Positions 1 to 51,382 of a stretch of DNA of 51,382 nt are shown piece by piece. The position numbers were made by a program, and so were the translations under genes. This stretch comes from an uncultured Pelagibacteraceae bacterium (GTDB lineage Bacteria > Pseudomonadota > Alphaproteobacteria > Pelagibacterales > AG-422-B15), in contig CABZHO010000006.1 in NCBI GenBank assembly GCA_902525595.1, positions 1-51,382 on the forward strand. Direction: 5' to 3'. Numbering within the stretch: the first letter of the stretch is position 1; each line of letters starts with the position of its first letter. Under the pieces are notes generated by a model. That model did not search any database, was not told where the DNA came from, and saw only the letters and a list, made by a program, of their open reading frames with translations.

Positions 1-1056
1 CCTGCTTCAGATTGGCCACTTTTTGCCGAAAAAGCTCGAGAGTTAATAACTGTCAATGATGTTGATGTAATGTTTGGCTGCTGGACTTCTGTGTCTAGAA
101 AGTCTGTATTACCTGTAATTGAAGAACTTAACGGATTACTTTTTTACCCGGTTCAATATGAAGGTGAAGAAAGCTCAAAAAATGTATTTTATACCGGAGC
201 TGCTCCAAACCAACAAGCGATACCAGCTACTGATTACTATCTAGAAGAACTAGGCATTGAAAAGTTTGCATTACTTGGAACTGACTATGTTTATCCTAGA
301 ACAACAAACAAAATTCTAAATCAATATTTAATTGATAAAGGAATACCTGAGTCTGATATTTTTGTAAATTACACACCTTTTGGTCACTCGGATTGGTCAA
401 AAATTGTTGCTGACGTTGTAGCACTTGGGGCTGATGGAAAAAAGGTAGGTGTTATTTCAACTATTAACGGTGATGCAAATATTGGATTTTATAAAGAGCT
501 TGCAGCTGCAGGTGTGAATGCTGAAGACATACCAGTTGTCGCATTCTCAGTTGGTGAAGAGGAATTATCTGGACTTGATACAACAAATTTGGTTGGCCAT
601 CTAGCTGCGTGGAATTATTTTCAATCAGCTGAGTCCGACTTAAATACAGCATTTATCAAAAACTGGAAAAGCACTATGGGTTCAGAAAGAGTTACCAATG
701 ACCCGATGGAAGCACACGTGATTGGATTTAACATGTATGTTAAAGCAGTGGAAAAAGCTGGAACTACTGATGTAGATGCAGTTAGAGAAGCTATGTACGG
801 AATTACAGTTCCAAATCTCACGGGTGGGACCGCTGAAATGCTCCCAAATCATCATCTCTCTAAACCTGTTTTAATAGGCGAGATCCTTGAAGATGGTCAA
901 TTTGATATAATTAGCCAAACGACCGAGGTTCCGGGAGATGCGTGGACAGATCACTTAGCAGAGTCAGCTGTTTTAACTTCAGATTGGCAAAGCTTAGGTT
1001 GTGGAATGTATAATACTTCGACCAGCAGTTGTGTTCAGTTAAAGTCTAACTACTAA
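1..1056 (+). CDS. urtA: Urea ABC transporter substrate-binding protein UrtA (5' partial)
   Basis: Periplasmic binding protein that captures urea and delivers it to UrtBC. The reading frame is open from base 1 with no stop, so the gene begins upstream of the window. The 351 visible residues lack roughly the first 70-80, including the signal peptide. Diagnostic family sequence is present near the visible start (FGCWTSVSRKSVLP, then LFYPVQYEGEESS and TGAAPNQQ), and the fold is of the LivJ type. The protein ends in a short Cys-containing tail (GCGMYNTS). It is followed by a strong hairpin and then urtBCDE, the usual order. A short-chain amide binder is the only realistic alternative, but the whole cluster matches urt. 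No urease genes lie in the window. Confidence 0.95.
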   Translation, partial: PASDWPLFAEKARELITVNDVDVMFGCWTSVSRKSVLPVIEELNGLLFYPVQYEGEESSKNVFYTGAAPNQQAIPATDYYLEELGIEKFALLGTDYVYPRTTNKILNQYLIDKGIPESDIFVNYTPFGHSDWSKIVADVVALGADGKKVGVISTINGDANIGFYKELAAAGVNAEDIPVVAFSVGEEELSGLDTTNLVGHLAAWNYFQSAESDLNTAFIKNWKSTMGSERVTNDPMEAHVIGFNMYVKAVEKAGTTDVDAVREAMYGITVPNLTGGTAEMLPNHHLSKPVLIGEILEDGQFDIISQTTEVPGDAWTDHLAESAVLTSDWQSLGCGMYNTSTSSCVQLKSNY

Positions 1057-1069
1057 TTTTAACGCAAAT

Positions 1070-1111
1070 AAAACGCTGTAAAGAATAGTTAATATTCTTT
1101 ATGGCGTTTTT
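1070..1111 (+). terminator. Intercistronic hairpin between urtA and urtB
   Basis: An 18-bp stem (1070-1087 pairing with 1093-1110, two G-U pairs, 5-nt loop) is followed by a short T run. The hairpin nearly fills the urtA-urtB gap. Such structures behind abundant binding-protein genes typically end part of the transcription and protect the upstream mRNA, so urtA would be made in excess over the membrane parts. The structure is seen directly; the function is inferred. Confidence 0.7.
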
Positions 1112-1116
1112 AAATT

Positions 1117-3129
1117 ATGAAAATAAAATTTTATATAATACTTTTGTATGCTATTTTTTTAAATCTACCAGCAATAGCTCATCACGACGAATTCAACATT
1201 TTCTTAATAGAAAATTCAGAAAATATAATTAAGAGTTCAGCAAAAACAGTTGACCCTATACTAAGAGACATACAAAGCTTTGATGATGAAATTGTTTCAA
1301 GATTTCTAGAACTGTGGAAATCGAAAAGTCTCTACTATATAAAAGATACCAAACAATTAGTTATAGTTTATGAAAATGACGAGTCATTTGATGCCTTAGA
1401 AATAGATGGTCTAACTTGGATCGGCAATTACAGTAAAAAAGAAATCAAAAAAATTAAACCCAATAGTGGAGTAAGAGCAAAAATAGACTCTCTTTTAGTA
1501 AAATACCAAATATCTAATTCAGATATCAATGTGCGCCAAAAAAGCTTAAATAGCTTAAAAAGAAACATCCAGCCGGAACATTTGGCAGTCTTACAAGATG
1601 CTTACATAAATGAGTCAGATGCAGAACTAAAAACTGCTATTGATCGATTGCTAAAATTTGCAATTATTAAGTATTCTGACTCGAATGATAAAAAATTAGA
1701 AATAATTGAGTCTTTTAAAGGCGATACTGCGATCGAGATAAGGGCCTCTCTTAATCAACTTCTTAATTCTTCTGAAGTGAAAGTCGGCATCTCTCTTCCT
1801 GATAATAAAAACATTGCCAGGATAATTGTGCCAGGTTTTACTATCAAAAATAGTAATGGAACATCGGGTAAAACTAATTTTTTTAATGAAGATGTTGAGA
1901 TGTCAATTATTGATGCATATGACAAATTATATGCTGAAAATCTAGTTTATAAAAAAAGGATTACCCCAGAAGAACTAAAGAAAATATTAGAACAAAATAT
2001 CATCGGAGATACCATTGGAGGATATTTTATAAGTTCACTAGACAATGAACAAACTCGAATTGCTGCATATAATGAATTGGTTGTGAATAATTTAGCGCCT
2101 CTTTTTGTTTCTGAGAGTAAAATTATAGAAGAAGTAAACAAATTTATATTTTATTCAGTTTATAATGAAACTTCCCCTGAAGTAACAAATGCTGCCCTAG
2201 ATACTTTAGCTAGTATAAATTTTAGAGTTCAGATCTATAAATATATTGACTTATTTATTGACGGTTTAAGTCTTGCATCAATCTATTTTCTTGGAGCAAT
2301 TGGTTTAGCGATTACTTTTGGTGTAATGAGAGTAATTAATATGGCTCATGGTGAATTTATCATGATGGGAGCTTATACGGGGTATGTTGTTCAACAATTT
2401 ATAAGTAACCATACACTATCACTTTTAGTTGCACTTCCCCTCGCATTTATAATTACTTTTACTGCTGGGGTGATCATGGAAAGACTCGTGATACGTCATT
2501 TGTATCGTAAACCACTTGATACATTACTGGCCACTTTCGGGATCAGTATTGCATTACAACAAATTGCAAAGAATATTTTTGGAACACAAGCCAGACCGCT
2601 TACATCTCCATCGTGGCTTGATGGATCGCTCAGTCTGAGTGACGATCTATCAATCAGTTATATAAGAATTGCGATATTTATTTTGAGTTTAATATTTCTG
2701 GCTCTATTGCTCTTTGTCATGAATCGTACCAGACTTGGGTTGGAGACGCGTGCCGTGACCCAAAATCCAGTAATGGCCGCTAATATGGGAATTAATCCTG
2801 AAAGAATAAATATGTTAACTTTTGGCTTTGGTTCAGGAATTGCTGGAATTGCTGGAATTGCTATTGGACTTTTTTCAAAAGTTACATCTGAGCTAGGGTC
2901 TGAATATATTGTTCAGAGCTTTATGACAGTGGTTGTTGGTGGAGTGGGCAACATATGGGGCACATTGGCAGGAGCCTCACTAATCGGTTTTCTTCAAAAA
3001 TTTATTGAGTGGTTTAATCCATCTAATACTCTCGCAGCACAAACTTATATGATCATCTTTATTATTTTATTTATACAATTTAGACCAAAAGGGATAGTTG
3101 CCCTTAAAGGAAGAGCAGCTGATGACTAA
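1117..3129 (+). CDS. urtB: Urea ABC transporter permease UrtB with long N-terminal extension
   Basis: Membrane permease of the urea importer, LivH family. A signal-peptide-like segment (residues 1-22) precedes about 360 mostly soluble residues with helical-repeat character. The LivH-type permease starts near residue 380 and shows NMAHGEF at about 408-414 and the late glycine-rich VVGGVGNIWGTL loop. At 670 aa it is longer than the roughly 500-540 aa I expect for proteobacterial UrtB, and the excess is in the periplasmic extension. The ATG at 1117 lies just after the terminator-like hairpin, with no obvious Shine-Dalgarno. It overlaps urtC by 8 bases. The identity is firm; the role of the extension is unknown. 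Confidence 0.93.
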   Translation: MKIKFYIILLYAIFLNLPAIAHHDEFNIFLIENSENIIKSSAKTVDPILRDIQSFDDEIVSRFLELWKSKSLYYIKDTKQLVIVYENDESFDALEIDGLTWIGNYSKKEIKKIKPNSGVRAKIDSLLVKYQISNSDINVRQKSLNSLKRNIQPEHLAVLQDAYINESDAELKTAIDRLLKFAIIKYSDSNDKKLEIIESFKGDTAIEIRASLNQLLNSSEVKVGISLPDNKNIARIIVPGFTIKNSNGTSGKTNFFNEDVEMSIIDAYDKLYAENLVYKKRITPEELKKILEQNIIGDTIGGYFISSLDNEQTRIAAYNELVVNNLAPLFVSESKIIEEVNKFIFYSVYNETSPEVTNAALDTLASINFRVQIYKYIDLFIDGLSLASIYFLGAIGLAITFGVMRVINMAHGEFIMMGAYTGYVVQQFISNHTLSLLVALPLAFIITFTAGVIMERLVIRHLYRKPLDTLLATFGISIALQQIAKNIFGTQARPLTSPSWLDGSLSLSDDLSISYIRIAIFILSLIFLALLLFVMNRTRLGLETRAVTQNPVMAANMGINPERINMLTFGFGSGIAGIAGIAIGLFSKVTSELGSEYIVQSFMTVVVGGVGNIWGTLAGASLIGFLQKFIEWFNPSNTLAAQTYMIIFIILFIQFRPKGIVALKGRAADD

Positions 3130-4291
3130 TTCAATAAATGATTTACTTGCTCGACATACATTAATTTTTACAATTGTTATTGTTATATTTTCGTTATTCA
3201 TAACTTTTTTTAGTGAACCTTACGGAAATGGATTAATATCTACTAGTTTTGTCAAAACTTTAGGCAAAACTGTTTGTCTTTGCATAATTGCTCTGGCGAT
3301 GGATGTGGTATGGGGTTATTGCGGCATTCTTTCTCTTGGCCATTTCGCCTTTTTTGGACTTGGTGGCTACATGATTGGAATGTGGCTAATGTATGAGCGA
3401 ACAGCAATTATTGTTCAAGAAGCTGCCACTAATGAGTTGCTTCCATTAACCGAAACTGAATTATCAAATGCAATTGGAAATCAGATCTTTGGAGTTGTTG
3501 GCGGCTATGACATACCATCCATATGGATGTTTGCAGATAGTCTTGGTTTACAATTGATTTTAGTTATTGCTGTACCGGGCATTCTTGCATTTATATTTGG
3601 GTGGCTAGCATTCAGGTCGAGAGTAACAGGAGTTTATCTCTCAATTTTAACTCAAGCATTAACTTTAGCTTTGTCACTATACTTATTTCAAAATGATAGT
3701 GGTCTTAGGGGAAATAATGGACTCTCTGGTTTGCAAAACATTCCTGGCATTGAGTATTTGGGACAAGAGGTCATATCTATAGGGTTTTTTTGGGCAAGTT
3801 GTATTTTTTTAATAATTATTTTCTTAATTTTTCATTCACTCATGAAAAGTAAGTTTGGATTAATTATTACATCAATCAGAGACAATGAAACACGAGTAAG
3901 ATTCTTGGGCTATAATGTTGAAATATATAAATTATTTATATTTGTATTAACTGCCATAATCTCAAGTATTGCTGGTGCTCTATATTACCCACAAGCAGGT
4001 ATTATTAATCCCGCAGAGCTTGCACCTATCGCATCGATCTATCTCGCTGTATGGGTCGCTATTGGAGGAAGAGGCAAGTTGTATGGAGCAATCATTGGCG
4101 CAGCTTTTGTTTCATTATTTTCGTCATGGTTTACTGGTGGACAGGCACCCGATATTCCTTTGGGTATATTTACTATAGAATGGGTGAATTGGTGGACAGT
4201 TTTGCTGGGCTTTGGATTTGTAATAATCACGATTTTCAGTGAAAATGGAATAATTGGTTTTTTAAGAAATATATTTGTTAAGGAAAAATGA
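3122..4291 (+). CDS. urtC: Urea ABC transporter permease UrtC
   Basis: Second membrane permease of the urea importer, LivM family, 389 aa from the ATG at 3122. That start is preceded by an AGGA about 11 bases upstream and overlaps the end of urtB. An in-frame TTG at 3098 would add eight residues but is less likely. The protein shows multiple hydrophobic helices, the CGILSLGHFAFFGLGGY segment typical of LivM/UrtC, and IRDNETRVRFLGY, the cytoplasmic loop that contacts the ATPases. It overlaps urtD by ATGA, so the two are translationally coupled. Confidence 0.95.
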   Translation: MTNSINDLLARHTLIFTIVIVIFSLFITFFSEPYGNGLISTSFVKTLGKTVCLCIIALAMDVVWGYCGILSLGHFAFFGLGGYMIGMWLMYERTAIIVQEAATNELLPLTETELSNAIGNQIFGVVGGYDIPSIWMFADSLGLQLILVIAVPGILAFIFGWLAFRSRVTGVYLSILTQALTLALSLYLFQNDSGLRGNNGLSGLQNIPGIEYLGQEVISIGFFWASCIFLIIIFLIFHSLMKSKFGLIITSIRDNETRVRFLGYNVEIYKLFIFVLTAIISSIAGALYYPQAGIINPAELAPIASIYLAVWVAIGGRGKLYGAIIGAAFVSLFSSWFTGGQAPDIPLGIFTIEWVNWWTVLLGFGFVIITIFSENGIIGFLRNIFVKEK

Positions 4292-5070
4292 ATACTTTAT
4301 TAAAAGTTGAAAAAATCTCGGTTTCATTTGATGGCTTTAAAGCTATTAACAATTTGAGTTACAGCATTGGTAAAAATGAACTCAAAGCGATTATTGGACC
4401 TAATGGCGCTGGAAAGACTACCTTTATGGATATAATTACAGGCCAAACTAAACCAGATGAAGGTAAAGTATTATTTGGTGAACGAAACGTATGGCTTGAA
4501 AGTGATCAAAAATATCAAGTCGTTTGGGATGAAAATCTTCTAATGAAAAGTGAATCTCAAATAGCATTACTGGGTATAGGTAGGAAATTTCAACGTCCTA
4601 CTGTATTCGAGCTAAAAACAGTATTCGAAAATTTGTTTATATCTATGAAGAAAAATAGAAATCCCTTCAGCGTTTTATTCCAAAAATTAAATAAAGATGA
4701 GAAAAATCTAATAGAAAACATACTAGATGAAATTAGTCTTACAAATGAACAAGATAGAATTGCTGGTGAGTTATCACATGGCCAAAAGCAGTGGTTGGAA
4801 ATAGGCATGCTTTTAACTCAAGAACCAAAGCTATTATTAATTGATGAACCAGCAGCTGGAATGACTTCTAATGAAAGGAGACAGACAGTTGAGATTCTTA
4901 AGAAATTATCAGAAGATAAATCAGTTATTGTTGTTGAGCATGATATGGAATTTGTAAAAGATCTTGAATGTGAGGTTACTGTATTGCATGAAGGTTCAAT
5001 TCTTTCGGAGGGCTCTATAGAACACGTATCCTCTAATAATGAAGTAATTGAGGTATATCTTGGAAGATAG
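4288..5070 (+). CDS. urtD: Urea ABC transporter ATP-binding protein UrtD
   Basis: Cytoplasmic ATPase of the urea importer, LivG-like, 260 aa. Walker A is GPNGAGKT at residues 37-44, the signature is LSHGQKQWLEIG (the LSHGxxQ form seen in UrtD), Walker B is LLLIDEPAAGM, and the H-loop is VVEHDMEF. The start overlaps the urtC stop (ATGA). It pairs with UrtE as a heterodimeric ATPase. Confidence 0.95.
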   Translation: MNTLLKVEKISVSFDGFKAINNLSYSIGKNELKAIIGPNGAGKTTFMDIITGQTKPDEGKVLFGERNVWLESDQKYQVVWDENLLMKSESQIALLGIGRKFQRPTVFELKTVFENLFISMKKNRNPFSVLFQKLNKDEKNLIENILDEISLTNEQDRIAGELSHGQKQWLEIGMLLTQEPKLLLIDEPAAGMTSNERRQTVEILKKLSEDKSVIVVEHDMEFVKDLECEVTVLHEGSILSEGSIEHVSSNNEVIEVYLGR

Positions 5071-5072
5071 TC

Positions 5073-5768
5073 ATGATTGATATAAGTAATCTAAATTTTT
5101 ACTATGGCTCTTCTCAAATCTTATTTGACGTTTCACTCAAAGCGAAAAATAGAGAAATTACTTGTTTAATGGGTTCAAATGGAGTCGGTAAAACATCTTT
5201 ATTAAAGTTTTTATCAGGAATTTATCCGTCAAAGTCAGGAAATTATTATTTTGACGGTAATAATGTGACTAACTTAAGCTCACACCAACTTGCTAAAAGA
5301 GGAGTAGGGTATGTTCCTCAAGGCCGTTTTATATTTCCATTATTATCTGTAAGAGAAAATTTAGAAACTGGTTTTGCATGTTTAGAAAGTGATGAACACT
5401 TCATACCTGATGAAATTTTTAATCTTTTTCCTGTATTGAAACAAATGATAAATAGAAGGGGTGGAGATTTATCAGGAGGTCAACAACAGCAATTAGCAAT
5501 TGCAAGAGCCTTGATTTCAAAACCAAAACTATTACTTATGGATGAACCAACCGAGGGAATACAGCCAAACATCATCCAGCAAATTGGAGAAGTTATAAAA
5601 TATTTAAAAGATGAGCAAAGAATGACCATACTATTGGTTGAGCAATATTTTGATTTTGCATTTGATTTAGCAGATTATATCTATGTTATGAAAAGAGGAA
5701 AAATTATTACTGAATCAAAGAAAGAGAGCCTGGATAAACTGTCGTTTAAAAATAAAGTATCAATTTAA
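5073..5768 (+). CDS. urtE: Urea ABC transporter ATP-binding protein UrtE
   Basis: Second ATPase of the urea importer, LivF-like, 231 aa. Walker A is GSNGVGKT at residues 34-41, the signature is LSGGQQQQLAIARAL, Walker B is LLLMDEPTEGIQP, and VEQYFDFAFDLAD matches the UrtE switch region. It starts 2 bases after urtD and is the last gene of the unit. The 106-base gap to the convergent CoA-ligase gene holds only an imperfect inverted repeat and no textbook terminator. Confidence 0.95.
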   Translation: MIDISNLNFYYGSSQILFDVSLKAKNREITCLMGSNGVGKTSLLKFLSGIYPSKSGNYYFDGNNVTNLSSHQLAKRGVGYVPQGRFIFPLLSVRENLETGFACLESDEHFIPDEIFNLFPVLKQMINRRGGDLSGGQQQQLAIARALISKPKLLLMDEPTEGIQPNIIQQIGEVIKYLKDEQRMTILLVEQYFDFAFDLADYIYVMKRGKIITESKKESLDKLSFKNKVSI

Positions 5769-5874
5769 TTTTTTAGTCAAGCAAAGTAAAAAGGCAGAAA
5801 CCATTTATATATTAATTACCAATGACCTGCTTTACTATTAAGCGATAGGGGCAAAATATAATAGTTAAAAAGAG

Positions 5875-6759
5875 TTATCCATTTAAAACAGACTTTATCG
5901 TATCCCCAATTACTGATGGATTTTTTGATATAGTAACACCGGACTCTTTTAAAAGTTCAACTTTCTCAACCGCACTCTCTCCATATGCCGAGACAATAGC
6001 GCCAGCATGACCCATTACTCTACCTTTAGGAGCTGTTAATCCAGCAATATATGCGACTACTGGTTTCTTCATATTTTCCTTTGCAAATTTACCAGCATCT
6101 ACTTCTTGTGGTCCCCCTATTTCGCCGATCATTAATATAATATCTGTATCTGGATCTTCTTCAAACCGAGCTAGTACATCTCGAAACGAACTTCCATTAA
6201 TTGGATCTCCACCGATGCCCACGCTTGTTGAAACACCAATATCAAGCTCTTTCATTTGTGACGCAGCTTCATATCCCAGTGTTCCTGATCGACCAACAAT
6301 GCCAACATTTCCTTTTTTATAAATGTGTCCTGGCATTATACCCAACATTGATTTGCCAGGGCTAATTATACCAGCACAATTAGGTCCAATCATCGTCATT
6401 TTCTCAGATTTAGCGTATCTTCGCATGTATCTCTTTACTTTAATCATATCATGAGAGGGTATTCCGTCTGTTATAGCAACACACACTTTGATGCCTGCAT
6501 CAGCAGCTTCCATAGCAGAGTCCGCAGCATAACTTGGTGGAACAAATAAGATACTTGCTTCTGCATTAGTTTCTTTGACTGCATCCTTAACAGTATTGAA
6601 AACAGGAAGGCCAAGATGTGTTGAACCTCCTTTACCAGGTGTAACACCGCCAACAACCTTAGATCCATAATCAATCATTTCTTGTGCATGAAAACTTCCT
6701 ATCTTACCAGTGAAGCCCTGGACAATTATTTTGGTATTTTCATCAATCAATATAGACAT
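5875..6759 (-). CDS. mtkB: Malate--CoA ligase alpha subunit (SucD-like)
   Basis: CoA-binding and phosphohistidine subunit of an ATP-dependent CoA ligase, 294 aa. The phosphorylated His is H251 in MGHAGAIVS, and the CoA-site region carries GGVTPGKGG. The segment VKRYMRR, followed by [23 protein letters not shown], resembles methylotroph MtkB (malate-CoA ligase) rather than SucD, which has NCPGVITPG and a shorter loop there. The reaction would be malate + CoA + ATP giving malyl-CoA, used in the serine cycle or related C2/C3 metabolism. It abuts the beta-subunit gene on the same strand (shared boundary base 6759). No malyl-CoA lyase lies in the window, so succinate-CoA ligase activity is not excluded. 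Confidence 0.85.
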
Positions 6760-7934
6760 TACTTTATTTCAATCTTTTTTAACTCCTCAACAGCTTTAGT
6801 AGCAGCTTCCTTTAGTGAATGAGCTTCAATGTAATCAATTCCACTTTCTTTTAAAATCTTATTTCCCTTTTCAACATTTGTGCCAGCCAATCTTATTACA
6901 AGCGGTATACTAATTTTTATTGTTTCAAGTGCTTGAACTATTCCCTCAGCAACCCAGTCACATCTATTAATGCCAGCAAATATATTAACTAGAATAACTT
7001 TTACTTTTTCATCAGATGAAACAAGCTTAAAAGCTTTAACAATTTTTTCTGGCGTTGCCCCTCCTCCAATATCAAGAAAGTTTGCTGGCTCTCCTCCAGC
7101 AGACTTAATCATATCCATTGATGCCATTGCTAATCCTGCTCCGTTGATAATATTTCCAATATTTCCCTCTAGCCCTACGTAATTAAGACCTCTGTCACTT
7201 GCATATACTTCACTTGGGTTTTCTTGAGATTTATCTCTTAATTCAGCAACATCATTTCTTCTAAACAATGCATTATTATCAAAACTCATTTTACAATCTA
7301 GCGCTAAAACATGCTTATCTTTTGTAATTACCAAAGGGTTTACTTCTACCATAGTTGCATCTAGTTCACTAAAAGCTCTATAACAACCTTCAATGACTTC
7401 AGCTGTTCTTGAGATTAGATCAGTCTCAATACCAAGATTGAACGCGATTTCCCTTGCTTGAAATTCCTGAATACCAACCGCAGCTTCTATTTTTGATCTA
7501 ATTATTGTTTCTGGTTTTTTATTTGATATTTCTTCAACACTCATTCCACCTTCTGTTGATGCAACAACCATAATACATTCAGAGCCTCTGTCAAAAACGA
7601 GACCCAAGTAAAGTTCTCTTTCAATATCAGAAGCTTCTTCTATATAAACTCTATTAATTATTTTTCCTGACGGACCAGTTTGATTGGTAACAAGTTTTTT
7701 TCCTAGTAACTTATCTGCAGCTCGGGCAACTTCTAGCGCATCGTTGCAGACGATTATGCCTCCAGCTTTACCTCTTGCTCCAGAATGAACCTGTGCTTTT
7801 ACAACCCAACGTGAACCACCAACTTCTTTTGCTTTATATTCTGCGTTTTCTGGACTATAGGCAATACCTCCCCTTGGGATTCCAATTCCAAAGTCAGATA
7901 AAATTTTCTTTGCCTGGTATTCATGTATATCCAT
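6759..7934 (-). CDS. mtkA: Malate--CoA ligase beta subunit (SucC-like)
   Basis: ATP-grasp nucleotide-binding subunit, 391 aa. It starts with MDIHEYQAK, followed by [14 protein letters not shown], the ATP-grasp glycine-rich segment. The later [14 protein letters not shown] and [17 protein letters not shown] segments contact the alpha subunit. The middle region ([13 protein letters not shown]-type sequence, NPLVITKD) and [14 protein letters not shown] (SucC has FGGIVRCDLIADGI) resemble MtkA more than SucC. It is the first gene of a two-gene unit, and the 66-base gap upstream leads to the ggt remnant. The identity as an ADP/GDP-forming CoA ligase is firm; the substrate is inferred by sequence resemblance. 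Confidence 0.85.
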
Positions 7935-8000
7935 CTTGCACCATCAAAAATTCTACTATAATAAAAAAATATTGTCGTGAGATTAATATTATTTTACTAA

Positions 8001-8111
8001 TTATCCTCCAATTACAGTCACTTTCATGCGAGGATCTGATCTATCTTCAAGCATATCGTTAATAAACATGGTGTTTAATACCGAGAAGTATTTTTTTGTC
8101 ATAGGTGTAAA
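8001..8111 (-). pseudogene. Decayed C-terminal remnant of a second gamma-glutamyltransferase
   Basis: Translated on the minus strand, the last 36 codons read FTPMTKKYFSVLNTMFINDM and then LEDRSDPRMKVTVIGG before the stop. They align without gaps to the C-terminus of the intact GGT encoded at 8527-10320 (YYSGLNTIYIGDNLEGGSDP, then RREGIAIGGQ), with about 16 of 36 identical, including LNT, SDPR and IGG. Nothing upstream in this frame resembles GGT. It lies in the same orientation, just past the NTF2-like gene, as expected from an old tandem duplication whose body was deleted. It is almost certainly non-functional. Confidence 0.7.
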
Positions 8112-8130
8112 GCTTTTGTAGCTATATCTA

Positions 8131-8496
8131 CTAGATATTTTGATTCTTAAAAGTAATGCCAGATAAAAAAATAATTTGCCAGTCATTTTCTTTTTTTCTT
8201 AGAGCATAAAATGCAGTAACTGACTCAACATATTTTTCACTTTTATCATATCTAGTTGCATTCCTTAGAATTACATGCGCTTGATCTTCTGTCTCTTTAA
8301 TGACTTCTACTTCAATATCTTTAGTTTTTCCTAAATTTGAATTTTTCTTCATTTCTTCTACTGGTGACTCATTAACCATGAGGATATTACCATTTACGTT
8401 CATGTATAATGGATATGCAAAAAAGGTCTTTAATGACTCAAAATCATCATTATTAAAATATTCTAAATAACGGTTGATAAATTCCAATGCCTTCAT
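8131..8496 (-). CDS. NTF2-like (SnoaL-type) small protein
   Basis: A 121-aa protein that reads as a single alpha+beta cone fold. The N-terminal helix MKALEFINRYLEYFNNDDFE is followed by a short loop and alternating strands, ending in FYALRKKENDWQIIFLSGITF, the usual last two strands of this superfamily. These domains are enzymes or binding modules, and this member cannot be assigned a substrate. It follows the gamma-glutamyltransferase gene by 30 bases on the same strand, so co-transcription is likely. Confidence 0.75.
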   Translation of the reverse strand: MKALEFINRYLEYFNNDDFESLKTFFAYPLYMNVNGNILMVNESPVEEMKKNSNLGKTKDIEVEVIKETEDQAHVILRNATRYDKSEKYVESVTAFYALRKKENDWQIIFLSGITFKNQNI

Positions 8497-8526
8497 GTTT
8501 ATTCCTAAATCATACGCATTGATATG

Positions 8527-10320
8527 TTATTGTCCACCTATAGCTATTCCTTCACGTCGCGGATCAGATCCTCCTTCTAAATTATCTCCAATATAAATGG
8601 TATTTAAACCAGAGTAATAATTCTTTATCTTGGTATCGTATCCCATAGATGACAAACCTTCTCTGAGTTCCTCAGCATTTGGCGTATCTTCAATATCGTA
8701 TCTGCCCCATCGATTAATGGCATGCGGGAAAGAAACAGACTGTTGTACATTCATATCCCACTCAATTAGTGATATTAAGGAGTTTGTTACAAACCCAATA
8801 ATGTAACTTCCCCCAGGGGATCCAGTTATGTATATGGGTTTTCCATTCTGAAGTACGATGGTAGGTGACATAGAGGATCTTGGTCGTTTTCCTGGCTCTA
8901 ATCTGTTTGAAACTAATTTTCCATCAATTTTGTGTTTAAATGAAAAATCAGTAAGTTGATTATTTAGCAAGAAGCCACTTTTAGTGAATAGTCTAGAACC
9001 AAACGCGTTTTCAATTGACGACGTCATCGATAATGCATTTCCATATTTATCATATATTGAAATATGTGTGGTTGAATTTAGTTCTAGAGAATTATCATCA
9101 CTGTAATCATATGCAAAACTGTTTGAGGGATTACCAGGCTTGATTTCTTCTGTTTTTGAGCCCACTTTAATTTTATTCGATCTTAATCTTAGGTATTCAT
9201 CATCAAGTAAGCCTGCAATTGGAACATTAACAAAATCACTATCAGCCAGGTATCTATCTCGGTCAGCAAAAGCAAGACGACTGGCATCTCCGATCAATTG
9301 CCAGGATAAAGGGTTTTCATATCCAAGCGATTTTAAGTCAAATGGTTCGACCAATTTTAAGGTCTGACCAACAGCTACACCGCCCGAGGACGGAGGTCCC
9401 ATGCCACAAACTTCATAATTTTTATACATTACGCATGCAGGCTTTCTCTCGATAATTTGATAGTTCTTAAGATCAGTTTTACTGAGAAATCCTGGGTTGC
9501 TCTTATAATCCTGAACAGTACTAATAATGTCATTAGCAATATTGCCTAAATAGAAATCGCTAAGTCCTTCTTCTGCAATTGTTTGCAGTGTTTGAGCATA
9601 AGCATTGTTCACAACGATCTGTTGATGCAGAAGACCTTCACCGTTAGGAAAAAAATAATTTTTAGTCATTTCTACTTTCTTCAGTCTATCCGCGTCACGT
9701 TTGATTGATGCTTCTAATTTTTTCGAAACAGAAAAACCATTTTTCGCAAGTTTGATTGCATCTTTAAACAAAAATGACCAGTCCAATTGCCCCCACTTAT
9801 TATGCGCCTCTTTCATTAATGCAGGTGTTCCAGGTGTCCCAACTGATAGGCCGCCAATTACTGCATCAAAGAACTTCTTCGGATCTCCGTTAGTATTTTG
9901 AAATTGTGTCGTTTCTGAACTTTGTGGAGCTGTTTCTCTTCCATCTAAAGTAGTTACCATTTTGGTTTTGTTATCAAACCAAACTAGAAAACTGCCACCA
10001 CCAAGGCCCGATGACTCTGGCTCAACAAGTCCCAAAACGGCTTGAGCTGCAATCATAGCATCTGCTGCTGTGCCACCTAGGCTTAAAACCTCAGCTCCTG
10101 CTTTTGATGCATATGCATTTGCTGTGACAATCATCCATTCCTTGCCAACAACTGGTTCACCTTTTTTTTTAGCTTCAAGTGATTTAGTTATAAATGTAGA
10201 GTTAAGTTCAATTGAGGTGTCATTAAAAATTTCAGGATCAATTAATTCTGACGAATCTTGAGAATATAGATTTTGAGTAAGTAAAATTATTAGAAAAAAT
10301 ACAGAAAAAATATTCTTCAT
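8527..10320 (-). CDS. ggt: Gamma-glutamyltransferase (glutathione hydrolase family)
   Basis: Periplasmic Ntn-hydrolase that cleaves gamma-glutamyl bonds, for example in glutathione, 597 aa. A signal peptide covers about residues 1-20. DGRETAP holds the substrate-carboxylate Arg. The autoprocessing and catalytic Thr is T417 in NSTTHIS, which would give a small subunit of about 181 residues. SMTSSIENAFGS follows, and SPGGSYII is the oxyanion glycine pair. All catalytic elements are intact. It sits 19 bases after the ABC-2 permease gene and 30 bases before the NTF2-like gene on the same strand. Related acylases share the fold, so the natural substrate is not proven. Confidence 0.92.
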   Translation of the reverse strand: MKNIFSVFFLIILLTQNLYSQDSSELIDPEIFNDTSIELNSTFITKSLEAKKKGEPVVGKEWMIVTANAYASKAGAEVLSLGGTAADAMIAAQAVLGLVEPESSGLGGGSFLVWFDNKTKMVTTLDGRETAPQSSETTQFQNTNGDPKKFFDAVIGGLSVGTPGTPALMKEAHNKWGQLDWSFLFKDAIKLAKNGFSVSKKLEASIKRDADRLKKVEMTKNYFFPNGEGLLHQQIVVNNAYAQTLQTIAEEGLSDFYLGNIANDIISTVQDYKSNPGFLSKTDLKNYQIIERKPACVMYKNYEVCGMGPPSSGGVAVGQTLKLVEPFDLKSLGYENPLSWQLIGDASRLAFADRDRYLADSDFVNVPIAGLLDDEYLRLRSNKIKVGSKTEEIKPGNPSNSFAYDYSDDNSLELNSTTHISIYDKYGNALSMTSSIENAFGSRLFTKSGFLLNNQLTDFSFKHKIDGKLVSNRLEPGKRPRSSMSPTIVLQNGKPIYITGSPGGSYIIGFVTNSLISLIEWDMNVQQSVSFPHAINRWGRYDIEDTPNAEELREGLSSMGYDTKIKNYYSGLNTIYIGDNLEGGSDPRREGIAIGGQ

Positions 10321-10339
10321 TTTATTATATTTTTCAAAG

Positions 10340-11101
10340 TTAATTTTTTACTCCGTAGCCTTTTGAAATCACTATTGCCACACCAATGATACAGGCCAAC
10401 GTAAAAGCAACAAGTGATAGGACACTTATTAAAATACTAATATCTGACGAACCATAAAATGACCAGCGCATGCCGTTGATAAGATAAACAACAGGATTAA
10501 AATATGAAACTTTTTGCCAAAATTCAGGCAGCATTTCAATTGTGTAAAGACTTCCACCTAAAAATACTAGTGGAGTAATAATTATCAAAGGTACAACTTG
10601 AAGTTGTTCAAAATTATTACTCAATAATCCAATGAGAAAGCCAAATAAACTAAATGTGAGACATGTTAGAACAAGTAAGAAGAACATTAGTAAAGGATAT
10701 TGAATTTCTAGTTCAACAAAGAAACTAGCAGTAAGCAAGATGATTATACCAACGATTAATGATTTAGACGCACTAGCTCCAACAAATCCTATAATGATTT
10801 CAAGTGAAGAAATTGGTGCAGCTAATACCTCATAGATTGAACCTGTAAACTTTGGAAAAAATATTCCAAAGGCTGAGTTGGATATACTTTGTGTTAAAAG
10901 TGTCAGCATTAGTAAGCCTGGCACAATAAATGATCCATAACTAACCCCATCTAATTCTGGAATCATTCCTCCAATTACAGATCCAAAAACGATAAAATAT
11001 AGTGAGGTAGAGATAACGGGTGATAAAATGCTTTGACCAATTGTTCTTCTCATACGATCCATTTCGTGGAGATAGATTGCTCTAATTGCGTAAAAATTCA
11101 T
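10340..11101 (-). CDS. yadH: ABC-2 type permease (YadH-like)
   Basis: Inner-membrane exporter subunit of the ABC-2 family, 253 aa, the same length class as E. coli YadH. It has about six hydrophobic helices. The MRRTIGQSILSPVISTSLYFIVFG-type start and the loop before the last helix (YFNPVVYLINGMRWSFYG) are typical. Its start overlaps the ATPase stop as TAATG, so the two are translationally coupled. The exported substrate is unknown. Confidence 0.9.
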   Translation of the reverse strand: MNFYAIRAIYLHEMDRMRRTIGQSILSPVISTSLYFIVFGSVIGGMIPELDGVSYGSFIVPGLLMLTLLTQSISNSAFGIFFPKFTGSIYEVLAAPISSLEIIIGFVGASASKSLIVGIIILLTASFFVELEIQYPLLMFFLLVLTCLTFSLFGFLIGLLSNNFEQLQVVPLIIITPLVFLGGSLYTIEMLPEFWQKVSYFNPVVYLINGMRWSFYGSSDISILISVLSLVAFTLACIIGVAIVISKGYGVKN

Positions 11102-12024
11102 TATTTTTCCCTTACCAATTCGACAAATATATTTTCAAGTGAGCTTTGTTCAGTATTAATATCTTTTAGTTTTAACCCTGCCTCTTTCATATCTTGCAAT
11201 AAAGAAGTTATTCCTGTTTGTTTACTTTTCGAAGCATAATTATAGCTGACTGACAATCCATTATTTAAAACGTTTAGATTATATTTATCTAATTTTGAAG
11301 GGAGAGAGTTGACAGCATCATGTAAATCAATAATTAGTGTTTTTTGTCCCATGCTTTGAACTAAATCGGAAGTGTTATCAACGACTAGAAGCTCGCCTTT
11401 GTTAATCACCGCAACTCGATCAGCAATTGCTTCTGCTTCTTCAATATAATGTGTTGTTAGAATGATCGTGACACCCGTATTTCTCAAGTCTTTTATCACT
11501 TCCCACATTTCTTGACGCAATTCAACATCGACACCAGCGCTCGGTTCATCAAGAAACAATACGGAGGGTTCATGTGAAAGTGCCTTGGCAATTAGTACGC
11601 GTCTTTTCATACCGCCAGATAACTCATTTATTCGCGAATTTCGTTTATCCCATAAGCTTAAATCTTTTAATATTTTTTCAATCAAAGATGGATTAGGTGG
11701 CTTGCCGTACAACCCTCGCGTGTAGGACACATTATTAAAAACAAATTCAAACTGCTCCAATGTCAACTCTTGTGGAACTAAGCCTATTTGAGATCTGGTT
11801 TTTCTATAGTCTTTAATAATATCAAAATCATCTACTGATACTGAACCAGACGTTGGAATAACAATCCCACAAATAATGCTAATTAAAGTTGTTTTTCCAG
11901 CTCCATTTGGTCCAAGCAGAGCTATGATTTCATCTTTTTTGATATCTAGATTAATATCTTTTAGGGCCTGAAAATTATTATCATATATTTTTGACAAATT
12001 TTTGATTGAGACAATATTTTTCAT
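11101..12024 (-). CDS. yadG: ABC transporter ATP-binding protein (YadG-like)
   Basis: ATPase partner of the ABC-2 permease, 307 aa. Walker A is GPNGAGKTT near residue 39, the signature is LSGGMKRRVLIAKAL, Walker B is VLFLDEPSAGVD, and the switch is TTHYIEEAE, all typical of YadG/CcmA-type exporters. The C-terminal 90 residues form the usual small accessory domain. It heads the unit ATPase-permease-ggt-NTF2. The upstream 105 bases are AT-rich and hold a plausible but weak promoter on the minus strand. Confidence 0.92.
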   Translation of the reverse strand: MKNIVSIKNLSKIYDNNFQALKDINLDIKKDEIIALLGPNGAGKTTLISIICGIVIPTSGSVSVDDFDIIKDYRKTRSQIGLVPQELTLEQFEFVFNNVSYTRGLYGKPPNPSLIEKILKDLSLWDKRNSRINELSGGMKRRVLIAKALSHEPSVLFLDEPSAGVDVELRQEMWEVIKDLRNTGVTIILTTHYIEEAEAIADRVAVINKGELLVVDNTSDLVQSMGQKTLIIDLHDAVNSLPSKLDKYNLNVLNNGLSVSYNYASKSKQTGITSLLQDMKEAGLKLKDINTEQSSLENIFVELVREK

Positions 12025-12129
12025 CGGTTTGTTATATCAGCAAATATTTAATTAAATAGTCATTTATCTTTTTTTGAACATATTTCTATCAAATTTAAGC
12101 CTTGCTTTTTCAGTACTTATTTATTCAAT

Positions 12130-12309
12130 ATGAAAAAATCGAAAATAAAGCCTCAGTACATAAGAAGACAATCCTACAATGGTGAGTCAACTCTCGTGAT
12201 TATACCCTCAACAACAAAGCTTAAACTTTCTAAAACCCCTAAACTTTTAACAAGCTTTGTCATCGCAACAGGTTTTTTCGGCTTGATGTTTTTTTCTATT
12301 AGTGGCTAG
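12130..12309 (+). CDS. Possible small single-pass membrane peptide (59 aa)
   Basis: An open frame of 59 codons in the 370-base gap between two minus-strand genes. The N-terminal 38 residues are basic and polar (KKSKIKPQYIRRQS). They are followed by one hydrophobic segment (LLTSFVIATGFFGLMFFSIS, residues about 39-58) that ends two codons before the stop, giving a positive-inside tail anchor. A 10-bp inverted repeat begins right at its stop codon, as a terminator would. No Shine-Dalgarno is visible and I recognise no family. The composition and the hairpin support a real gene, but a chance frame remains possible. Confidence 0.42.
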   Translation: MKKSKIKPQYIRRQSYNGESTLVIIPSTTKLKLSKTPKLLTSFVIATGFFGLMFFSISG

Positions 12310-12345
12310 ATCATTTCAGTGCGTATGTGCTGGCTCTGAAATGAT
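12310..12345. terminator. Perfect 10-bp inverted repeat after the small membrane ORF
   Basis: ATCATTTCAG (12310-12319) and CTGAAATGAT (12336-12345) are exact reverse complements separated by 16 bases. The T run expected of an intrinsic terminator is absent (the sequence continues ATATAATAATT). It may be a weak terminator between convergent genes or an operator-like site. The rest of the 12025-12394 gap shows nothing else I can name. Confidence 0.4.
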
Positions 12346-12394
12346 ATATAATAATTACCGTTTTAAATATTTATAGTTTTGATTATCTGGTTCG

Positions 12395-12700
12395 TTAACA
12401 ATTCTTTTTTGACATAATTCCTTTTAGATATATTTCTCTTTGATTTGCTGCATCTATTGCCTGACTTGCATTTTCATAAGTAGCCCAGATACCGATTGGG
12501 AAAACAAGTAATCTTCCAGCATTACTCCAATTCACGCCTTTTTCACTTTCTGCTTCTTTGATGAACTTATCCAATTCATCAATTTCATTTTGCAAACCAA
12601 TACAGGACAACTGTTCATCATTAGGTTGGATAATGTCGACAACGTGAGGTGTCGCACAAGAGGTAAGAAATAGAAAGCTAAAAACAATAATATATCTCAT
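12395..12700 (-). CDS. Small hypothetical lipoprotein
   Basis: A 101-aa protein with a lipoprotein signal (MRYIIVFSFLFLTSC, lipobox LTSC, acylated Cys about residue 15). A helical region follows (NEIDELDKFIKEAE), then a hydrophobic stretch (GRLLVFPIGIWATY) and a second helix (ASQAIDAANQREIYLKGI). The pattern resembles small outer-membrane-associated lipoproteins seen in many proteobacteria, with no known function. It lies 69 bases beyond the DUF3299 gene on the same strand and could be the last gene of that zinc-linked unit, although its own promoter is possible. Confidence 0.7.
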   Translation of the reverse strand: MRYIIVFSFLFLTSCATPHVVDIIQPNDEQLSCIGLQNEIDELDKFIKEAESEKGVNWSNAGRLLVFPIGIWATYENASQAIDAANQREIYLKGIMSKKNC

Positions 12701-12769
12701 AATATTATACTTACTCGTAATCTTTCGTGAATATCTTATATCACTCTACCTATATAGAGTTGTAAATAA

Positions 12770-13234
12770 TTACCAATCAAAAAAACCGTGAACTCCTGTT
12801 TCTCCACGGTAATACTCAATATTATTTGCAGCTATTTCATAACCAGCAGTTGCAAGGTCTTCTATATTCTGACTCTCAATTTTTATTGTTCCCGTTACGT
12901 AAACTGGTTCCCACCATGCAAGGCCTTGCCAGGGTTTTTCTGTTTCAACATAAACGATTTGATTTGCTGCTGGTGGAGGTACATGGATGCATGCGCCAAC
13001 GTACGGCACTAATAAAAAAGTGTTTACTCCACGCCCATACATATCTAACGGTAAGACATATCCGGGAATTTTAACTTCCTTATCTTCAAGATTTTTATTA
13101 AATTTTACTTCACCTGGGCTAAAAACAGCCGTCCACGGAATTAAGTCATCCCATTCTATTTCTTTAGGCGCAGAATAAGCAAAAAGTGGAAAAAAAGTAA
13201 AAATAATTATCAAGACTTTTAATCGTTTTATCAT
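12770..13234 (-). CDS. DUF3299 secreted protein, zinc-locus associated
   Basis: A 154-aa secreted protein with a signal peptide (residues 1-21, ending FAYSAP). The domain opens with IEWDDLIPW and has the family hallmark GACIHVPPPAANQIVYV, which offers Cys and His as possible metal ligands. DUF3299 proteins commonly sit beside DUF2796 proteins and a LolD/FtsX-like ABC pair, and the same arrangement is seen here, overlapping the permease gene by 4 bases. A role in zinc handling in the periplasm is inferred from context; the biochemical activity is unknown. Confidence 0.85.
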   Translation of the reverse strand: MIKRLKVLIIIFTFFPLFAYSAPKEIEWDDLIPWTAVFSPGEVKFNKNLEDKEVKIPGYVLPLDMYGRGVNTFLLVPYVGACIHVPPPAANQIVYVETEKPWQGLAWWEPVYVTGTIKIESQNIEDLATAGYEIAANNIEYYRGETGVHGFFDW

Positions 13235-14423
13235 AATTTTATTGTCATGCCATCATTAATAGAAAACCAGTAAGCTCTTATTGCTGGCAATAAACTGACT
13301 ATAATTGAAGCAATAATAAACACAGCAAAAACATACATATCTCTTATAGTTATCATTTCAATGTTTACTAGGATACCATAATTGTAATCAATCCAGGGTT
13401 GTAATAAATTTAATGCGCAAAATAATAAAATTGTGCTGAGTGCTATGCTTAGAAGTGAAATGAATATTGCTTCAAGCATTAATAAACCAATTACTGTGAT
13501 AGGAGATGCACCCATAGCTCTCCATATTGCCATTTCTCTTCTTCGCTCGCTTAAACTTGAGAACATAATCGCTGCCATACCAACAAGCGTTGTAAATATT
13601 ACAACCACTGATATTCCTAATAATAAATTTTCAACCACTCCAACCACTCGCCATAGTTCCTGCAGTGCAGCACCAGGGAGAATAGCGGTCATTGCTTCTT
13701 CTGAATATTCATTAATCCAGCGTTGAAGTTGAAAGATTGTTAATTTTGATTTAACACCTACAAGTGCAGCCGTAATATTTTTAGGAGTAAGGTCCATTTG
13801 ACGTGAATAGCTTCTATGGCAGCTAAACTTACGATCACAGTATTATCTACAGGTGTTCCAGTTTTTTTAAGTATACCGGATACCTTAAATGGCTGATCAT
13901 CGTGATCTGAAAAAGACTGTAATCCATGAGAAATTATAAGCGATGCACCAATTTCATATCCTAGTTTTTCGGCAACTCCAGCACCCAACACGACGTCATA
14001 TAGATCGTCAAATATATAACCTTTATTAATACTTATAGACTGACCGCCTCTATATTTATATCTAGAAAAAAATTCACTGTTGGTGCCCATTACTCTAAAA
14101 CCTTTATGACTATCACCTAACGAAATTGGAACTGTCCACTTAACTTCTTCTTTACTTACTAAGTCTAAATAACTTTCCCATGTTATGTTATTAGTTGCAT
14201 TTCCAATTCTAAAGACTGAATACAACAACAATTGAACAGAACTTGCTCTTGCGCCAACAATTAAATCAGTCTGTGAAATTGTATCGGTAAAACTTGAATA
14301 TGCTGAAGTTCTTAACTTTTCTACACTCATATAAAGCATAAGGGATACTGAAATTGCGAGAATTGTCATACCTACAGTAACCAAGCGTGCATAAAGAGAG
14401 CTAAATGAGAGTTTGAGCAACAT
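13231..14423 (-). pseudogene. FtsX/MacB-like ABC permease of the Zrg-like zinc unit, frameshifted
   Basis: Two overlapping frames encode the halves of one permease. The N-terminal half (14423 down to the overlap) has the first membrane helix and the periplasmic domain. The C-terminal half (up to 13797) carries three helices and the FtsX-type SSLSERRREMAIWRAMGASP. Frame one runs AAIEAIHVKW and then off-frame to a stop at 13758. The other frame continues RQMDLTPKNITAALVG. From my memory of this family, a stretch of perhaps 10-20 residues lies between EAIHV and xxQMDLTPKSITA. The junction therefore looks like a small deletion that also shifts the frame, located within 13758-13797. It could be a true lesion or an assembly error. 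An internal restart at the ATG ending at 13797 would give only the C-terminal half. Confidence 0.8.
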
Positions 14424-14425
14424 TA

Positions 14426-15112
14426 CTAATCTTCCTTGATGAGTATTTCATTTATATCAATTAATCGATCAAATTGGTCAGAGAGCGATCTATCATGTGA
14501 AACCATTAATAACGTTGAGTTATTTTCTGAAATTTGTTGAAACATCAGATCTAGAAATATCTTTTGTGCATCTGCATCAAGTGATGAAGTCGGTTCGTCG
14601 GCAATTATCAGTGACGGGTTTCCAATTAATGCCCTAGCCACTGCTACTCTTTGTTGTTGACCCATACTTAAACTACTTGCCCTAAATTGGGTAATATCAT
14701 CTGGTAATCTCAATTTTTTAAAAAGTTCGATCACTTTTTCTCTTTTGTCGGGGACATTGTTTGATCTTACTTTAGAAAAATATAAAGGTAATAAAACATT
14801 GTCGACAACATTTGCATAAGGCAGCAAGTTAAACTGCTGAAATATAATTCCTATATTGTCTGCACGATACTCATCTTTAGTTTTTGAGGAAAGTTGGTTA
14901 ATAGTCTTACCGTTGATAAATATATTTCCTGATAATGGATTGAGAAAACCACATATTAGAGAAAGGATGGTGGTTTTACCTGAACCGCTTTCTCCCAATA
15001 AGAGAACTTTTTCACCTTTTTTAATTTCTAGGTTTGGAACAAATATTTTGAAATTACTTTTTTTTGACCAATAAAATTTTACTGTATCAATTTTAATTAT
15101 ACTTTCATTCAA
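14426..15112 (-). CDS. ABC transporter ATP-binding protein (LolD/MacB-like) of the Zrg-like unit
   Basis: ATPase of the type partnered with FtsX-like permeases, 228 aa. Walker A is GESGSGKTT near residue 36, the signature is SMGQQQRVAVARAL, Walker B is LIIADEPTSSLD, and the H-loop is MVSHDRSL. It lies between the DUF2796 gene (zero-base spacing) and the permease gene (2 bases). In the Vibrio zrgABCDE zinc system a similar set works as a second zinc uptake route beside ZnuABC. That assignment here rests on gene order. Confidence 0.88.
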   Translation of the reverse strand: MNESIIKIDTVKFYWSKKSNFKIFVPNLEIKKGEKVLLLGESGSGKTTILSLICGFLNPLSGNIFINGKTINQLSSKTKDEYRADNIGIIFQQFNLLPYANVVDNVLLPLYFSKVRSNNVPDKREKVIELFKKLRLPDDITQFRASSLSMGQQQRVAVARALIGNPSLIIADEPTSSLDADAQKIFLDLMFQQISENNSTLLMVSHDRSLSDQFDRLIDINEILIKED

Positions 15113-15724
15113 TTAGATTTTCCCTTTTAAGTCTATGAAAGGTTCATCTCCTTCCACTTCAAAACTCGTGGATCCAGCTTCAGATACAAATTGTATTTCA
15201 AGCTCTCCAGAGCTAGGAAAAGTAGTAAAATATGGAAAGTCAATTCTGTCAATTTCTTTTACATTCCTGCACGAAAATGAGTAATGAGCGACAAACTCGT
15301 TATGAGATTCGTCTTCATGTTCATCGTGTTCATCGTGTTCGTCATGTTCATCGTGATCGTCATGTTCATCGTGATCGTCATGTTCATCGTGTTCGTCATG
15401 ATCATCTTCCTGGTTTATTCCAATTTCAGCATCGACCAAATCACAATTACTACTGTCAGGTAAAATAAAAATATTTTGGAAATTTTCGAATTTAGAAAGG
15501 GCTGCATTTACTAACGCTATATCACTATCACTTTTTGCCTCATACTCGAATCCTGTAATATCTGCGCCTGGTATCATGAATTCTAAATTTATGGCGCTAC
15601 TTTCGACAGCAATATTTAATTCACCAACCCCATGCTCATGTTTATCAACTTGCCTTGTCTCTTCAGCTGCTGCAACTGTAATAATTGAAGACATAAGAAG
15701 CGAATAATAAATATTTTTTTTCAT
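15113..15724 (-). CDS. DUF2796 His-rich zinc-binding protein (ZrgA-like)
   Basis: A periplasmic zinc-binding candidate, 203 aa from the ATG at 15724, which gives a clean signal peptide (KKNIYYSLLMSSIITVAAAEE). An upstream TTG at 15748 would add eight charged residues and is unlikely. The domain shows DKHEHGVGELNIAVE (the DUF2796 start) and LEFMIPGADITGFEYEA. Residues 107-136 are ten (D)-x-H triplets, a metal-binding linker. The C-terminal strands follow (HYSFSCRN). It is the first gene of the unit with the ABC ATPase, permease and DUF3299. A Zur-box-like palindrome lies 60 bases upstream. Confidence 0.88.
   Translation of the reverse strand: MKKNIYYSLLMSSIITVAAAEETRQVDKHEHGVGELNIAVESSAINLEFMIPGADITGFEYEAKSDSDIALVNAALSKFENFQNIFILPDSSNCDLVDAEIGINQEDDHDEHDEHDDHDEHDDHDEHDEHDEHDEHEDESHNEFVAHYSFSCRNVKEIDRIDFPYFTTFPSSGELEIQFVSEAGSTSFEVEGDEPFIDLKGKI
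15317..15406 (-). repeat. (D-x-H) triplet repeat in the DUF2796 gene
   Basis: Ten consecutive codon triplets encode Asp-(Asp/Glu)-His. The DNA is a 9-base-period tandem repeat with synonymous variation (GAC/GAT, CAC/CAT). The same triplet is repeated 24 times in znuA. Confidence 0.95.
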
Positions 15725-15783
15725 TTTAACTCTCGAAGATTTTTTCAAATTTTATTGAAAAAATATTTAGGTGTCTAGAAAAA

Positions 15784-15798
15784 TGTTATTTTATAACA
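15784..15798. promoter_or_regulatory. Zur box upstream of the DUF2796 (zrgA-like) gene
   Basis: TGTTAT-TTT-ATAACA is a perfect 6-bp inverted repeat with a 3-base centre, in the 82-base gap between zur and the zrgA-like start. It shares the GTTAT/ATAAC half-sites with the site at 17785-17801 and with the proteobacterial Zur consensus. It contains a TATAAA -10-like element on the minus strand, so bound Zur would block the promoter. Confidence 0.8.
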
Positions 15799-15806
15799 CT
15801 TATGAT

Positions 15807-16229
15807 TTAATATTGTATATTCTCAATTTGTTTATTTATACAAGACTTACATGTTCCAAAAAATTCTAAGTTGTATCCATCAAACTTAGTTCCATCATTA
15901 TCTTTGAAAGCTTTTAAATGCTTAAAAAGTTTTGGGTCATTAATTTCAGATACAATCTCACAAGAATTACAAATTGAAAAAACAGTTTCATGAGGCGTAT
16001 CGCAATTAGAAATTTTACATGCAACAAATGAGTTTTGGCTTTCGACTCTATGGATCTTACCAATTTCTATTAATCTATCTAAAGCTCTATAGACTTGAGG
16101 AGGAGCATTTATCCCTTTTTTTTGTACATTTGATAATATTGAATATGCTTTTACAGGTTTTTTATTCTTTTGAATAAAATCTAAAATAATTTTTTGATTT
16201 TTCGACAGAGATTTACTCTTCTTATCCAT
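15807..16229 (-). CDS. zur: Zinc uptake regulator Zur (Fur family)
   Basis: Zinc-responsive repressor, 140 aa. The N-terminal winged helix contains INAPPQVYRALDRL (recognition helix about residues 43-54). The dimerisation domain has HETVFSICNSC and GTCKSC, giving two CxxC pairs (C87/C90 and C127/C130) for a structural zinc. The NSFVACKISNCDTPHE segment has the regulatory-site Cys/His residues of Zur rather than Fur. It overlaps znuB by 8 bases, so it is the last gene of znuC-znuB-zur and is probably autoregulated through the site at 17785-17801. Confidence 0.93.
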   Translation of the reverse strand: MDKKSKSLSKNQKIILDFIQKNKKPVKAYSILSNVQKKGINAPPQVYRALDRLIEIGKIHRVESQNSFVACKISNCDTPHETVFSICNSCEIVSEINDPKLFKHLKAFKDNDGTKFDGYNLEFFGTCKSCINKQIENIQY

Positions 16230-17019
16230 GATTTTTTTTCCTGATTCCCATTAATGATAAGATAAATAAAATTAACGCAACTACAACTATTGTAGGACCT
16301 GAGGATGTATTAATTTCAAAAGATGTATATAATCCAATAAATACAGATAGTAAGCCGCCAATAATTGATAAAATAACCATCTGTTTTGGATTATTTGATA
16401 AATTTCGAGCCATCGTAGTTGGTATAATTAGCATTCCAGTTATTAATAATAAACCTACCATTTTAATTGATATTGCAATAAGTGCCGCAAGAAGGATAGT
16501 GAAAATAGTGTTTACTATTTCGGGTCGCATACCCTCAGCCTCTGCAAGTTCATAATTTACAGTCGATGCAAATAATGGCTTCCAAATGAACCATAATATT
16601 AATAAAATAATTGCCCCACCAATCCATATTGCAAGTAAATCATTTACATTTACGGAGAGTATATCTCCGAATAAAACTCCCATTATATCAAATCGAATAA
16701 ATGATAAAAAACCAAGCACTACCATTCCAACAGCAAGTGAGGAATGAGACAGCAGACCCAGCAAAGCGTCGCTTGGTAAATTAGTTGTATTTTGCAATCT
16801 TAATAAAATAACGGCAACTATTGAAGACACAGCAAATATCGTGAGTGATATATTTAGATCAAATGTCACAGACAACAAAACCCCCAGCAGGGCTGAATGG
16901 GCTAATGTATCACCAAAAAAAGATAACCGTCTCCAAACCACAAAGCATCCAAGAGGTCCGGTAACTAGGGCAATTCCTATACCAGCCAGTAATGATCTAA
17001 ACAAAAAATCATCAAACAT
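16222..17019 (-). CDS. znuB: Zinc ABC transporter permease ZnuB
   Basis: Inner-membrane zinc permease, 265 aa, with about eight hydrophobic helices. Typical ZnuB sequence includes GPLGCFVVWRRLSFFGDTLAHSALLG near the start and the later EAEGMRPEIVNTIF and MVGLLLITGMLIIP. It overlaps both znuC and zur by 8 bases, giving tight coupling. Confidence 0.95.
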   Translation of the reverse strand: MFDDFLFRSLLAGIGIALVTGPLGCFVVWRRLSFFGDTLAHSALLGVLLSVTFDLNISLTIFAVSSIVAVILLRLQNTTNLPSDALLGLLSHSSLAVGMVVLGFLSFIRFDIMGVLFGDILSVNVNDLLAIWIGGAIILLILWFIWKPLFASTVNYELAEAEGMRPEIVNTIFTILLAALIAISIKMVGLLLITGMLIIPTTMARNLSNNPKQMVILSIIGGLLSVFIGLYTSFEINTSSGPTIVVVALILFILSLMGIRKKNHG

Positions 17020-17761
17020 TCTTAACTATATCCCCTTCCGAAGTATGAACATGGTCGTGATCATGTTCGTAGATTGATAAGAGTTGTGAAGATTTCTCTC
17101 CAAATAATTCTTTGTAATGTTTATCGCGAGCTACATCTACGGGAGATCCAGAACAACATACGTGACCATTTAAACATACAACATAATCAGTTGCTGACAT
17201 AACTACATGTAAATCGTGAGAAATTAATAGAATACCACAATTCAATGTTTCAGATATTTTCTTAATAAGGCCATACAAGGCTACCTCACCAGCAAAATCC
17301 ACTCCCTGTACTGGCTCATCTAGTACTAATAGCTCTGGTTTTTTTGCGATAGCTCTGGCAAGTAAAACTCTTTGAAATTCTCCACCAGATAAGTCTCTAA
17401 GATTTCTTAAAATCAAATGTTCAACACCAGTCAAATTCAAAGCATACTTAATATCGTCGGTACTAAGGTTTTCGGTTAAAACCATAAAATCTGTCACTCT
17501 AAGAGGCAAAGTCCAGTCTATTGAAACCTTCTGAGGAACGTATGAAATTTTATTTGTGAATCTTTTTACATTGCCCTCAATTTTCTTGATTAAACCAAGT
17601 GCAATTTTTGCAGTGGTGGACTTACCAGACCCATTTGGACCTATAATTGTAACAATTTTACCTTTGTGAATTTCAAGATCAACGTCCTTTACCAGCCATT
17701 TGCCATTCTTTTGGACGCCACCATTAGAAATTTTTACTAAGACATTTTCATTATTGCTCAT
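17012..17761 (-). CDS. znuC: Zinc ABC transporter ATP-binding protein ZnuC
   Basis: ATPase of the zinc importer, 249 aa from the ATG at 17761 (a TTG one codon upstream is also in frame). Walker A is GPNGSGKST, the signature is LSGGEFQRVLLARAI, Walker B is LLVLDEPVQGVD, and the switch is LISHDLHVVM. It ends in a His-rich tail (YEHDHDHVHTSEG) that could sense or store zinc. The gene is divergent from znuA, and both starts flank the palindrome at 17785-17801. Confidence 0.95.
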   Translation of the reverse strand: MSNNENVLVKISNGGVQKNGKWLVKDVDLEIHKGKIVTIIGPNGSGKSTTAKIALGLIKKIEGNVKRFTNKISYVPQKVSIDWTLPLRVTDFMVLTENLSTDDIKYALNLTGVEHLILRNLRDLSGGEFQRVLLARAIAKKPELLVLDEPVQGVDFAGEVALYGLIKKISETLNCGILLISHDLHVVMSATDYVVCLNGHVCCSGSPVDVARDKHYKELFGEKSSQLLSIYEHDHDHVHTSEGDIVKNV

Positions 17762-17770
17762 CAAAAAAAC

Positions 17771-17801
17771 TTGCCTAAAAAATTATGTTATAATATAACA
17801 T
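17771..17801. promoter_or_regulatory. Divergent znuC/znuA promoter with Zur box (17785-17801)
   Basis: ATGTTATAATATAACAT at 17785-17801 is a perfect 17-base palindrome around a central A and matches the classic Zur operator. It lies between the two divergent starts. Toward znuA, TTGCCT (17771-17776) and TATAAC (17794-17799) have 17-base spacing, so the operator covers the -10. On the minus strand TTGAAT and CATAAT with a 17-base spacer flank the same site. Zinc-bound Zur would thus repress both units. Confidence 0.88.
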
Positions 17802-17833
17802 TATATTCAATTTTTAATGAAAGCAATTCTACC

Positions 17834-18934
17834 ATGAAATTACAACATAAATTTGGCCTTATATTATCATCTCTATCATTATTTTCATTTATTTCTTTTG
17901 CAGAAGCTGAACCTAAAGTTGTAACTTCAATTAAACCATTACATTCACTAGTTAGTTACGTAATGAACGGTGTTGGACGACCGGATTTGCTAGTTGATGG
18001 AAGTTCTTCTCCACATACGTTTCAATTGAAGCCATCACATGCAACGATGTTGCAGGAAGCAGATATCGTTTTTTGGATAGGGGAAGATTTAGAGTCATTT
18101 TTAGAAACTCCACTCGATTCGATTGCTGCAAATGCAAAAAGAGTAACACTTATGGAGTCTGATAAGATTGATCTGTTAAAATTTAGAGAAAAGAATGTAT
18201 TCGACGAACATGAAGGTCACGACGATCACGATGATCACGATGAACACGACGAACACGACGAACACGACGATCACGATGATCATGACGAACACGATGATCA
18301 TGACGAACACGATGAACATGACGAACACGATGAACATGACGATCACGATGAACATGACGAACACGATGAACATGACGAACACGATGATCATGACGAACAT
18401 GAAGGCCACGATGAACACGCTCATCATCACGGCGAGTTTGATATACATTTCTGGTTAGATCCAGAGATTGCAAAAACAATTGTAAATATCACTGCAAATG
18501 AATTATCTGAAATCGATCCTGTAAATAAATCTACTTATGAATCCAATGCTCAAGATGCTATCAATGACCTTGATCGTTTGATTGATAATACTAGTACTAA
18601 AATTAATAGTGATGCATCTTACGTTGTATTTCATGACGCCTATCAATATTTTGAACAGAGATTTGGAATTGAAGTTGTGGGTGCGTTAACTGTAAATCCT
18701 GAAGTATTACCAGGTGCGAAACAACTTGCAGAAATTAGGGAAGTGATTGAACATGAAAAAGTTAATTGCTTATTTTCTGAGCCTCAATTTAATCCAAGTA
18801 TTGCTGAAACAATAGCAGGCGATACTGGTGTTAAATCGGCAGTTCTAGATCCCCTTGGAGCAGAATTAGATCCTGGAAAAGATCTTTATTTTGATCTTAT
18901 TAGTGATATGGCAATTTCATTTGAAGATTGCTAA
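17834..18934 (+). CDS. znuA: Zinc ABC transporter substrate-binding protein ZnuA
   Basis: Periplasmic zinc-binding protein, 366 aa from the ATG at 17834. An in-frame TTG at 17771 is rejected because it would place the Zur operator inside the gene and hide the signal peptide (residues 1-25). Likely zinc ligands are H37 (KPLHSLV), H61 (SSPHTFQLKPS) and the later His in YVVFHDAYQYF. The acidic residue of DPLGAELD would be a fourth. Residues 124-199 are a very long His-rich loop of 24 (D/E)-x-H triplets plus AHHH, 27 His in all. That is longer than the loop in most ZnuA. It is followed 21 bases later by DUF1826. Confidence 0.95.
   Translation: MKLQHKFGLILSSLSLFSFISFAEAEPKVVTSIKPLHSLVSYVMNGVGRPDLLVDGSSSPHTFQLKPSHATMLQEADIVFWIGEDLESFLETPLDSIAANAKRVTLMESDKIDLLKFREKNVFDEHEGHDDHDDHDEHDEHDEHDDHDDHDEHDDHDEHDEHDEHDEHDDHDEHDEHDEHDEHDDHDEHEGHDEHAHHHGEFDIHFWLDPEIAKTIVNITANELSEIDPVNKSTYESNAQDAINDLDRLIDNTSTKINSDASYVVFHDAYQYFEQRFGIEVVGALTVNPEVLPGAKQLAEIREVIEHEKVNCLFSEPQFNPSIAETIAGDTGVKSAVLDPLGAELDPGKDLYFDLISDMAISFEDC
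18203..18430 (+). repeat. (D/E-x-H) triplet repeat in znuA
   Basis: Twenty-four triplets plus a short AHHH end fill 228 bases. The nucleotide sequence is a near-perfect 9- and 18-base tandem repeat (GATGAACAC / GACGAACAT variants), which makes it prone to slippage length changes. Long open frames on the other strands here are by-products of the repeat. Confidence 0.95.
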
Positions 18935-18955
18935 CAGCGTCACGTTTCTAGCTAC

Positions 18956-19603
18956 ATGAGTATCTTTAGAGCAAATAGTCTTCAATCGCTAATAGAATTT
19001 AGTGAGTCAACTCTTCAACTAGGCATATTTGAGCGTAAACAGCCGGAAGGTTCGGACACATTTTTCAAAAATCTTATGAAAAAAGATTTTGAAATCAAGG
19101 GAAGTGTGGATCTCACGAACGTTCGGCATGACCTTAGTAAATTGCTAATCAAAATCATAGACCCTTCGTTAAGAGTGAACGAGTTTTACAACTATTGGCT
19201 TTCAGACATGGAGGAAGTCTGCAAAACATTTTGTTATATGGAAAGTACGAACTCATTAAGTTTTTGGCTGGGTACAAAACGAGGATGTAGGCGATATCAC
19301 GTTGATAACGTTCCAAAGCGCTTACTTGTAACTTATGCTGGTCAAGGTACCGAATGGATACCCAATAATGCTGCGGATCGACATGCTTATGAGGCGGGAG
19401 AGCCAAACAACAATATTATCAGAAACAAAAACGAACTTAATTTTATTGATCGATGGAGTATCGCAATTTTCAAGGGTGGTTCTGATGGAATCCTCCATCG
19501 CACTCCAGACTCAGCACTAAATGGCCCTTCAATATTAATGCGTCTTGATCACCCTGAGTTTTTAAAAAATACTTCTTCGGCAGAAACTTTTGAATTGAAT
19601 TAA
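18956..19603 (+). CDS. DUF1826 protein in the zinc regulon
   Basis: A 215-aa protein matching DUF1826. The conserved core is CRRYHVDNVPKRLLVTYAG, then GTEWIP, then a later GGSDGILHRTP. The H-x-D and the downstream His suggest a cupin or 2-oxoglutarate-oxygenase-like metal site; this is inference from spacing. DUF1826 genes are often found in zinc-starvation (Zur) clusters. It follows znuA by 21 bases on the same strand, so it is probably under the same Zur operator. Its end overlaps the end of the convergent carbonic anhydrase gene by 4 bases. Confidence 0.85.
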   Translation: MSIFRANSLQSLIEFSESTLQLGIFERKQPEGSDTFFKNLMKKDFEIKGSVDLTNVRHDLSKLLIKIIDPSLRVNEFYNYWLSDMEEVCKTFCYMESTNSLSFWLGTKRGCRRYHVDNVPKRLLVTYAGQGTEWIPNNAADRHAYEAGEPNNNIIRNKNELNFIDRWSIAIFKGGSDGILHRTPDSALNGPSILMRLDHPEFLKNTSSAETFELN

Positions 19604-20223
19604 ATTTTTTCAAATTCCTTTTTTTCAGTATTATAAGATTCTAAAGAGCCAGTACCAATGTCGTTCCATACACCATAGAGTTTGATTGCTTCTGAATTTA
19701 TACTACTCTTAATGAAAGGATAGTTTCTTAAATTTTCTAAAGATGATGCAATACTGATTTTTTCTAATTGACTTATATTTTCAGTATCACTTGCATCTTT
19801 TATTTTATGATAGGATGGCTTGATTAAGCTCAGCCAATTTGAAATTGATGAGTTGTCATCAAATGCACCATCTTTACACATTTGATATCCGTTCTTGATA
19901 CCTCCACACCCTGAGTGACCAACAATAACAATATTTTTAATATTTAAGGCAGTTACACCAAATTCGATAGCTGCGATCGTTCCACTATGCTCTCTTAGGT
20001 GATTATAGGGCGGCACTATATTGGCAATATTTCTATGAACCAACATCTCTCCTGCTTTGGATCTAAATATAGTATTAGGATCCACTCTTGAGTCGACGCA
20101 TGAAATAATAATGTATTTTGGTGATTGTCCCTCTTTAGCGAGTTTTTCAAAATATTCTTTTTCTTTTGAGAAGATATTTTCTTTCCAATCTTGATATTTG
20201 TCTATGAGGTCTTTTGGTAACAT
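19600..20223 (-). CDS. Beta-class carbonic anhydrase
   Basis: Zinc enzyme that interconverts CO2 and bicarbonate, 207 aa. Zinc ligands are C42 (with D44/R46 in CVDSRVDP), H103 and C106 (GHSGCGGI), all present. The HRNIANIVPP and EHSGTIAAIEFGV segments are typical of the family. It is 4 bases downstream of the DUF3604 gene on the same strand, so the two are probably co-transcribed. Its neighbour on the other side is the zinc regulon, which may be coincidence. Confidence 0.95.
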   Translation of the reverse strand: MLPKDLIDKYQDWKENIFSKEKEYFEKLAKEGQSPKYIIISCVDSRVDPNTIFRSKAGEMLVHRNIANIVPPYNHLREHSGTIAAIEFGVTALNIKNIVIVGHSGCGGIKNGYQMCKDGAFDDNSSISNWLSLIKPSYHKIKDASDTENISQLEKISIASSLENLRNYPFIKSSINSEAIKLYGVWNDIGTGSLESYNTEKKEFEKI

Positions 20224-20227
20224 TATA

Positions 20228-22156
20228 TTAATTATTTTTTATCCATATTGGAGAGGACCAAGCCATTTCACGCATAATTTTTGGATAATTTTTTGACGGT
20301 TTTTCATCAATCCTAATACTATCATAAGTAGACCAACGACAAGTAGGATTTTCAATTACCCGGGCATAATAAAAAGTATTTTGTTCGGCAGAATATTTAT
20401 CATCGGTCCAAATTACCTCGAATTCGTCAGCCCCATAGTTATCGTTGTAAGAACAGTTTTCAAAATCCACTTTAGCTTTTGTTGGTTTGCACTTATTTTT
20501 TTTTGAATTAATTACTCGTTCATCACTACAAATCACATCATAAACAACTTCCTTTACTTTTCCATTTTCAGTCCACCCTTTGATGATCTGAATTTTATCC
20601 AAGGGAGCACTTAATGAGTCTCGTTGAGCAGAAATATAAAATTTAGGGGTCTGTCCTGAAGAATTAATGACTGTACTGCCCATCGTGTATCCGTTCTTGT
20701 AAGACTCAGCGATTGGATCAACGGACTCTAATAACGTCTCTGTACCCTTAAAATTTAGAAAGAATCTCAACTTTATGCGGGTTCCACTCGTAGTGTAAAC
20801 CTCTTTTTTTTGCATAGCTTCAAATAAAGCATCTCTGTTGTTTTCCTCTGCCCAAATAGCGGCAAGGCCACCTGGATTATTGACAAGTTGAGTTAGCAAT
20901 ATGCCATCTTTTACTCTTCTCTTTGAGGGTCCGACAAAGCTGGTTCGACCCCTATAATCCCATTCTTCAGTATCGCCAGGATTTGAATTATGAGAGTCAG
21001 AACTACCTATCATGCCAAAATCAAGAGGATTAAACCCTAACTCACCATCAAGAACTAAACCTTTCTTTAAACCATCACGTGCCATGGAAGTGTTTTGAAT
21101 GCAAAGCGTGTCATCATCACTTTTACACTTTGGATAGAACTGTTCAACATTACACTCTTCATCTGTACTGCCAAAAAAGGTACTGCATTCAGAATTTCCT
21201 TTGTCCTGAAATATTTCAACGAGTGGTTCATTGTCGTTTCGAAGCTTCCAATCATCTAACGTGTATTGTTCATTATCAATGGTATGGTTAGCAAATGCAT
21301 AGCCCCATGATCGATTACCGTTGTGCGGTATTGTCATGAATTCACACGGATGATTACAGCCGGCTAAAAGTTTTTTCCATAAGTCAATAGCGGTATGCGC
21401 ATCAAATAGAGAATAAGCTTTCTCGGGAACAATATTATTTTTAAATATGACATTTCGATGATTGTAACCCCCGTCAGGCAATGTGGGTGAATATTCATAA
21501 GCGACAAACGTTGTAAATACTCCTGGCTCGTTATGATGATCTGCAGCTTTAATGATTTTATCCCAGGTTGATTTAACAAATCTCTCCTCTTTTGCTTTAT
21601 CACCAATTGCTTCAGACATAATACTGACCGGTGGTCTTGCTACTGATGTCTCACGGAGATTAAAAAAAAATCTATAGCTTGGAGACTCCAATCTTTCACA
21701 GGTAGTTCGTGACTCCTCTGTAATTTCTGGATCAGCACAACTTTCTTGCAGTCCAAAAGTTTCAGCGTGATCAGTAACTGCTGTAAAATCGAGAGGTCTT
21801 GAAATTTGCATTTTTTCACCAAACATATTGAGCATTGGTTCGCCTTTAGCAAATTTATATGTATCTTCTAAACCGTAACGATTACCAAAAATATACGCAT
21901 CAAATGATAAACTGGAATGAACATGAAGATCCCCAAAATATACATTTTTATTTTTATTAGGTATTTTAAACTCAAATGGTTCAAAAATAGTTTGTCTGGT
22001 TATATTTTCTCGTTGTTCGTTTGCTTCCTCTGATAGTTTTAGAATTTCTTCCTTCGATAAAACTGGCACATTGTATAAGTTGTATAAATACAGAGATCCA
22101 ATTAAAATTAAAATACTTAGGGTACTAAATAAGATAATCCAATGTATTTTTCTCAT
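20228..22156 (-). CDS. DUF3604 membrane-anchored PHP-like protein
   Basis: A 642-aa protein with one N-terminal membrane helix (about residues 6-25) and a large periplasmic domain. It shows GDLHVHSSLSFD at about 75-86 (metal-binding H78 and H80) and FTAVTDHAETFGL, both PHP/metal-hydrolase-like. GSSDSHNSNPGDTEEW and TYDSIRIDEKPS lie further on. DUF3604 proteins are common in marine bacteria with no established reaction. It is divergent from the Rieske oxygenase gene across a 45-base gap. Confidence 0.88.
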   Translation of the reverse strand: MRKIHWIILFSTLSILILIGSLYLYNLYNVPVLSKEEILKLSEEANEQRENITRQTIFEPFEFKIPNKNKNVYFGDLHVHSSLSFDAYIFGNRYGLEDTYKFAKGEPMLNMFGEKMQISRPLDFTAVTDHAETFGLQESCADPEITEESRTTCERLESPSYRFFFNLRETSVARPPVSIMSEAIGDKAKEERFVKSTWDKIIKAADHHNEPGVFTTFVAYEYSPTLPDGGYNHRNVIFKNNIVPEKAYSLFDAHTAIDLWKKLLAGCNHPCEFMTIPHNGNRSWGYAFANHTIDNEQYTLDDWKLRNDNEPLVEIFQDKGNSECSTFFGSTDEECNVEQFYPKCKSDDDTLCIQNTSMARDGLKKGLVLDGELGFNPLDFGMIGSSDSHNSNPGDTEEWDYRGRTSFVGPSKRRVKDGILLTQLVNNPGGLAAIWAEENNRDALFEAMQKKEVYTTSGTRIKLRFFLNFKGTETLLESVDPIAESYKNGYTMGSTVINSSGQTPKFYISAQRDSLSAPLDKIQIIKGWTENGKVKEVVYDVICSDERVINSKKNKCKPTKAKVDFENCSYNDNYGADEFEVIWTDDKYSAEQNTFYYARVIENPTCRWSTYDSIRIDEKPSKNYPKIMREMAWSSPIWIKNN

Positions 22157-22201
22157 AATATCTAGTCATAGACAATATAAGGGTATAAAATTTTTACAAG
22201 C

Positions 22202-23344
22202 ATGTCTGAAGGATATATTTTAAAAAAAACTGAGAAATCTCTGCCTTTAAATTGGTATTTTAATCAAAAACAATTTGATAAAGAAATAACAAAAGTATTC
22301 TCAAAAGAGTGGCTCTATGTTTGTCATGTAGATTCAATTTCAAAGCCTTTATCGTTTCATACCGTTGAAATTAGCAAATTAAATATTTTAATTATTCGAG
22401 ACAAAGAAGGAGATATAAATGCCTTCTATAACTCATGCAGCCACAGAGGTTCAATTTTAAAAAAAGAAAAAAGTGGAAAACTTAAGTCTAATTTATTAAT
22501 TTGTCCTTACCATCAGTGGTCATACAATGCTAGTAATGGAAATCTTGTAAGAACTTCTTCAATCACTAATCCTGAAAACTTTAAAAAAGACAAAAATTGT
22601 TTAACAAAGATTAAAATTAAAATTTGGAATGGACTGATATTTATTAATTTGAATAGTTCTGCAAAATGGAATGTTAAAAAAGTATTTCCAGATTATAGTG
22701 GTGCATTTTCTCAACTGAATGTCAGTGACTATCAAGTCGGTCATACTTGGAAGAAAAAAATAAAGTGTAATTGGAAAATATTTTGGGAAAATTACAGCGA
22801 ATGTTTGCATTGTCCCAATCTTCATCCAGAATTATCAGATCTTGTGCCTATTTATGGTCGAAGACTTGTCGATATTAAAGATGACCCAAATTGGAAAAGA
22901 TTTATTCATCATGAAGACCCAAAGTATAAAGGTGGTATGAAAAAAGGAACCGAAACATGGTCAATGGATGGCAGTGCACAAGGTCATCGAGTAGAATACT
23001 TAGAAAAGCAATCAGATTTTCCTGGCTACATATACATGACTACCTGGCCTTCAATGTTTTTAGCAATATTTACAGATCATATAAGAATGGTAAGAATACT
23101 CCCTCTATCAAATGAACTTACAGAAGTTACTGCAGAGTGGGTATTCCGAAAAGAAACTCTTAAAGATAAAAAATATTCAATGAAAAATGTCGTTGATTTT
23201 GCTGTCTTGGTAATGAAACAGGATGCTGAGGCTTGTGAACTTAATCAAAAAGGCATACATAATCCTACAAGAAAAAATGGTACTTTAATGCCTGAAGAGT
23301 ATGAGATAAAAAGATTTCATAAGTGGCTAAAACAGAAACTTTAA
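22202..23344 (+). CDS. Rieske non-heme iron oxygenase, alpha subunit
   Basis: A 380-aa ring-hydroxylating-type oxygenase. The Rieske [2Fe-2S] ligands are C79-x-H81 (NSCSHRGS) and C101-xx-H104 (CPYHQWSY). The catalytic iron site is WENYSECLHCPNLHP with the late Asp in MKQDAEACELNQKGI. The C-terminal motif and overall length resemble the GbcA/CntA/choline-monooxygenase group that acts on quaternary amines, rather than true aromatic dioxygenases. No reductase gene is adjacent. It stands 10 bases before the M20/M24 pair, so one transcript is likely. The substrate is unknown; a link to ectoine or betaine breakdown is inferred. Confidence 0.88.
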   Translation: MSEGYILKKTEKSLPLNWYFNQKQFDKEITKVFSKEWLYVCHVDSISKPLSFHTVEISKLNILIIRDKEGDINAFYNSCSHRGSILKKEKSGKLKSNLLICPYHQWSYNASNGNLVRTSSITNPENFKKDKNCLTKIKIKIWNGLIFINLNSSAKWNVKKVFPDYSGAFSQLNVSDYQVGHTWKKKIKCNWKIFWENYSECLHCPNLHPELSDLVPIYGRRLVDIKDDPNWKRFIHHEDPKYKGGMKKGTETWSMDGSAQGHRVEYLEKQSDFPGYIYMTTWPSMFLAIFTDHIRMVRILPLSNELTEVTAEWVFRKETLKDKKYSMKNVVDFAVLVMKQDAEACELNQKGIHNPTRKNGTLMPEEYEIKRFHKWLKQKL

Positions 23345-23354
23345 ATAGCGTAAT

Positions 23355-24518
23355 ATGAATTCAGTAATTCAAACTTATGAAAAAGAAATGATTGCGTGGA
23401 GGCATGACTTCCATGCTCATCCGGAACTAAACTTTGACTTAAATATAACTTCTGCAAAAGTGGCTGAAATTCTAAAAAGTCTTGGATTAGATGTATACGA
23501 AGGTATTGGAAAAAAGGGAATAGTTGCTGTTCTCAAGAATGGAGACAGTAGCAAGAGTATTGGTATACGTGCAGATATGGATGCTCTGCCTGTAAACGAA
23601 GAAAATAATTGCACATATAAATCTACTCATGAAGGAAAAATGCATGCGTGTGGTCACGATGGTCATACGGCGATGGCCTTGGGTGCCGCAAAGTATCTAG
23701 CTGAAACTAAAAACTTTGACGGTACAGTTTATTTTATATTTCAACCCGATGAAGAGAAAACACAAGGTGCTCAAGCAATGATTGATGATGGGTTGTTTGA
23801 GAAATTTTCAATTGATGAAGTTTACGCTTTTCATAATTTACCTGGAATGGAGCTCGGACATTTTGCAACCAGGGCCGGTACAATAACCGCAAGTGAAAGT
23901 TTATTTAAAATAGAATTAATGGGACAGGGGGGCCACTCAGCTTTGCCACATATGGGCATTGATACAATAACAGTGGGCACACAAATTATTACTGCACTTC
24001 AATCAATTGTCTCGCGAAAACTTAATCCAGCAATGAATGGCGTAGTATCAGTCACAAAGTTTGAGTCCGATGGGAATGAAAATATACTACCTGGTTATTC
24101 GTTAATTTCTGGAGATGCAAGAGCATTATCCCCTGAAGCAAATCAAATCATTGAACGTAGTATGAGAGATATTGTTGAGGGTACAGCCAGAGCTCATGGG
24201 ATAGACTGTAAATTTGAATATATCACGCGAACAAATATGACGATCAATACAAAAGAGCAGGCAGCAATCGCAAGTAAAGTTGCAGAAGATCTTTTTGGAG
24301 AAAAAAGGGTTGATGGCAACTGTGATCCAAAACTATTTTCAGAGGACTTTGCGCAGATGTTAATGGTTAAACCGGGTTGCTATGTTTTAATTGGTAATGG
24401 AGTCGACGGACCGCATGGTCAATCTCTTCACTCTTCCACATATGACTTTAACGATAAACTTCTGGTAATTGGATCAACATTTTGGTCCAAACTAGTCGAG
24501 AAACGATTAAGTAATTAA
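23355..24518 (+). CDS. doeB2: M20 family deacetylase, probable N-acetyl-diaminobutyrate deacetylase (DoeB2-like)
   Basis: A 387-aa metal-dependent amidohydrolase of the M20D type. It shows RHDFHAHPELNFD at the start, GIRADMDALP, the binuclear metal site MHACGHDGHTAM, FQPDEEK (catalytic Glu), VYAFHNLPG, GHSALPH and a late LHSSTYDFND. Similar proteins act on N-acyl amino acids. It shares the base of its stop codon with the start of the ectoine-hydrolase-like gene (TAATG). That coupling suggests the second step of ectoine breakdown, N-acetyl-2,4-diaminobutyrate to diaminobutyrate. A general aminoacylase is the alternative. Confidence 0.75.
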   Translation: MNSVIQTYEKEMIAWRHDFHAHPELNFDLNITSAKVAEILKSLGLDVYEGIGKKGIVAVLKNGDSSKSIGIRADMDALPVNEENNCTYKSTHEGKMHACGHDGHTAMALGAAKYLAETKNFDGTVYFIFQPDEEKTQGAQAMIDDGLFEKFSIDEVYAFHNLPGMELGHFATRAGTITASESLFKIELMGQGGHSALPHMGIDTITVGTQIITALQSIVSRKLNPAMNGVVSVTKFESDGNENILPGYSLISGDARALSPEANQIIERSMRDIVEGTARAHGIDCKFEYITRTNMTINTKEQAAIASKVAEDLFGEKRVDGNCDPKLFSEDFAQMLMVKPGCYVLIGNGVDGPHGQSLHSSTYDFNDKLLVIGSTFWSKLVEKRLSN

Positions 24519-25687
24519 TGATATTCTCCAAAAGTGAATATATTGATCGACTAAATAAGGTGAAAAAATCAATGCAAGAAAAAGGTATTGATTTACTGAT
24601 CTCGCAAGACACTGCAAATATTAATTATCTTACTGGTTATGATGCTTGGTCTTTTTATTATGCGCAATGTGTTATTATTCACGCAGATCATGAGGAGCCT
24701 CTACTTTTTGTGCGTGACCAGGATGCTGGTGGGGCGTTTCTGCAAAATTGCTGGTCTCAAGAAAATATTATTGTTTATGCTGAAAAGTATATTCATACCT
24801 GGCCTAATCATCCATATGATTACTTAATTGAAATCATTAAAAATAAAAAATGGGATCAGTTATCCATTGGACTTGAAATGGACAGTCATTATTTTACGGC
24901 ATTTTGCTATAAGAAATTGCTTGACGGACTTCCTGATGCTTCACTTAAGGACTGTGAACGATTAGTAAATTGGGTTCGATTTATAAAATCTGATGCAGAA
25001 ATAGAATTAATGAAGAATGCAGCTGTAATAACAGACAATGCTATGAACACGGCACTTGAAGTTATTAACCCAGGCGTAAGACAGTGTGATGCAGTGGGTG
25101 AAATACAAAAAGCCATGTTTTATGGAACTTCAGAATTTGGAGGCGAATATTCTAGCATCACAACATTACTGCCCACTGGTACCGGAACTTCTTCATCGCA
25201 TTTAACAGCCACACAAGAAAAATTTATCAAAGGTGAGGCGACAATAATAGAACTTGCTGGAGTTTATAAAAGATATCACGCGCCATTAGCCCGCACTGTT
25301 CTTTTAGGTAAAGCTGAACAAAAAAAAATAGATGCCATGCATGCTACAAATGAAGCATTGAATGAGGGTATATCTGTAATTAAACCTGGAAATACAGCAA
25401 ATGATGTTGCGCAAAAATTTTGGAGTATTTTAGATAAGCACGGTATCAAAAAGGACTCCCGAACAGGATACTCTATTGGTATTGGATACCCTCCTGATTG
25501 GGGTGAGCATACAATTAATATTTCAAAAGGTGATCAAACAGTATTGTTTCCAAATGTAACCTTCCATATGATTGCAGTAATGCAGTTTGGAGATTGGGGA
25601 GTTGAGGCCAGTCATTCGATACGTGTTACTGAGCATGGATCAGAAAAGTTTTCAGATTTCTCAAGCGATTTATTCATAAAAGAATAA
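24518..25687 (+). CDS. doeA: Ectoine hydrolase-like M24 protein (DoeA/EutD)
   Basis: A 389-aa protein of the creatinase/prolidase fold. The N-terminal domain has INYLTGYDAWSFY. The C-terminal pita-bread domain has ELAGVYKRYHAPLARTV where metallopeptidases carry paired Asp ligands, so the usual metal site is missing and the protein is creatinase-like. IGYPPDWGEHT and the VTFHMIAVM region closely resemble ectoine hydrolase DoeA, which opens the ectoine ring to N-acetyl-diaminobutyrate. It is coupled to the M20 gene before it. No ectoine transporter or diaminobutyrate transaminase is in view. Confidence 0.83.
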   Translation: MIFSKSEYIDRLNKVKKSMQEKGIDLLISQDTANINYLTGYDAWSFYYAQCVIIHADHEEPLLFVRDQDAGGAFLQNCWSQENIIVYAEKYIHTWPNHPYDYLIEIIKNKKWDQLSIGLEMDSHYFTAFCYKKLLDGLPDASLKDCERLVNWVRFIKSDAEIELMKNAAVITDNAMNTALEVINPGVRQCDAVGEIQKAMFYGTSEFGGEYSSITTLLPTGTGTSSSHLTATQEKFIKGEATIIELAGVYKRYHAPLARTVLLGKAEQKKIDAMHATNEALNEGISVIKPGNTANDVAQKFWSILDKHGIKKDSRTGYSIGIGYPPDWGEHTINISKGDQTVLFPNVTFHMIAVMQFGDWGVEASHSIRVTEHGSEKFSDFSSDLFIKE

Positions 25688-25782
25688 GTACCCATAAGAA
25701 TTGAGCTTTTAATAGCATCCCTTGTTTTTACTAGAGAATCTTCTAAATATTGTATAAAGTAGCGCAATTCATGGAGCTAATT

Positions 25783-25971
25783 ATGGGTATACATCACGAT
25801 TATAAATCAAAGCGTGGCGAGAGAGCTATGGCTAAGCAGCAAAAGCGAGAGTCGAAGTTGCATGATAACACCGATAAAAAAGAAGAAGAGAAACTCATTA
25901 AAGAGCTTAAAAAAGCAGGTTTAAATAAAGATGAAATCAAACAATTCCTCGAAGGAAGAGCGAAAGGATAA
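25783..25971 (+). CDS. Small charged hypothetical protein (62 aa)
   Basis: A 62-residue very basic and acidic helical protein ([20 protein letters not shown], then [11 protein letters not shown]). The ATG at 25783 is chosen because GGAG sits 7 bases before it. Two earlier in-frame starts (TTG 25750 and ATG 25771) lack a site. The 95 bases upstream hold a TATAAA but no convincing -35. I do not recognise the family. It overlaps the next small gene by 41 bases in another frame. Confidence 0.65.
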   Translation: MGIHHDYKSKRGERAMAKQQKRESKLHDNTDKKEEEKLIKELKKAGLNKDEIKQFLEGRAKG

Positions 25972-26065
25972 AAAGCTCAATAGCTCAGAAAGACTTGCTG
26001 AAGCGTTAAGGCAGAACTTGAGAAAAAGAAAAGAATTTCAAAGAAAACAAAATAAGGAAGATTAA
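25931..26065 (+). CDS. Small basic protein upstream of dcd (44 aa)
   Basis: A 44-codon frame encoding an Arg/Lys-rich helix ([20 protein letters not shown]). Short proteins with this SxRLAxALRxNLxRRK pattern recur beside dcd/murA in other alphaproteobacteria, as I recall; I cannot check this here. The end carries an AAGGAAG that serves as the ribosome site for dcd. It overlaps the preceding gene by 41 bases. Confidence 0.6.
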
Positions 26066-26066
26066 T

Positions 26067-26621
26067 ATGACGATCATGTCAGATAATTGGATCAAGAAAA
26101 AAGCGCTTGAAGAAGGTATGATTGAACCATTTGTTGATGGTCAAAAAAAAGAGGGAACAATATCATTTGGTCTTTCATCATATGGATATGACGCAAGAGT
26201 CTCAGAAGAATTTAAGATTTTTACAAATGTAGACTCTGCTTTGGTTGACCCTAAAAACTTTGACGATCGAGGATTTGTAGATCGTCCAGGCAAAGAATGC
26301 ATTATACCACCAAACTCATTTGCTCTTGCACGTACGGTAGAGTATTTTAGAATCCCGCGAGACGTTCTAGTGGTATGTTTGGGGAAATCAACTTATGCCA
26401 GATGTGGAATAATTGTGAATGTTACACCTCTTGAACCTGAGTGGGAGGGTCATGTGACACTTGAATTTTCTAATACAACACCTCTTCCCGCAAAAATCTA
26501 TGCCAATGAAGGAGCGTGCCAGTTTTTATTTTATAAAGGAGAGGCGCCGCCTGAAGTATCATATAAAGACCGTAAAGGTAAATATATGAAACAGACCGGA
26601 GTTACTTTACCAAAGCTTTAA
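26067..26621 (+). CDS. dcd: dCTP deaminase
   Basis: A 184-aa enzyme that converts dCTP to dUTP for thymidylate synthesis. It has the [13 protein letters not shown] substrate-binding segment, [33 protein letters not shown] with the catalytic Glu, and [10 protein letters not shown]. The start at 26067 follows AAGGAAG by 6 bases; a second ATG lies three codons downstream. It begins the conserved dcd-murA-DUF2948-hisD-infA-maf run. Confidence 0.96.
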
Positions 26622-26628
26622 ACTTTAG

Positions 26629-27891
26629 ATGCAAAAAATTGTTATAAATGGAGGCAACTTTCTCCAGGGCAAGATTAACGTTAGTGGATCAAAAAATGCG
26701 TCACTGCCAATCATGGCCGCAAGCATTCTGACAGATGAAACACTAGAATTAGAGAATGTCCCTGATTTAGTTGATGTCCATACGATGTCCCAAGTCTTGT
26801 CATCGCTTGGGGTGAGTGTAGCTTCACAAAATGAGAGTAAAAATAATCTATCTCTTACTTATTCTGACTCTGACAGTGCAATAGCTGAGTATGATTTGGT
26901 TAGAAAAATGAGAGCTAGCATCCTAGTTCTTGGCCCACTTCTAGCTCGCAAAAGGCACGCTAGTGTCTCACTTCCCGGTGGATGCGCTATAGGTGCAAGA
27001 CCTGTTGATTTACATATTAATGCTCTTACAAAACTTGGAGCATCATTTGAATTAGAGAGTGGATACATAAAATGTAATGCTCCAAAAGGTTTAATTGGAA
27101 ACAAAATAAATTTTGACAAGGTTTCTGTAGGTGCAACAGAAAATATCGTTATGGCTGCCTCACTAGCTAGAGGTGAGAGCGAAATTACAAATATAGCGCT
27201 TGAGCCAGAAGTCATGGATCTCATCACTTGTTTAAACAAAATGGGAGCAAAAATTGAACTTGGAGATAATCGAAACATTTTAATTGAGGGTGTAGATCAG
27301 CTGAAAGGAACAGTGCACTCTATAATCCCAGATCGAATTGAAGCAATCACCTATATCATAGCGGGGGCCTTAATTGGAAAAAACTTAGAAATTACAAACA
27401 TAAACATAGAGCACGTTAGCAATGTCTTGGAAATATTAAATGAGCTTTCAATTAATTTTGCAATGAAGGAGAGCTCTATAACTGTTGAGCAATCTAGCAT
27501 TTCAGATGGAATAACTATCGACACAATGGAATATCCTGGCTTTCCAACAGATGTTCAAGCTCAAATGATGGTTTTATTATCACTCGGAAAATCAGTATCT
27601 AAAATTAGTGAAAATATTTTTGAAAATAGATTTATGCATGTTCCTGAATTAAATAGAATGGGTGCTAATATTGAAATAAATGGCAAAACAGCAGTTATTA
27701 ATCCTTGCCAAGAGTTTATTTCAGCTCAAGTAATGGCTACTGATTTAAGAGCATCTGTAAGTTTAATACTCGCTGGATTAGTTGCAAAAGGAACAACAAC
27801 ATTAAATCGTATCTATCATCTTGATCGAGGCTATGAAAAAATTGAAGAAAAACTGCTAGCGTGTGGAGCAGATATTAAGAGATTAACATAG
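26629..27891 (+). CDS. murA: UDP-N-acetylglucosamine 1-carboxyvinyltransferase
   Basis: First committed step of peptidoglycan synthesis: transfer of enolpyruvate from PEP to UDP-GlcNAc. The protein is 420 aa with NVSGSKNASLPIMAASIL at the start and the catalytic C119 in PGGCAIGARPVDLH, the fosfomycin target. MEYPGFPTDVQAQMM and TDLRASVSLILAGLVAKG follow. Length and motifs are intact. Confidence 0.97.
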   Translation: MQKIVINGGNFLQGKINVSGSKNASLPIMAASILTDETLELENVPDLVDVHTMSQVLSSLGVSVASQNESKNNLSLTYSDSDSAIAEYDLVRKMRASILVLGPLLARKRHASVSLPGGCAIGARPVDLHINALTKLGASFELESGYIKCNAPKGLIGNKINFDKVSVGATENIVMAASLARGESEITNIALEPEVMDLITCLNKMGAKIELGDNRNILIEGVDQLKGTVHSIIPDRIEAITYIIAGALIGKNLEITNINIEHVSNVLEILNELSINFAMKESSITVEQSSISDGITIDTMEYPGFPTDVQAQMMVLLSLGKSVSKISENIFENRFMHVPELNRMGANIEINGKTAVINPCQEFISAQVMATDLRASVSLILAGLVAKGTTTLNRIYHLDRGYEKIEEKLLACGADIKRLT

Positions 27892-27898
27892 AGATTGA

Positions 27899-28321
27899 AT
27901 GAATCTTAATGCAATAGATACAGACGACTTAAAAATTATATCAACAATTCTTCAAGATGGACTTATTGAGGTGAATGATATTAAGTATTTGCCATCAAGA
28001 AGATCATTTTTTTTGATGATCACCCGATTTATGTGGGAAGAAAAGATTGTTAATAAAGTTGACCAAAGAATAAGAGCAGTACTCAGTTTTGAGGATGTTT
28101 TATCTGTATATTCAAAAAATATTGATCAATTGAATAAAAAAAAGACTTTAGAGCTCGTAACATTCAATTATTACCCAAACGATTCTAAAAATATAGAAAT
28201 TGAATTGCTTTTCAAAAATGATGCAACTATAAAGCTCGAAACCGAAATAATTAGATGCAAGCTAGAAGATCAGGGAGAGCCTTGGAAAATAGAAAAAATA
28301 AATAATGACAAAAGTAATTAA
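27899..28321 (+). CDS. DUF2948 family protein
   Basis: A 140-aa protein of the alphaproteobacterial DUF2948 family. It opens with LNAIDTDDLKIISTILQDGL and has KYLPSRRSFFLMITRFMWEE, then RAVLSFEDVLSV and a C-terminal LRCKLEDxGEPW-like segment. The function is unknown. The gene always seems to travel with murA and hisD. It overlaps hisD by 17 bases. Confidence 0.9.
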   Translation: MNLNAIDTDDLKIISTILQDGLIEVNDIKYLPSRRSFFLMITRFMWEEKIVNKVDQRIRAVLSFEDVLSVYSKNIDQLNKKKTLELVTFNYYPNDSKNIEIELLFKNDATIKLETEIIRCKLEDQGEPWKIEKINNDKSN

Positions 28322-29600
28322 TTCTAACAATAAAAATTTTGAGGAAGACTTTAATGATCTTCTTATTATGAATAGGTCAAGTGATACAAACGTTACTGAA
28401 ACTGTATCATCAATTATTGCAGATATTAGAAATGATGGAGATGATGCTCTCTTAAAGTATACTCATCAATTTGATAAGAATGAGCTTACAATTGAAGAGA
28501 TTGTGCTTGATGAAGAAGAAATTAATAAACAATCTGCAAATATAACTGATGATTTAAGTAATGCTCTTAACGTATCAATGGAAAGAGTTCGTGATTATCA
28601 TAAAAAACAGTTGCCAGAAGACCTAATTTTTGAAGACGATTTAAATTCAAAGTTAGGATATGTTTGGCGAGCCGTAGAGTCTGTTGGCATTTATGTTCCT
28701 GGAGGAACTGCTAGTTATCCAAGCACGGTAATAATGAATGCAATACCCGCTATTGTTGCGGGGGTAGAAGAGATTTCGATGGTTACTCCAATGACCGGTA
28801 AATATATAAACCCTTCAGTTCTATATGCTGCAAAAATTTGTGGAATTAAAAAAATATTTTGTATTGGTGGAGCCCAGGCTATTGCCGCCTTGGCTTATGG
28901 AACAAAAACTATTAAACCTGTAAATAAAATTGTAGGACCAGGAAATATCTATGTTGCGGAAGCAAAAAGACAAGTTTCAGGTTTTACAGGCATTGATATG
29001 TTTGCAGGTCCCTCTGAGGTTGTCATCATCGCCGATGCAAAAAATGATCCAAAAATTGTTTCAGCTGATTTAGTTGCTCAAGCTGAGCATGATCAAAGTG
29101 CGCAAAGTATTCTTATAACAATTGATGAACAGTTAGGTAATGAAGTAAATAAGGAAATAAAATCTCAAATAAATTCACTACCACGAAAAGATATCGCTGC
29201 TTTAAGTTGGGACAATAATGGCAAAATAATAATTGTGAAAAGTCTTGATGAAGCGATTGCGTTATCTAATAGGTTAGCACCCGAACACCTAGAATTATTG
29301 ATTGATAATCCGCAGGAAAGTATAAAAAAAATTAAAAATGCTGGAGCTATTTTTATGGGACGAAATACTCCTGAAGCATTAGGTGATTATCTCGCTGGGC
29401 CTAGTCATGTTTTACCAACTTCTAGAAGTGCAAAATTTTCTTCTGGATTATCAGTTTTTGATTTTCTAAAAAAAATATCACTTGTTGAATTTTCAAAAGA
29501 AGGTATTGAACAAATAGGAGATAGTGCTATTAAAATTGCTGATAATGAAGGTCTTGACGGTCATTCAAGATCAATAGAATATAGGCTTGCAAAAAAATAA
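28305..29600 (+). CDS. hisD: Histidinol dehydrogenase
   Basis: Last two steps of histidine synthesis, histidinol to histidine, 431 aa. It shows YVPGGTASYPSTVIMNAIPA, GGAQAIAALAYGT, KIVGPGNIYVAEAKRQV (NAD site), MFAGPSEVVIIAD, QAEHDQSAQSILIT and LAPEHLELL (zinc and catalytic His/Glu), then ALGDYLAGPSHVLPT. It lies apart from the hisS-hisZ-hisG unit about 2.8 kb downstream. Confidence 0.97.
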   Translation: MTKVINSNNKNFEEDFNDLLIMNRSSDTNVTETVSSIIADIRNDGDDALLKYTHQFDKNELTIEEIVLDEEEINKQSANITDDLSNALNVSMERVRDYHKKQLPEDLIFEDDLNSKLGYVWRAVESVGIYVPGGTASYPSTVIMNAIPAIVAGVEEISMVTPMTGKYINPSVLYAAKICGIKKIFCIGGAQAIAALAYGTKTIKPVNKIVGPGNIYVAEAKRQVSGFTGIDMFAGPSEVVIIADAKNDPKIVSADLVAQAEHDQSAQSILITIDEQLGNEVNKEIKSQINSLPRKDIAALSWDNNGKIIIVKSLDEAIALSNRLAPEHLELLIDNPQESIKKIKNAGAIFMGRNTPEALGDYLAGPSHVLPTSRSAKFSSGLSVFDFLKKISLVEFSKEGIEQIGDSAIKIADNEGLDGHSRSIEYRLAKK

Positions 29601-29603
29601 TTT

Positions 29604-29822
29604 ATGTCAAAAGAAGAAATATTAGAGTTTAAAGGTAAGGTTACAGATCTACTCCCAAACGCAATGTTTAAAGTAGAATTAGAGAATGGTCATGAGGTAT
29701 TAGCTCATACAGCTGGAAGAATGAGAAAGAACAGAATTAGAGTATTGGCTGGAGATGAAGTTTTAGTTCAAGTAACGCCATACGACCTCACAAAGGGTCG
29801 TATTATTTTTCGATACAAGTAA
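29604..29822 (+). CDS. infA: Translation initiation factor IF-1
   Basis: A 72-aa S1-fold protein that binds the ribosomal A site during initiation. Nearly all consensus residues are present: [49 protein letters not shown]. It starts 3 bases after hisD. Confidence 0.98.
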
Positions 29823-29834
29823 TTTGAGATTATT

Positions 29835-30401
29835 TTGAATCTAATTTTAGGCAGTGCATCTCCACGAAGACTTGAATTGTTATCCAAAATTAACATTATT
29901 CCAAATAAAATTATTTCTCCTAATGTAAATGAAACTATAGAAAAAAATGAGTTACCGCTTAATTACTGTAAACGTATTGCTCTCAATAAAATGAAACAAT
30001 TTCAAAACAAATTTAATGACTCAATTATTTTAACAGCTGACACAATTGCATATACAGGACGAACTATAATAGACAAGACTGAGGAAAGAAGTATTGCTTT
30101 AAAGAACTTGCAAAGATTATCTGGAAAGAGACATAGAGTAAGTACTTCTGTTTGTATAAGAAATCTAGATAATAAGATTTTTAAAAAAACTATTACAACA
30201 TCTGTTAGTTTCAAAGTTTTAAAAAAAGACGATATCGAGAATTATATGAAAACAAGCGAATGGCAAGGAGTTGCTGGATCTTATAAAATTCAAGGTATTG
30301 CAGAGTCTTTTATTAAATCTATAAATGGATCGTATTCTAATGTTGTTGGTTTGCCATTATTAGAAGTAAATAATCTTCTTATTTCAGCTGGATATAAATG
30401 A
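29835..30401 (+). CDS. maf: Maf family nucleotide pyrophosphatase
   Basis: Hydrolyses non-canonical or modified nucleoside triphosphates, 188 aa. It has the N-terminal LILGSASPRRLELLSKI, the active-site ILTADTIAYTGRTI, and the LSGKRHRVSTSVCI and EWQGVAGSYKIQGIAESFI segments. The start is a TTG at 29835, with no in-frame ATG that would keep the SASPRR motif. It overlaps the next gene by 4 bases. Confidence 0.94.
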   Translation: MNLILGSASPRRLELLSKINIIPNKIISPNVNETIEKNELPLNYCKRIALNKMKQFQNKFNDSIILTADTIAYTGRTIIDKTEERSIALKNLQRLSGKRHRVSTSVCIRNLDNKIFKKTITTSVSFKVLKKDDIENYMKTSEWQGVAGSYKIQGIAESFIKSINGSYSNVVGLPLLEVNNLLISAGYK

Positions 30402-30754
30402 CTGATTTAATTTTTATTTATAATGCAAAAAGTGGCATAGCAAATGCATTTATTGACTGGGGTCATAAAATAATCTCCCCTGAGACATATGACTGTAATT
30501 TATGCTCAATAACTTATAACAATTTTGGAAAAGAAAAAAAGTGGAGTAATTTTCTAAAAAAAATTAATATTCAAAGTCGTTTTTACTATATTGATCATTT
30601 AAAAGATCTAACTTTTGTTAATGATGATACTAAGTTACCATGTATCTTTATTAAGCAAGACAATGAATTCAAATTAATAATTGACTCAAAAGAGCTCAAT
30701 ACTTTTGTCAGCGTTGATCAATTAATCACTAGATTAAAGGATTTTTTAGTTTGA
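30398..30754 (+). CDS. Conserved hypothetical protein with CxxC (118 aa)
   Basis: A 118-aa protein of a family I have seen annotated only as hypothetical or 'GTPase'. It shows LIFIYNAKSGIANAFIDWGHKIISP, then ETYDCNLCSITYNNFGKEKKW with one CxxC. No Walker motif is visible, so the GTPase label is not supported. The fold looks thioredoxin-like at best. It overlaps maf (ATGA), in the place where other alphaproteobacteria have yacG. Confidence 0.8.
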   Translation: MTDLIFIYNAKSGIANAFIDWGHKIISPETYDCNLCSITYNNFGKEKKWSNFLKKINIQSRFYYIDHLKDLTFVNDDTKLPCIFIKQDNEFKLIIDSKELNTFVSVDQLITRLKDFLV

Positions 30755-30823
30755 CAGTATTCGTAATATTTTCTTTGCACGAATTAATGTAATAGAATAA
30801 AAGACTAGGATCGTAATTTAGAT

Positions 30824-30899
30824 GGCTCGATAGCTCAGTTGGTAGAGCAAAGGACTGAAAATCCTTGTGTCGGTGGTTCAATTCCACCTCGAGCCACCA
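30824..30899 (+). tRNA. tRNA-Phe (GAA)
   Basis: A 76-base cloverleaf including an encoded CCA. The acceptor GGCTCGA pairs with TCGAGCC. The D-arm is AGCTCAGTTGGTAGAGC. The anticodon stem encloses CTGAAAA (anticodon GAA), and the T-arm is GGTGGTTCAATTCCACC. Confidence 0.98.
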
Positions 30900-30904
30900 T
30901 TTAT

Positions 30905-30981
30905 GCAGCTGTAGCTCAGTTGGTTAGAGCGCCTGGTTGTGGTTCAGGAGGTCGGTAGTTCGAATCTACCCAGCTGTACCA
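30905..30981 (+). tRNA. tRNA-His (GTG), alphaproteobacterial type without G-1
   Basis: A 77-base cloverleaf including encoded CCA, 5 bases after tRNA-Phe. The anticodon loop TTGTGGT gives GTG. The acceptor is GCAGCTG with CAGCTGT, leaving a G1-U72 pair, discriminator A73 (30978) and T at -1. Most bacteria encode G-1 and C73; loss of G-1 with A73 and U72 is the known alphaproteobacterial variant. The last 16 bases also encode, on the other strand, the end of the MFS gene. Confidence 0.97.
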
Positions 30982-32165
30982 ACTAATGACTTTTTTACTG
31001 GAAGAGTTAGTACAATCAAAAAGAGCAGGATCATTACAAATCCGAAAAGTAAATAAAGAAATGCAAACTCACCGCTTATTTCGTAGCTTCTAGAAATTAG
31101 GATTAGGGCTATTGGCCCTACAGAAAATGAAACAATGAATTTTATACCATATACAAGACTTTGATATTTTTCTGGCGAGAATTTAGCCAGTAATAAATTT
31201 TCTGCTGGAAGTATACTTGAATTAAAAGCAACAATCATAAGACTGATAACAATTAACCAATAATTTGATAGACTAACAATGAATAAAAGAAGAGTACCTT
31301 GTCCGATGATACCAATAGCATAGATTACTTTCTCAGAATATTTATCTGTTAAAATGCCACCTATGTAGTTCATTAAACCGCTTACAATATAAATAGCAGC
31401 TACAATATACCCAATCTCAGACGTAGAGAGGTTTAAGCTGTTTGACAGTCTGATATCAATTGCTTTAGGCAAACTTGTTTGAAGAATTTGATATACAAAA
31501 CTCAAACATGTAATACTTACAAGCATTATAATTGCAATTTTTAGCATTTGATTTTTTTCTGGATTATCTCGAAATTGTTCTGATTTAATATTAGTCAATG
31601 AAATTTTTCCTGATTTCAAATGATATGAGAGATATAAGCCTGTTAGAATAGAAATTATTCCAGGGAATATAAACGCAGCTTGCCAATTAATCTGATCAAT
31701 TAAAATACCAGCAAAAAAAGCTCCCAATCCAATTCCTACGCCTCCAAATATATTATTGAAACCAAGTGCACGTCCTGTTTCTTTTGATGTATTAACTATC
31801 CATGATATTCCGGCAGGGTGATATATTGAGCAAAATAAGCCAAGCAAGGATAGACTAATAAAAAGAGATAATTTATTCCCACTCAGACCACAAAGAACCG
31901 AACTAATACCTAGACCTAAAAACATTACTGCAATCATTCCTGAACGGCTCCATCGATCACTAATCCATCCAGCGGGTAAAGATCCTATGCCAACAAGAAG
32001 AGACCCAAGAAACCATAGATTTAAAAGCTCGTCATATGAAAATTTCCACTCATCTTCAATCGCAAGAACAATTACAAAGTAAAACGCAGCAAACATATGC
32101 ATCAATAGATGGCCAAGCGCAGCATAAATAACAGTTAATTTTCTACTGTTTTCAGTGATAATCAT
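30966..32165 (-). CDS. MFS transporter
   Basis: A 399-aa major facilitator with about twelve membrane helices. The loop after helix 2 is AGWISDRWSRSGMIAVM (the MFS GxxxDRxxR motif), and the C-terminal half has the mirror-image GGILTDKYSEKVIYAIG. AGISWIVNTSKETGRALG follows helix 4. The exported or imported compound cannot be told. The stop codon (30966-30968) lies inside tRNA-His, so the last five codons (VGTAG) are tRNA antisense sequence. It is divergent from the hisS leader region. Confidence 0.92.
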   Translation of the reverse strand: MIITENSRKLTVIYAALGHLLMHMFAAFYFVIVLAIEDEWKFSYDELLNLWFLGSLLVGIGSLPAGWISDRWSRSGMIAVMFLGLGISSVLCGLSGNKLSLFISLSLLGLFCSIYHPAGISWIVNTSKETGRALGFNNIFGGVGIGLGAFFAGILIDQINWQAAFIFPGIISILTGLYLSYHLKSGKISLTNIKSEQFRDNPEKNQMLKIAIIMLVSITCLSFVYQILQTSLPKAIDIRLSNSLNLSTSEIGYIVAAIYIVSGLMNYIGGILTDKYSEKVIYAIGIIGQGTLLLFIVSLSNYWLIVISLMIVAFNSSILPAENLLLAKFSPEKYQSLVYGIKFIVSFSVGPIALILISRSYEISGEFAFLYLLFGFVMILLFLIVLTLPVKKSLVGTAG

Positions 32166-32253
32166 TTAATAAAAATAGAGTATTTCGGCTTCACTTAATA
32201 ATAAAAATTATAAAAATTTGACTTTTTTTAATAAATAAGGCATTTCACTGTTC

Positions 32254-32289
32254 ATGATTGTTTTTACACATCATCATATTCATATCTAA
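32254..32289 (+). CDS. Putative histidine leader peptide (hisL-like, 11 aa)
   Basis: A short frame MIVFTHHHIHI with 4 His among 11 codons (all CAT), ending at 32289 in TAA. It lies 91 bases before hisS, the first gene of hisS-hisZ-hisG. Ribosome stalling at His codons when charged tRNA-His is scarce is the classical attenuation signal. A 9-bp hairpin starts at the very next base. No strong Shine-Dalgarno is seen (AAGG is 13 bases upstream). The function is inferred. Confidence 0.62.
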   Translation: MIVFTHHHIHI

Positions 32290-32331
32290 GTTTGCTGAAC
32301 AAAAAGCATCAGCGAACAACAACCCCTTTTT
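32290..32331 (+). promoter_or_regulatory. Leader hairpin followed by C4T5 tract, upstream of hisS
   Basis: GTTTGCTGA (32290-32298) pairs with TCAGCGAAC (32309-32317), one G-U, with a 10-base loop, directly after the leader stop codon. CCCCTTTTT follows at 32323-32331, nine bases past the stem, so this is not a textbook terminator. It may be the anti-terminator or pause hairpin of an attenuator. Confidence 0.45.
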
Positions 32332-32355
32332 ATATTAAATAAACTAACTTTGTAG

Positions 32356-32379
32356 TATCGTGCTAACGATAGGAATCGT
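32356..32379 (+). promoter_or_regulatory. Mutually exclusive small hairpins around the hisS ribosome site
   Basis: ACGAT (32366-32370) can pair with ATCGT before it (32357-32361, 4-base loop GCTA) or with ATCGT after it (32375-32379, loop AGGA). The second option places the Shine-Dalgarno AGGA (32371-32374) in a tight loop next to the ATG at 32380. Both stems are only 5-6 bp. Confidence 0.35.
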
Positions 32380-33771
32380 ATGACTAAGAATAACAATAAA
32401 CCCAAGGCCATTTTACCTAGAGGGTTTAAAGACAGTGAGAAACAACTCCTCTCTCTCAGAAAAATAGTTACTGAGGTAATAGAGGAAGAGTGTCAAAAAT
32501 TTGGATTTGTTGAATTAGAAACCTCATCTATTGAATACACTGATAGTCTGGGCAAGTTTTTGCCTGATATAGATCGACCAAGTGGAGGAGTTTTTTCGTT
32601 ACAAGACGAAGATGGTCAATGGCTATCATTACGATATGACCTTACAGCTCCTTTAGCACGATATGTTGCACAGAATTATCAAAATTTAGTGAAGCCATTC
32701 AAAAGATATCAGTCAGGAATAGTATGGAGAAATGAAAAGCCAGGGCCAGGAAGATTCAGAGAATTTCTGCAATTTGATGCAGATGTCATCGGAATTCAGT
32801 CAAATTTAATCGATGCTGAATTATGCGTCATGGTTGTAAATATTTTGAGAAGGCTTGGTTTAAATGATTCTCAATTTAAAATTAAATATTCGAACAGAAA
32901 AATTTGGACAAGTCTTTTTGAGAAAATAAATGCGTCGAAAGAAGTTGAGTCAAAAATTCTTAGAGCAGTAGATAAAAAAGATCGTCTAGGTGATGAAGGT
33001 GTTAAAGAGTTATTATGTGAGGGTAGAAAAGATAAATCTGGTGATTTTATGGAAGGCGTAGGTCTTGATAATGAACAAGCATCAATGATTTTAAACTTTA
33101 TGAACGATCAACAACAAACGAGTGATGATATTGATGAGTTTAACTCTTATTTGGGTAATTTTGCAGATTATCCAATTTCATTTGATCCATCCATTGTAAG
33201 AGGATTGGATTACTATACAGGCATGATTTTTGAAGCTGAACTATTAATCGATGTAAAAAATACAAAAGGTAAAACTATAGTTTTTGGATCAGTGGCGGGA
33301 GGAGGAAGATATGACAAACTGATATCAAGATTTGGGAAAGAGGACGTTCCCGCTACTGGCATTTCCATTGGTGTTGACAGGCTTATTGTCGCTCTAGAGC
33401 AGTTGGATCTCATTAAAGCCAAATCGAGACCTTTAGTAATTGTAGCAAATTTAGGAGACAATAATTTATCTGAGTATATTCGAATGGCATCTGAAATTAG
33501 AGATGCAGGAATGGCCTGCGAGATTTCTTTTGGCTCAAAAAACTTAGCTAAGCAACTTAAATATTGCGATCGCAAGCAAGCTGATGCAGTTGTAATTGCA
33601 GGTGATGATGAAATTAAAAATAATCAAATATCACTTAAAGATTTAAAAAAGGGAAGTGAGATTTCAAAAAATATTACTGGACGTGACGAATGGAAAGAAA
33701 CTAAAGCAGGTCAAAAAGAAGTAATTAGAGAGGATCTAGTAAGCACTCTAAAGGAAATACTAAAAATTTGA
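32380..33771 (+). CDS. hisS: Histidyl-tRNA synthetase
   Basis: Charges tRNA-His, 463 aa. Class II motifs: motif 2 in FKRYQSGIVWRNEKPGPGRFREFLQFDADVIG, the HisA loop in VRGLDYYTGMIFE, and motif 3 in ATGISIGVDRLI. The C-terminal anticodon-binding domain ends TGRDEWKETKAGQKEVIRED. The sequence is of the divergent alphaproteobacterial type rather than the E. coli type, which fits the tRNA-His without G-1. AGGA lies 5 bases before the ATG. It is first in hisS-hisZ-hisG. Confidence 0.96.
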   Translation: MTKNNNKPKAILPRGFKDSEKQLLSLRKIVTEVIEEECQKFGFVELETSSIEYTDSLGKFLPDIDRPSGGVFSLQDEDGQWLSLRYDLTAPLARYVAQNYQNLVKPFKRYQSGIVWRNEKPGPGRFREFLQFDADVIGIQSNLIDAELCVMVVNILRRLGLNDSQFKIKYSNRKIWTSLFEKINASKEVESKILRAVDKKDRLGDEGVKELLCEGRKDKSGDFMEGVGLDNEQASMILNFMNDQQQTSDDIDEFNSYLGNFADYPISFDPSIVRGLDYYTGMIFEAELLIDVKNTKGKTIVFGSVAGGGRYDKLISRFGKEDVPATGISIGVDRLIVALEQLDLIKAKSRPLVIVANLGDNNLSEYIRMASEIRDAGMACEISFGSKNLAKQLKYCDRKQADAVVIAGDDEIKNNQISLKDLKKGSEISKNITGRDEWKETKAGQKEVIREDLVSTLKEILKI

Positions 33772-33774
33772 GCT

Positions 33775-34902
33775 ATGTCACTACAGGAATTAAATATTAG
33801 ATTAAAAGATTATTTTATTGAGTTAGGATTTCAATATGTAGAGCTTCCTTTAGTTCATGACTCTGACATTTTTTATGAAACATCGGGAGAAGAAATCAGA
33901 AGTCAGATGTATTCTTTTATAGACGGTTCAGGCAAGGAAAAATGTCTGAGACCAGACATGACGATCCCCACGTGTCAAAGTTTTATTAAAAGTGACGATA
34001 AAATAAATGAAGCTAAATTATGCTATAGTGGACCAGTATTTAGGTCAACCAATGGAATAAATGATGCATCAATTGAATTAAACCAATCAGGGGTTGAAAT
34101 TATTTTTACAGAAAAAAAGCTAAAAACTATTTATGAAAAAGATATATACACGCTTAAAACGGCAGTCAAAATTCTAGAAAAATTAAATATTAATGAATAT
34201 CAAATTAAAATAGGCAGTCTAAACCTCTTTAATAGTTTTATAAGTTATTTAGATTTACCGATCAGGTGGAAACAAAGAATAGTCAGGCATTTTTTTAGAA
34301 GAATATATTTTGATAGCTTGTTAAATCGATTAGGGCAAGGTGTCGGTTATGATACATTGAAAAAAGATGAAATTATCAATGAAAGACTAGGTTTGGATGC
34401 TAATTCAAGTGCAAACTTGGTTGATCTAATTAATTCCAATAGCAATTCTGGTTCAGGCTCAAGGACAGTTGAAGAAATCGTCAGCCGATTTCAGGAGAAA
34501 AGTGAAAATATCGTCTCTGAGAGCAATGGAAAACAAATGGTAAATCTGATTAAGAGTTTTTTAGGTTTGAACGCTTCTCTTGATACTTTTCCGAATATTT
34601 TAAGAGAGTTTGTAAGTGATCAAAAGCTTGATTTTTTTAAAAAAGAGATTGATGGCATGGAAGAATTCAAGAACGCTGTTTCATCTGAAATGGACATATC
34701 TAAATTTAATTTCAACAATGACTTTGGACATTCTATTGAATTTTATGATGGCGTCATGTTCGAAATCTATGATCAATCAGGCAATTTAAAGTTAATAACT
34801 GGTGGAAGATACGATAAGTTACTTAATATTTTAGGGTCCAGAAACAAACTGTCAGCTATAGGGTTTGCAACAAATAATAATAACTTAAGTAAAATTTTAT
34901 AA
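33775..34902 (+). CDS. hisZ: ATP phosphoribosyltransferase regulatory subunit HisZ
   Basis: A HisRS paralogue that activates the short form of HisG in the first step of histidine synthesis, 375 aa. It keeps the class II core (CLRPDMTIPTCQSFI, AKLCYSGPVFRST, ELNQSGVEII, LITGGRYDKLL, SAIGFATNNNNL) but lacks the anticodon-binding domain and active-site residues. It starts 3 bases after hisS and ends 2 bases before hisG. Confidence 0.93.
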   Translation: MSLQELNIRLKDYFIELGFQYVELPLVHDSDIFYETSGEEIRSQMYSFIDGSGKEKCLRPDMTIPTCQSFIKSDDKINEAKLCYSGPVFRSTNGINDASIELNQSGVEIIFTEKKLKTIYEKDIYTLKTAVKILEKLNINEYQIKIGSLNLFNSFISYLDLPIRWKQRIVRHFFRRIYFDSLLNRLGQGVGYDTLKKDEIINERLGLDANSSANLVDLINSNSNSGSGSRTVEEIVSRFQEKSENIVSESNGKQMVNLIKSFLGLNASLDTFPNILREFVSDQKLDFFKKEIDGMEEFKNAVSSEMDISKFNFNNDFGHSIEFYDGVMFEIYDQSGNLKLITGGRYDKLLNILGSRNKLSAIGFATNNNNLSKIL

Positions 34903-34904
34903 TT

Positions 34905-35606
34905 ATGAAATTCGAAAATAAATTAAGAATAGGATTACCTAGCAAAGGCAGGTTAAGAAAAGACATGGAGAAACTTTTTCTAGATAAAAATATTACTTTT
35001 GAAAATCTTGTAAATGATAGAGATTATATTGGTACAATAAAGGGACTAAGAGATACAGTTCTATATTTTTTAAGCGCTAAGGAAATTACCAATAGACTTG
35101 ATGAGGGATCAATCCATGCAGGCTTAACTGGTGATGACCTGATACAAGAAAAAATTTTTAATTTTAATTCAAAAATAATAAAGGATCTGGAGTTAGCTTT
35201 TGGAAAAGCGGATCTGGTTGTTGCTGTACCTGATATCTGGATTGATGTAATGACGATGGCTGATTTGGAAGAAGTGAGCAATAATCACAGAGACAAATAT
35301 TCAAAAAGGTTACGCGTAGCAACTAAATACAAGAATTTAACAAATAATTTCTTTTCTAAATGTGGAGTTGTTGATTATAGAACTGTTGAAAGCGACGGCT
35401 CTACCGAAAGTGCGCCTTTCAATGGTTTTTCAGAAATCATCACTGATATAACATCAACAGGTGACACACTAAGGGCTAATAATTTAAGAGTTCTTGATGA
35501 TGGCATAATCCTGAAATCATCAGCAAATATTTTTTCTTCAAAAGCTGCGGAGTGGAATAAAGAAATAGAAAATAATTATAAAAACTTTATCAATAAGTTT
35601 GAATAA
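34905..35606 (+). CDS. hisG: ATP phosphoribosyltransferase catalytic subunit (short form)
   Basis: Condenses ATP and PRPP, the first committed step to histidine, 233 aa. It has LRIGLPSKGRLRKDM at the start, HAGLTGDDLIQE, FGKADLVVAVPD, LRVATKYKNLT and the PRPP-binding segment TDITSTGDTLRANNLRVL. There is no C-terminal regulatory domain, so it depends on HisZ. A strong terminator follows within 5 bases. Confidence 0.95.
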   Translation: MKFENKLRIGLPSKGRLRKDMEKLFLDKNITFENLVNDRDYIGTIKGLRDTVLYFLSAKEITNRLDEGSIHAGLTGDDLIQEKIFNFNSKIIKDLELAFGKADLVVAVPDIWIDVMTMADLEEVSNNHRDKYSKRLRVATKYKNLTNNFFSKCGVVDYRTVESDGSTESAPFNGFSEIITDITSTGDTLRANNLRVLDDGIILKSSANIFSSKAAEWNKEIENNYKNFINKFE

Positions 35607-35637
35607 AAAAAACCCGGCTAGGCCGGGTTTTTTTTAG
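35604..35637. terminator. Bidirectional terminator between hisG and groEL
   Basis: AACCCGGC (35611-35618) and GCCGGGTT (35622-35629) form a GC-rich 8-bp stem with a 3-base loop. An A run (from 35604) and a T run (to 35635) flank it. It ends the his unit on the plus strand and groESL on the minus strand. Confidence 0.93.
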
Positions 35638-35656
35638 AGTTTATCGTGAATGATAA

Positions 35657-37318
<1,662 letters not shown>

Positions 37319-37332
37319 TTATTTAATAGTAA

Positions 37333-37656
37333 TTATTTCTTTTTTGATTTTGATTTAGATTTAGATTTTTTTTCAATCACGCCCATGATATCTGACTCTT
37401 TCATGATGCATAGCTCTTCGCTATCTACCTTTACTTCTGTTCCTGACCATTTTCCAAAAAGGACAATATCACCAACCTTTAGATCCAATGGTGTCACTTT
37501 ACCATCTTCACTTTTGGTTCCATTACCTACCGCAACAATTTGACCTTCTTGTGGTTTCTCTTGAGCTGTATCGGGTATGATAATACCTCCAGCGGTTTTT
37601 TCTTCTGTATCAAGTCTTCTGACAAGAACTCGATCGTGTAAAGGTCTGAAATCCAT
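37333..37656 (-). CDS. groES: Co-chaperonin GroES with Lys/Ser tail
   Basis: The 10-kDa lid of GroEL, 107 aa. It has [36 protein letters not shown] with the mobile loop, and [34 protein letters not shown]. The normal fold ends about residue 95. The last 12 residues ([12 protein letters not shown]) are an added low-complexity basic tail, unusual for GroES. AGGAGAG precedes the ATG. Confidence 0.96.
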
Positions 37657-37702
37657 TTTTTCTCTCCTAAAGATATGTTTGTATAACGCTTAATTTACTA
37701 GG

Positions 37703-37731
37703 CATATAGTGATTTGACGCAAAAGTGTCAA
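37703..37731 (-). promoter_or_regulatory. groESL promoter with inverted repeat at the -35
   Basis: On the minus strand, TTGACA (37726-37731) and TATATG (37703-37708) are separated by 17 bases, about 50 bases before groES. The CTTGAC form of the -35 and the TATAT -10 also fit the alphaproteobacterial heat-shock sigma-32 pattern loosely. TTGAC (37714-37718) and GTCAA (37727-37731) form an inverted repeat over the -35. No CIRCE element (TTAGCACTC/GAGTGCTAA) is present in the 135-base gap. Confidence 0.6.
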
Positions 37732-37791
37732 GGGGGCGAAAAATATTAGATAATTTTGAAAATTATTAAAAAACCTTGTTTTTTGGCTATT

Positions 37792-38565
37792 TTATGTTTG
37801 TTCTGACTCTCCTCCATCTATAACAATGTTTTGTCCAGTCATAAATGAGCCAGCGTTTGAAGCTAAATACACAGCTGCACCTGCAATTTCATCAGGCATA
37901 CCAATCCTTTTTAATGCTGATTTAGCAGTTGTGGCCTTTAAAATGCTTTCATTCTCCCACAACGCTCTGGCAAAATCAGTCTTAATTAAACCAGGAGAGA
38001 TACAATTAGCTCGAATATTGTTTCTTCCGTATTCAACAGATATGTTTCTGGCCAATTGAGAGTCTGCAGCTTTTGAAATTGCGTAGGCTCCTAACATACT
38101 ACTTCCATGTAAACCAGCGATTGAGGAAATAATTATTATGGAACCATTCTTCATCTTAATCATATCAGGAAGTACTTCGTTACAAAGCCAAAAATTACTC
38201 TGTACATTTGATTTCATTATTTTCTCAAATGCTTCGTCGGGTATTTTATCTGATGGTCCGAAATATGGATTAATAGCCGCATTACAAACTAAAGTTGAAA
38301 TATTGCCACAAAAATCCAAAGATTTTTTGTAAAGATTTTGCAATTGTTCTTTATCAGAAATATTGCAAGCAATAGAAGTAGCATGTCCCTCTCCAAATGT
38401 ATCATTAATTTCCTTTGCAACTGCTTCGCATGCATCTAATTTACGACTTGTAATAATAACCTTTGCACCGTGCTCTGCCATTCTATAGGCAATTGCTTTT
38501 CCAATTCCTCTTGAAGAACCTGTTATTATTGCGTTTTTGTCTTTTAAATTAAAAAGTGATTCCAT
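37792..38565 (-). CDS. Short-chain dehydrogenase/reductase
   Basis: An NAD(P)-dependent oxidoreductase of the classical SDR family, 257 aa. The cofactor loop is TGSSRGIGKAIA, and NAA (residues about 92-94) is followed by SSIAG with the catalytic Ser. YAISK holds the catalytic Tyr and Lys. The C-terminal NCISPGLIKTDFAR and GQNIVIDGG are standard. The best guess is a FabG/DHRS4-like enzyme; the substrate is unknown. It follows groES by 135 bases in the opposite orientation of influence (upstream on the minus strand), so a shared transcript with groESL is unlikely because a promoter lies between. Confidence 0.9.
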   Translation of the reverse strand: MESLFNLKDKNAIITGSSRGIGKAIAYRMAEHGAKVIITSRKLDACEAVAKEINDTFGEGHATSIACNISDKEQLQNLYKKSLDFCGNISTLVCNAAINPYFGPSDKIPDEAFEKIMKSNVQSNFWLCNEVLPDMIKMKNGSIIIISSIAGLHGSSMLGAYAISKAADSQLARNISVEYGRNNIRANCISPGLIKTDFARALWENESILKATTAKSALKRIGMPDEIAGAAVYLASNAGSFMTGQNIVIDGGESEQT

Positions 38566-38628
38566 TTAATAAAATTTCAAATAATTTATAAGAAGATTAT
38601 AAATTTATAGGATAATTACAATATAATT

Positions 38629-39483
38629 ATGGAAATTTACGAAATTGATAATGTTACTGAATACTCACTTTCCTATAAAATTATACTTTGTGATTTATGG
38701 GGCGTTATTCATAATGGAGTAAAATTATTTGACGATGCAGAGTCCTATCTTAAAAATATGAAACAAAATGGCATTGATGTATATCTGATTTCAAATGCTC
38801 CTAGACCAGAAGAGGTGGTGAGCAAAGGTTTGAAAAACAAACTTAATCTCAATAATGATTTATTTAAAAAAATCTATACTTCAGGCGACATTGGAACAAA
38901 ATATATAAACTCCAAAATTCACGGGGAGACGTATTTTCACTTAGGGCCAGAAAAAGATCATGATCTATTAGAAAATATAAAAATTCATAAATCACAAGAG
39001 ATAAATAGATCAGAATTTGTTGTATGCACGGGTCTATACGATGATAATAAAGAGAGTCCAGAAGACTACAGAGATTTTTTGAGTAGCTTATTGATCAATA
39101 ACAAAGAGATGGTTTGTGTTAATCCAGATGAAATTGTCTATAGAGACTCAAAGAGAATATACTGCGCTGGTGCTCTTGGTAAATCTTATGAGAAAATGGG
39201 TGGTAAAGTAACTTACTATGGAAAACCTCATCCAGAAATTTATAATCATGTTATTAGTGATCTTTTAGACAAAACTAAGGCTTCAAAAAAAGATATATTA
39301 GCCATAGGGGACAGTATGAAAACTGACTGCTTAGGCGCCTGTCAATCAAATCTCGATTTTGTATTCATAAAGAATGGTATACATAAAAATGAAATATCTA
39401 ATAAAGATGATTTGATTGCATTATCAGAAGCTATTCTTCCTAGATCTTTAGAAAGTATAACTTATTCTGAAGAGCTGAAGTAA
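38629..39483 (+). CDS. HAD superfamily class IIA hydrolase (TIGR01459 type)
   Basis: A 284-aa phosphatase-like protein. The nucleophile motif is ILCDLWGVIHNG (Asp near residue 23), ISNAPRP is motif II, and KPHPEIYNHV and LAIGDSMKTDCLGACQ are motifs III and IV. This subfamily consistently sits before ribF-ileS-lspA in alphaproteobacteria, as here. The substrate is unknown. It heads that unit and is 4 bases from ribF. Confidence 0.9.
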   Translation: MEIYEIDNVTEYSLSYKIILCDLWGVIHNGVKLFDDAESYLKNMKQNGIDVYLISNAPRPEEVVSKGLKNKLNLNNDLFKKIYTSGDIGTKYINSKIHGETYFHLGPEKDHDLLENIKIHKSQEINRSEFVVCTGLYDDNKESPEDYRDFLSSLLINNKEMVCVNPDEIVYRDSKRIYCAGALGKSYEKMGGKVTYYGKPHPEIYNHVISDLLDKTKASKKDILAIGDSMKTDCLGACQSNLDFVFIKNGIHKNEISNKDDLIALSEAILPRSLESITYSEELK

Positions 39484-39487
39484 AAAA

Positions 39488-40450
39488 ATGAAAGTTTTTA
39501 AAAATTTAAATAGTAGTACTTATAAATACACAACAAACTCAATCTTAATAATTGGAAACCTTGATGGTGTTCATAAAGGTCACCAATCAATAATTAAGTC
39601 TGCAAAAAAAATTGCTAATAATCAAAAATCCAAAATCGGAGTTTTACTTTTTGATCCACACCCAAGAAAATTTTTTAATAAACACAGTCCAAATTTCTTA
39701 TTAACTCAAATTAATGAACGCATTAAAATCTTAGGAGCGTATGGGATAGATTATGTGATGATAATAAAATTTAATAAAAAAATATCCTCTATGTCACCTA
39801 ATGTCTTTTGTAATCAAATTTTGCTCTCAGGAATAAATATGAAAGATATCTTAGTTGGTAAAAATTTTAAATTTGGCAAACAAAGATCAGGAGACTACAA
39901 ATATTTACTTAATTTCGGCAAACAAAATAATTTTCAAGTTACCTCGATAAAATTGTTGAAAACTTCACCTACTCTTTTCAAAAAAACTAAGATGAAAATA
40001 TATTCATCTACAAATATTAGAGAACTTATAAAAAACGGAAAAATGAAACTCGCTAATGATTTTCTTGGTAACAACTACAGTATAACTTCAAAAGTTATAA
40101 GGGGTGATCAAAGAGGCCGACAAATTGGTGTCCCAACCGCTAATCTTAAGTTGAAAGAACATGTTGCTCCAAAGTACGGAGTATATGCTGTGAAGGCCTC
40201 ACTTACGAAGAATTCAAAAAAACGAATTATCAAGGGGATTGCAAATTTTGGTATCAGGCCAACATTTGGAAAAAAAGATGAAATACTAGAGGTACACCTC
40301 TTTAGATTTAAATTGAATATTTATAATTCTTTGTTAAAAGTCGAGTTTGTTGACTTTATAAGAGAAGAGAAAAGATTTTCAGGAATTGAAACCTTAAAAA
40401 AACAGCTAAAATCAGATATTTCGAAAGCACAAAAAATTTTAAGTAAATAA
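39488..40450 (+). CDS. ribF: Bifunctional riboflavin kinase/FAD synthetase
   Basis: Makes FMN and FAD from riboflavin, 320 aa. The N-terminal adenylyltransferase domain has IIGNLDGVHKGHQSII, LLFDPHPRKFF and YSSTNIRELI. The C-terminal kinase domain has RGDQRGRQIGVPTANL, YGVYAV, GIANFGIRPTF and EVHLFRFKLNIY. It starts 4 bases after the HAD gene and ends 2 bases before ileS. Confidence 0.95.
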   Translation: MKVFKNLNSSTYKYTTNSILIIGNLDGVHKGHQSIIKSAKKIANNQKSKIGVLLFDPHPRKFFNKHSPNFLLTQINERIKILGAYGIDYVMIIKFNKKISSMSPNVFCNQILLSGINMKDILVGKNFKFGKQRSGDYKYLLNFGKQNNFQVTSIKLLKTSPTLFKKTKMKIYSSTNIRELIKNGKMKLANDFLGNNYSITSKVIRGDQRGRQIGVPTANLKLKEHVAPKYGVYAVKASLTKNSKKRIIKGIANFGIRPTFGKKDEILEVHLFRFKLNIYNSLLKVEFVDFIREEKRFSGIETLKKQLKSDISKAQKILSK

Positions 40451-40452
40451 TA

Positions 40453-43269
40453 ATGAACGCTAAAAACGATAAAATAGATTTTAGTGAGACTCTATTTTTA
40501 CCAAAAACCTCATTTGCAATGCGTGCAGGCTTACCTGAGCAAGAACCCAAAATTTTAGATGGTTGGGCTAAGGCAAATATCTATCGTCAATTAAGACAAC
40601 AATCGCAAGACAGAAAAAAATTTATATTGCATGACGGCCCTCCATACGCAAATGGCCACTTACATATGGGACATGCACTGAATAAAATTTTGAAAGATTT
40701 TGTGATTAGATCTCAACAGATGCTCGGTAATGATAGTTCTTATATTCCTGGTTGGGATTGTCATGGTTTACCCATCGAGTGGAAGATTGAAGAACAATAT
40801 AGAGAAAAGGGAAAGAATAAAGATGACGTTGATATAATTCAGTTTCGTAAAGAATGTAGAGAATTTGCAGACAAGTGGATAAATATACAGCGAGAGGAGT
40901 TCATTCGTTTAGGGATAAATGGTGATTGGTTCTCACCGTATACGACTATGTCTTATGAGGCTGAGTCAATCATTGTGAAAGAATTCTTTAAATTTCTAGA
41001 AAACGAAAGTCTATACCGTGGATCAAAACCTGTTATGTGGTCAACGGTTGAAAAAACAGCATTGGCTGAAGCTGAAATTGAATACAAAGAGCATAAGTCA
41101 ACCACTATTTGTGTAAAATTTCCTGTTCGAGAATGTTCTGATAAGTCTTTTCAGGAAGCAGCAGTTGTTATCTGGACAACTACTCCATGGACTATTCCTG
41201 GCAATAGAGCAATTGCTTATAGTGCCGAAATAAACTACTCAATGTACAAAGTGGAGAGCATTGCTGAACACAGCACACTTCGTGTCGGAGACCAAATCAT
41301 TTTTGCCGATGAACTTTTGGAAAACGTTAAAACGCAATGTAAACTTTTAGATTTAAAAAAAATTTCAGAGGTAAAAGATTTTGGAAGCTTTGTTTGTGAT
41401 CACCCTTTTAGAAAATCAGGTTATAATTTTGATGTGAAATTGTATGACGCAGACTTTGTTACTTTAGAGCAAGGAACTGGCTTTGTTCACATTGCACCGG
41501 GCCATGGAGCTGATGATTATATTTTAGGAGTAGCAAATAACATTGATGTACCTGACACAGTCGATGAAAACGGAGAATATTTTGATCATGTGCCACTATT
41601 TAATGGAAAAAAAATATTTAATGAAGACGGTTCAGATGCTGATGCAAATATTGCAGTAATCATTGAATTAAAAAAACACGAAAATTTAGCAGGAAAAGGT
41701 TCTTTACGTCATAGCTACCCGCATTCATGGCGATCAAAAGCACCAGTAATATTCAGAAATACGCCTCAGTGGTTTATTAGCATGGAAAAGAACCAATTAA
41801 GAGATAAAGCACTAAAAGAAATTGAGAAAGTAAAATGGTATCCTAAGCAGGGTAAAAATAGAATTTATTCCATGATTGAAGAAAGGCCTGATTGGGTTGT
41901 ATCAAGGCAAAGAGCGTGGGGGGTTCCCTTATCTATTTTTTATAATATTAAAACTGGCAAGCCACTTGTTGATAAAAAAATGAATGACAGGATCATTGAA
42001 CTATACAAAGAAGAAGGTTCTGATGCATGGTTTAAATATTCTAAAGAAGAATTATTAGGCTCTAAATACAATTCAAATGAATTTAAAAAAGTTGATGACA
42101 TTTTGGATGTTTGGTTTGACTCAGGTTGCACACATGCATTTGTACTGGATGGTAAAGATGATCAAATATGGCCTGCGTCAATATATCTTGAAGGAACAGA
42201 TCAGCATAGAGGATGGTTTCACTCCTCACTTTTAGAGTCATGTGGAACGAGAGGTATTGCACCTTATGAGTCGGTTCTTACTCATGGTTTCATACTTCAC
42301 GAAGATGGGTTAAAGATGAGTAAATCTTCATCAAATACTGTTTCTCCAGCAGAAATTATTGAAAAATCTGGTGCGGATATATTAAGACTTTGGGTGGCTA
42401 GTAGTGATTACTCTGAAGATTTGAAGATAGGGCCAGAGATTATTAAAAGTAATATAGATAGTTACCGAAGATTACGGAATACATTGAGATTTATTTTAGG
42501 CAACCTTTCGGATTTTACTGAAAAAGAAAAAATACCTCTAAACGATCTTGATGAGTTAGAATTATATATTCTATCTGAATTAGAAATTTTAAAAAAAGAA
42601 GTAATCAGTAATTATAAAATTTTTGAATTTCAGAGAGTTTTTTCATCAATATTTAATTTTTGTACAAATGATCTCTCTTCATTTTATTTTGATATTAGAA
42701 AAGATACGCTTTATTGCGATACTAAAGAAAATAAAATTCGTCGATCAACCCGTACAGTATTAGATATATTATTTCATAATCTAATAAGTTTACTCGCTCC
42801 AATATTGTGTTTTACCTCTGAGGAAGCATGGCAAAGTAGGTTTGGATCTGATACCAGTATTCATCAGAAAGATTTCCCAAAATTAGATGGCAGTTTAATT
42901 AATAAAAATCTATCAACAAAATGGGAAACGTATAAAAAATTAAGAAAAGCCATCAATGGTGCCATTGAAATTAAAAGAAAAGAAAAAGTTCTTGGATCAA
43001 GCCTCGAAGCATCAGTTTTACTTTATTGCCCAAAGGAAGAGGCATTGCAAATTGAAAATGAGATACTAGAGAATATTTCAATTATAAGTGAATTAAAAGT
43101 TGTTCACGATAAACCGCAAAACAACTGTTACATATCTGAGTCTGATAAAAATATTGGAGTATATGTAAGCAAAGTTAACGGTAGCAAATGTGAGCGATGT
43201 TGGAAATATTTTACAAATTTAAATAATAGTATTTGTTCAAGATGTGAAGATGCTATTAGTTGTTTATGA
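40453..43269 (+). CDS. ileS: Isoleucyl-tRNA synthetase
   Basis: Charges tRNA-Ile, 938 aa. The class I HIGH motif is HMGH at residues 71-74 (in DGPPYANGHLHMGH) and KMSKS is at 621-625. The editing domain carries TTPWTIPGNRAIAY. The C-terminal zinc finger uses C913/C916 and C928/C931. It is a bacterial-type IleS of normal length. The stop overlaps the lspA start (ATGA). Confidence 0.97.
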   Translation: MNAKNDKIDFSETLFLPKTSFAMRAGLPEQEPKILDGWAKANIYRQLRQQSQDRKKFILHDGPPYANGHLHMGHALNKILKDFVIRSQQMLGNDSSYIPGWDCHGLPIEWKIEEQYREKGKNKDDVDIIQFRKECREFADKWINIQREEFIRLGINGDWFSPYTTMSYEAESIIVKEFFKFLENESLYRGSKPVMWSTVEKTALAEAEIEYKEHKSTTICVKFPVRECSDKSFQEAAVVIWTTTPWTIPGNRAIAYSAEINYSMYKVESIAEHSTLRVGDQIIFADELLENVKTQCKLLDLKKISEVKDFGSFVCDHPFRKSGYNFDVKLYDADFVTLEQGTGFVHIAPGHGADDYILGVANNIDVPDTVDENGEYFDHVPLFNGKKIFNEDGSDADANIAVIIELKKHENLAGKGSLRHSYPHSWRSKAPVIFRNTPQWFISMEKNQLRDKALKEIEKVKWYPKQGKNRIYSMIEERPDWVVSRQRAWGVPLSIFYNIKTGKPLVDKKMNDRIIELYKEEGSDAWFKYSKEELLGSKYNSNEFKKVDDILDVWFDSGCTHAFVLDGKDDQIWPASIYLEGTDQHRGWFHSSLLESCGTRGIAPYESVLTHGFILHEDGLKMSKSSSNTVSPAEIIEKSGADILRLWVASSDYSEDLKIGPEIIKSNIDSYRRLRNTLRFILGNLSDFTEKEKIPLNDLDELELYILSELEILKKEVISNYKIFEFQRVFSSIFNFCTNDLSSFYFDIRKDTLYCDTKENKIRRSTRTVLDILFHNLISLLAPILCFTSEEAWQSRFGSDTSIHQKDFPKLDGSLINKNLSTKWETYKKLRKAINGAIEIKRKEKVLGSSLEASVLLYCPKEEALQIENEILENISIISELKVVHDKPQNNCYISESDKNIGVYVSKVNGSKCERCWKYFTNLNNSICSRCEDAISCL

Positions 43270-43769
43270 TCAGAGGAGCTAGTAGATTTGCAATTATAAC
43301 TTTGATTATTTTTGCCGCTGATCAATTATCTAAATTAATTGTAATAAAATCTTATAATATTGATGTTACAAATTTGAATTCTCAATTTTTAATCTCAATT
43401 AATGAATACTTAAACTTTCATTTGATCTGGAACAAGGGTTTTGCATTTGGAATGTTTCAAAATGATATTGAGTTTGTAAATAACATTTATATGACGATAA
43501 TAGCTGCAATCATCATATTTATTTTTGTGTATGCACTGTCGATAAACAAAAAAACTTACTATCTAGGTTTTGGTATGATCCTAGGGGGAGCCCTAGGCAA
43601 TCTTCTTGATAGGTTCCAATATGCTGCAGTTTTAGATTTTATCGATATTCATTATGGCAATTACCATTGGTATGTATTTAACATTGCTGATATAAGTATT
43701 TCGCTTGGTTGTATATTGATCATAATTTTAGAATTATTTTTTGGAGAAAAAAAAATTAGTATTAAATAA
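43266..43769 (+). CDS. lspA: Signal peptidase II (lipoprotein)
   Basis: Cleaves lipoprotein signal peptides at the inner membrane, 167 aa from the ATG at 43266 (a TTG two codons earlier is possible). Four hydrophobic helices are visible. Catalytic Asp residues lie in GNLLDRF and FNIADISIS, and NKGFAFGMF is the conserved loop. It is followed 2 bases later by a small lipoprotein gene. Confidence 0.95.
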   Translation: MIRGASRFAIITLIIFAADQLSKLIVIKSYNIDVTNLNSQFLISINEYLNFHLIWNKGFAFGMFQNDIEFVNNIYMTIIAAIIIFIFVYALSINKKTYYLGFGMILGGALGNLLDRFQYAAVLDFIDIHYGNYHWYVFNIADISISLGCILIIILELFFGEKKISIK

Positions 43770-43771
43770 TT

Positions 43772-44089
43772 ATGAAAAAAAATATTTTTATGCTGACCTT
43801 ATTTTTTGTAATAGTCGCATGTACAAACAAAACTGTGAGTGATTACACTTCATTAAAACAAAAAGCGCTTGAGATTCCTCCAGATTTCCAATTGTTACCT
43901 CCTTCCGACAAAACAGATGCCGAGGCAGCTGAAATGGCTTCAGATACTGTAAAAGACACAGATTTAAAAAATATACTTCTAGAAGGCAATGAAGAAGATA
44001 TGAGTGCTGAAAACAATAATAATAACGGTGATGATTTACAGGATTTCATTGATTCAAATTTCTCAACCGAAAAAGAGGAAATTAATTAA
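43772..44089 (+). CDS. DUF3035 lipoprotein
   Basis: A 105-aa lipoprotein with signal MKKNIFMLTLFFVIVAC (lipobox VIVAC). The family core is ALEIPPDFQLLPPSD (consensus: PPDF-LRPP), followed by an acidic and Asn-rich tail. Its position directly after lspA is characteristic of alphaproteobacteria. The function is unknown. Confidence 0.88.
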   Translation: MKKNIFMLTLFFVIVACTNKTVSDYTSLKQKALEIPPDFQLLPPSDKTDAEAAEMASDTVKDTDLKNILLEGNEEDMSAENNNNNGDDLQDFIDSNFSTEKEEIN

Positions 44090-44105
44090 AATATTTTAAT
44101 GTTTA

Positions 44106-45101
44106 ATGTTTAAATTTTTTTTTGATCCTAAGTGGTATTTGTGGGCCTATGGCGGTTCAGCAATAGTTTTAGTTTCTATATGGTTGCAAGTTCAGATTGA
44201 TGTTCAAATAAATTACTGGTTTGGTGATTTCTATGACTTAATTCAAGTCGCGCTGGGAGAGCCTAATGCTATCACAATGGATGAATACTTTGGGTCGCTT
44301 ATTGTTTTTGGTCAATTTGCTGCAATGTGGATAGGTTTGTCACTTTTTTCTTCCTTCTTTGCTTCACACTATTTATTTCGTTGGCGAACGAGTATGGTTG
44401 ATTACTATCATAGTGTTTTTGATAAAGCCCGTCACATTGAAGGAGCTTCTCAGCGTGTTCAAGAAGATACAATTAAATTTAGCAGAATAATGGAATCTCT
44501 TGGAACAAGTTTGTTTGAAGCAATTTTAGTATTGTTCGAATTTTTTCCAATTCTGATGACTATCTCAATTGGTTTACCAATTCTTTGGTTTGGAGAGTGG
44601 GAATATGGATTGGTAACAGGAGCATTTATATGGTCTGTAGGTGGTACTTTATTTATGGTATTATTAGCGTGGGTACTTAGGTTAGTTGGCATTGAATACG
44701 ATCTTCAAAAGAAAGAAGCTGCCTATAGAAAAATATTAGTTATTGCTGAAGATGACGGCTCTGTAAGACCAAAATCACTTGAAGAATTATTTGAAGGTGT
44801 TCGATCTATTCATTTTAAAAGTTATCTTTACTATCTTTATTTTAATATTGGAAGATTAGCTTACTTACAGGCAAATGTATTGTCAGCGTACATTTTAATT
44901 GCTCCAGCTATAGTTGCAGGTCTTATGACATTAGGAGTTATGCAACAGTTAGTAAGAGCCTTCGGAAGAGTTGAAGGCTCTCTTCAATATCTTTTTCAGT
45001 CATGGCCTACATTAATAGAATTAGCTAGTGTCTATAAGAGATTAAGAGAATTCGAAAGAAGGATAGACGTGGTCATAAGTGAGGAAAAGAGTAGGGCTTA
45101 G
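44106..45101 (+). CDS. SbmA/BacA-like inner-membrane protein, short form
   Basis: A 331-aa protein of the SbmA_BacA family of proton-driven peptide transporters. It matches SbmA from NYWFGDFYDLIQVAL onward, with SHYLFRWRTSMVDYY, HIEGASQRVQEDT (the family hallmark), KKEAAYRKILVIAEDD and YLFQSWPTLIELASVYKRLREFE. SbmA of E. coli is about 406 aa. The roughly 75 N-terminal residues with the first helix are absent here, as in some short family members. There is no ATPase domain. Substrate range is unknown; antimicrobial peptides and B12 are known for relatives. Confidence 0.88.
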   Translation: MFKFFFDPKWYLWAYGGSAIVLVSIWLQVQIDVQINYWFGDFYDLIQVALGEPNAITMDEYFGSLIVFGQFAAMWIGLSLFSSFFASHYLFRWRTSMVDYYHSVFDKARHIEGASQRVQEDTIKFSRIMESLGTSLFEAILVLFEFFPILMTISIGLPILWFGEWEYGLVTGAFIWSVGGTLFMVLLAWVLRLVGIEYDLQKKEAAYRKILVIAEDDGSVRPKSLEELFEGVRSIHFKSYLYYLYFNIGRLAYLQANVLSAYILIAPAIVAGLMTLGVMQQLVRAFGRVEGSLQYLFQSWPTLIELASVYKRLREFERRIDVVISEEKSRA

Positions 45102-45102
45102 A

Positions 45103-46125
45103 GTGAAACACAGTTTTTTAGACTTTGCCAAATTGGTATCTGATTACAAAAAGTCTAATAAAATTTTACATCAAAATTTTAGCAACATTATCGTGGTGGG
45201 AGCTGGAGGGTCTACTCAAGGGTCTAAGGCTATAACTTCTTTCCTATGTGAAAAAAGAGTAATTTATTTTGACCATTTAGATTCTTTTTTGATTGATGAA
45301 ACAATTAATAAAATAGAAATAAAAAATACCTGTTTTATGTTTATTTCAAAATCAGGAGAAACTTCGGAAATACTAACTATTTTTGAATACTTAAAACGTA
45401 AACTCGAAAAAAAAATTGTAATTAAAGATAATTTTATTGTGCTAACTGAGATAAAATCTTCAACTCTAGGAAATCTTGCACTTCAAAACATGATTAAAAC
45501 GATTGAGTATAATAAGGACATTGGTGGACGTTTCTCAATTTTTAGTAATGTATCTTTGTTACCAGGTTTTTATTTTCAAAGAGATTTTGTAGAAAATTTT
45601 CTTAACGGTGGGAAGAAAGTATTAGACAAAATAAATGATGCTCAATCAGAAGCCAAAAAAGAATTTACAAATTTGAAAAATGACAGAAATATCTTTGCAT
45701 TGTTGACATATGGTTATGAATTAACAGAGTTGGCACTATGGAAAAAGCAACTTTATGCAGAATCACTTGGTAAAAATAAAAAAGGTATTGTGCCTATTTG
45801 GTCAGAAATGCCTAAGGATCAGCATAGTATGCTCCAACTATATTTAGACGGTCCTGACAATATATACTTTGAAATTTTAGGGATAGATTACGAAGAAATT
45901 AACTTGATTAATATGACTTTAACAAATCATATGAATGCAACATTTCAATCAATAACTGAAAAAGACTTTCCTTGTAAAATGTCGATATTTAAAAAAAACA
46001 ATATAGAAAATTTTGGTTATTACTGTGGTTTTGAAATGATTAAAGTTGTATTTCTTGGTGAGTTAATGGGTGTCAATCCTTTTGATCAGCCAGCTGTTGA
46101 TAATCAAAAAAAATATTTAAATTAG
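45103..46125 (+). CDS. pgi: Glucose-6-phosphate isomerase, short form
   Basis: Interconverts glucose-6-P and fructose-6-P, about 340 aa, shorter than the 550 aa of E. coli. SIS-domain motifs are VVGAGGSTQGSKA and [44 protein letters not shown] and the C-terminal NPFDQPAVDNQKKYL fit PGI. The start is uncertain: GTG at 45103, one base after the preceding stop and with a GTAGGG upstream, is preferred over GTG at 45079. Its 3' end overlaps rsmD (convergent) by 9 bases. Confidence 0.85.
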   Translation: MKHSFLDFAKLVSDYKKSNKILHQNFSNIIVVGAGGSTQGSKAITSFLCEKRVIYFDHLDSFLIDETINKIEIKNTCFMFISKSGETSEILTIFEYLKRKLEKKIVIKDNFIVLTEIKSSTLGNLALQNMIKTIEYNKDIGGRFSIFSNVSLLPGFYFQRDFVENFLNGGKKVLDKINDAQSEAKKEFTNLKNDRNIFALLTYGYELTELALWKKQLYAESLGKNKKGIVPIWSEMPKDQHSMLQLYLDGPDNIYFEILGIDYEEINLINMTLTNHMNATFQSITEKDFPCKMSIFKKNNIENFGYYCGFEMIKVVFLGELMGVNPFDQPAVDNQKKYLN

Positions 46126-46686
46126 CTTAAAAAAGCTAAATTTAGTATTACCCAATTTTTTAACTCTTAATAATTCAATTTCAGAAAGCTGAACGGGTAG
46201 AGATCTAAGTTCTTCTTCGAGAATGATCAACGAATTTTTTTCAAGTAGATTTTTTTTGATTAAATTTTTAATACTTCGTTTTCCAAGATTTTTGTTATAT
46301 GGGGGATCTATAAACACTAGATTAAATTTTGGATTTATTGAGTCCTCTTCAAATGAACAAGCATTACTATTTAAAACTGATATTTTATTAAGGTATCCTA
46401 ATTTATTTGCAGATTTATATATCATATCAATCATCATTTCGTTATTTTCTACCATAGTCGTATTACGAGCTCCTCTAGAAAGAGCCTCAAAACTGAATGA
46501 ACCAGTTCCTGCAAAAAGCTCTATTATCCGACAGTTATCCAATTCAAAATTACTCTGAATAATTTCTTTTCCATGCAAAATAATATTAAAGATTGTTTCT
46601 CTATTTTTATCTGATAACGGTCTTACATCCTTACTTTTATAACTATAAAAAGAGTGCCCCTTCTTTTCACCACTTATAATTCTCAT
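46117..46686 (-). CDS. rsmD: 16S rRNA m2G966 methyltransferase RsmD
   Basis: Methylates 16S rRNA G966, 189 aa. It starts MRIISGEKKGH, followed by VRPLSDKNRETIFNIL, the SAM-binding IIELFAGTGSFSFEALSRGA and the catalytic FIDPPYNKNLG. It overlaps the upstream pseudouridine synthase gene by 4 bases. Confidence 0.94.
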   Translation of the reverse strand: MRIISGEKKGHSFYSYKSKDVRPLSDKNRETIFNIILHGKEIIQSNFELDNCRIIELFAGTGSFSFEALSRGARNTTMVENNEMMIDMIYKSANKLGYLNKISVLNSNACSFEEDSINPKFNLVFIDPPYNKNLGKRSIKNLIKKNLLEKNSLIILEEELRSLPVQLSEIELLRVKKLGNTKFSFFKLI

Positions 46687-47372
46687 AATTTTATGTTCTT
46701 CACTATGCCCTTGGGTAAGTTACCTAACTTATATTTACCATAAGACACTCTGATTAATCGAGTAACTGTTAAGTTTAAGGACTCAAAAATATTTCGGATC
46801 TCTCTATTCTTTCCCTCAGTGAGCGTCATCATTAGCCATGTATAGGTCTTCGTATTATGTGTAATATAGGCCTTAATCGGTTTATATTTAAAATTATTTA
46901 TACGATATCCTTGTGATAGTTTTTGTATAATTTTCTTATCTACAGTACCTTGTACTTTTACTTTGTATACTCTCTCTAGATTACTACTTGGCAATTCAAG
47001 TTTTCTTTTTAATTCTCCATTGTTTGTTAATAATAATAAACCTTCTGTATTATAATCAAGTCTTCCAACACTCAATAGATCATTATGATTTTTTTTTAAA
47101 AAATCATAAATCGTTTTCCTATTTTTTGGATCTGATTTTGTTACAAGACATCCCCTTGGCTTGTGAAAAAGATAAATACTATTTAATTCGCTATCTCTTT
47201 TTAACGTTATAATTTTTTGATTAATTTTAACTTTGCTGTTTATATTAATTTTACAACCTTTGCTTAATATTGTCTTTCCATCAATTTCAACTGCTCCCTC
47301 ATCTATTAATCTATCGATATCTCTTCGGGAGAAGCCAGTAGATCGTGCAAGTACCTTGTTTATTCTTTCCAT
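46683..47372 (-). CDS. rluB: Pseudouridine synthase RluB/RsuA family
   Basis: An rRNA pseudouridine synthase, 229 aa. The N-terminal S4 domain is MERINKVLARSTGFSRRDIDRLIDEGAVEIDG. The catalytic segment is SVGRLDYNTEGLLLLTNNGEL (catalytic Asp). LTEGKNREIRNIFESL and VTRLIRVSYGKYKLGNLP complete it. RluB (23S U2605) is the usual alphaproteobacterial call; RsuA/RluE specificity is not excluded. It is divergent from tadA across 54 bases. Confidence 0.92.
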   Translation of the reverse strand: MERINKVLARSTGFSRRDIDRLIDEGAVEIDGKTILSKGCKININSKVKINQKIITLKRDSELNSIYLFHKPRGCLVTKSDPKNRKTIYDFLKKNHNDLLSVGRLDYNTEGLLLLTNNGELKRKLELPSSNLERVYKVKVQGTVDKKIIQKLSQGYRINNFKYKPIKAYITHNTKTYTWLMMTLTEGKNREIRNIFESLNLTVTRLIRVSYGKYKLGNLPKGIVKNIKL

Positions 47373-47426
47373 ATATAATAAATGAGTTTGTTTAAAATGA
47401 GTTTAACTTATTATATAAAATGAATT

Positions 47427-47876
47427 ATGAAAAAAAATATTTATATGAGGGAAGCAATTCTACTAGCGCATAAAAGTAAAAATAGTGGAGAAATTCCAGT
47501 TGGTTGTATAATTGTTGATAAATGCAATAAAATTATATCAAGAGCATTTAATACAGTAAAAACAGATAAAGATCCTACAGCTCATGCTGAAATTAATGCT
47601 ATCCGTTTTGCCTGTAAAAAATTGAAAACCGACCGCCTAATAGACCATGATATGTATGTTACCTTAGAACCATGCATAATGTGCGCTGTAGCTATTTCAA
47701 GAGCTAAAATAAGAAGACTTTATTATGGAGCAGATGATTTGCAATATGGTTCAATCAATGGTAATTTTAATTTTTTTCAGTCAAAAAACTGTAATCACAT
47801 ACCGGAAATTTATGATAATATTGATAAAAATGAGTGTGAAAATATTCTAAATAATTTTTTTAAGGATAAAAGATAA
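47427..47876 (+). CDS. tadA: tRNA(Arg) adenosine-34 deaminase TadA
   Basis: Makes inosine at the wobble base of tRNA-Arg, 149 aa. Zinc and catalytic residues are [10 protein letters not shown] (His, Glu) and PCIMCAVAI (two Cys). IPVGCIIV and RRLYYGADD are typical. Its stop overlaps the start of the acyl-CoA dehydrogenase gene (TAATG). TadA is essential in most bacteria. Confidence 0.93.
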
Positions 47877-49081
47877 TGACAATCTCTGCAAAAGCTAAAC
47901 AAACAACCGATCGGCTCAATAAATTTATGGATCAACATGTTTATCCAAATAACGAGACATATCATCAGCAAATTGAAGATTTTGGTGATGATCGATGGCA
48001 AGTTGTTCCAATAATTGAGGATTTAAAAAAAGAAGCAAAGAAAGACGATCTCTGGAATTTATTTTTACCAGATAGTGATTACGGGCATGGTCTTACAAAT
48101 GCTGAGTATGCACCAATGTGTGAGATTATGGGAAGAGCTATGTGGTCAGCTGAGGTTTTTAATTGTTCCGCGCCTGATACAGGAAATATGGAAGTAATAG
48201 TGAGATATGGAACTGAGGAGCAAAAAGAAAAATATTTAAAGCCACTTTTGGATGGTGAGATAAGGTCAGCATTTGCGATGACAGAGCCAGCGGTTGCGTC
48301 TTCTGATGCAACAAATATCGAAAGTGAAATTAAAAAAGAGGGAAACCAGTACGTTTTAAATGGAACCAAATGGTGGACTTCTGGAGCAATGGATCCTAGG
48401 TGTAAGTTTTTTATTTTCATGGGTAAGACAGATCCAGATAACCCAGACAGACACAAACAACAATCAATGATATTAGTAGATAAAGATACTCCAGGTATCA
48501 AAATTAAACGTCACCTGCCAGTTTTTGGTTTTGACGATGCTCCTCACGGACACGCAGAAGTAGAATTTAAAAACGTCAAAGTTCCACCTGAAAATATGCT
48601 ACTTGGTGAGGGCAGAGGTTTTGAAATTGCTCAAGGTAGACTTGGTCCAGGAAGAATACATCATTGTATGAGAACCATAGGGCTTGCTGAAGTTGCACTT
48701 GAAGCAATGTGTAAAAGGTTAATGACAAGAAAAGCTTTTGGTAAAGAGGTTGTGAGACATTCGGTATGGCAAGAGAGAATTGCTGATGCAAGAATTAATA
48801 TTGAAATGACAAGATTGCTTACATTAAAAGCTGCTTCAATGATGGATGAAGTCGGAAATAAAGTCGCAAAAAATGAAATAGCGATGATCAAAGTTGCAGC
48901 CCCTAATATGGCTTTAAAAATTATTGATGATGCAATACAAGCTTTTGGTGGGGCGGGTGTTACGACTGACCCACATTTAGCACAAGCTTATGCAGGTATG
49001 CGAACCTTGCGGCTTGCGGATGGACCTGATGAGGTACACAGATTATCTATTGCAAGAAACGAACTAAAAAAATACCTATAA
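47876..49081 (+). CDS. Acyl-CoA dehydrogenase (ACAD10/11-like)
   Basis: FAD enzyme that introduces a double bond in acyl-CoA, 401 aa. It shows [19 protein letters not shown] (FAD loop), [63 protein letters not shown] at the C-terminus. The subfamily resembles vertebrate ACAD10/ACAD11, whose partner phosphotransferase domain is encoded separately at 50487-51382. It is coupled to tadA by overlap; functional linkage with tadA is unlikely. Confidence 0.92.
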
Positions 49082-49083
49082 CA

Positions 49084-49251
49084 TTGATAAAAAAAAAGAA
49101 AGCATACCAAAAAGACGTATATGGTCGATATGTGAATTCGAAAGAATTTAATACATATTGGGACGATTACCACAATCTAGAGGATATATCGATGAAAGAG
49201 TCAATTAGACAAAAAAAGGAACGTGAGAAAAAATTTAAAAATTCTAAATAA
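49084..49251 (+). CDS. Possible small Lys-rich peptide (55 aa)
   Basis: A frame from TTG at 49084, three bases after the acyl-CoA dehydrogenase stop. It has an unusual mix of Tyr/Trp and Lys (YQKDVYGRYVNSKEFNTYWD) and a charged helix (SIRQKKEREKKFKNSK). There is no Shine-Dalgarno or known family, and its end overlaps the convergent aminotransferase gene. It may be chance. Confidence 0.3.
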   Translation: MIKKKKAYQKDVYGRYVNSKEFNTYWDDYHNLEDISMKESIRQKKEREKKFKNSK

Positions 49252-50485
49252 TTCTGTCTAAAAACTCAGTTAGCCTTCTTACTTCTTGTAGTGTGTTATA
49301 ATGAACCATTGACACCCTTACGACACCATCATTTGGTTCAATGCCAAGTCCCTCAAGACATCTCCACGCATAGAATTCACCATTTCTGATGCCAATATTG
49401 TTTTGTCCTGCGTCTCTCGCTATTTGATATGAACTTTTATTTGTTACTGTAAACGAGACAGTAGGCATACGTTCTTCGCGAGAAGGCGTCTTTTTTCCAA
49501 TCATTTTTATATTTTTTTTCGTTTGTAAAAATTGGATCAGTTCTCTCATGAGGACCTCTTCGTGCTTAGCTATAAGTTTAAAAATTTTTTTACTCTTGTG
49601 GTGAAGATTCAAATCACTTGAACCAAAATGATGATGATACAAAGTCTCATAATAATCTGTTATACCTGACAAGCACCCCAATTCCTCATGATTTGGGCCT
49701 CCAGGATTAAGTGTGTAGGGTACTTCGCCAGCAAGAAATTCATGGTTAAGATTTTTAGTTTGTTCGAGTAATTCTTTCTTCCCATATAAAAGCGCTAGAT
49801 GAGGGCCATAAGTCTTATACAAACTGAATCCATAAAAATCGATATCTAAATCCTTCAAATCCACAATATCATGGGCCATATATGCGACTCCATCTCCAAC
49901 AACTTTAATATCGTTATCGTGCGCAAGATTAATAATTTCCTTTAAATTATTTATTGAAGCAACAACATTAGATGTATGACATACGCAGATAAACTTTGTT
50001 TTTTTTGAAATTAATCTTTTTAACTCATCGATTTCTAGATCAGCTGTATTGGGATTAAATTGCCACTCCCTTATTTTTACTCCATATTCTGATAATTTTC
50101 TCCATGCTCCAATATTCGCCTCGTGATCTTGATTCGTAACTATTATTTCATCATCTTTTTTAAGCCACGTTTTAATTGCGTTTGATAATAAAAACATATT
50201 CATCGTTGTCGACGGACCAATCATAAATTCATCTTTGTTTATATTGAGTAGTTCTCCTATTTTACTTAGACTATTATCCATCTCTGAACCCGCTTCAATC
50301 GATGGGCCAAAATCTCCATAGGGTTGAACTTTTTTTGTAATCATAAAATCATTCAATTTATTTATTACCTGTTTAGGAACGTAAGTACCGCCTGCGTTTT
50401 CAAAGAATGCGAAATCAGATGTTCTTGAGTCTTGAAATACTGGAAATTGACTCCTTACAAAAGCTGTATCAAGTTCACTCTTCAT
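49244..50485 (-). CDS. Class V aminotransferase / cysteine desulfurase-like protein
   Basis: A 413-aa PLP enzyme of the NifS-like class V group, from the ATG at 50485 (a TTG eight codons upstream lies within the preceding gene). It has FFENAGGTYVPKQV, VTNQDHEANIGAW (the His that stacks on PLP), VVGDGVAYMAHDIVDL (the Asp that binds the pyridine N), and SLYKTYGPH with the PLP Lys. LNPGGPNHEELGCL is typical of the TIGR01976-type subfamily. No catalytic Cys loop is obvious, so desulfurase activity is doubtful. It follows the phosphotransferase gene with 1-base spacing. Confidence 0.87.
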   Translation of the reverse strand: MKSELDTAFVRSQFPVFQDSRTSDFAFFENAGGTYVPKQVINKLNDFMITKKVQPYGDFGPSIEAGSEMDNSLSKIGELLNINKDEFMIGPSTTMNMFLLSNAIKTWLKKDDEIIVTNQDHEANIGAWRKLSEYGVKIREWQFNPNTADLEIDELKRLISKKTKFICVCHTSNVVASINNLKEIINLAHDNDIKVVGDGVAYMAHDIVDLKDLDIDFYGFSLYKTYGPHLALLYGKKELLEQTKNLNHEFLAGEVPYTLNPGGPNHEELGCLSGITDYYETLYHHHFGSSDLNLHHKSKKIFKLIAKHEEVLMRELIQFLQTKKNIKMIGKKTPSREERMPTVSFTVTNKSSYQIARDAGQNNIGIRNGEFYAWRCLEGLGIEPNDGVVRVSMVHYNTLQEVRRLTEFLDRII

Positions 50486-50486
50486 T

Positions 50487-51382
50487 TTATTTATTATTTT
50501 CCTCCACAATATTCCAACCGAGTTTACCTAAAATTGGAACAAAACTTGCGTAATTTTTTGCCTCAGAGCTTGCTGCTGTTCCATCTCTTACTCTACCAAC
50601 TATCCCTTGAGCGATACCCGCTAATCTGAATATATTATATGCCATGTAAAAATCCCAATTCTCAACTCGACTTCTTCCAGTTTTTTTATAATACATCTCG
50701 GCGTATTCATTTTCGGAAGGGATATTTAATTCTTTTAAATCTGAACCCATCATACCAAGACCTTTAGCTCCAACTGGTAATCTCCAAGACATCATATGAT
50801 ATGTAAAATCAGCGATTGGATTTCCAAGTGTTGACAACTCCCAATCCAATATGGCTAAGACATGATTCGTATCTTTATTAAAAATCATATTGTCTAGTCG
50901 AAAATCTCCATGAACTATTGAAGTTTCATTGTCTTTAGGAATATTTAAGGGAAGCCACTCTATTAAATTATCAATTTCTGGTATCTTTTGTGTTTCAGAG
51001 TCTTTGTACTGTTTACTCCATCTATGAATTTGCCTATCCATATAATTTTCGTGTTTTCCGTAATCACTTAAACCGATACTTTTAAAATCTACATTATGGA
51101 GTTTTGCAATTGTATCATTCATTGATGAATAGATTTCTCTTCTTTGTTTTTTATCTACATTTGGTAATAAAAGCTCCCAAAATATATTTCCATCGACGTG
51201 ATCCATTAGAAAGAACTGAGTGCCAATAATATCGTCATCTTCACAAAAACAATATGTTTCTGGAACAGGAACGTTTGTCTTACCTAAAGCTGTAATTACT
51301 TTATATTCCCTATCTACTGCATGAGCAGATTTAAGTAATTTTCCTGGAGGCTTTCTTCTCAAAACATAATTTTTTTTCTTAT
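50487..51382 (-). CDS. ACAD10-type aminoglycoside phosphotransferase-like kinase (5' partial)
   Basis: An APH-fold kinase. The frame stays open to the window edge (reading KKKNYVLRRKPPGKLL), so the true start is upstream of base 51382 on the minus strand. It has IVHGDFRLDNMIFN (catalytic Asp), AILDWELSTLGNPIADF (metal-binding Asp) and SAHAVDREYKV near the start. In ACAD10/11 this domain is fused to an acyl-CoA dehydrogenase and phosphorylates 4-hydroxyacyl-CoA; here the two are separate genes with a class V aminotransferase between. That role is inferred. Confidence 0.88.
   Translation of the reverse strand, partial: KKKNYVLRRKPPGKLLKSAHAVDREYKVITALGKTNVPVPETYCFCEDDDIIGTQFFLMDHVDGNIFWELLLPNVDKKQRREIYSSMNDTIAKLHNVDFKSIGLSDYGKHENYMDRQIHRWSKQYKDSETQKIPEIDNLIEWLPLNIPKDNETSIVHGDFRLDNMIFNKDTNHVLAILDWELSTLGNPIADFTYHMMSWRLPVGAKGLGMMGSDLKELNIPSENEYAEMYYKKTGRSRVENWDFYMAYNIFRLAGIAQGIVGRVRDGTAASSEAKNYASFVPILGKLGWNIVEENNK

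Follow-up and report, generated by a model that had tools for sequence, protein, structure and literature searches.

A probable histidine-responsive leader peptide in front of hisS-hisZ-hisG in SAR11 bacteria

Analysis of the window, the whole 51,382-nt stretch of DNA, suggests that the hisS-hisZ-hisG operon is probably controlled by a histidine-responsive, ribosome-mediated leader-peptide regulator, for which an output of the Rho or RNase type is the likeliest. The parts of this reading differ in strength. Judged from sequence comparison, the leader is very probably a histidine sensor, and there are good grounds for thinking that hisS expression is raised on His shortage, a direction that we infer; limited access of Rho or RNase as the output is a tentative proposal drawn from our own analysis. 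The initial annotation had put forward a histidine attenuator at this place. Conservation strongly supports leader-peptide control of the three genes, but attenuation of the classical kind is not supported, with no intrinsic terminator, conserved antiterminator or state-dependent masking of the hisS start found. In general, the region has the two marks of a leader-peptide regulator, namely a conserved upstream frame rich in codons of the regulated amino acid and a conserved structure that responds to ribosome position in the folding model, whereas the intrinsic terminator and the conserved, exclusive antiterminator of the hisL/trpL type are absent.

The window genome amounts to 1.0 Mb in 40 contigs, and the public records closest to it are SAR11 single-cell genomes and MAGs (Pelagibacteraceae/Pelagibacterales). 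Gaps within hisS-hisZ-hisG measure 2-3 bases, and the features of the leader, the operon and its surroundings are listed in Table 1.

Table 1. Positions of the leader elements, the operon and related features in the window
Feature	Positions	Strand	Remarks
tRNA-His(GTG)	30905..30981	+	not part of the leader-controlled unit in the window; part of it in the sister family
Predicted promoter, TTGACT - 17 nt - CATTTC	32218..32246	+	transcription start predicted at or adjoining the leader ATG
Leader peptide frame, MIVFTHHHIHI*	32254..32289	+	probably leaderless mRNA; without Shine-Dalgarno
Hairpin I, 9-bp stem, A-rich 10-nt loop	32290..32317	+	folding, covariation, position after the stop codon
5-nt spacer of fixed length and invariant CCCC	32318..32326	+	candidate Rho-binding or RNA polymerase pause element, function inferred
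T5 run	32327..32331	+	unconserved; CTATATA or CTATTT instead in other genera
Hairpin II, TATCGT-gcta-ACGATA	32356..32371	+	immediately 5' of the hisS Shine-Dalgarno and start
hisS, histidine--tRNA ligase, 463 aa	32380..33771	+	TIGR00442, 373 bits
hisZ, ATP phosphoribosyltransferase regulatory subunit	33775..34902	+	best matches are HisZ models, under their cut-offs
hisG, ATP phosphoribosyltransferase	34905..35606	+	TIGR00070 above cut-off
Intrinsic terminator at operon end, ACCCGGCTAGGCCGGGTTTTTTTT	35605..35635	+	same-genome comparison for hairpin I

The leader frame (ATGATTGTTTTTACACATCATCATATTCATATCTAA) consists of 11 codons and a stop codon, and its four His codons are all found among the last six codons. 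Among 50,000 dinucleotide shuffles of the 214-base intergenic region, an ATG frame of at most 15 codons with at least 4 His appeared in 8 (frequency 1.6e-4), and nowhere else in the whole 51-kb window does either strand carry such a frame. The elements described at the outset, that is, the His-rich frame, a hairpin from the base after its stop codon and C4T5 thereafter, are all present as claimed.

By comparing 44 hisS loci from the SAR11 family of the window (f1), which comprise 31 distinct leader sequences and whose HisS proteins are 59-98% identical to that of the window, the conserved parts of the leader can be recognized. A His-rich frame of 11 codons, constant in length, lies at the same place in all 44 loci; this count includes L059, whose frame MFNFKHHTAHI, with three His, was overlooked by the automatic filter. 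Of the distinct sequences, 31 of 31 have His at codon 10, 30 of 31 have it at codon 6 and 30 of 31 at codon 7, and 27 of 31 have it at codon 8; codons 7 and 8 swap between CAT and CAC, and the residues at codons 2-5 and 9 vary freely. Hairpin I, whose arms in the window are GTTTGCTGA/TCAGCGAAC, has its first base (32290) directly after the stop codon and starts 0 nt after the stop in all distinct f1 sequences but one, in which an extra pair can be drawn. The distance from the last His codon to the hairpin is 6 nt in nearly every f1 sequence. In 15 representatives, 100% of the cells of hairpin I are paired, and 4 of its 9 pairs carry changes on both sides. When both hairpins are taken together, 91% of the cells are paired, and only 30-56% are paired after the partner is shifted by 1-3 columns. 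In addition, RNAalifold recovers hairpin I unprompted. A covariance model of the hairpin and CCCC matched strongly once in every f1 genome whose locus is complete, in each case at hisS, and gave no strong match in genomes of the sister family of the same order (f2, Pelagibacteraceae); its next-best matches were far weaker, and the two that were inspected lie within or beside unrelated coding sequence. Alignment of related genomes had been suggested as a check on the proposal, and across two SAR11 families the His run and the hairpin are indeed kept while the rest drifts.

These data bear on the simplest alternative, that the frame is a functionless, chance run of His codons. It is just 11 codons long, and Rfam holds no annotation for it, no match at or above the gathering score (His_leader or any other family) being found for the leader RNA; however, the shuffle frequency, the order-wide conservation of the frame with synonymous changes, and the covariation of the adjoining hairpin all speak against chance, which conservation by itself already contradicts. 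The likelihood of this alternative is close to nil: the His-rich frame is not a product of chance, and the initial judgement that such a peptide would be improbable is borne out. RNA folding, also suggested as a check, gave a divided answer. Hairpin I is present in both the MFE and the centroid structure of the window leader, but the folding of the whole 161-base leader is not unusual (z = -1.5). What the family conserves is hairpin I.

Upstream of the leader ATG, a -35-like TTGAC is located at 35 or 36 bases in all 44 f1 loci, and TTG is found at -34 to -36 in most loci of f2. In the window, the -10 element, an assignment read from the sequence, ends 7 bases before the ATG. Because TTGAC stands at a fixed distance from the ATG in every f1 locus, the leader mRNA is probably leaderless, and a transcript starting at the leader ATG is probably the simplest reading of the promoter spacing. 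A scan of the stretch between the leader and hisS found no sigma-70-like promoter.

Downstream of hairpin I, the window reads AACAA, then CCCC (32323-32326), then TTTTT. The distance from the stem to CCCC is exactly 5 nt in 44 of 44 f1 loci, despite differing loops and stems, and the distance from the stop codon to CCCC ranges from 30 to 36. Thus, C4 is kept throughout the family, but T5, the other half of the C4T5 motif, is unconserved and missing in genus g2. Since the stem-to-CCCC spacing is invariant, the strongest alternative output is a hairpin-stabilised pause of RNA polymerase at the CCCC/U boundary, ~10 nt downstream, which would last until a ribosome at the stop codon opens the hairpin and would couple leader translation to entry into hisS. 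The geometry resembles that of the pauses in the his and trp leaders of E. coli. A pause alone, however, would lower or delay hisS expression under His shortage unless joined to another step, and f2 has no such element; we consider this output improbable, if worth keeping in mind.

The same segment bears on a class-I attenuator, in which hairpin I and C4T5 would serve as an intrinsic terminator, and stalling of the ribosome at His codons would allow an antiterminator. The T5 after the hairpin in the window clade and the His-rich peptide are what such a mechanism calls for, and part of f2 has 5-6 T in the 8 bases after its hairpin. However, the T5 begins 10 nt past the stem of hairpin I, 0-1 T occur within the 8 bases after the stem in every f1 locus, and g2 has CTATATA in its place. 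A terminator scan between the leader and hisS gave no match, whereas the operon end has a textbook terminator. A recurrent-helix search in 11 representatives found no conserved antiterminator or alternative partner for the arms of hairpin I; the helices that recur are hairpin I, hairpin II, a helix in the hisS coding sequence and a weak 5'-end helix of the start codon with the first His codons. Moreover, a stall at the first His codons would free hairpin I, which for a terminator is the wrong sign. Hairpin I as an intrinsic terminator was rejected on its tail composition, the 10-nt gap and the unconserved T5, and a class-I attenuator is very unlikely.

The helix in the hisS coding sequence involves about codons 9-19 (32405-32435), where AAACCC...GGGTTT pairs in 10 of the 11 representatives, and some of the differences between them are compensatory (AAATCCT/AGGATTT, AAGCC/GGCTT); it may be chance arising from conserved KP...GF residues. 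In some lineages, but not in all, CCCC can also pair with a GGG(U) within hisS codons.

Folding with the ribosome masked, performed on 12 representatives with an assumed footprint of 13 nt downstream of the A-site codon start, links hairpin I to leader translation. In these models, the arm of hairpin I is paired at 96-100% with the ribosome at the first His codon, at about one half with the ribosome at the last His codon, and at 0% with the ribosome at the stop codon. The modelled pairing tracks ribosome position, and hairpin I would therefore report where the ribosome is. On the other hand, the modelled accessibility of the hisS start barely changes across the ribosome states in the 12 sequences (e.g. 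0.60, 0.57 and 0.53 for the window, and a constant 0.60 for L063). This argues against translation attenuation, in which the position of the leader ribosome would control access to the hisS start as in mycobacterial leaderless polycysteine frames. A leaderless, amino-acid-rich frame does stand ahead of the operon, and a hairpin near the hisS start is present in most sequences; nevertheless, several lineages are without a clear Shine-Dalgarno to hide, and we regard this alternative as unlikely. Sequestration of the hisS start as such was rejected, accessibility being alike in the stalled and the terminating state. At the hairpin II site itself, most of 11 representatives have a hairpin, with both-side changes and with shifts in register; in most f1 sequences such a hairpin, often AGTATC...GATACT, stands ahead of the hisS start, with homologous places in L030, L057, L058 and L060-L063.

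Among the possible outputs, limited access of Rho or RNase is favoured, tentatively, because Rho is encoded in all seven of the SAR11 genomes checked, because the G-poor stretch after hairpin I holds the invariant CCCC, and because of precedents in speF and mgtL. CCCC is unpaired in either ribosome state; it lies outside hairpin I and is therefore not hidden by base pairing of the hairpin. In Salmonella speF, ribosome pausing at Arg codons allows the hairpin after the stop codon of orf34 to form, a ribosome positioned at the stop codon prevents this, and the hairpin-bearing RNA is the stable, expressed form (PMC6386406). The likeness to the SAR11 leader, as modelled here, lies in a hairpin right after the stop codon, in its block by a ribosome at that codon, in its formation tied to pausing at cognate codons, and in raised expression; the differences are that orf34 responds to arginine, has 34 codons in a 500-nt leader, acts through RBS sequestration and RNase G, and is not leaderless (PMC6386406). 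In Salmonella mgtL, as summarised in PMC5021804, ribosomes that stall at Pro codons promote a stem-loop by which Rho is kept off. As in the mechanism proposed for SAR11, a stall at the codons of one amino acid and a stem-loop act there without an intrinsic terminator, but the signal is proline/Mg2+ and rut is masked by the stem itself, whereas the SAR11 C4 lies 5 nt outside the stem.

Based on the above, the following mechanism of leader action may be proposed. Transcription would start at the leader ATG, and ribosomes would therefore load on the leaderless 11-codon frame. When His is plentiful, the ribosome would reach the stop codon, its footprint would cover the 5' arm, and hairpin I would remain open. 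When charged tRNA-His is scarce, the ribosome would wait at the His codons and hairpin I would form. A sensible response to a shortage of charged tRNA-His is to make more HisRS and HisG, and the stall lets the hairpin form; the formed hairpin should therefore favour hisS expression, likeliest through less access of Rho (or RNase) to the G-poor CCCC stretch. A more far-reaching version, which we offer as a speculation with perhaps a modest chance of being right, is a minimal regulator without terminator or antiterminator, in which the leaderless 11-codon frame, the stop-codon hairpin and C4 at 5 nt would target the elongating RNA polymerase itself, through a pause or Rho. In Pelagibacteraceae, where the sensor stands before the tRNA-His gene, charged tRNA-His might then govern the supply of tRNA-His, of HisRS and of the enzyme that opens the biosynthetic pathway.

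The sister family f2 was represented by 63 loci, of which L220 (cut short) and L246 (no recognised tRNA-His) were left out. A leader with two to six His codons, e.g. MIKIINNLTLSHRHHLHAGCTLAI, is present in 60 of the 61 assessable loci, situated between tRNA-Phe and tRNA-His-hisS-hisZ-hisG; the exception, L241, has a single His codon, and some other Pelagibacter leaders are reduced to two. The last His codon adjoins the hairpin in nearly all distinct f2 sequences. CCCC is absent, however, and the hairpin lies inside the end of the frame; the output may therefore differ in f2. The tails after the f2 hairpin hold anywhere between 1 and 6 T, and certain f2 lineages may therefore have a weak terminator. 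Beyond the order, no convincing His-rich frame was found upstream of hisS in 90 alphaproteobacterial regions, sampled at one or two per family, and within f2 no leader was found before hisBHAFI in about 270 nt upstream of hisB in three genomes. In L085, L086, L231, L239, L240 and L245, the leader frame contains a second inverted repeat, e.g. AGTACTTTAAGAAAAGCTCTTAAAGGAACT, which precedes the His codons and shows differences that appear compensatory.

Several known systems share single traits with the SAR11 leader. The hisL leader of E. coli and Salmonella carries seven His codons and alternating hairpins that end in an intrinsic terminator, and it controls biosynthesis only. Both leaders present the ribosome with a run of His codons in a leader peptide and control, in SAR11 probably, hisG-type genes, but the SAR11 leader has one hairpin and no terminator, and hisS comes first in its operon. 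In Bacillus, a His leader peptide ahead of hisS* and hisZ was proposed by Naville and Gautheret (2010, PMC2965389), which is alike in being a His-codon-rich short frame before hisS-family genes; that leader was found through a predicted Rho-independent terminator and precedes the paralogous hisS*/hisZ, whereas in SAR11 the main hisS is preceded by an adjoining hairpin and no terminator. No sequence similarity was seen between Firmicutes and Proteobacteria leaders (PMC2965389). Leader-peptide control of an aminoacyl-tRNA synthetase gene is likewise known from the trpS and leuS attenuators of Streptomyces, which differ in being classical terminator/antiterminator systems for other amino acids; cys leaders without terminators have also been described (both PMC1262725). 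In Sinorhizobium meliloti, another alphaproteobacterium, the ATG of the trpL leader peptide is the RNA 5' end, but trpL has Trp codons, a real terminator/antiterminator pair and a trpE(G) operon (PMC7298713). Mycobacterial leaderless polycysteine ORFs have been reported as translation attenuation (Canestrari 2020, as cited in PMC9031893). Like the probably leaderless SAR11 frame, they are short frames with a run of one amino acid's codons and no terminator, but they serve cysteine genes, and an RBS switch is not predicted in SAR11.

His leaders before hisS-family genes (Bacillus, PMC2965389) and synthetase attenuators (Streptomyces, PMC1262725) are already proposed or known. What is new is the combination: an order-wide SAR11 His leader, probably leaderless, with a single adjoining hairpin and no terminator, before hisS-hisZ-hisG (and tRNA-His in Pelagibacteraceae). 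No description of an amino-acid leader peptide in SAR11 was found in the non-subscription literature searched, and a 2009 survey of Ca. P. ubique structured RNAs gave no text match starting with 'his'. Few regulators are known in SAR11 bacteria, although these rank with the most abundant cells of the ocean. If confirmed, the leader would be an order-wide histidine sensor that covers, within one operon, HisRS together with the entry step of histidine synthesis, and in Pelagibacteraceae also the gene for tRNA-His, with a streamlined genome sensing an amino acid by about 120 bases and without a regulatory protein. It would also offer a compact case in which to ask how expression can be governed by the position of the ribosome alone, with no terminator involved.

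The surroundings of the leader differ between the two families. In each of the seven f1 loci that were scanned, tRNA-His precedes hisS by ~1.4 kb. The f2 order, as in L249, is hisD, maf, tRNA-Phe, leader, tRNA-His, hisS, hisZ and hisG, followed by groEL on the opposite strand, and the window neighbourhood is the same except that a minus-strand MFS gene separates tRNA-His from the leader. One of these arrangements must therefore have arisen by rearrangement. In the window, tRNA-His shares 16 bases with the end of this opposite-strand MFS transporter gene (30966-32165). A single full-length tRNA-His match per genome was found in the six genomes tested. In Pelagibacter genus g6, a comparison of L081-L089 and L226-L248 with L064-L080 shows two HisS types, one about 50% and the other about 42% identical to that of the window. 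The two types differ clearly in their tRNA-His bodies, some of which are unrecognised by ARAGORN; a replacement of the HisRS/tRNA-His pair is possible in g6, and the leaders of the 42% group are often His-poor. Finally, in one g9 genome (G268:C9:32174-33431), hisS is in two pieces with internal stops, which may reflect an assembly error or decay.
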